A stretch of 33,784 bases of DNA from Sulfurimonas sp. (GTDB taxonomy: Bacteria; Campylobacterota; Campylobacteria; Campylobacterales; Sulfurimonadaceae). The stretch lies in contig NZ_JAHYJB010000016.1 in NCBI RefSeq assembly GCF_019429335.1, forward strand, positions 1 to 33,784, given 5' to 3'. The translations under genes and the position numbers were made by a program. Below the pieces are notes generated by a model, which was not told the origin of the DNA, did not search any database, and saw nothing but the letters and a program-made list of their open reading frames with translations. This document shows, one piece after another, positions 1 through 33,784 of the stretch (positions are counted from its first letter, which is position 1; the number at the start of each line of letters is the position of its first letter).

Positions 1-256
1 TCTCAAAACATGGATTAATGACTACTTCATTTTGATTATATTTATAATTTCTAATAGCACTAATACCTACATTTGCAACAGCTTGAGCGATATTTTCAAA
101 TAGCATTGTTTCGCAAAATTCAAAAACCTCTATAAGATTACTTTTCCCAGCATTGTTTGGTGCAACAATACAGTTTAACTTTCCAAATTCAAATTTGCTA
201 TCTTTGAAACTTTTAAAGTTATCTATATATAAACTTTTTAAAATGATATTTGACAT
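1..256 (-). CDS. ATP-binding protein (AAA/RecF-SMC-like), N-terminal part only
   Basis: The gene starts at the ATG at 256-254 and runs off the left edge, so only about 85 N-terminal residues are visible. They read MSNIILKSLYIDNFKSF, then a Walker A loop APNNAGKSNL at about residues 32-41. A beta strand with 'I.NFKSF' followed by 'APNNAGKS' is typical of the AAA_15/AAA_21, RecF- and OLD-like ATPases found in many phage-defence and DNA-repair loci. The start codon overlaps the stop of the upstream methyltransferase (TAATG), so the two are almost certainly co-translated. No Walker B, Toprim or nuclease domain can be seen because the gene is cut by the window edge. A housekeeping RecF is unlikely in this context. 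The family is fairly sure; the function is unknown. Confidence 0.8.
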   Translation of the reverse strand, partial: MSNIILKSLYIDNFKSFKDSKFEFGKLNCIVAPNNAGKSNLIEVFEFCETMLFENIAQAVANVGISAIRNYKYNQNEVVINPCFE

Positions 257-2157
257 TACAATGTCTCCAAATCAAGATTTTCTCTAAGATTTAGTTTCGT
301 GCTATCACTTAATGCTTTATCAAAACAAATCAACTTAGCACCCTCTGGAATAAACTCTTGTATATCCGTTTGTATCTCTTTATCAAAACAAAACATAAAT
401 ACTCTTGTCTCTTCGTATAGTCTTATAAAGCTATATTTTGGCGTTTTTATCTCTTGGCTTTTTGCACTTAAGCTAAATCCATTTTTGAGTGCTACTTCAT
501 AAACTATATCAATATACTTTGCACCTTGAGTTAAAATATTTTCAGTAAATACACTCATCTTTAACATCTTCATAATATCTTCAAAACTATCATTCGGTCG
601 TTTTTTTAGCTCTTTAAACACTTGAAAATTTGAGCTATCAAGTCTGTATGATTTGAAACCGTCTTTGTAGTCTAACTTTTTTATAACTCTTTTTATTCGC
701 TCTTTTGTGATGTCGCTGATTTTTTTGTATCCTGCCTTGTAGGCTTCACTATTTTCTTCTGTCGTTTCTGGCAGTTGAACTAAGATATATTTTCGATTTC
801 CGCCATCTTCGAGGTTTTGCGCCATAACTGCATGGGCTGTTGTCCCGCTTCCTGCGAAAAAGTCTAGGATAATGTCGTTTTCAGTTGTTCCTAAAAACAC
901 TAAATATTTAATTAAGTCCACAGGTTTAGAGTAGTCAAAAACTGTTTTATCAAATATCTTAGATAAATCTTTTTTTGAATTATCATTTGAAAATTTATTA
1001 TCCAATAAATCTAAAGTTGTTGCTGATTTTGTTCTTGGTTGCAAATCTACAAAATAGCCATTTATTCCTTTTGATATTGTTGCATTTTGATATGTTTTTG
1101 TATAAATACGATTACCTTTAACTACTATAAATCCATTTTCTAAACCAAATTTAAATAATTCTTTAGACCATCTCCAACAAAAATCACTTTTTGGATTTCT
1201 TTTTTGTCTCTCTTTCATTTCCTCTTTTGTAGCATTACCTGGTATAAAAATTTTATTCTCTAATTCTATTTCATAATCCAATGAAGGTGAATATTGAATA
1301 GACCCATAATCCAAAGTCTGATTTAATTTATACAATCCTCTCTCATTTTCATATTCATCAGAATGTTTAAAATTTTCATCCGTATGCTCAAAAGAATTTA
1401 ACAATATTTCACTATTTTTACTATATGCTAAAATATAATCATGATTAACAGCTAATTCATTACTTGATTTTCCAGCTTTTTTTGTAATTCTAGGAAATTG
1501 TCCAACAAAATTTTCTTCCCCATAAATCTCATCCATCACTTTTCTCAAATTATGCACTTCATCATCATCTATACTTACAAATATCACTCCATCATCTTTA
1601 AGTAGATTTCTACTTAGCCAAAGTCGTGGATATATCATATTGAGCCAGTTGGTGTGTCTTCTTCCTGTACTAGATGTTTTGGTACTTGTGTAACCCTCTT
1701 CACGAAGTTGGTCGGTTTGGATAAGATAGTTTGTGATAGTATCACCCCATGTATCACTATAAACAAAATCTTTGTCTTTGTTGTAAGGCGGGTCGATGTA
1801 GATCATCTTGATTTTTTTGTGGTAAGAGGTTTGAAGAAGTTTTAAAACTTCTAAGTTATCGCCCTCTATGAAAACATTAGAATTAGATTTCGAATCAAGT
1901 TCGGAATGACTAGAATCTAGTTTTAGCGTTGCGTTTGATTTTTGTTTTATGATTTTGTAGCACTCCTGCTTACCGTTCCAGTTGAAACTGTAATGCTCTG
2001 CTTTTTCATCTTTTATGTCAAAAAGCAGATTTTTAAACTTCTTTATATTTAACTTCCCATCTTCAAAAGCTTCAGGAAATATATTTTTAAGTGCTTCTAC
2101 TTTTTCTAGCTCTTCAATCTTGTGATTATTTATATCTTGACTCTCTAAATTTATCAA
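256..2157 (-). CDS. Type III-style (beta-class) site-specific adenine-N6 DNA methyltransferase
   Basis: The 633-residue protein carries catalytic motif IV DPPY at residues 122-125 and, after it, the SAM-binding motif FAGSGTT at 434-440. That order (IV before I) defines the beta class, to which type III Mod subunits belong; the length fits Mod. The variable middle (about 220-400) is where target recognition normally lies. The start is TTG at 2157-2155: an in-frame stop at 2169-2167 leaves no upstream ATG. The stop overlaps the ATPase start by one base. A type III Res helicase would be expected next, but the next gene opens as an AAA/SMC-type ATPase, so this may be a solitary or atypical modification system. 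It follows ccsBA on the same strand after about 100 bp and probably has its own promoter. Methyltransferase identity is secure; target and partner are unknown. Confidence 0.92.
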   Translation of the reverse strand: MINLESQDINNHKIEELEKVEALKNIFPEAFEDGKLNIKKFKNLLFDIKDEKAEHYSFNWNGKQECYKIIKQKSNATLKLDSSHSELDSKSNSNVFIEGDNLEVLKLLQTSYHKKIKMIYIDPPYNKDKDFVYSDTWGDTITNYLIQTDQLREEGYTSTKTSSTGRRHTNWLNMIYPRLWLSRNLLKDDGVIFVSIDDDEVHNLRKVMDEIYGEENFVGQFPRITKKAGKSSNELAVNHDYILAYSKNSEILLNSFEHTDENFKHSDEYENERGLYKLNQTLDYGSIQYSPSLDYEIELENKIFIPGNATKEEMKERQKRNPKSDFCWRWSKELFKFGLENGFIVVKGNRIYTKTYQNATISKGINGYFVDLQPRTKSATTLDLLDNKFSNDNSKKDLSKIFDKTVFDYSKPVDLIKYLVFLGTTENDIILDFFAGSGTTAHAVMAQNLEDGGNRKYILVQLPETTEENSEAYKAGYKKISDITKERIKRVIKKLDYKDGFKSYRLDSSNFQVFKELKKRPNDSFEDIMKMLKMSVFTENILTQGAKYIDIVYEVALKNGFSLSAKSQEIKTPKYSFIRLYEETRVFMFCFDKEIQTDIQEFIPEGAKLICFDKALSDSTKLNLRENLDLETL

Positions 2158-2185
2158 TACATAGCCCTATTTTCTAAATAAAATG

Positions 2186-2191
2186 ATTATA
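2186..2191 (-). promoter_or_regulatory. Candidate -10 element for the methyltransferase gene
   Basis: On the minus strand the hexamer TATAAT lies about 28 bases upstream of the TTG start, in a very AT-rich 100-bp gap. No convincing -35 box is present, which is usual for sigma70 promoters of Campylobacterota. It is a motif match only. Confidence 0.35.
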
Positions 2192-2265
2192 TCTAAAGAA
2201 TATGTAAAAAATAATTTATCGGTAATACCCATAAACTAAAATATTGTATAGAAAACCGCCAACAT

Positions 2266-5200
2266 CTAGGCTAGTCTTCTATTTCTAAAAGCGATGGCAA
2301 TAACGATAAGGAGAATCGCATAAGTTACAGGCACAAAATCAGGAACCGGAACCGGATCACCCTTTGCGTAAGAGTGCATTCCGGCAAGATAGTAGTTCAC
2401 ACCAAAGTAAGTCATAATTACCGATGTATAAGACAAGAGTGAAATAACGCTGTAGTTAAAATCACTGTAGATTGATTTTACAAATCTCATGTGGATAACT
2501 GCCGCATATATCAGAATTGTCACAAGCGCCCAAGTCTCTTTTGGATCCCATCCCCAGTAACGCCCCCACGACTCATTTGCCCATACGCCGCCGATAAAGT
2601 TACCCAGCGTTAAAAATGCAAGACCTATCATCAAACTCATCTCATTTATAGAGTTAAGCTCTTTTATGGATAGCGAAATATGCTTCTCATTGTTTTTAGT
2701 TTTAAATACAAAGAGCAAAATTACAATAAAACCTAAAAGAGCACCAAGCCCTAAAAAGCCGTAACTAGCAGTAATAACCGCAACATGTATGCTCAGCCAG
2801 TATGAGTTGAGAACAGGCACCAAGTTTGTAACCTGAGGGTTCATCCAGTTTAAGTGCGCAACAAAAAGAATAAGCCCCGTTAAAACAGCAGTCGAAGCCA
2901 TTGTAATTGATGAGCGTTTAGAGAAGAATATCCCTGCTAAAATTGTTGCCCAGCTGATATATATCATCGACTCATATCCATCAGACCAAGGTGCATGCCC
3001 TGAAACATACCATCTAAGACCAAGTCCAAAAGTATGCACTGCAAACATCGCAACTAGCAACAACAGAGATGTTTTAGAGAGAAGATTGATATTTAATTTC
3101 GGCTTTAATATTTTTATAAAACTTGCAATCAGAAGCATAAAACCGACTAAAAAATATAGAGGGTATAGTCTCTCAAATATATTTGCGTAGTTGTATAAAA
3201 TCTCTGCTTCTACTCTTGTATCAGACGGATAAATAACCGCACCATAAAACTTTTGGTACTCGATAATTTTTTCTATCGCAGTGTTTGCACCCGTCCAATC
3301 ACCGCTGCTTACGGCACTGTCTAAAGCAGTAAAATACTCAAACGCTATATCTCTTATTTTTTGCGCATCGCCTAGCTCAAACGTCTCAAGCGCCTCCATT
3401 GTCTCAAACCATTTATTGTTGATATCATTTGGTTTTGGCCAAATTTTTATCAAAGCTCCAGAATATACAGAATATGAGATATTTACGCGCTCATCAACTT
3501 CCAAAACAGCCTTGTCAAAAAGGTCTCTGTTTTTTGGCTCTTTTCTGATTGCGCCATTAACAGCTTCTGCTAGTTTATACCCCTCAAGCGTGTCTGGAAG
3601 TTCAAAAAACTGAGAGAAAGAGGCATGTTTTGCATCACTTTTTTCGCCTATTATCTTATTTATCTCTTCATTTTTTGTAGCAATTATTTTGAGGTTTCTG
3701 TAAGCGTCAGGTTTAGCCATCATACCAAGCACAATCTGGTTTTGGTTAAGTTTCTTCCCTGCAATAGTAAGCGATGAGCTTTTATAAATCTTTGCGACAA
3801 TCTCTACTGAGAGTGTATCAAGCGGCTTCATTCTTCCGCCGCTGTCTTGAATGATTAGCGCTCCAAAACTATCCGCATGCCCTTTGTCAAATGACAAAAT
3901 AGTTTTTATTGCCGGATTTAGCTCCTGCGCATAAGAGGGAGAAACACTAAGAAGCACTCCAAGCGAGAGTAGAAGTCCAAGAGCTTTTTGCTCGCTTGCT
4001 TTTCTTGCTCTTTGAGAGAGTTGCTCAAATCTGTTTCCTCTTGAAAAGAGAGCCCAGAACATCCCAAGTCCTAAAAGAAAATAGCCTATATATGAAGGAA
4101 GTGTTCCAGGATCATTGTTTACCGACAAAACGGTTCCTTTTTCATCTTTGTCGTAAGATGCTTGGAAAAATCTGTAACCACGATGTTCTAAGATATTGTT
4201 CATATAAATTCTATAAGGATAATATACCTTCTCCTCATTATCTACAAGTTCAACTTCGCTTGCATAAGAGGCAGGCGACATAGAACCAGGATATCTGTCT
4301 AGCTGAAAATCTATCAGCTTGACTCCAAAAGGAAGCGATAATATTTTAGAGCCGTAAGATATATGCACGTCAACTCCGTTTATAATGTTGTGGCTCTCTT
4401 TTGCGACTCTTCCAGCCTGTCCAAAAACCATTACATTCTCAGAAACATCGCCTACTTTTACGTTAAAAACAAAGGCATCCTGCCCAGGTCTCATAGGTAT
4501 AGCATCTGGATTTGAGACAATCTTCGTAGTCGCATGTTTGTAGAATTTGCGCACGACAAAGTTGCTCGCATGTGTTCCAAAAAGTGTTCTTAATTCAAGC
4601 TTGCTTTTCTCACTCGGAGCAATCTCTCCCTCAGTTTTATCGTCCATTTTAAGATATAGAAGAGGCATACTGTGTCTCATGTAGAGCTCACCGTCTTCGC
4701 TAAATATAGATATAGCAGGTCTTAAAAACATTTTTCCCGACTCAAAATCTATTGCTATCTCATCATTTTCATAAAACTCGCCTTTGCGAAGCTTGAGTGG
4801 TTCACTTGAATTATTTGATGCAATCATCATTTCGGCAACTTCAAAACCGCCCTCAGTGCCTTCAATAATGCTCTCTATAGCATCTGGAATATACTCTGCA
4901 AGTTCTACATGTACATTTTTGCCATCTATATTTAAAGATGAGAAGAGAGAGTTATCTCTTCTTTTGGAGAAATATACAGCCTCTGAAGTCGAAACAGTAT
5001 TTTCTCCTACCTTTGCGCTTACATCAAAGTATGTATCCATACTCAGCATAGTTGTTGCCGTTTCACCCTCACGGATGTGCATAGTTCCCTCAAAGCCGAT
5101 AAACCTCGTTATTGCCGCACCCAAAACAATTACGATAAATGAGAGGTGAAAAATAAAGATAGGAGCTTTTTTGAGAGTGAACATTTTATATCTGTAAATG

Positions 5201-5391
5201 TTATACATGAGGTTGATAGTAAGGAGTGCCATCAGCGCCTCAAACCATCTTGCATTGTAAACATCCGCTTTTGCGGTCATGGTTCCATAATCATTCTCTA
5301 TAAATGTTGCGTAGCCTATCGCCGCCGCAAATGTGAGTATCATGATTATCATGCTCTTCATAGAACCTAAAATTGAAAAAAGTTGTTTCAT
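2266..5391 (-). CDS. ccsBA: Fused cytochrome c biogenesis protein CcsBA (system II heme export and ligation)
   Basis: The protein (1041 aa) is a membrane fusion of CcsB/ResB (N-terminal half) and CcsA/ResC (C-terminal half). It carries heme across the inner membrane and attaches it to apocytochromes c in the periplasm. The WWD heme-handling motif WGRYWGWDPKETWA lies near residue 950. Four histidines fit the ligands described for Helicobacter hepaticus CcsBA: TM-His1 at 82, P-His1 at about 869 in SYWLSIHV, TM-His2 at about 967, and P-His2 at about 1006. The spacing between the last two (39) equals that of the H. hepaticus protein. A second hydrophobic segment ending SPSYAQE at about residue 490 joins the halves. 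It is somewhat longer than the H. hepaticus protein (936 aa by my recollection). The start ATG at 5391 has a good site (AAGGAT). Its clients here include the monoheme cytochrome at 27073 and the CxxCH sensor at 17023. Confidence 0.95.
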   Translation of the reverse strand: MKQLFSILGSMKSMIIMILTFAAAIGYATFIENDYGTMTAKADVYNARWFEALMALLTINLMYNIYRYKMFTLKKAPIFIFHLSFIVIVLGAAITRFIGFEGTMHIREGETATTMLSMDTYFDVSAKVGENTVSTSEAVYFSKRRDNSLFSSLNIDGKNVHVELAEYIPDAIESIIEGTEGGFEVAEMMIASNNSSEPLKLRKGEFYENDEIAIDFESGKMFLRPAISIFSEDGELYMRHSMPLLYLKMDDKTEGEIAPSEKSKLELRTLFGTHASNFVVRKFYKHATTKIVSNPDAIPMRPGQDAFVFNVKVGDVSENVMVFGQAGRVAKESHNIINGVDVHISYGSKILSLPFGVKLIDFQLDRYPGSMSPASYASEVELVDNEEKVYYPYRIYMNNILEHRGYRFFQASYDKDEKGTVLSVNNDPGTLPSYIGYFLLGLGMFWALFSRGNRFEQLSQRARKASEQKALGLLLSLGVLLSVSPSYAQELNPAIKTILSFDKGHADSFGALIIQDSGGRMKPLDTLSVEIVAKIYKSSSLTIAGKKLNQNQIVLGMMAKPDAYRNLKIIATKNEEINKIIGEKSDAKHASFSQFFELPDTLEGYKLAEAVNGAIRKEPKNRDLFDKAVLEVDERVNISYSVYSGALIKIWPKPNDINNKWFETMEALETFELGDAQKIRDIAFEYFTALDSAVSSGDWTGANTAIEKIIEYQKFYGAVIYPSDTRVEAEILYNYANIFERLYPLYFLVGFMLLIASFIKILKPKLNINLLSKTSLLLLVAMFAVHTFGLGLRWYVSGHAPWSDGYESMIYISWATILAGIFFSKRSSITMASTAVLTGLILFVAHLNWMNPQVTNLVPVLNSYWLSIHVAVITASYGFLGLGALLGFIVILLFVFKTKNNEKHISLSIKELNSINEMSLMIGLAFLTLGNFIGGVWANESWGRYWGWDPKETWALVTILIYAAVIHMRFVKSIYSDFNYSVISLLSYTSVIMTYFGVNYYLAGMHSYAKGDPVPVPDFVPVTYAILLIVIAIAFRNRRLA

Positions 5392-5459
5392 ACGTATCCT
5401 TGGGATTAAAAAAGGTATTCTATTTAAAATTGGATAACACGCGTTAAATTAACTGCTAT

Positions 5460-5744
5460 TCAGTCCAATTTAAAAATAACTTTAACATCCCCGCTCTCAA
5501 GTTCTTGTGCTTCATGTCCTATTGTCAATGGAACTCTTTCATAAAGAGGAAACGGTTCGTGAAAAAAGATACCCACAAGTCTGTCATTCTCACTCTTTAG
5601 CAGGCGCAATCCTGAAATAGCGTTTATCATCGGCTCAGGCGGTTGGCAACGTGTAGCATTGAACTCATAATAGGTAAGCCCGTCCTCTTCATACTTATAA
5701 AAATCAAGTGTTGCTCCCTGAACCTCTATCAACTCTTTTTGCAT
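5460..5744 (-). CDS. Small conserved protein resembling DUF2249
   Basis: This 94-residue protein has no signal peptide or membrane segment. Its middle, with PPEPM at about residues 35-39, a following 'GLRLL' helix and the later 'HEPFPLY', resembles DUF2249. Members of that family have a SirA/TusA-like small alpha/beta fold and usually read 'PPEPM...D..P.PLY'. The similarity is by eye and no cysteine motif of TusA type is present; the single Cys sits just before the PPEP motif. The ribosome site is AAGGAAG ahead of an ATG. It lies between flgS and ccsBA on the same strand, 53 bp from flgS and 68 bp from ccsBA, so it may be co-transcribed with either. DUF2249 proteins are often found near respiratory genes, which would fit ccsBA, but no function can be assigned. 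Confidence 0.8.
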   Translation of the reverse strand: MQKELIEVQGATLDFYKYEEDGLTYYEFNATRCQPPEPMINAISGLRLLKSENDRLVGIFFHEPFPLYERVPLTIGHEAQELESGDVKVIFKLD

Positions 5745-5797
5745 TTTTTTCTTCCTTTTTTTTGTTTATTTTAGCATTTTAGAATTCAAAAAAAATG

Positions 5798-6781
5798 TCA
5801 TAAAGCAAGTTTAATCTCAAACCCTTTTCTTTGTCCGTTTAAAAGCTCAACGCTTCCGCCATGAGCCTGTGCTATCTGTCTTGAGAGAACGAGTCCAAGC
5901 CCGTTTCCTTTGACTTTCGTGCTTTTAAACGCTTCAAAAAGCTCTTTTGTGTTTTCAATCATCACGCCGCTGTCATATATGTAAAATTTATGAAATTTGT
6001 CATCTCTCTCATACACAATCTCGATATTTCCGTAGTCGTTCTCATCAAGCTCTATAGCATCGATGGCGTTTGTCAAAAAATTGGCAAAGAGCATCTCTAA
6101 AAGGTCTTTGTCCGCGTTTATCGCAAAGTTTTGCTCTGGAAAAACAAAGGTGATATCTTTCGTGTAACCATAGTAGCCAACAGCCATATTTAGCGCATCT
6201 TGAAGCTCTCCCCACATAAAAGTGCTCTTGCTTGCATGAACACCCTTGCTAAACATCAGCGTTGCTTTTATGATGCGCTCTATTCTGGATACAGACTTTT
6301 GAATCTCCTCGACAATTGCCACATTCTCGGGCATAACCCTTTTTTTGAGCGTAGAGCTTAAAAGCGAGATTGAGCCTATGGGATTGCGTATCTCATGTGA
6401 GAGGTGTGCCGCCATCTGCCCCATGGTTGCGAGGTTCTCTTTTCTTTTTTGCTCTGTAATATCTGTGGCACTCAGCATTACCTTCTCTTTATAGGAGGAG
6501 CATTTTATAAGATATGATTTTGAGCCAAAACCGACCTCGTAATCATTCTTTTTTGGCTCAAGCAGTTCAAAGAGTTCACCAAGTGACTTCGCCTGAGAGT
6601 TTTGCAAAAAAATCTCTCCGCCTTTATCCAAAATCCAGATGGCGTTTGGCAAAAACTCAACAACCTCTTCAACTGTGTCTTGAAGATGAGCGTATGAGGC
6701 TTTTAGCTCGCTAAACTCCTTCTCGACCTTGTAAGTCTGCTCGATTAGAAGGCTTAGCTCCTCTGGAGAGATGCCCGACAT
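5798..6781 (-). CDS. flgS: Soluble sensor histidine kinase, FlgS-like (flagellar regulon)
   Basis: The 327-residue protein has no membrane segment. An N-terminal coiled region (about 10-40) is followed by a PAS-like segment (about 40-105), a HisKA domain with the phospho-acceptor H129 in LSHEIRNPIG, and a HATPase_c domain with an N-box (NFLTNAIDAI) and a glycine loop (NGLGLVLSRQIA). This soluble layout and the sequence around the H-box match FlgS of Campylobacter and Helicobacter. FlgS phosphorylates FlgR, the sigma54 activator of rod, hook and basal-body genes. The second G-box is short (YDSGVMIENTKELFEAF), as in that group. The ATG overlaps the stop of the upstream aminopeptidase by one base (TGATG), so it is translationally coupled. 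No FlgR partner is in the window. The kinase call is certain; FlgS rather than another soluble NtrB-like kinase is likely. Confidence 0.85.
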   Translation of the reverse strand: MSGISPEELSLLIEQTYKVEKEFSELKASYAHLQDTVEEVVEFLPNAIWILDKGGEIFLQNSQAKSLGELFELLEPKKNDYEVGFGSKSYLIKCSSYKEKVMLSATDITEQKRKENLATMGQMAAHLSHEIRNPIGSISLLSSTLKKRVMPENVAIVEEIQKSVSRIERIIKATLMFSKGVHASKSTFMWGELQDALNMAVGYYGYTKDITFVFPEQNFAINADKDLLEMLFANFLTNAIDAIELDENDYGNIEIVYERDDKFHKFYIYDSGVMIENTKELFEAFKSTKVKGNGLGLVLSRQIAQAHGGSVELLNGQRKGFEIKLAL

Positions 6782-8040
6782 CAGTCGCTAAGTCCCAAAA
6801 TAATCTTAAACAGCGAGTATGCGTCATCGCTTCCGCAAAGCTCTCTTGTGGAGTGCATCGCATAGGTCGGAAGCCCGACATCCAAAGTCTCTATGCCGAG
6901 TCTTGTAGCTGTTATGGGACCTATTGTCGTGCCACATCCCATATCGCCCCTTGTCACAAAGCTCTGTAAAGGCTCATTTAGCGAAGATGCAACATTCATA
7001 AATCTTGAGATTGTCTTTGAGTTGGATGCGTAACGCTGATTTGAGTTTACCTTTACGACACTCCCCTTGTTTATGAGCGGAGCGTGGTTTGAGTCATGTT
7101 TTGCTGGAAAGTTCGGATGGATGGCATGAGCGTTGTCCGCACTTATCAGAATGGAAGAGCGAATCATCTGCGTATACTCTTCAAAATCACCGTAAACTCT
7201 CTTTAGCACGCTCTCCAAAAACGAGCCGCCTGCCCCTGAAGCGCTCCCGCTTCCTACCTCTTCATGGTCGCTTGCGATAAAAAGCATAGGTTTGCTCTCA
7301 TCGACTGTGCAGATAGCGAGCATCCCGACATAGCAGCTAAGAAGATTGTCAAGTCTTGCACTTGCTATAAACTCATCATGTAGTCCCACAAAAGAGGCTC
7401 TTTGCGTATCGTAAAAACTAAGTTCGCTTGCGTATAGCTCTTTTACATCCTCTATTTTGTTCATCTCTAGCTGATTTTTCAAAAACGCACTGAAGTCAAA
7501 CTCGCTATTACAAGTAGAAATCGGGCAGATGTCAGTTTGCGCATTTACGCTCTTTGAACTGTTTGCCTCTCGGTCAAGATGAATTGCAAGAGAGGGGATG
7601 GTTGCTATTGCTTTTCTTGCATCAATGAGCGCATCTTTTATGATGTTGTTTGAGTTTAGGTACGAAACTCTGCCCGCAATAGAGAGGTCTCTGTCAAACC
7701 ACGTGTTTAACAAAACTCCGCCATACTGCTCAACTCCAAACTTTACTACTCCATGCTCTTTAATAACGGGGTTTGGCTTTAGTTTTAGATTGGGAGAATC
7801 GGTGTGTGCGCCGACCATTACGTAGTGTTTGCTGTTTGTACATGTAAAAGCGATTATAGAGGAGTCGTTTCTAGTGACGTAGTATCTCCGCCCCTCCTCC
7901 AAAGACCATTTATCAACCTCATTTAGCTTGATAAAACCTGCGTTTTCAAACATTCCCGCCATATTTGCAGTCGCGTGAAAAGGAGTGGGCGAAGCATCCA
8001 AAAAGCCTAAAAGTCCGTCATTAAAATCTTGTTTTGTCAT
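6781..8040 (-). CDS. M18 family aminopeptidase
   Basis: The 419-residue protein is a cytoplasmic dizinc aminopeptidase of the M18 (aspartyl aminopeptidase, ApeB/DNPEP) family, which removes N-terminal residues, preferably acidic ones, from peptides. Visible features are SPTPFHA near the N terminus, the first metal ligand in GAHTDSPNLKLKP (H79), the catalytic/metal stretch SDHEEVGSGSASGAGG in the middle, and the C-terminal ligand region YAMHSTREL. A TTG at 8055 would add five residues, but it has no ribosome site; the ATG at 8040 has GGGA upstream and fits the family start. The gene lies 63 bp downstream of yggU and is coupled to flgS through TGATG. All metal-binding motifs look intact. Confidence 0.93.
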   Translation of the reverse strand: MTKQDFNDGLLGFLDASPTPFHATANMAGMFENAGFIKLNEVDKWSLEEGRRYYVTRNDSSIIAFTCTNSKHYVMVGAHTDSPNLKLKPNPVIKEHGVVKFGVEQYGGVLLNTWFDRDLSIAGRVSYLNSNNIIKDALIDARKAIATIPSLAIHLDREANSSKSVNAQTDICPISTCNSEFDFSAFLKNQLEMNKIEDVKELYASELSFYDTQRASFVGLHDEFIASARLDNLLSCYVGMLAICTVDESKPMLFIASDHEEVGSGSASGAGGSFLESVLKRVYGDFEEYTQMIRSSILISADNAHAIHPNFPAKHDSNHAPLINKGSVVKVNSNQRYASNSKTISRFMNVASSLNEPLQSFVTRGDMGCGTTIGPITATRLGIETLDVGLPTYAMHSTRELCGSDDAYSLFKIILGLSD

Positions 8041-8103
8041 TATTATAGTTCCCAAATGAAATTTATAATCTATTTTTTTGATTATACAAAAATATCCTCT
8101 ATT

Positions 8104-8409
8104 CTACTCAAACTCTATGCCATGAGGCAATTTTTTCGGTGATTTTATGCGAAGCTGCTTGTGGATGCTCATTCGTCCATAAACCACTTCAATGGCGGAA
8201 GCATTCACCTCAAACTCTTTTGCTAAAAACAGAACCATATAGTCCGTCGCCTTTCCCGCTACCGGCTGCGCCTTTACGCTCACTTTTAGCTGATTGCCTT
8301 TTGGTTTTCCAATAACATCTCTCTTTGCGGAGGGAGTTCCTAAAATGTTTAAAACCAAAACATCCCCGTCCCACTCGTAATAGATATGCGCTAAATTTCT
8401 TGCTTTCAT
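8104..8409 (-). CDS. YggU / DUF167 family protein
   Basis: This 101-residue soluble protein shows the hallmark of the DUF167 (YggU) family, KVSVKAQPVAGKAT in the middle, followed by a helix and the 'YGRMSIHKQLRI' strand. The length is usual for the family. The biochemical role of DUF167 is not established. Its start ATG lies only one base after the stop of a 15-codon remnant of a DUF1016 gene, so the defence island begins exactly at its 5' end. Its original promoter has presumably been displaced, and it may now be read from the island's transcript. It is followed by the M18 aminopeptidase and flgS on the same strand. Confidence 0.9.
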   Translation of the reverse strand: MKARNLAHIYYEWDGDVLVLNILGTPSAKRDVIGKPKGNQLKVSVKAQPVAGKATDYMVLFLAKEFEVNASAIEVVYGRMSIHKQLRIKSPKKLPHGIEFE

Positions 8410-8410
8410 T

Positions 8411-8458
8411 TTATTTTTTTATGTTCAGATACAAATCATCATTTTTTACGGGCTTCAT
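8411..8458 (-). pseudogene. N-terminal remnant (15 codons) of a third DUF1016 gene
   Basis: An ATG at 8458 opens a 15-codon frame, MKPVKNDDLYLNIKK, ending at TAA 8413-8411. The first 14 residues are identical to the N terminus of the intact DUF1016 protein at 9492-10535. The frame breaks where the intact gene has six A residues and this copy seven, and similarity ends there. Its ATG overlaps the TGA of the preceding DUF1016 gene exactly as in the intact gene pair. It is therefore the stump of another DUF1016 copy whose body has been deleted, joined directly to yggU. Confidence 0.85.
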
Positions 8459-8492
8459 TTCTTACCTTCCACAATTTCTATCTCTTCATCGC
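8415..8492. repeat. 78-bp direct repeat, copy 1
   Basis: The stretch matches 10492-10569 at an offset of 2077 bp with one mismatch (G at 8450 against C at 10527). It covers the last 11-12 codons of the DUF1016 gene at 8455 plus the first 14 codons of a DUF1016 N terminus. The two copies bracket the intact DUF1016 pair. Confidence 0.95.
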
Positions 8493-9495
8493 CTCTTAAA
8501 ACATTTTCGAGTTCTTTTCTAAGCTCTTCTTTGTTTGGCAGGTAAAGTTGATACTTTTGTACAAAAAGTTGGCTATTCATACCGTAAGTCGCATACTCAA
8601 CCAAAAGTTCATCTTTTTCTTTACTAAGTATGATGCCTATCGGCGGATTGTCCCCTTCGATATTTTGTTCATTTGCAAAGTATCCAAGATACATGTTCAT
8701 CTGCCCAATATCCTGATGTTTTACCTCATTTATTTTCAAATCTATCAAAACAAAACATCTCAATATCCTATGATAAAAAACCAAATCTACTTTATAGTGA
8801 GTATTGTTTAATGTCACTTTGTACTGTCTGCCAACAAATGTAAATCCTCTGCCAAGCTCAAGTAAAAAGTTTTGAAGATTGTCACACAGTAAGCTCTCAA
8901 GCTGGGTTTCGGCTATATGGTAAGGCTCTGGAATTTTCAAAAACTCAAAAACATAAGGGTCTTTTAAGATATCTGTCGGCTTCTCTATAATCTGCCCATT
9001 TTGAGAGAGAGCCAAAACATCTTCTTTGTTTTTGTTTAAGCTTAGTCGCAAAAACAATCCACTCTCTTTTTGTCTTTGTAGCTCTCTGATAGACCAATTT
9101 TCAAGCACTGTCTGCTTCTCATAAAACTCTCTCTCCAAATCATCACTTATCTTCAAAAGCTCCACAACATGCGACCAGCTCAATTTGTGCGACAGTGTCG
9201 CACAAATTGGATAGGCTATATAAAACTGCCTAAATCGTACCAAGTTGCTACGACTAAAACCTTTGCCGTGCTTGATAGTCAAATCTTGACTGAGCTGTTC
9301 TAAAAGATTTTTACCGTATGTTGCTTTTTTAGCTCCATCTTGCTCAAACTCAACAATGTATTTTCCTATCTCCCAGTAAGTTTTTACAAGCTCACTATTT
9401 ACGGCTTGGAATGCTTTAACACGACCATTTTCATAAGCTTGAGAAATAGTGCCTAAAAGATTTTCGTACTCTGGGTTAGTTGCTTGTATGTTCAT
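8455..9495 (-). CDS. DUF1016 (YhcG-type) PD-(D/E)XK nuclease, second of a tandem pair
   Basis: The 346-residue protein has a DUF1016 N-terminal helical domain (about 10-170, with 'KTYWEIGKYIVEFEQ' and 'GKGFSRSNLVRFRQFY') and a C-terminal PD-(D/E)XK nuclease domain. Its catalytic core is VDLVFY followed by LIDLK, then KHQDIGQMNMYL; the usual ELK is DLK here. Such proteins accompany type I and related restriction loci and are thought to be DNA-binding nucleases; the exact activity is not settled. Its ATG overlaps the stop of the paralogue upstream by four bases (ATGA). The upstream gene's last codons supply its ribosome site (GGAGGGTGAGAA). Its own last codons (EEIEIVEGKK) lie in the 78-bp repeat and were probably exchanged with the tail of a lost methyltransferase gene. 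Family assignment is secure. Confidence 0.92.
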   Translation of the reverse strand: MNIQATNPEYENLLGTISQAYENGRVKAFQAVNSELVKTYWEIGKYIVEFEQDGAKKATYGKNLLEQLSQDLTIKHGKGFSRSNLVRFRQFYIAYPICATLSHKLSWSHVVELLKISDDLEREFYEKQTVLENWSIRELQRQKESGLFLRLSLNKNKEDVLALSQNGQIIEKPTDILKDPYVFEFLKIPEPYHIAETQLESLLCDNLQNFLLELGRGFTFVGRQYKVTLNNTHYKVDLVFYHRILRCFVLIDLKINEVKHQDIGQMNMYLGYFANEQNIEGDNPPIGIILSKEKDELLVEYATYGMNSQLFVQKYQLYLPNKEELRKELENVLRGDEEIEIVEGKK

Positions 9496-10535
9496 TTCTC
9501 ACCCTCCACAATCTTTATCTCTTTCATCAATCCAAGCTCAAAAACATCTCTCTCAATCTCAGCCTTCAACTCTGCCTCACTCGGTAAATAAAGCTGATAC
9601 TTCGACACAAACAGGTTTTCATTGTCGTTTAAAACCGAGTATTTTACTACTGTATTGTCTTTGTCTGCACAGAGTATGATTCCGATGGTCGGGTTATCGT
9701 TCTGCTCTTTTTCCATATCGTCATACATTCGCACATACATATCCATCTGCCCTACATCTTGATGGGTTAGTTTTCCTTTTTTTAGGTCTATGATGACAAA
9801 ACATTTCAACATGTAGTTATAAAAAACCAGGTCTATGTAAAAGTCACTTGTCTCTGTTTTGATTCTTTTTTGTCTGGCTACAAATGCAAAACCTCGTCCA
9901 AGTTCTAGTAAAAAATCTTGTATCTTTTCGATGAGTGCAGATTCTAAGTCGCTTTCATAAAAAGCATTGTTTTGTTTGAGGTCTAAAAATTCTAAAACAT
10001 AAGGGTCTTTGATGATATCTTTTGAGGTGAGTTGTAAATCTTTTGTGTTTTCTTTAGCTTCATTTATGACCGGCTGTTTCTCTTTGCTTGAGATGATTCT
10101 TTCATAGTAAAAAGTACCGATTTGTCTCTCTAAGGCTCTTACGCTCCAGTTCGATTTAGCTGATTCCTCTGTGTACCAAAGTCGTGCTTGTGGATTATCT
10201 ATCCTCATGATAAGTCTATAATGACTCCAGCTCAATTGGTCACACAGCGTGTGACTATTTGGAAAAGCCAAATAAAACTGTCTCATCATTTTTAGGTTTG
10301 TTGTTGTAAACCCCTTCCCAAAATCTTTAGTTAGTTTAGTAGAGAGTTCTTTGATGAGATACGAACCATACTCGGCTCTATCTTTTCCGTTTTGTTCTTC
10401 CTCTACTATTTGCTGACCGATGCTCCAGTAAGCCTCGACCATTATGAAGTTCACTTGTCTGTAGGCATTGTCTCTAGCACTCTGGAGGATATTTTTTATG
10501 TTCAGATACAAATCATCATTTTTTACCGGCTTCAT
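9492..10535 (-). CDS. DUF1016 (YhcG-type) PD-(D/E)XK nuclease, first of a tandem pair
   Basis: This 347-residue paralogue of the following gene has the same order: DUF1016 N-terminal domain (AYWSIGQQIVEEEQ, GKGFTTTNLKMMRQFYLAF), then a nuclease domain with IDLVFY, IIDLKKGKL and THQDVGQMDMYV, and the C-terminal 'SKYQLYLPSEAEL'. The two proteins align over their whole length but are clearly diverged, so this is an old duplication or a two-subunit system rather than a recent copy. The catalytic Asp and DLK lysine are present in both. The start ATG at 10535 is inside copy 2 of the 78-bp repeat. Its ribosome site (GGAAGGTAAGAA) is provided by the last codons of a deleted methyltransferase gene. 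It ends EIKIVEGEK and is coupled by ATGA to the next gene. Confidence 0.92.
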   Translation of the reverse strand: MKPVKNDDLYLNIKNILQSARDNAYRQVNFIMVEAYWSIGQQIVEEEQNGKDRAEYGSYLIKELSTKLTKDFGKGFTTTNLKMMRQFYLAFPNSHTLCDQLSWSHYRLIMRIDNPQARLWYTEESAKSNWSVRALERQIGTFYYERIISSKEKQPVINEAKENTKDLQLTSKDIIKDPYVLEFLDLKQNNAFYESDLESALIEKIQDFLLELGRGFAFVARQKRIKTETSDFYIDLVFYNYMLKCFVIIDLKKGKLTHQDVGQMDMYVRMYDDMEKEQNDNPTIGIILCADKDNTVVKYSVLNDNENLFVSKYQLYLPSEAELKAEIERDVFELGLMKEIKIVEGEK

Positions 10536-10569
10536 TTCTTACCTTCCACAATTTCTATCTCTTCATCGC
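10492..10569. repeat. 78-bp direct repeat, copy 2
   Basis: This is the partner of 8415-8492, with 77 of 78 bases identical. It spans the first codons of the intact DUF1016 gene and the C-terminal codons of a lost upstream gene. Confidence 0.95.
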
Positions 10570-10594
10570 TCAAACCATACAGCTTATAAACTAA
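10532..10594 (-). pseudogene. C-terminal remnant of a lost DNA methyltransferase
   Basis: Reading towards the DUF1016 gene there are 20 codons, LVYKLYGLSDEEIEIVEGKK then TGA, preceded immediately by an in-frame TAA. 'LVY.LYGLSDEEI.IVEG' is the familiar tail of Eco57I/TaqI-like and type IIG adenine methyltransferases of restriction-modification loci. The TGA overlaps the ATG of the DUF1016 gene, so the methyltransferase was once the upstream partner of the nuclease pair. Everything upstream of these 20 codons has gone; the DUF262 gene now ends 16 bp away. The family assignment rests on recall of this tail, not on a search. Confidence 0.65.
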
Positions 10595-10609
10595 TTAAAT
10601 TTTCACCAA

Positions 10610-12649
10610 TTAATCTCTAATTGTATAAACAAAATCGCTACCACTTAAACCAAACTTTTCACAGATAAGTTTTACATAAGTCATAATAGAATTGGCACTT
10701 AAGTTTGTTTCTAAAAAATAAGATTCTTTTATCTCGTACGGTTTTCTACAGTCGGTTTCCATGCTGGAGATAATTCTTTGTTTTTTACCACTAAAATCAT
10801 CATCAATTAATAACGACTTTGCAATATCATAGTCAAAATCAACTAAAATCTTTACAACATTCACATACAAGTCATTCCAAGATTTTACAGTATGTTTTTC
10901 ATTAAATAGTTCAAAATAAAGCGGTTTTTTGCCTGTAATATCAATATCATCATCAAGCGTATAAAACTCTTTATCTGTATCCTGAAAATCAAGTTTTAAA
11001 TCTAACTCTTTTGGGTATTCCCACAATATTTTAGCTTCTTCAAAAAGTACATCAGCTCTTCTGTTTATCTCTTTATCATCCCAATTTATTGCATTGATAA
11101 AATATTGATTGAGCTTTAATCTGCTTTGCTCTTTTAAAATATATTTTTTATCTTCAAAAGATTTGTTACCAAGTTGAGTATTATCGCCTGAAAGTGATAA
11201 ATTGCCAATATTGTGCAGATATTTATCATGAATAAGTTGATAGTTGTCTCCGAGTTTTGCTCTCCAAGAATTTGTCAATGTTTGTGGCATAAAATGTTCT
11301 ATCGAGAGTGTCGCAATATCAACTTTTTCATTATTTTCTTTATTTTCAAGTCGTAATAAAATAAATTTTATATTTTTTAGATTATACGCATCCCTTGAAG
11401 TAAAATCAGCTCTGAACTCTTCATCATCTGGAAAAATTGCAGAACCCCTTTTTGAAAACAAAATTGTTGCAAAATATTTACTAAATTGCTCATACATAAA
11501 ATTTGGCATTTCTAAAATATCACTAAATAAAGATGCAAAAACTTTATTTAAAGCGTTAGTTGCTTTGTTGCATACCATTCTTCTGATTATGTAACTTTCA
11601 ATGATTTCTAATGTAACAAACAACTCTTGTTCATTAATTAGTTGTTTGTTGAAACTAGATATAACTGATAATAAAAATGGATAAACAACTCCAATTTTTA
11701 GTTGTTTAAGATTTTTCAAATTTTGTGCATAAATTTCATTGTGAGGAAATAAAAAAGTTTTATAAATTTTTGAATACTCTAAAAGTTCAATGAGTAAACC
11801 TTTTGTTTGCATATTTTCAGAAGAAACAAATACTTTAAAAGCTTCATAAGTATCATCTTTATTTGGGATTTTGTTCTGTTTTACTGTTAAATAATCTCTT
11901 ATAAAATTTGATATATTTTCACTTGTTAAATTCTCTTCTATTTTAAACCAATAGTTTTCAAATAGCTCAATTTGCTCATCAGCCTCTTTATCCATAAGCA
12001 AAAAATTTCTTATTAAATCTGATTGAGATAAACTAACTCCTGTTGAATTGATACTTTCAAAAATTAGTTGAGGATTGTCATCTCTTCGATTAAGTGCAAT
12101 GTGCACAATAAACAACTTTTTAAATCCTAAATAAAGTGATTTAAAATCTCCAAACTTTATCATTTGATTTTTAAAAAAATTGTAATTTTTATAAATATTT
12201 GAATTAGTATCTATTGTGTCAAAATCATTTTTTAGTAATTTTTTAAAAACATCATCATCTTTTTTGATTGGTTTGAGTTTTAGCTTATTTTTCTCATCAA
12301 GTCTTTTATTAATCAAAAAACTCTCTAAAATCTCATCTTTTAAATCTTCATCATCAATGACATCATACAAAGCTTTTAAAAAAAGAGTGGAAGTAGTAAG
12401 CCTTTGTTGTCCATCGATAATAACATACTCTTTTAAATCTATCGAATCGGTATCACTATTGGCAACATAAACTATCGAACCCATAAAGTGACTTTTTCGT
12501 TCACCCTGAAGTCCTATATTTTTAATATCTTCAAAAAGTTGCAAACAGTTTTTTTCTTTCCAATCATAATTTCTTTGATAAACAGGAATAATGAATCTTG
12601 TCTTATTTGAAGATAAAAAATCTTCAATGCTTATTTGTCTTGCTTCCAT
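10610..12649 (-). CDS. GmrSD-like DUF262-DUF1524 restriction nuclease
   Basis: The 679-residue protein starts with a DUF262 (GmrS-like, ParB/sulfiredoxin-fold NTPase) domain: IPVYQRNYDW at 21-30 and the nucleotide-binding IIDGQQRLTT at 77-86. A long helical middle leads to a DUF1524 (GmrD-like, His-Me finger nuclease) domain with IEHFMPQTL (H452) and HNIGNLSLSGDNTQLGNKSF at 479-498. About 110 further residues (570-679) form a C-terminal extension often seen in such proteins. GmrSD and relatives (including BrxU) cut DNA carrying modified cytosines using NTPs, so this is a candidate type IV enzyme against modified phage DNA. Both catalytic motifs look intact. The ATG follows the toxin stop by one base, so it is in one operon with the toxin-antitoxin pair. 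Substrate is not predictable. Confidence 0.9.
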   Translation of the reverse strand: MEARQISIEDFLSSNKTRFIIPVYQRNYDWKEKNCLQLFEDIKNIGLQGERKSHFMGSIVYVANSDTDSIDLKEYVIIDGQQRLTTSTLFLKALYDVIDDEDLKDEILESFLINKRLDEKNKLKLKPIKKDDDVFKKLLKNDFDTIDTNSNIYKNYNFFKNQMIKFGDFKSLYLGFKKLFIVHIALNRRDDNPQLIFESINSTGVSLSQSDLIRNFLLMDKEADEQIELFENYWFKIEENLTSENISNFIRDYLTVKQNKIPNKDDTYEAFKVFVSSENMQTKGLLIELLEYSKIYKTFLFPHNEIYAQNLKNLKQLKIGVVYPFLLSVISSFNKQLINEQELFVTLEIIESYIIRRMVCNKATNALNKVFASLFSDILEMPNFMYEQFSKYFATILFSKRGSAIFPDDEEFRADFTSRDAYNLKNIKFILLRLENKENNEKVDIATLSIEHFMPQTLTNSWRAKLGDNYQLIHDKYLHNIGNLSLSGDNTQLGNKSFEDKKYILKEQSRLKLNQYFINAINWDDKEINRRADVLFEEAKILWEYPKELDLKLDFQDTDKEFYTLDDDIDITGKKPLYFELFNEKHTVKSWNDLYVNVVKILVDFDYDIAKSLLIDDDFSGKKQRIISSMETDCRKPYEIKESYFLETNLSANSIMTYVKLICEKFGLSGSDFVYTIRD

Positions 12650-12650
12650 G

Positions 12651-12950
12651 TTAGTTTGTCTCCATATTTACTGTATAGCTATATTTTTCATGGTGAATAA
12701 GTGCAAAAATAGAGATTGTTTCATCTTCAATCATATAAACAACGGTATAGCCTTTAAATACCAAGTCTCTAATGTTTTCATCATCATGATAAATTGATTT
12801 TCTATGCTTATACGGCATGTGCGAAATATCTTTACATGATGCAAACAATTCGTTTTTAAATTTTCTAGCCGCGCGAGGGTTGTCTTTTGCTATATACTCT
12901 AGCTTTAGAGCCAAAGGGTTAATGAAACTCTCTTCAAATCTAATGTTCAT
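12651..12950 (-). CDS. RelE/ParE-superfamily toxin
   Basis: The 99-residue protein has the short ParE/RelE layout: N-terminal helices (SFINPLALKLEYIAKDNPRAARKFKNEL), then strands with 'HRKSIYHDDENIRDLVFKGYTVVYMIEDETISIFALIHH'. The strand pair 'R.L.FKGYTVVYMI....I.IFAL.H' is characteristic of ParE-type toxins. Whether it acts on gyrase (ParE) or mRNA (RelE) cannot be told. It overlaps the upstream antitoxin gene by 11 bp and ends one base before the DUF262 gene, so the TA pair leads a larger defence transcript. Confidence 0.85.
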   Translation of the reverse strand: MNIRFEESFINPLALKLEYIAKDNPRAARKFKNELFASCKDISHMPYKHRKSIYHDDENIRDLVFKGYTVVYMIEDETISIFALIHHEKYSYTVNMETN

Positions 12951-13257
12951 ACGCTTTTATCACTGCATCAAGCTTAGCCTCTGCTTCATCCGTAGAGTAA
13001 AATTTAGCCGTACCGCTCTTTATTTTCTCTACCTGTGCGGCTACAAATTTTCTATCTTCTTCAAAGAGTGCTTTTTTAACCTCTTTTTCGATGATTTTTT
13101 CGAAATCTTCACTTTTTAAAAGTATAAAATCAAGTTTATTGTTTTTTAAAATCCCGATTTTCTCCAACTCTCTTTTATACAGTTTTGATGTAATTGTCGC
13201 AAAATTTTTTGCAACCTCCGTCGCACTAAAGAGTTCGTTCGTATTGTAAGCAACCAT
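12940..13257 (-). CDS. Type II antitoxin, Phd/YefM-like
   Basis: This 105-residue protein lies directly upstream of the toxin and overlaps it by 11 bp, the standard antitoxin-first order. The N-terminal half (FSATEVAKNFATITSKL...NKLDFILLKSEDFEKIIE) has the Phd/YefM DNA-binding pattern. The charged C-terminal helices (EEDRKFVAAQVEKIKSG, DEAEAKLDAVIKAYEH) would wrap the toxin. A GTG at 13263 would add two residues, but the ATG at 13257 has AAGGGAG five bases upstream and is preferred. It is expected to repress its own promoter; perfect 11-bp direct repeats lie just upstream. Confidence 0.82.
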   Translation of the reverse strand: MVAYNTNELFSATEVAKNFATITSKLYKRELEKIGILKNNKLDFILLKSEDFEKIIEKEVKKALFEEDRKFVAAQVEKIKSGTAKFYSTDEAEAKLDAVIKAYEH

Positions 13258-13270
13258 AATCACTCCCTTT

Positions 13271-13297
13271 ATTTTGCATATAATTTTGCATATTATA
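13271..13297 (-). promoter_or_regulatory. Promoter and candidate operator of the toxin-antitoxin operon
   Basis: On the minus strand a TATAAT (13297-13292) overlaps the dnaE stop codon. Two perfect copies of an 11-bp word (plus-strand ATTTTGCATAT at 13271-13281 and 13283-13293, period 12) follow immediately. They lie between the -10 box and the antitoxin ribosome site, where an autoregulating antitoxin would bind. Confidence 0.5.
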
Positions 13298-16200
13298 CAA
13301 GACTTTCGCTCAAAATATCCACTTCCTCATTGCCCTCAAGCGCAGCTATAAGTTTGCCATCAACCCTTATAGCCGAGTCGATTACGACATTTTGCAGTTT
13401 TGAGATAATGGTGATTTTCAGCTCTCTTTTTCCCGGGTTTTGACGTACAACTCTGTACAAATCTTCCAAAACTCTCATATCGCTGTCGAGTCTTATGGCT
13501 AGGTTTATCGGCTCTTGCGGTTCGGGTTCTACTTCTCGCACCTCTTTTTTGGTCTTTTGCGTCTCTTTTTTCGCCTCTTTTAGCGTCATTAGCTTACTTA
13601 CGCCTATTCTCGTAAACATATCGGTGTGGGTGATTTTTGCTTTGATTGCGATAGGCTCGTTTAGGTTCATTTGACTAAGTTCTTCAAGCTTGTCGGAAAA
13701 TAGCATTACTTCTATATTTCCGTGAAAATCCATAAGACTTACGATGCCGAACTGATTTCCTTTTTTGGATGTTTTCTTGGTTATCTCTTCGACTTTACCT
13801 ATGAAAATAGCGTACGAGCCGTCTTTGACACTCTCTATCTCCGAAGAGAGCGTATAGTCAAGCTCATCTATCTTCTCTCTAAACTCATCAAGCGGATGTC
13901 CTGAGACGTAAAAACCCAAAGTCTCCTTCTCAAACTCTAAAATCTCTTTTAGCTCATACTCTGAAGAGTTTACAAGTTTAAGCTCAACACTTGTTATCTC
14001 GCTATCATCTCCAAAGAGGCTTCCAACAGCATTTTTTCTTGCCATTGAGGCATCTTTTGCGGTATCTACAATCTTCTCTATCTGGTCAAGCAGTGCCTTT
14101 CTTGAAAAGCCAAACCTGTCAAAACCGCCCGCTTTTATGATGGACTCGACAACTCTCTTGTTTACTTTTGAAGGCTCGATTCTGTTTACAAAATCTTGAA
14201 GCGAAGCGAAGTCACCGCCCTCTTTTCTAGTTTCAAGTATCGATAAAACTGCCGCTTCGCCCACGCCTTTAATAGCTCCTAAGCCGAACAGCACAATCTC
14301 TCTCTCATCTTTTGTGATAGCGGAAAACTCAAGCTGTGAGTCACAAATATCGGGCGGAGAGAGCTCAATACCCATTCTTTTTGTCTCATCGATGTAGCGT
14401 ACGACTTTGTCGGTGTTGTCTTTGTCAGAGGTTAAAAGTGCCGCCATAAACTCGTTTGGATAGTATGTTTTGAGCCATGCAGTCTGGAATGTAATCATCG
14501 CATAAGCCGCAGAGTGCGATTTGTTAAAACCGTACCCCGCAAACTTCTCGATTAGGTCAAAGAGCTTAGAAGCTTCCGCATAGTCAAGACCTTGACCTTG
14601 CGCACCTCTTGCAAACTCGTCATTATAAACCGACATGTCCTTTTTCTTACCCATAGAACGGCGGATAATGTCTGAATATCCTAGAGAAAAACCGCCAACT
14701 GTTTGAACAATCTGCATGACCTGCTCTTGATAAACGATGACCCCGTAAGTGTTTTTAAGTATAGGCTCCATGCTCAGAAATGTGTACTCTATCTTCTCTC
14801 TACCGTGCTTTCTCTCTATAAAGCTCTCAAGCATTCCAGACTCCATCGGTCCCGGTCGGTAGAGTGCCAAAACCGCAATCAAATCCTCAAAACTGTCAGG
14901 CTTTAGACGCTTGTTCAAATCCTGCATACCAGAACTCTCTATCTGGAACATTCCCACCGTATTTCCGCCTCGAATCACGTCGTAAACTTTTGGGTCGTTT
15001 TCATCTATCTCGTGCCAGACAACCTCTTTGTTGTAGCGAAATTTTATAAGTTTTATAGCATTGTCGATTACGTCAAGAGTTTTCAGACCCAAGAAGTCGA
15101 ACTTGATTAAATCAACGTCTTCAAGGTAGTTAAGAGAGTATTGTGTGACAAAAACATCCTCGCCTGAGGGCTTGTAGATAGGCGTTTTTTTCCAAAGTTC
15201 CTCGTTTGAGATGACCACACCCGCGGCATGTATGCCAGAGTTACGCTTGAGTCCTTCAAGTTTTTTGGCAAACTCCCAAACTCTTGCGGCATTTGCATCA
15301 TTTTGAATAAGTTCTTGAAGTTTTGGTTCTTTTTGAAAAGCTCCCGCTATAAACTCATCACCTTTTTTCTTTCCGTTTAGTGTTATTCCAAGCTCATCTG
15401 GAACAAGCTTTGCCATCGCATCGGCTTGAGAGAGCGGCATGTCAAGAACGCGCGCAACGTCGCGTATAACCCCTTTTGCTAAAAGTGAGCCGAAAGTTAT
15501 AATCTGCGCAACCTGATTTCGCCCGTACTTCTCGACAACATAGTCTATAACCTCTCCACGCCGTGCCTGCATAAAGTCCATGTCAATATCGGGCATGCTT
15601 ACGCGTTCAGGATTTAAAAATCTCTCAAAGAGCAGGTCATATTTCATAGGGTCGATGTCTGTAATCTCAAGCGAATATGCAACAAGACTTCCAGCCGCAC
15701 TTCCCCTGCCCGGTCCGACTGCAATCCCCATCTCTTTAGCAACTTTAACAAAATCCCAAACGATTAACATGTAACCGGGGAACTTCATAGAGTTTATGAC
15801 ATTTATCTCAAACTCTAAACGCTCTTTGTACTCTTCATGTTTTGCCTCTGGAACATGCTTTAGTCTCTCTGTGAGACCGAGTCTGCAGCGGTAGATAAAA
15901 TATTCGGCATCATTTTTGTCAGCCGCGCTCTTCCATGCTCTTTTTTGCTCTTTAGTAGCATCGCTAGAGAGCGGCTCGTCATCTTTGTAATCAATCTCAA
16001 GACCGTCTTCTCTTGCATACTCTCTTGTAAATTTAAAGTTTGGAGGAATCGGGTCGCCAAGTTTTAACTCCAAATTACACTTATCTACAATCTCTTGAGT
16101 ATGAGTGATTGCCTCTGGGATATCTGCAAAAAGTCTTGCCATCTGCTCCGGACTTTTGAGATAAAACTCATGCACGGAGTGGCGCATACGTTTTGGGTCG

Positions 16201-16919
16201 TCGTAAAGTTTATTCATCCCGATACACATAAACGCCTCATGATACTGCGCATCACCGGGGAACGTGTAGTGGGTGTCGTTTGTAGCTACGACCTTTATGC
16301 CAAGCTCGCTTGAGAGCTTTAAAACCTGCTCATCTATAAAGAGCTGATCACCTATGCCGTGGCGCATAAGCTCAAGGTAAAAATCATCACCGAATATCTC
16401 TTTATACTCTAGTGCGACAGCCTTTGCGCCCTCATATCCAAGTGCTCCGTTTTTTACATTACGCTCGTTTGCCGTGTTTAGGTGCCAGTTGACCTCGCCT
16501 TGAAGACATGCGCTTGTGCATATTAGCCCTTCGCTGTGCTCTCTGAGCTCATTTTTGTTTATACGAGGAAAGTAGTAGAACCCCTCTATAAACGCCTTTG
16601 AAGAGAGATACATAAGGTTTTCGTAACCTTTTTGATTTTTTGCAAAAAGACAGATGTGGAATCGCTGTTTCGTGCTCTTGTCATCAACAGCTTCACCGTT
16701 GTGAATGTAGCCCTCCATCCCGATTATCGGCTTTATTCCAGCCTCTTTCATCTGCTTGTAAAAATCTATAGCCCCGAACATGTTTCCATGGTCCGTCATG
16801 GCGACAGAACCCATGCCGAGCTTTTTAACCTGCGATACCAAATTTGTAAGTTTATTTGCACCGTCAAGAAGAGAATATTCGGTATGAAGATGTAAGTGGG
16901 TAAATGGTTGAGCGCTCAT
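13293..16919 (-). CDS. dnaE: DNA polymerase III alpha subunit
   Basis: This is the replicative polymerase catalytic subunit (1208 aa). Visible domains are an N-terminal PHP domain (HLHLHTEYSLLDG at 8-20, MTDHGNMFGA at 41-50), the polymerase core with GPGRGSAAGS at 402-411 and the two catalytic aspartates in PDIDMDF (D444 and D446), and a third catalytic aspartate in the DLIKFDFLGLKTLDVI segment. A helix-hairpin-helix region follows (FGLGAIKGVGEAAV), then an OB-fold (SYAIFIGKVEEITKK...GNIEVMLF). It is slightly longer than the E. coli enzyme. It is a lone cistron: a GGDEF-EAL gene with its own hairpin lies upstream and the defence island lies downstream. The island's TA promoter overlaps the dnaE stop codon, so the accessory genes abut the essential gene without disrupting it. 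Confidence 0.98.
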   Translation of the reverse strand: MSAQPFTHLHLHTEYSLLDGANKLTNLVSQVKKLGMGSVAMTDHGNMFGAIDFYKQMKEAGIKPIIGMEGYIHNGEAVDDKSTKQRFHICLFAKNQKGYENLMYLSSKAFIEGFYYFPRINKNELREHSEGLICTSACLQGEVNWHLNTANERNVKNGALGYEGAKAVALEYKEIFGDDFYLELMRHGIGDQLFIDEQVLKLSSELGIKVVATNDTHYTFPGDAQYHEAFMCIGMNKLYDDPKRMRHSVHEFYLKSPEQMARLFADIPEAITHTQEIVDKCNLELKLGDPIPPNFKFTREYAREDGLEIDYKDDEPLSSDATKEQKRAWKSAADKNDAEYFIYRCRLGLTERLKHVPEAKHEEYKERLEFEINVINSMKFPGYMLIVWDFVKVAKEMGIAVGPGRGSAAGSLVAYSLEITDIDPMKYDLLFERFLNPERVSMPDIDMDFMQARRGEVIDYVVEKYGRNQVAQIITFGSLLAKGVIRDVARVLDMPLSQADAMAKLVPDELGITLNGKKKGDEFIAGAFQKEPKLQELIQNDANAARVWEFAKKLEGLKRNSGIHAAGVVISNEELWKKTPIYKPSGEDVFVTQYSLNYLEDVDLIKFDFLGLKTLDVIDNAIKLIKFRYNKEVVWHEIDENDPKVYDVIRGGNTVGMFQIESSGMQDLNKRLKPDSFEDLIAVLALYRPGPMESGMLESFIERKHGREKIEYTFLSMEPILKNTYGVIVYQEQVMQIVQTVGGFSLGYSDIIRRSMGKKKDMSVYNDEFARGAQGQGLDYAEASKLFDLIEKFAGYGFNKSHSAAYAMITFQTAWLKTYYPNEFMAALLTSDKDNTDKVVRYIDETKRMGIELSPPDICDSQLEFSAITKDEREIVLFGLGAIKGVGEAAVLSILETRKEGGDFASLQDFVNRIEPSKVNKRVVESIIKAGGFDRFGFSRKALLDQIEKIVDTAKDASMARKNAVGSLFGDDSEITSVELKLVNSSEYELKEILEFEKETLGFYVSGHPLDEFREKIDELDYTLSSEIESVKDGSYAIFIGKVEEITKKTSKKGNQFGIVSLMDFHGNIEVMLFSDKLEELSQMNLNEPIAIKAKITHTDMFTRIGVSKLMTLKEAKKETQKTKKEVREVEPEPQEPINLAIRLDSDMRVLEDLYRVVRQNPGKRELKITIISKLQNVVIDSAIRVDGKLIAALEGNEEVDILSESLV

Positions 16920-16972
16920 CGTATATGCAACCCTTTTTAGCTTTTAATTTTATCTGATTTATAAGAGTTTGA

Positions 16973-16978
16973 ATTATA
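16973..16978 (-). promoter_or_regulatory. Candidate -10 element for dnaE
   Basis: A minus-strand TATAAT lies 54 bases before the dnaE ATG, in the 103-bp gap after the GGDEF-EAL gene. There is no clear -35 box. It is a motif match only. Confidence 0.35.
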
Positions 16979-17001
16979 GTATGAATGGCTTTAAGGTGAG
17001 G

Positions 17002-17032
17002 TAATAGCTAAATTTTTTAAATTTAGCTATTA
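17002..17032 (-). terminator. Perfect 14-bp hairpin at the end of the GGDEF-EAL gene
   Basis: TAATAGCTAAATTT and its exact reverse complement are separated by three T residues. The hairpin includes the stop codon of the GGDEF-EAL gene (17023-17025). It is AT-rich and has no long U tract beyond the stem, so it may act as a weak terminator or as protection of the mRNA end. Confidence 0.5.
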
Positions 17033-19584
17033 ATTGTAAAACTGTTTTGCGGTCTTCCTATATGAAAGCCTTGAAGGTAATCTACGCCCATCTCTCTTAG
17101 GGTTTTTACTATTTCTTCATCTTCTACATACTCTGCAACGGTTTTAACATTTAGCTCTTTGGCAAGCGTTAAGATACTGTGTACAAAAGCTTTGTCTTTT
17201 TTATCTTTATTAATATTTATAATAAACTCACCGTCAATTTTAAGGTAGTCAATCGGAAAATTTTTGATATAGTGAAACGAAGAAAATCCAGAACCAAAAT
17301 CATCTATGGCGAACTTATATCCTAGTATTTTTAGATTCATAACAAATTTTTCCAAAAGAGCGAAGTTTTTAACAGTTTCTCTCTCCGTTATTTCAAAAAC
17401 TATATTGTCTTTAGATATATCATATTGTTTTATAAGCTGTGTTATTGAATCTGCATAATTGCCTACTACAAGAGATTTTGGAGATAAATTTATAAATAAA
17501 ATTCCCTGATAGTTCTCTTCTTTTATCTTCATAAATGCATTCTCTATTACCATCAAATCCATACGATTGATGATACTCATGCTCTCTGCAACTTCTATAA
17601 ACTCATACGCTGAAACCACTTTACCGTCTACCTCAATTCTCATAAGAAGCTCATGTATCTCATTTTTACCGCTAGCCGTGGTTTGAATCGGCTGAAAATA
17701 TGGAACGATGCGATTGTTTGTTACGGCATCGACTAAAAGCTCAGATTTTGCCTTTTGCTCTTTTATGACCGAAACAATATCATCTCCAGATGGAACTCTA
17801 ATGCTGTTTTTGCCATCTTCTTTGGCTTTATACATCATTCCATCAGCTATTACAAAAAGCTCTTTTTGTGTTTTTGCATGTTCAGGATAGATGGATATTC
17901 CGATAGAGACGGTAACACCGGCATAACTTCCATCACTAGTTAATAGCTTAAAATCCTCTATTGACCTTGCTATATTATGAGCAACTGCAAGAGCACCCTC
18001 TAACCCACACTCAGGTAAAATCAAAGTAAACTCATCACCGCCGTATCTTGAGAGTATATCTTCGCTTCTTTTTGATTTTTCAAGAACTCTAGAAAACTCT
18101 TGTAGATACAAATCTCCAAAAGCATGCCCATATGTGTCATTAATAGGTTTAAAATTATCACAGTCTATAATTATAAGAGCAAATTCGTACCCATGAGCCT
18201 CTGCACGTTTTATCTCATACTGTAAAAAGTCGACAAATACACGTTGGTTAAATAGCCCGGTAAGCGGGTCATGTGCTGCATAGTACTCTAAATCGTTTGT
18301 ATATTTATTTATAGCTTTAACCGAACCGACAAGATTTGCCATAGTTGTTAAAATACTATCTATTACTATATGCTTAATAGGGTCAGTCACCATCTCCGAC
18401 TGCACACTAAGCCCTACTATTCCGCCTATTTTTGGAGTATCTAGAAATAGTGATTTTGTTCTGTGTGCAAAATTATCATAATCTTTTATATTTATACATG
18501 TATTGTAATCTGAAGTATTATGACGGATTGTGTAGTCTGTATATCCTAAAAAATGTTCATTATTTTTGACAGAGTCTCTTACATAAGCTTCAAAACTATT
18601 TTTTACCTCTTTTTCAGGCATACCATACCAAAATATATCAACTTCAAACTGGTCGTCACCAACTCTAAAAATTGTCATAAGCGTATAAGTCGGCATAACC
18701 TTATTTATATCTGCTAAAAGTTCACTTATGAAATCACGCCAATCTTGAACAACTTCTGAGGTTATAATAAATTTATCAAGCAATTGGACCTCAAACTCAA
18801 GTAAATCTTTATCAACTGCTATTGCTTTTAGTTTTTGGGCAAGCACATCGACATTTAACATAATCGCATTAATCTCTTCAAATCTTGTATCTATGTCGGT
18901 AGGGTCGAACTCCTTAAAGTCCTTCATAGAGTTGATAGATTGTACTTTTTTATCGAAAAGCTTAAGCGACTGTGTTATTCTTGATGTCGTGTATTTAGAG
19001 CTTATATAGGCAAAAAATATAAATAAAGGAAGAACGATTAAGAAAAAATAGACATAATCCAATAAAGTCTCTTTAATAACTTCAACAAAATTTTGCTCTA
19101 CATCTATCAAACCAAGCGTATCACCGACATTTACGTTTACATGGCAACTCAAACACTCTTGCCTTGCATTGAGCGGTAAAAGGTTTCTGACTTTGCCCAT
19201 ATCGCTAATGGTTACCTTTTTCCCGCTTGCCAAAACAGAATTTGCCAAATCATCTTTTGGATTTTCCTGCACCTCTCCAAAAAGCTCATTGATTTTATTT
19301 GCACGGTAGATATTTACAGAGTAGTGACTCTCTTCAAAATTATCTTTGAGTGAGTGCATAAAATCATTTAAGTCTTCTCTGCTCCACCCTTTTTTCATAA
19401 CTTGATACATTGATGAAAAAATTTGATTTGAGACGGTATTGGCATTTTTGATTGCATTTTCTCGTGCGAGCGTTGTATGAAGATAGGCTGTAAAAACTAA
19501 AACTACTATAAAAAGGGAAGATAAAAGAACGATGTTAATTGAAAATATAAAATTTTTTAGAGTTTTTGGCACTGTTTTTTCCAT
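17023..19584 (-). CDS. Membrane GGDEF-EAL c-di-GMP enzyme with a periplasmic heme c (CxxCH) sensor domain
   Basis: The 853-residue protein has TM1 at about 12-34, a periplasmic domain of about 140 residues with a heme c site CLSCH at 144-148, and TM2 at about 176-195. A HAMP-like linker and a GAF-like region (about 265-420) follow. The GGDEF domain has an intact YGGDEF at 514-519 and an inhibitory RxxD site (R506-D509). The C-terminal EAL domain has ELLMR in place of EALLR but retains FEITERE, IDDFGSGFSSF, DYLKID, VAEYVEDEE and YLQGFHIGRP. The periplasmic region resembles DUF3365/Tll0287-like heme sensors. Both a cyclase and a phosphodiesterase look possible. The likely job is to adjust c-di-GMP in response to a redox signal or gas sensed at the heme, which CcsBA would attach. 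The signal is inferred. Confidence 0.93.
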   Translation of the reverse strand: MEKTVPKTLKNFIFSINIVLLSSLFIVVLVFTAYLHTTLARENAIKNANTVSNQIFSSMYQVMKKGWSREDLNDFMHSLKDNFEESHYSVNIYRANKINELFGEVQENPKDDLANSVLASGKKVTISDMGKVRNLLPLNARQECLSCHVNVNVGDTLGLIDVEQNFVEVIKETLLDYVYFFLIVLPLFIFFAYISSKYTTSRITQSLKLFDKKVQSINSMKDFKEFDPTDIDTRFEEINAIMLNVDVLAQKLKAIAVDKDLLEFEVQLLDKFIITSEVVQDWRDFISELLADINKVMPTYTLMTIFRVGDDQFEVDIFWYGMPEKEVKNSFEAYVRDSVKNNEHFLGYTDYTIRHNTSDYNTCINIKDYDNFAHRTKSLFLDTPKIGGIVGLSVQSEMVTDPIKHIVIDSILTTMANLVGSVKAINKYTNDLEYYAAHDPLTGLFNQRVFVDFLQYEIKRAEAHGYEFALIIIDCDNFKPINDTYGHAFGDLYLQEFSRVLEKSKRSEDILSRYGGDEFTLILPECGLEGALAVAHNIARSIEDFKLLTSDGSYAGVTVSIGISIYPEHAKTQKELFVIADGMMYKAKEDGKNSIRVPSGDDIVSVIKEQKAKSELLVDAVTNNRIVPYFQPIQTTASGKNEIHELLMRIEVDGKVVSAYEFIEVAESMSIINRMDLMVIENAFMKIKEENYQGILFINLSPKSLVVGNYADSITQLIKQYDISKDNIVFEITERETVKNFALLEKFVMNLKILGYKFAIDDFGSGFSSFHYIKNFPIDYLKIDGEFIININKDKKDKAFVHSILTLAKELNVKTVAEYVEDEEIVKTLREMGVDYLQGFHIGRPQNSFTINS

Positions 19585-19691
19585 TAAAATATTTTTTTTA
19601 AAATGGCTAAATTATATCTGTAAATTATTTTCTTTAACTTAAATTTTATAAAAAAACTCTTTATTACAAAATAATAAGATGCAGGATGAAG

Positions 19692-19715
19692 TTGATACGA
19701 GGAACCTCGTATCAA
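19692..19715 (-). terminator. Hairpin downstream of efp
   Basis: The 11-bp arms TTGATACGAGG and CCTCGTATCAA are separated by only AA, so in practice about 9-10 pairs close a GAAC-type tetraloop. It lies seven bases after the efp stop. The stem is GC-richer than its surroundings, but no immediate U tract follows; AT-rich sequence begins about 20 bases on. It may be a terminator or an mRNA-stabilising structure. Confidence 0.5.
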
Positions 19716-19721
19716 GTGGGG

Positions 19722-20288
19722 TTATTTGACTTTTTCTAAATACTCGCAGTCAACTGTATTTACTCTGATTGTGTCACCCTCAAGTACATGGTAAGGAACT
19801 TGAACAACAGCACCTGTCTCAAGTGTAGCAGGCTTTTTGCTTCCGCTTGAAGTGTCACCTTTGAAGTTTGGAGGAGTATCAGTAATAACAAGTTCCATTA
19901 CTTCAGGAGCAGTTACAGAGATAGCTTTGCCTTTATAGAAGATAATATCAACATTTATACCATCTTTGAACCACTTTGAAGCATCATCACACTGCTCGTA
20001 GTTCAGACCCAACTGCTCGTACGTTTCATTATCCATAAACTGATACATTTCGCCATCATCATAAAGATACTGCATAGTTTTGTAAGTTATCTCAGGAACT
20101 TCAAATTTGTCGCCTGCATGAACTGTTTTGTCAACAACTTTGCCGTTTAAAAAACTCTTAACTTTCATACGAACAAATGCTGCGCCTTTACCCGGTTTAA
20201 CATGTTGAAATTCTACTACTCTGTATGGAACTTCGCCTATCACTAGACGAACACCTTTTTTAATATCACTCATGCCTACTGTTGCCAT
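19722..20288 (-). CDS. efp: Elongation factor P
   Basis: The 188-residue protein is EF-P, which rescues ribosomes stalled at proline runs. The KOW-like N-terminal domain carries HVKPGKGAAFVR with the tip lysine K34, the residue modified by EpmA-type enzymes in many bacteria. Two OB domains follow, with the conserved tail 'LETGAVVQVPYHVLEGDTIRVNT' pattern ending DCEYLEKV. The N terminus (MATVGMSDIKKG) is a few residues longer than in E. coli. The ribosome site AAGGTG precedes the ATG at 20288. It is divergent from tgt with 101 bp between the start codons. No lysine-modifying enzyme is in the window. Confidence 0.98.
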   Translation of the reverse strand: MATVGMSDIKKGVRLVIGEVPYRVVEFQHVKPGKGAAFVRMKVKSFLNGKVVDKTVHAGDKFEVPEITYKTMQYLYDDGEMYQFMDNETYEQLGLNYEQCDDASKWFKDGINVDIIFYKGKAISVTAPEVMELVITDTPPNFKGDTSSGSKKPATLETGAVVQVPYHVLEGDTIRVNTVDCEYLEKVK

Positions 20289-20290
20289 AA

Positions 20291-21520
<1,230 letters not shown>

Positions 21521-21534
21521 CATCCGCAATTTAT

Positions 21535-21885
21535 TTACATTTTTATCCCGAATTTTCCAAGAATTAATATCATCAAATAATAAGCAGTTATTGTAAGTAT
21601 TACTGAAATAACCATAGTCGGAAAAAAGCTCACTCCTTTTTTTATGAGTATTGGAAAGATTATAAACAGTGTCATTGACGGAGGAATCAACCAAATAATT
21701 TTGTTTGAAAATTCTACCGCTGCATTGCTGCTGTTAGTATCTAAGTACATCCAAGTCATAGCTAAAATTGAGACCAGCGGAACAGCCGCCAATAACGCAC
21801 CTGCAAGAGCGTTTCTCTTTGTTATTTCAGATATAAGCACGATTAAAAGCGTTGTGATAACGATTTTTGTAATATAGTAATACAC
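21535..21885 (-). CDS. DUF3147 family membrane protein
   Basis: The 116-residue protein has about four hydrophobic segments: YYYITKIVITTLLIVLIS, ALAGALLAAVPLVSILAM, IIWLIPPSMTLFIIFPILI and MVISVILTITAYYLMILIL. The pattern 'SEITKRNALAGALLAAVPL.S.LAM.W.Y.D' matches DUF3147, an inner-membrane family without known function. I place the start at GTG 21885 because AAGGAG sits six bases upstream; a longer reading from 21924 lacks this. It is the last gene of the islet and its stop lies 14 bp from the left repeat. DUF3147 genes recur beside metal-related genes in my recollection, which would fit, but a role is not shown. Confidence 0.75.
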   Translation of the reverse strand: MYYYITKIVITTLLIVLISEITKRNALAGALLAAVPLVSILAMTWMYLDTNSSNAAVEFSNKIIWLIPPSMTLFIIFPILIKKGVSFFPTMVISVILTITAYYLMILILGKFGIKM

Positions 21886-21929
21886 ATTTTCTCCTTGAAT
21901 CATGCCAGCCAAACAGGCTGACACTCTCT

Positions 21930-22286
21930 CTACTCGCCTGTAAAGTTGGCACCTGTCATTTCACCGTATTGATTCACAAATACATAGAGATTTTGCTGTT
22001 TTGGATTTGGCTCTTTTTGATTTTTAAAAGTAACTACCCATTCAGGCACTGATTGATAAGTTTGCTGTTTGATAGTTTCAATTGAAACACTCTCCCAGCT
22101 CTTATCAAGCTTTCCATCAAGCGTATAGTTTTTAACCGCTCTTATAGCAATCTCTTTGGCTTTTGCCTCACTGATTTTTGTCTTTGAGCTACCGTGGCTG
22201 TGGTCATGCCCTGGTCCAGCATACAATGGATTTACCCCGAATGTCAAAATGGCTGCAACAGCAACCTTTGTAATAATTTTTTTCAT
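21930..22286 (-). CDS. DUF6488-like secreted protein
   Basis: This 118-residue protein has a Sec signal peptide (MKKIITKVAVAAILTFGVNPLYA) followed at once by GPGHDHSHGSS, a likely metal-binding stretch at 24-34. The rest is a small domain with 'DKSWESV' and 'PEWVVTFKN....QQNLYVFVNQYGEMTGANFTG', like PepSY-type or DUF6488 proteins. It would be periplasmic. The start has GGAAC upstream. It lies 10 bp after the HupE gene on the same strand and is probably co-transcribed. A role as a metal carrier or chaperone for the permease is inferred from the His cluster and position. Confidence 0.75.
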   Translation of the reverse strand: MKKIITKVAVAAILTFGVNPLYAGPGHDHSHGSSKTKISEAKAKEIAIRAVKNYTLDGKLDKSWESVSIETIKQQTYQSVPEWVVTFKNQKEPNPKQQNLYVFVNQYGEMTGANFTGE

Positions 22287-22296
22287 TTTGTTCCTT

Positions 22297-23070
22297 TTAT
22301 AATGAACCGTGTCTATATTGTTTTGACTCTTGCGCCTTCATATCAAGATGAATGTGCGTGTGGGCGTCTTTGTTAAAGCCCAACTCCTCTTCGTTTGTAG
22401 TATGCAAATAGCCATGCAACTGCATAAGCAACAGCATAAAACCTGCAAACATAAGAAGATGGTTGACAACCTTGCTGTGCTGCATAAACGACTCTTTTTT
22501 GCGCCAAAGCATTAAAATAAAAAGCATTGGGATAAGGGCGATAATTTGTCCTAATTCAACACCGATATTGAATGAAATAATTCTCAACAACATATCTAGG
22601 CTCTCTTCACCAAGAGGAAGCTGTTGCAGACGCGTTGAGAGTCCAAAACCGTGGATAAGCCCAAATAGAAATACAACCCACAAGAGGTTTGGAGATTTGA
22701 CATGCAGGTAGTTTTGGAACCCTTTATTGTTATCAAATGCTTTATAGATAACGCTGATTGCTATTACGGCATCAATCAAATAGTAGTTAGCATTAACTCC
22801 CACGAAAGTTGCCAGAATCAACGTGACACTGTGTCCCAATGTAAAGATCGAGACAAATTTCACGATATCTTTGAGTGTGTTTAAGAAAAAAACCACACCG
22901 AACAAAAATAGCAGGTGGTCATACCCGCTAAGCATATGGGTAGCGCCAAGCCAAATATATTTGAGGTTTCCCCCATCAAGCATTGCCTGCTTATCTGTAG
23001 CTGAAATACCATGCGCGAAAGCCATGGTACTCAACAGAAGCAATGCGCCTAAAATTAAAAGCGTCTTCAT
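22297..23070 (-). CDS. HupE/UreJ-family membrane permease
   Basis: The 257-residue protein begins with a signal-like segment ending FAHG, then about six membrane spans. The signature 'GATHMLSGYDHLLFLFGVVFF' (in pieces: GATHMLSG at 42-49, YDHLLFL at 50-56) with H45, D51 and H52, and a second FGLIHGFGLS motif, define the HupE/UreJ family. Members are linked to nickel or cobalt import in hydrogenase and urease loci. A His-rich cytoplasmic or periplasmic tail (DAHTHIHLDMK) follows the last span. No hydrogenase or urease genes are in the window, so the metal is uncertain. The ribosome site is AAGGAAA. It is flanked by His-rich secreted proteins on both sides. Confidence 0.9.
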   Translation of the reverse strand: MKTLLILGALLLLSTMAFAHGISATDKQAMLDGGNLKYIWLGATHMLSGYDHLLFLFGVVFFLNTLKDIVKFVSIFTLGHSVTLILATFVGVNANYYLIDAVIAISVIYKAFDNNKGFQNYLHVKSPNLLWVVFLFGLIHGFGLSTRLQQLPLGEESLDMLLRIISFNIGVELGQIIALIPMLFILMLWRKKESFMQHSKVVNHLLMFAGFMLLLMQLHGYLHTTNEEELGFNKDAHTHIHLDMKAQESKQYRHGSL

Positions 23071-23136
23071 AGATTTCCTTCTGAAAAATTGTAAAAGTAA
23101 TAATAGAGTTCTCGCAAAACTTAAAACAGAAAAAAA

Positions 23137-23445
23137 TCAGACGATAGGAGGACGGAACAGCTCTTTAGATATGAAAGAGTGATATAGCAAAACAGACTCA
23201 AAGTTGTTTTCTTGCATATAACAGGATGGCTCCATTTGAGTAGCGTCTGCTATATAGAAATCAACAAGATTTACTTTATGATTATGGCTATGCGTATGTT
23301 TTAATCTATTATGAGCGTGCTGATGTTCATGGAGAGAGCAGAGTTTATTATGAAAATCATGTTTTGAAAAAATATCAGTTGTTGCGAAGAGGTTGGCACC
23401 GAAAATAGAAAGAATAATAAAACTGATAATAATATGTCGCTTCAT
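23137..23445 (-). CDS. Small His-rich secreted protein
   Basis: The 102-residue protein has a signal peptide (about 1-21, ending LFA). A histidine-dense stretch covers residues 29-56 (ten His, including HEHQHAH and HTHSHNH). Two cysteines (Cys36 and one near residue 75) could bond. The C-terminal third is not recognised. The pattern suggests periplasmic capture of Ni, Co or Zn ahead of the HupE permease. It is the first gene of the islet operon, with a strong ribosome site (AAGGAGGAG) and a promoter 30 bp upstream. No family name can be given. Confidence 0.7.
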   Translation of the reverse strand: MKRHIIISFIILSIFGANLFATTDIFSKHDFHNKLCSLHEHQHAHNRLKHTHSHNHKVNLVDFYIADATQMEPSCYMQENNFESVLLYHSFISKELFRPPIV

Positions 23446-23471
23446 TACTCCTCCTTCTTGGTTAAATTGTT

Positions 23472-23484
23472 GTGATTATATCAC
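23472..23484 (-). promoter_or_regulatory. Promoter with overlapping dyad operator for the metal islet
   Basis: GTGAT-TAT-ATCAC is a perfect 5-3-5 dyad. On the minus strand it contains an extended -10 (TGATATAAT, at 23483-23475) for the His-rich gene. A repressor binding here would block the promoter. The shape recalls Fur/Zur-type boxes, but the regulator is unknown. Confidence 0.5.
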
Positions 23485-23498
23485 TCAAATATTAATAC

Positions 23499-23515
23499 GC
23501 TAGAAGATAGCTTTT
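23499..23515. repeat. 17-bp direct repeat, right copy (islet boundary)
   Basis: This is identical to 21504-21520. It contains the last four codons and stop of the dihydroorotase-like gene. Confidence 0.9.
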
Positions 23516-24693
23516 ACTTCGCCGTAAAGCTCCTCACCGCAATAGAGTGATAGTTTTTCGTCCATCGTTACGCTCTTGCTTGGGTCAAACAGCATAAAAG
23601 AGGCTCTCTCTCCCACTTTTATAGCTCCACAGTTCTCTCCTATGACGTCTGATGGATTTTTAACACAAAGCTCCACAAGTCTGCTCATTGAAATCATACC
23701 GCTCTTTACAAGTTTCGTGTAGTAGAGACTCATAGCATTTTTGAGACCTTCACATCCATAAGCAGCATCATAAAAAGCAACCTCTTTGTTTAGTGGAGAG
23801 CTTGGCTGATGCAGAGTAGTTAAAATGTCTATCTGTCCGGCTTTGAGAGCATCTTGCAACAGCACAAGATCATCTTTTGAAGATAACGGCGGATTTAGCT
23901 TTGCCGTGGTGTTGAAGTTTTTACAAGCCTCATCGGAGTTTATTAGATGATGGATAGAGACCTCACATGTGACATCTATGCCATCCTGCTTTGCTTTGTT
24001 TATAAGATAGATTGAGCGCGGTGAAGCAATCGACTTAAAAAGTATTTTGATTTTAAAGTGTCTAGCTATCTCTATCATGCGGGAGACATGCAAAACTTCG
24101 CTCAAGTCAGGTATGCCCGCAAGCCCAAACTTGGAGCTAACATTGCCTTCTAACATCACGCCACTGCTTATTAGAGAGTTGTCTTCTGCTTTGCAAAAAA
24201 GTGTTACTCCGTACATCTGGCAATACTGAGCGATTTTAATAGCTACGTCATTTTTGGCGATTGTGCTCATATATGGCGCGATTGCGCCGCGTTTTAGTAA
24301 AATCGCAATATTACTGAGCGTTGAATCCTCTTTTAGAGTGTTTAGCATCAAATCAACTTTCGCACCGCTTAGATTATGAAGTCCGTTTTGGGCAAACTCC
24401 AACACTATTTCGTTATCTATTGCAGGTATGCTATCGGCATTTAAAACAATATGCCCTATTCCGCCTTTTAGTGCCTCACTTGAGACAGCTTTTATATTTT
24501 TTGCGTTTAGTACTGAGTCCTCTGCTCTTATATTTATATCTACCAAAAGCGGCAAAAGATATTGACCTTTTGCATCAATGATTTCGCCACCCTGCAAACC
24601 TGAACCAATCTCTGTTACTACGCCCTCTTTAATGCGGACATCAACCTCTCTCTCTCCGTCTATATCACACACCGTCGCATTTTTTATTACCAT
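23500..24693 (-). CDS. Catalytically degenerate dihydroorotase-like protein (PyrC'/PyrX type)
   Basis: The 397-residue protein has the amidohydrolase/dihydroorotase layout: an N-terminal beta domain (MVIKNATVCDIDG...GQYLLPLLVD), a TIM barrel, and a C-terminal strand set with 'VGERASFMLFDPS'. The metal site is lost. The expected D-x-H-x-H-x-R reads DINIR at 52-56, and the late catalytic 'TDHAP' reads TLHQP at 293-297. The HHL pair at 248-250 remains. Non-catalytic dihydroorotase-like subunits (PyrC'/PyrX) are known to scaffold aspartate carbamoyltransferase (PyrB), and that is the likely role. pyrB is not adjacent: the next gene upstream is a divergent kinase. The gene is intact, so it is a conserved pseudoenzyme, not decay. 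Confidence 0.85.
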   Translation of the reverse strand: MVIKNATVCDIDGEREVDVRIKEGVVTEIGSGLQGGEIIDAKGQYLLPLLVDINIRAEDSVLNAKNIKAVSSEALKGGIGHIVLNADSIPAIDNEIVLEFAQNGLHNLSGAKVDLMLNTLKEDSTLSNIAILLKRGAIAPYMSTIAKNDVAIKIAQYCQMYGVTLFCKAEDNSLISSGVMLEGNVSSKFGLAGIPDLSEVLHVSRMIEIARHFKIKILFKSIASPRSIYLINKAKQDGIDVTCEVSIHHLINSDEACKNFNTTAKLNPPLSSKDDLVLLQDALKAGQIDILTTLHQPSSPLNKEVAFYDAAYGCEGLKNAMSLYYTKLVKSGMISMSRLVELCVKNPSDVIGENCGAIKVGERASFMLFDPSKSVTMDEKLSLYCGEELYGEVKAIF

Positions 24694-24825
24694 CTCTTCA
24701 ACCTTTGAAGTATATTGATGAAATTATAATAGATTGTGGCTTATAAAATAGATTTCTCTTTTATGCTTTTAGTGAATTTTAGTTATACTATTTGCTAAAT
24801 TATTACAGCTTGCGAAAAAGGCGAT

Positions 24826-27042
24826 TTGTTGAGATACTCCCTTAATACCATCAAAATTTTTATCATCTCTCTCTTTGTTTTAATTTACTCTGCCGTCTAT
24901 TTCACTACCACAAACGATAGAGATGCCCGCATAGAACTTCTGCTAAATCAAGAGGTTAAAAATCTTACTCACAACTATAAAGTAGTAACAGACAGATATA
25001 GAATTATTGCAGATATTATAAATTACGAAGTGTTTAATACCCAAGTTGTTCTAGAGCTCTTTTACAAAGCCAAACATGCAAAGAGTGAAGATGAGCGCGA
25101 AAAGTATCGAGCAATGCTCTATTATGAAATACTGCCTAACTATTATCATCTAAAAGAGGTAGGAGTAAACTTTATCGTTTTTGCTTTTGAAGACAATAAA
25201 GTATTTCTAAGAGTGCACAAGCCTGAAGTATTCGGCGATAATCTCTCGGGCATGCACTACTCCATCCAGCAAACAAATGAAAATGCAAAGCCTATAATCG
25301 GCTTTGAGCAGGGCAGGATATCTCACGGTTTTCGTAATATATTTCCGCTCTTTTACAACAATGAACTGATAGGGAGCGTAGATATCGCCTTCTCTTCACA
25401 GGGAATGCAAGAGAGCATGTTTATTCGGCATGACACCAACACACATTTTATAGTAAAAAAAGAGTTTGTTGATTCAAACGTTTACGAAGAAGCTTCAACG
25501 CCGCCCTATTCGCAAAGTCTTGAACACGACGATTTCTTGTTTGCAAAAGCCTTCGATTCAAATGGCAGTGAAGTATCTGTAAAGAAGATAAAAATCAACA
25601 AAGAGCTAAAAGAAGATATTGCCAAAAAAATAATACACAACAACTCTTTTGCCCTTTATCATCACTACCGTGACCAAGCCTATATCATCTCATTTTTACC
25701 TATTAATGACATTCAAAAAAATCTGCCTGCCGCATATCTGGTCTCATACGTAGAGAGTCCGTATCTTGAAGGTATGCTGCATGAGTATATCTGGATAAAC
25801 CTCGTAGTCTTTAGCTCGTTTTTGCTGCTCTGCATAGTTATATATTTCAACCTTAAACAGCGAATAAACCTTGAAGAAGTTGTAAAGAAGAGAACCAAAG
25901 AGCTTGAGATAGAAAAAAATAGAGCTCAAAATGCAACTAAAGCAAAATCGCAGTTTTTGGCCAACATGTCGCATGAAATCAGAACACCGATTAACGGCGT
26001 TATTGGCATAAGCTATCTTCTTCTACAGACAGCACTAAATGACAAACAGAGAAAATATCTGGAAAAAATTGATGGCTCTGCAAAAACACTCCTACATATA
26101 ATAAACGATATTTTGGATTTCTCAAAGATTGAGTCAGGAAAAATGACGATTGAAAAAATAGAGTTTAACCTTCACGAGAGCATAAAAAAAGTTATAGAGC
26201 ATCTTAAGGTAACGGCACATGAAAAAAATATAACTATCACGCTGCAATACAACAAAAATGTAGGAGAATACTTTTTAGGCGATGCCTTAAGAATTTCTCA
26301 GGTTCTAACTAACCTTTTGGGAAATGCGATAAAGTTTACCCATGACGGCGGAATCGAGATAATAGTAACAAAGCCAAACGACAAGAGAGTTATGTTTGAG
26401 GTTAAAGATTCTGGAATCGGTCTAGGCGAAAAGGAGATAAAAAAACTATTTAAATCATTCTCTCAAGCAGACAACAGTACAACCAGAAAGTACGGCGGAA
26501 CGGGTTTAGGACTTGCTATATCAAAACAGCTTGTAGAGCTCATGGGTGGCAAAATATGGGCTCGGAGTAAAGAGGGTTTCGGAAGCAGTTTTATCTTTGA
26601 AACAGAACTTCAGGAAATAAATCCAAAAGATTACAAAACAGATGAGAAAAAAGCTGAATTTGACAAAGATATCCTACACGCAAAACGGATACTCATAGCA
26701 GAGGACAACCATACAAATCAGCTTGTACTTTTAGGACTCTTAGAGGATTACATAGAAGAGATTGACGTTGCAAATAACGGTCAAGAGGCTGTTGATATGT
26801 TTGAGAGTGGCAAATACGAACTTATCATTATGGATTTACAGATGCCTGTTATGGACGGCTACGAAGCAACAAGAATTATCAGAAGCTTAGACAAAGATAT
26901 TCCTATTATCGCGCTTACTGCAAACGCAATGAAAGAGGAGATAGAAAAGACAAAGGCGGTAGGGATAAACGAACATCTAATCAAGCCTCTCAACATGGAG
27001 AAACTTTTTACCACTCTGAGTAAATATATTAACTCTAATTAG
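24826..27042 (+). CDS. Hybrid histidine kinase with a periplasmic Cache sensor
   Basis: The 738-residue protein starts at TTG (24826, or the next codon) behind AAAGG. TM1 lies at about 10-26. A double-Cache-like periplasmic domain (about 27-320) includes [17 protein letters not shown] at 126-142, the signature of the dCache_3 type. TM2 is at about 321-342, followed by a coiled coil. HisKA has H383 in [11 protein letters not shown]. HATPase_c has N500, DSGIGLG at 528-534 and GGTGLGLA at 557-564. A C-terminal receiver has the acceptor D670 in [16 protein letters not shown]698 and K720. It has no HPt domain or output regulator nearby, so phosphate probably passes to another protein. The ligand is unknown; dCache domains usually bind small carboxylates or amines. 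It is 132 bp from the divergent dihydroorotase-like gene. Confidence 0.93.
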
Positions 27043-27072
27043 AAATAATTTCATTTTACTAAAGGTTTTACA

Positions 27073-27435
27073 TTGCGTTACTTGCTTTCAATATTTTTTC
27101 TATTCTCGCTCTCTGATGCATCATCAGCTTATGAGCTTGGCAAAAAGCTCTATATGAAAAATGGCTGTTTTAGCTGCCATGGGAGAAACTTGGAGGGTGT
27201 GCACAAATATCCATATCTGGCAAACAGGGCGAAAGGGTACATGACATACAAGCTTCAGAGGTTCCGTTCAAAGATTTCAGATACTCAGCAGCAGGAGATG
27301 ATGATACCTTTTGCCGTAGGTTTAAGTGATCAAGATATTGAAAATCTCACAACCTACATGTATGAATTCGTAGAGCAAGAGAGCAAGGAGAAGTATGACG
27401 ACGAATACCAAACACACGGACACGGAGGCTCATGA
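27073..27435 (+). CDS. Monoheme c-type cytochrome
   Basis: The 120-residue protein is secreted (signal about 1-19, ending SSA). It has one heme c site CFSCH at 32-36, a likely distal methionine in EMMIPFAVGLS (M76 or M77), and the class I 'LSDQDIENLTTYMY' final helix. The C-terminal tail is acidic and His/Gly-rich (THGHGGS). It starts at TTG behind AAAGG. Its stop overlaps the lpxB ATG by four bases (ATGA), an unexpected coupling of an electron carrier to lipid A synthesis. It needs CcsBA for heme attachment. The redox partner is unknown. Confidence 0.9.
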   Translation: MRYLLSIFFLFSLSDASSAYELGKKLYMKNGCFSCHGRNLEGVHKYPYLANRAKGYMTYKLQRFRSKISDTQQQEMMIPFAVGLSDQDIENLTTYMYEFVEQESKEKYDDEYQTHGHGGS

Positions 27436-28487
27436 AAATATTAGTTAGCGCACTCGAACACTCGGCAAACGTTCACCTCAAATCTCTTAAAAATGAGTTG
27501 AGCGAGACGACAGAGTTTATCGGCATATTTGACAAAGAGCTAGGAGAGAGCATTATTGATTTGAGAAGCTTGGCTATTATGGGATTTGTAGATGCCATCA
27601 AGAAGTTGCGCTTTTTTTTAAAACTAAACAACGATATGTTGAGACTCGCGCATGACGCCGATAAAGTTCTGCTGATTGACTCCTCAGGATTCAACCTCCC
27701 TCTTGCCAAAAAAATCAAAAAAAAGTACCCAGACAAAGAGATAATCTACTACATACTTCCTCAAGCTTGGGCATGGAAGAAAAAACGAATCCCTGTCTTA
27801 GAAAAAACGATAGACCATCTCGCCTCCATACTCCCTTTTGAAAAGGAGTACTACTCCAAAGATGCGCCTATCGAGTATGTCGGACATCCACTCTTAGATC
27901 AGATAACAGAGTTTAAAGAGAACTTAGAGGATGAAATAAAAAACATAGTCTTTATGCCAGGAAGCCGAAAAGGCGAGATAAGCAAACTTATGCCCATCTT
28001 TAGAGAAGTTCAAAAAGAGCTTGAAGTGCAAGCAACGATTATTGTGCCAAAACACTTCTCTAAAGAAGATATAAAAGAAGTTTATGGTAGCCTTTCAGGT
28101 TTTAAAACGGCTCACGATGCGCACAAAACACTTCTTGAAGCGGACTTTGCATTTATTTGCAGCGGAACGGCAACTCTAGAGGCATCGCTTATCGGGATAC
28201 CTTTTGTGTTGACATATATCGCAAAACCCCTTGATTACTTTATTGCAAGCAAGCTTGTAAAACTAGAGTATATAGGGTTGGCAAATATAATGTTTAACAA
28301 GTTTAAAAACAGAGCACTGCATCCGGAGTTTATACAAAAAGATGTAACTTCTAAAAATCTGCTCAAAGCGTATAAAGAGTATGACAGAAGCAGATTTTTA
28401 AGTGACTCAAAAGCACTAAGAGAGTACCTTGTACACGGTAGTTCAAAAAGAGTAGCAGCAATTATAGAGGACAGAGATGAAGATTAA
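27432..28487 (+). CDS. lpxB: Lipid-A-disaccharide synthase
   Basis: The 351-residue GT19 enzyme joins UDP-2,3-diacyl-glucosamine and lipid X on the inner membrane to give the lipid A disaccharide. Supporting segments are the N-terminal MKILVSALEHSANVHLKSL, the 'VLLIDSSGFNLPLAKKIKKKYP' strand (shown in part), ILPQAWAWKKKRIPVL, YVGHPLLDQI, MPGSRKGEISKLMPIF, and CSGTATLEASLIGIPFVLTY at the nucleotide-sugar site. It is somewhat shorter than the E. coli enzyme (382 aa). It overlaps the preceding cytochrome gene by four bases and the following aminotransferase by 11, so five genes form one tight envelope operon. Confidence 0.96.
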   Translation: MKILVSALEHSANVHLKSLKNELSETTEFIGIFDKELGESIIDLRSLAIMGFVDAIKKLRFFLKLNNDMLRLAHDADKVLLIDSSGFNLPLAKKIKKKYPDKEIIYYILPQAWAWKKKRIPVLEKTIDHLASILPFEKEYYSKDAPIEYVGHPLLDQITEFKENLEDEIKNIVFMPGSRKGEISKLMPIFREVQKELEVQATIIVPKHFSKEDIKEVYGSLSGFKTAHDAHKTLLEADFAFICSGTATLEASLIGIPFVLTYIAKPLDYFIASKLVKLEYIGLANIMFNKFKNRALHPEFIQKDVTSKNLLKAYKEYDRSRFLSDSKALREYLVHGSSKRVAAIIEDRDED

Positions 28488-29568
28488 TTTTATAGATTTA
28501 CAGGCGCAATACAAAAGGTATGAAAAAGAGATAAACAGTGAAGTTTTAGAAGTTTTTGCTTCAGCGCAATTTATAGGCGGAGAGAAGTTAAACTCACTAG
28601 AGAGAAATCTTGCAGCATATACGGGTGCAAAACATGCCATAGGGTGCAGCAGCGGAACGGATGCTCTTTTGTTAGCGCTTATGGCGCTTGGCGTGGGAGC
28701 CGGCGATGAAGTAATCACCACTCCTTTTACCTTTATATCCACGGCTGAAGTTATTGCCCTTTTGGGTGCAAAAAGTGTCTTTGTTGACATAGACGAGCAG
28801 AGCTACAACATAGACCCTGCAAAAATAGAGTCACATATAACTGAAAGAACAAAAGCGATTATGCCCGTCTCACTTTACGGACAGTGCGCAGACATGGACG
28901 CAATCAACGAGATAGCCGCAAAATATGAACTTCCCGTTATAGAGGATGCATGTCAGAGTTTCGGCGCAACATATAACGGCAAAAAATCATGTAATCTCTC
29001 AACCATAGGATGTACAAGCTTCTTCCCGTCAAAACCGCTAGGCGCTTACGGTGACGGCGGAGCAATTTTCACAAATGACGATGAGCTTGCAACAAAGATG
29101 AGAATGCTTTTAAATCACGGTCAAAACGAGAGATATAAACACAAATACATCGGTATAAACGGTCGTCTTGACGCCGTTCAAGCGGCTATTTTAGATGTTA
29201 AACTAAAGCATTTTGACGAAGAGGTAAAACTCAGAGAAGAAATTGGCTCAAGATACATCGATTTGCTTGAAGATGCAGACGTTATCACGCCAAAAATAGC
29301 AGATGGCGGCACAAGCGTATATGCGCAATACTCAATAAGAGTAAAAGATAGAGAAGAGATGATTGCAAAACTATCCGCCGCAGGCGTTCCAACCGCCGTT
29401 CACTATCCAGTTCCGCTTCATATGCAAGAGGCATTTAAAGATCTAGGCTACGGCGAGGGTGATTTTCCTATAAGCGAGCTTGTCTCGAAAGAGATAATGT
29501 CACTTCCGATGAGTGCGTTTCTAAGCGAAGCGGAACAAGATTTTGTAGTTGACGCAATTAAGGACTAA
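28477..29568 (+). CDS. DegT/DnrJ PLP-dependent sugar aminotransferase, GnnB/WbpE-like
   Basis: The 363-residue protein is a DegT/DnrJ/EryC1/StrS aminotransferase. The PLP lysine is K186 in SFFPSKPLGAYGDGGA. D157 of the 'PVIEDACQSFGA' strand and SSGTDALLLAL also match. The sequence is very close in pattern to WbpE (3-amino transfer to UDP-3-keto-GlcNAcA; VSLYGQCADMDAI and CNLSTIGCTSFFPSKPLG are nearly its own). It is equally compatible with GnnB, which makes UDP-GlcNAc3N for amide-linked lipid A. With a Gfo/Idh oxidoreductase next and lpxB/lpxA-like genes on both sides, GnnB is the better reading. It overlaps lpxB by 11 bp. Confidence 0.9.
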   Translation: MKINFIDLQAQYKRYEKEINSEVLEVFASAQFIGGEKLNSLERNLAAYTGAKHAIGCSSGTDALLLALMALGVGAGDEVITTPFTFISTAEVIALLGAKSVFVDIDEQSYNIDPAKIESHITERTKAIMPVSLYGQCADMDAINEIAAKYELPVIEDACQSFGATYNGKKSCNLSTIGCTSFFPSKPLGAYGDGGAIFTNDDELATKMRMLLNHGQNERYKHKYIGINGRLDAVQAAILDVKLKHFDEEVKLREEIGSRYIDLLEDADVITPKIADGGTSVYAQYSIRVKDREEMIAKLSAAGVPTAVHYPVPLHMQEAFKDLGYGEGDFPISELVSKEIMSLPMSAFLSEAEQDFVVDAIKD

Positions 29569-29571
29569 AAA

Positions 29572-30480
29572 TTGAAAAAAATCGCAATTCTCGGCCTTGG
29601 CGCAATGGGCAAAAATCACTACAACACGCTCAAAAAGATAGATGGGGTAGAGATTGTCGGACTCTGTGATATTGTAAAAAACGGCGAGTTCGCGGAGCCT
29701 TTTTTTTACGATTTGGAGACTATGCTTGATGAAGTTAGACCTGAAGCAGTTATTATCGTAACGCCTACTTTCCTGCATAAAGATGCCGCTCTTAAGTGTG
29801 CCGCGCGCAAAATAGATATATTTATAGAAAAACCTGCCGCTTCAAATGTAAAAGATGCAAAAGAGATACTTGCGTCCGTAGAGGCAAACGCAATCAAGAG
29901 CTGTGTCGGACATATTGAGAGATACAATCCGGTCGTAAAATCTCTTATCAACGAGATAAAAGAGCATGAGATTTTATCCATCTCAATCACGCGCAGCGGC
30001 TCTTTTCCTGAGCGTATAGCCGACGTTGGCATACTTACCGACCTCTCTGTTCATGACAGCGACTTGATACGCTTTATAACAAAAAAAGATATTGTCAAAA
30101 GTGCTGTTTTTAAATCTCAAAAAATCCACAAAAAACACGAAGATAATGCCATTTTAGCGTTTGAATTAGAGGGTGAGGTTATCGGCGATATCTCTACAAA
30201 CTGGCTTACTCCTTACAGAAAAAGAACTATCTCTCTGGCATGCAGAGTAGATAAGGATAGCAAAATCAAATTTTTTGAAGCGGACCTAATCTCTCAAACA
30301 CTTACAGAGCGTATAAATATAGACTCAAACTCGCACATAACAAAAAACTGTTTTCTAAGCAGAAGCAACGCCCTGCAAGACGAGCTTGAAGCATTTGTAA
30401 ACTACCTGCGAACCGGCGAGAGAGGTTCGCTTGCTACCGTACATGACAGCATAATCACTCTAGAGATTGCGAGCAAATAA
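29572..30480 (+). CDS. Gfo/Idh/MocA-family NAD-dependent sugar oxidoreductase, GnnA-like
   Basis: The 302-residue protein has an N-terminal Rossmann fold ([15 protein letters not shown], with GxGxxG at 8-13), the family's EKP motif at 86-88 (IEKPAAS), and [13 protein letters not shown] at 111-123 opening the C-terminal domain. The active-site '[12 protein letters not shown]' (His in the middle) is present. It would oxidise C3 of a UDP-sugar to the 3-keto form used by the neighbouring aminotransferase. It starts at TTG 29572, four bases after the aminotransferase stop. Its stop overlaps the next ATG (TAATG). GnnA is proposed from position. Confidence 0.9.
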
Positions 30481-31229
30481 TGGCAGAGAAAAAAGCAAAT
30501 ATCCACCCCTCGGTTGTCATAGAAAAGGGTGCGAAAATAGCTCCCGATGTTAAAATAGGTCCATTTTGCTTTATAGGCAGAGATGTGGAGCTAAAAGCAG
30601 GATGTACATTAGAGTCAAATGTCATATTAAAAGGCTCCCTTAGAGTTGAACCAAATGTAAAAATATTTAGCTTTGCTGTTATGGGGCGCGAAGATTCAGA
30701 GATAGTTATAGGCGAGAAAACGCATATAAGAGAGTTTACTCAAATCGGCGCACAAGAGAGCCAAAATGGCGAAAACAAAAAAATCATCATCGGTGCCAAC
30801 AACTTTCTTATGGGGTACGTTCAAATTCTCGGCGGTGTAGAGTTAGGCGATTTTTGTATCATAACAAATGCGGTCAGGCTTTATGAGAATGTCAAGTGCG
30901 AGGAGAATGTCATCATCGGCGGTCTTAGCACGGTTGAAGCAAACAACACCATAGGAACGGGAGTTATGATAGGCGGCGCATCTGTAGTAACTTCGGATAT
31001 TCCACCGTTTATGCTGGTTGAGGGCAACAAGGCGACCATAAAAGGACTAAACGTAATCGGTCTTAGAAGAAGGTTAGAGAACAAAGGCGACATAGAAGAG
31101 ATAAAAGCGGTCTTCAAAAAGATTCTAGGCGACGGTGCAGACAAAATCTTAGCGCAAGAGATAGCAGATACAAACCCAAACGAACTTATCAAAAGGCTAG
31201 CCTCTTTTGTGGCTTCTAGCAACCTCTAG
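30480..31229 (+). CDS. LpxA-family left-handed beta-helix protein lacking the catalytic histidine
   Basis: The 249-residue protein has hexapeptide repeats over about 6-180, then the LpxA-type C-terminal helices with GNKATIKGLNVIGLRRR at 182-198. It aligns without gaps to E. coli LpxA around the active site (E. coli NLLMINAHIAHDC, here NFLMGYVQILGGV). There the catalytic His125 becomes G118 and His122 becomes Q115; His144 and His160 also correspond to N137 and E153. So it is LpxA by architecture but not by known chemistry. It may be an N-acyl- or N-acetyltransferase for the 3-amino sugar made by the two genes before it, or a non-catalytic partner. It ends the operon and shares its last four bases (CTAG) with the stop of the convergent GIY-YIG gene. 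Confidence 0.85.
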   Translation: MAEKKANIHPSVVIEKGAKIAPDVKIGPFCFIGRDVELKAGCTLESNVILKGSLRVEPNVKIFSFAVMGREDSEIVIGEKTHIREFTQIGAQESQNGENKKIIIGANNFLMGYVQILGGVELGDFCIITNAVRLYENVKCEENVIIGGLSTVEANNTIGTGVMIGGASVVTSDIPPFMLVEGNKATIKGLNVIGLRRRLENKGDIEEIKAVFKKILGDGADKILAQEIADTNPNELIKRLASFVASSNL

Positions 31230-32389
31230 CAAAGGGATTGTTTCAAAACCAACTCCTTATTTTTTTCATCATATACGCAATTCACTATCTCACCGGTTAC
31301 AACAAGCTCAATCACCTGCTCAATAATCTCAAGAGGCAAAATAAACCACTCTCTTGGAGTATATCGTTTTACATCACTTGAGAAGATATCGACATTTAGG
31401 CAAACTTTTCCAAAAAACCTATGAATGAGTTGCTCAAACTTTTGCGTGTTCATACCGTAAGCCTCATAAACAGTTACAATTCTAACGGGTGCCATCAAAT
31501 ATGTCGATTCTTTAATGACATTTTTTATTCTCTCTTTCACATCTGTTGTTGAGTAACCTATTTTATATAAATTTTTAATGGAAGAGATTTTATCATCATT
31601 ACTGAGAGATTCAAGCACATAGATATAACCTGATTTTGTATCATCTTTAGAAACCGGCAGTAATTTATCAAGGACTCTATCATCTTGTAAACTCACAAAA
31701 TACCCATCCTCATAAAGCCCCTTGCCAAAAGAACGAAGCAGCATATTTGACTCGGTGCCGTTTTCAAAGATGATTTTTGTTCTAGCATCAAGCTTATTGA
31801 ACTTATCCTTTTGCAGATTTTTAATTTTTTCCAAATAAGCAAGCACTCCTTTTAGAACAAAGAAATTACCCTCTTCAAAAAATCTCTCATTAAACTTTAC
31901 AAGTTTTTTACTTCCATTTTTCAGGTCATTTTGAACCTCTTTAAAAAGCTCTTCATATTTAGCAAAATTTTTACAAGGCTTTCTTTGAGCTACAAAGTCC
32001 GTTTGTTCACGCTCTTTTGGAACATGTTTTAAAGTAAAAATATCATCACTGTTTTCACTTTCCAGTAGTCCAAAAACATCATCATTTAAAATATCATCAA
32101 TAGAGTTTATTTTTACCTCTTGCAAAATATTAAATCTATCATAAGGCTTGAGAAATTCAATTTTCTCGGGATTTTGTCTTATACCATCAAGCCTTGAAAA
32201 AAGATTTCTCTCGCTCATATTTGCCGATTTTTTAGGCTCATGCTCCTCTTGCTCTATAAAAGTATTGATCTCTTCAAAACTGACAAGTAGCCTATCATCT
32301 TCATTTAAATTTTTAGTTTTTGCTTTTGCTTCATCTAAAAGCCCAAGCGGATCATCTGCTAAAATCTCATCAAGTGAAAACTCAGCCAT
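31226..32389 (-). CDS. GIY-YIG (T5orf172-type) nuclease-domain protein with a duplicated N-terminal motif
   Basis: The 387-residue protein has a C-terminal GIY-YIG domain of the T5orf172/MUG113 kind. Visible are GYIYVLES at 254-261, LYKIGYSTTDVKERI at 274-288, the E319/H323 helix FEQLIHRFF, and the terminal REWF (E347). The N-terminal 250 residues are acidic and helical. They carry the same 14-residue motif twice, at 5-18 (SLDEILADDPLGLL) and 96-109 (SIDDILNDDVFGLL), nine of 14 identical. The motif may be a docking element for the helicase upstream, whose stop overlaps this start by 8 bp. Such helicase plus GIY-YIG pairs recur in bacteria and are suspected defence genes; I do not know an established function. 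Confidence 0.85.
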   Translation of the reverse strand: MAEFSLDEILADDPLGLLDEAKAKTKNLNEDDRLLVSFEEINTFIEQEEHEPKKSANMSERNLFSRLDGIRQNPEKIEFLKPYDRFNILQEVKINSIDDILNDDVFGLLESENSDDIFTLKHVPKEREQTDFVAQRKPCKNFAKYEELFKEVQNDLKNGSKKLVKFNERFFEEGNFFVLKGVLAYLEKIKNLQKDKFNKLDARTKIIFENGTESNMLLRSFGKGLYEDGYFVSLQDDRVLDKLLPVSKDDTKSGYIYVLESLSNDDKISSIKNLYKIGYSTTDVKERIKNVIKESTYLMAPVRIVTVYEAYGMNTQKFEQLIHRFFGKVCLNVDIFSSDVKRYTPREWFILPLEIIEQVIELVVTGEIVNCVYDEKNKELVLKQSLC

Positions 32390-33659
32390 TTTCTCTCTCT
32401 CGTTTTAGTTTATTGAGAAATATAAGCGCTTCTGCCATTCTCATTTCTGCAAAATCTCTACTGCCAATATCCGGCATTCTTCCATGTTCACTTTTAAATG
32501 CCGGGATTTTTTTATAAAGTATCACAGCTTCTTCGGGAGTCATCTCAATCCTTGTGGCTTCAATACTCTCTTGTATCAGTTTAAGAACATGCGTAGTAAC
32601 TGATTTTGACAAAATTTCAAAAGCCTTTTGAAATGGATTTATCTGGTCAATCAAATCAATATACAATTCATCTATATTTACGAATTTATCTGCCATTCTT
32701 ATAAATTTCTTATCACCGCTCTCTATAATATGCCCATTTTTCACAACGCTGTCAACAACTACATGTTGTCTTATCTCTTCCACTTCACTATCGGTTAAAT
32801 CGGGATATTTGACTTTGATTATTTTTGGTATTAAGACTCTATTGATAACCTCTGCATCCAGATTTCCAGGAATTGCTTTTATCATCAAATCATCTTGTAA
32901 GATAGCAGCTTTTAGATCATTGAGGTCTGATTCAATGATACTCTCAACTCTTTTACTAGATGGAGGTTTAAAACCTCTTATTTTGAGTTCACCTTTTTGA
33001 TTTGGCTCACTATCGTTCTCAAATCTAGGTTTAAACTTGAAGTTTGGTGCCAAAACCTGTTCCATCAAAAGTGAGGCTGTGATAGCTTTGAGCATATTAT
33101 TTACAGATACTTTTACCTCATCATTTTGTGCATTTGGCTCGGCTATAAGATTTGTGAATTGTGCATGTGTTTTGTTCTCGCTGTCTCTTGTGGCTCGTCC
33201 TATGATTTGGATGATTTCAGTTAGTGAACTTCTATATCCTACAGTCAAAGCATGCTCGCAAAACGGCCAGTCAAACCCCTCTTTTGCCATACCAAGAGCG
33301 ATTATCAAGTCCATATCATCGATGCTTTTGATATTTCTTAGATAACTAACTACTTTTTCTCTTACCTTTGGGTCATCATTTACCAAGTCCGCTATTTTGA
33401 GAAGTTTGCAGTACTTGCGTTTTTTTAGAATATGAATAATAAACTCTTCTTGCCCTTTATCACTAAATTGATTAGAAATTTGAACAAGTATTTCAAACAT
33501 CATATTTTTATCTCGCTCTAAAAAAGCTTGGAAAATATCACTTTTCCAATTTTGTGTATCAGTAAAATATTTAACTGTTTCTAAAATGGCTTTTTCAATT
33601 TCAAATTTATCACCTGCAGAAGCACTTGTATATAAGCTAAGTATTAATTTTAAATGAAC
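32382..33659 (-). pseudogene. SF2 helicase, C-terminal part, truncated by an insertion
   Basis: The open frame covers about 425 residues. It has the RecA-like domain 2 of a DEAD/DEAH SF2 helicase: motif V in LIIALGMAKEGFDWP, motif VI in IIQIIGRATRDSEN. A helical C-terminal half follows, ending near LIFLNKLKRERENG. Motifs I to III (Walker A, DExH) are missing. Helicase-like coding continues upstream of the first internal ATG (33503) through EIEKAILETVKYF and VHLKLILSLYTS up to 33659. There a GC-richer sequence with a TGA (33674-33672) breaks it. The gene is therefore interrupted; a caller would report only a 373-residue protein from 33503. Whether the N-terminal half survives beyond the insertion is outside the window. 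Confidence 0.85.
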
Positions 33660-33784
33660 TGCGCATAGCGCTCAAACTGGCCACCAAACGCGCAGAGCAT
33701 CCGGCCACCTCTGAAGAGATATTTTCTGTAGTGTCATTTTAGCATAAAGTGGCCGGATGATGTTTTTAATAAGGGCAATTTTGC
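33660..33784 (+). mobile_element. End of an insertion sequence, probably IS21 family (partial)
   Basis: From TG at 33660 the composition shifts to GC-rich and the helicase frame ends. The segment begins TGCGCATAGCGC, contains GGCCACC twice (33679, 33703) and an 11-bp inverted repeat CATCCGGCCAC (33698-33708) / GTGGCCGGATG (33749-33759). IS21-family ends start with TG and carry several short repeats of the 'CCGGCCACC' kind. A plus-strand frame MMFLIRAIL opens at 33757 and could be the start of istA. The rest lies outside the window; the family is inferred. Confidence 0.55.

Follow-up and report, generated by a model that had tools for sequence, protein, structure and literature searches.

A 78-bp direct repeat around two predicted DUF1016 nuclease genes of Sulfurimonas: a probable rearrangement scar of gene gain behind dnaE

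The locus and its repeats

The window, i.e. the whole stretch of 33,784 nt that was analysed, comes from a draft genome of Sulfurimonas sp. On its minus strand the genes follow each other in the order dnaE, an antitoxin-like gene, a ParE-type toxin gene, a DUF262/GmrSD gene, gene1, gene2, yggU and apeB. Gene1 and gene2 are bracketed by the two copies of a 78-bp direct repeat, which are the only long repeat within the window. The features of the locus are as follows (the in-gene palindromes are given without strand).

8104-8409, minus strand: yggU (DUF167), the downstream flank; a 104-aa gene normally precedes it and is absent here
8411-8458, minus strand: stump ORF MKPVKNDDLYLNIKK with its stop, 15 codons, read from the sequence, with its own Shine-Dalgarno motif and with the stop 1 nt before the ATG of yggU
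8415-8492, minus strand: downstream repeat copy (77/78), made of the 3' end of gene2 and the gene1 stump
8455-9495, minus strand: gene2, DUF1016/YhcG-type protein of 346 aa with DUF1016_N and YhcG_C, 42% identical to gene1
9181-9209: palindrome inside gene2, CAATTTGTGCGACACTGTCGCACAAATTG, 29 bp, perfect (14/14 pairs, p=0.0005), met in a self-search
9491-9528 (about), minus strand: second copy of the tail of a restriction-modification (RM) enzyme, GATGAAAGAGATAAAGATTGTGGAGGGTGAGAAATGAA, formed by the gene1 end and the gene2 leader and assigned by tail comparison
9492-10535, minus strand: gene1, DUF1016/YhcG-type PD-(D/E)XK protein of 347 aa with DUF1016_N and YhcG_C
10233-10261: palindrome inside gene1, at the position that corresponds to that in gene2, with 11/14 pairs (fixed centre, p=0.001; free-centre test, p=0.20, not significant)
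10492-10569, minus strand: upstream repeat copy (77/78), made of the RM tail and the first 15 codons of gene1
10532-10594, minus strand: RM-tail remnant LVYKLYGLSDEEIEIVEGKK with its stop, 20 codons, overlapping the gene1 start (ATGA); the same ending is found in an intact Eco57I/TaqI_C homologue
10610-12649, minus strand: DUF262/GmrSD-type gene by profile match, the upstream flank, with a 91% relative at the same locus in genome G022

Both proteins were matched by DUF1016_N and YhcG_C (PF17761 and PF06250) at full length and far above the gathering cut-offs, as well as by the PADLOC candidate PDC-S02 (E down to 5.5e-150), and the residues D235, L251 and K252, which are the D and the (D/E)LK of PD-(D/E)XK, are invariant in alignment A1. 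Judged from sequence, gene1 and gene2 are members of the DUF1016 family and predicted nucleases. DUF1016/YhcG genes are widespread and are listed as candidate phage-defence genes, without established function. The unit between the repeats had been described preliminarily as holding exactly two DUF1016 genes, and this was confirmed by the profile matches. No transposase or integrase gene is present between the repeats, the content being the two DUF1016 genes alone; an insertion sequence or a composite transposon was rejected on this ground and for the lack of inverted repeats at 8415 or 10569. Recent tandem duplication of one gene into the other was ruled out by their identity of merely 42%. 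A third, more distant DUF1016 gene was observed elsewhere in the same genome (G000:C14:16296-17279, L002). The ParE-type toxin gene and the overlapping antitoxin-like gene occupy window positions 12651-13263, and the same pair adjoins a truncated gene1 in genome G132. A type III methyltransferase gene lies at 256-2157 near the contig end, where its partner region has possibly been cut off.

The two repeat copies are identical at 77/78 positions with a spacing of 2077 bp, and, just as first reported, one of them leads into an intact DUF1016 gene (gene1) and the other into the 15-codon stump. On the minus strand the repeat reads GCGATGAAGAGATAGAAATTGTGGAAGGTAAGAA, followed by gene1 from its ATG through codon 15. 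The C-terminal tail of an Eco57I/TaqI_C-type RM enzyme makes up the first 35 bases, inside which the DUF1016 ribosome-binding site sits, and the remainder is gene1 codons 1-15. The preliminary description had placed in each copy a gene end (...EEIEIVEGKK and stop) overlapping a DUF1016 start; in the downstream copy this is indeed the end of gene2, whereas in the upstream copy it is the RM-tail remnant and not the end of a DUF1016 gene. The sole mismatch between the copies is AAGCCC in the stump versus AAGCCG in gene1 and in genomes G022 and G123 (AAGCCA in G005), and since all of these differ from AAGCCC, the base of the stump looks derived. Both window copies carry AGAAATTGTGGAAGG, whereas most relatives carry AAAGATTGTGGAGGG, which argues for a recent common origin of the two copies.

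The RM tail is present three times, i.e. before gene1, before gene2 and after gene2, and the copy at the gene1/gene2 boundary is shorter (33/38 match). Upstream of gene1, 20 codons of the RM enzyme remain. By pattern search the tail was found in 19/135 genomes of the genus, mostly closing ORFs that end in ...LYGLSDDEIKIVEG or similar, and two of the tail-bearing ORFs are Eco57I-type methylase-nucleases (Eco57I with E of 1.5e-31 and 1.7e-31, respectively, plus TaqI_C). In genome G104, the stop codon of an enzyme with Eco57I and TaqI_C overlaps the start of a DUF1016 gene by ATGA. Tail remnants resembling that of the window also precede the gene1 relatives in G022, G123 and G113 and another DUF1016 gene in G124. 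The tail may persist since it carries the Shine-Dalgarno motif of the next gene.

The position directly before yggU is taken in relatives by a conserved 104-aa gene that belongs to no known family and nearly overlaps yggU; 15 genomes of the genus were found to have it, always next to yggU or close by. The same search found no copy in the whole window genome (99.98% complete), and a move of the gene to another place in this genome was rejected accordingly. The missing 104-aa gene indicates that a deletion occurred at the downstream junction, which was invisible to the preliminary description. A Shine-Dalgarno-like motif within 20 bases upstream of yggU was present in none of the 12 sequences compared, but such a motif does precede the stump ORF. 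As yggU is without a ribosome-binding site of its own and the stump stop lies 1 nt ahead of it, this placement may explain why the stump was kept, and the stump may now carry ribosomes to yggU by translational coupling.

Flanking repeats across the DUF1016 family

Taken alone, the 78-bp repeat would be an ordinary scar. For the comparison across the family, the upstream flank of each DUF1016 gene was locally aligned with its downstream flank, and a score of at least 20 was used as the cut-off. Long flanking direct repeats were found for 12/104 DUF1016 genes, including both window genes, versus 2/274 other ORFs of the same loci (Fisher 6e-6). A second sample, from Campylobacterota and counted without a control set of its own, gave 5/44, so that 17/148 DUF1016 genes carried flanking direct repeats in both samples together. 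Several of the cases are related (L151, L153, L155 and L156; L152 and L158), which leaves about nine or ten independent events. A common place of DUF1016 genes is directly behind or before another gene, often with an overlap at the stop codon of that gene, and in a considerable minority of cases the end or the start of the neighbour is present on both sides of the DUF1016 gene. Such frequent long border repeats point to a mobility that would act at the level of the DUF1016 gene, without a transposase.

The start of a gene is repeated in four of the cases. At L193, an NAD-epimerase gene has its start repeated over 123 bp (110/123); the nearest relatives have the epimerase gene behind a different gene, and an exact empty site was not found among them. 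At L158 (75 bp, 69/75) and L152 (68 bp, 59/68), the start of the following gene is duplicated, and so it is at L165 (51 bp, 42/51), where the following gene has the product MTKTVTLACGNGG, which we take to be HypE-like. The order of stump, insert and intact gene is found in L193, L158, L152 and L165 and not in the window. A type I M-subunit-like gene contributes its tail to both sides over 54-87 bp at L153, L151 and L155, and L309 has the end of a sugar-dehydratase-like gene, 207 bp long, on either side of DUF1016. A tandem of two DUF1016 genes whose proteins are 100% identical lies at L295 (483-2788, G298:C65); its period is 1271 bp, and repeats of about 330 bp flank it. Separately, 51-bp direct repeats surround a small gene upstream of a gene2 relative at L067 (3925-4700, G063), and the motifs TTGGCATGTGGAAA there resemble the start of the gene behind DUF1016 in L165.

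On named plasmids, a weaker case was met in Persicobacter (43 bp at a score of 19). This complete plasmid, together with the similar repeats around DUF1016 genes of unrelated genomes, speaks against the possibility that one repeat copy of the window was misjoined in assembly. In favour of such an artefact, the assembly is a draft in 73 contigs, one of which makes up the window in full; against it, the copies differ at one base and the missing 104-aa gene is nowhere else in the assembly. We regard a misjoin as very improbable.

Insertion with long target duplication is known for RM genes (Nobusato et al. 2000, as described in PMC1643837 and PMC3031569). The likeness lies in a nuclease-type gene without transposase between long, variable direct repeats of neighbouring DNA, in a form which can in principle amplify; repeats of tens to hundreds of bp stand at both ends of the insert, as do 78 bp in the window. 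The DUF1016 cases differ in that the cargo is not itself a known RM gene, that the repeats are located at the ends or starts of genes with the insert often overlapping the neighbour, and that the window has a reversed order and a pair of DUF1016 genes. No link between this type of insertion and DUF1016 was found in the papers searched, and flanking repeats or an in-gene palindrome of DUF1016 are mentioned in no paper found, so that both set the present genes apart from the family as described. Long flanking repeats would be a simple route to the gain, tandem duplication and loss of defence genes.

The dnaE-yggU interval and its probable history

Within the genus, the interval between dnaE and yggU (window 8410-13293) serves as a cargo site, in which many different insertions occur. 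It holds the 104-aa gene alone in G111, G114, G008, G134 and others, gene1 at 92% identity in G005, a different DUF1016 gene in G113 and the 91% relative of the DUF262 gene in G022. At L173 (6001-6650), a frameshifted gene1 remnant of 110 codons lies between dnaE and yggU and abuts the latter, and the 104-aa gene is gone. Gene1 or its stump is thus found near yggU in two relatives (G005 and L173).

The 78-bp repeat is probably a rearrangement scar from the gain of DUF1016 nuclease genes at this junction behind dnaE. The preliminary description had offered two other accounts of it. For a longer gene1-gene2 array collapsed by recombination no counterpart was found, as neither an array nor an adjacency of gene1 and gene2 was found in the 134 other genomes of the genus. 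The same result weighs against its second account, in which the 2077-bp unit actively amplifies and excises through the repeats. Direct repeats of 78 bp can recombine, an identical DUF1016 tandem does exist at L295, and inserts with long target duplication are expected to amplify by unequal crossing-over (PMC3031569); however, an excised or amplified state of the unit was not seen among the genomes found, and at the downstream copy the junction has decayed and a gene has been lost. An actively cycling unit is accordingly considered improbable. The broader suggestion of a connection between such repeats and the gain and loss of DUF1016 genes was supported by the family-wide enrichment, by the identical tandem at L295 and by L173, where of gene1 a stump alone remains next to yggU. 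The preliminary description had named as contrary to its reading a fixed occurrence of this arrangement, with diverged repeats, in distant relatives; this was not encountered.

For the preferred reading, a rearrangement scar of gene gain, we infer the order of events and the mechanism as follows. The DUF1016 genes would have been gained next to an RM enzyme whose last codons contain the DUF1016 ribosome-binding site. The outer repeat pair would reach 78 bp since a second gene1 start once stood behind gene2. Most likely, a tail-to-tail exchange via the 14-nt GCGATGAAGAGATA placed a further copy of the tail and of gene1 behind gene2. A native gene2 end and the RM tail have these 14 nt in common, as judged from a relative of gene2 in G126 that ends in GGCGATGAAGAGATAAAGATAG (98% aa identity over the 53 residues present on its contig). 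A later deletion would have run from codon 15 of the downstream gene1 up to yggU, joining the two and taking the 104-aa gene with it. The body of the RM enzyme would also have been lost, and the DUF262 gene now stands upstream. A simple target duplication was rejected for the window, because at a gene start it gives the order stump, insert and intact gene, whereas the window has intact gene1, gene2 and stump; the reversed order requires at least one extra event beyond simple insertion.

The main rival to this history is a templated insertion in one step: a break located between gene2 and yggU would have been repaired through invasion of the tail upstream of gene1, with about 64 nt copied and then joined to an A-rich stretch before yggU, and a second gene1 would never have been present. 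The short copy, the one-sided 14-nt homology and the lost 104-aa gene would all be accounted for by this single event, but it leaves unexplained both the family-wide flanking repeats of DUF1016 genes and the presence of gene1 near yggU in relatives, and it is judged rather unlikely.

The palindrome inside DUF1016 genes

The gene1 palindrome differs from, and is weaker than, that of gene2. At the fixed place before LSWSH, 38 non-redundant genes gave a mean of 10.1/14 complementary pairs, versus 5.4 for synonymous shuffles and 2.0-5.0 for neighbouring centres. The palindrome exceeded the synonymous shuffles (p at most 0.025) in 64/79 non-redundant genes, 31/33 of the viral-contig genes in this set among them, versus 11/395 control segments of the same genes; in the later Campylobacterota sample it was present in 22/37. 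A separate scan of viral contigs with E. coli YhcG gave no match. All strong palindromes (65/65) were centred on the first codon position. In alignment A2, which comprises 34/37 sequences (three were left out, one mis-anchored), the covariation score of the arms was 0.64, whereas shuffles reached 0.18 and slid partners no more than 0.15, and 121 two-sided changes were counted; the value for all 37 sequences (11.1/14 pairs versus 6.8 for swapped arms) agreed with this. The arms thus covary across phyla, with a fixed in-frame place and a changing sequence. As a reason for the palindrome, an RNA hairpin was weighed against the sense-strand mismatches, in which G.T (16) and A.C (19) are about equal and give no sign of G.U tolerance. 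Instead of selection, a mutation bias could account for the palindrome, with template switching turning imperfect palindromes into perfect ones.

Palindromes within open reading frames are also known as Rickettsia palindromic elements (mentioned in PMC4316617) and as coding palindromes in the mitochondria of Nematomorpha (PMC6649704). Those of DUF1016 differ in their length of about 17-35 bp, their one fixed in-frame place in one gene family, their occurrence across phyla and their covarying arms. The one from E. coli differs further in dispersal: as a 33-bp query in E. coli it matched yhcG alone among the matches listed, the median of two places per genome being the two strands, so that a dispersed repeat was rejected.

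The catalytic domain of DUF1016 has been placed in a branch near the YraN-like Holliday-junction resolvases (PMC1189080), and a link of the DUF1016 protein to a cruciform in its own gene would by this analogy be an attractive idea. Speculatively, and with little likelihood, DUF1016 genes could be single-gene mobile units, in which a Holliday-junction-resolvase-like nuclease would use the covarying, in-frame, cruciform-capable palindrome as its own recognition or processing site and the gene would enter at gene borders with long target duplications. The border repeats and the fixed-place palindrome make the function of DUF1016/YhcG testable. In E. coli K-12, where yhcG carries three tandem palindromes (L196 4129-4237, yhcG nt 302-410), the palindrome can be tested in that strain itself; other strains carry one or two (L197, L198 and L199 were compared). 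In E. coli MB49, yhcG is truncated at nt 406, within the third palindrome, and an annotated transposase gene follows just behind. The gene1 remnant of L173 is broken just behind the palindrome, and gene1 breaks at the same place in L170 and L171.
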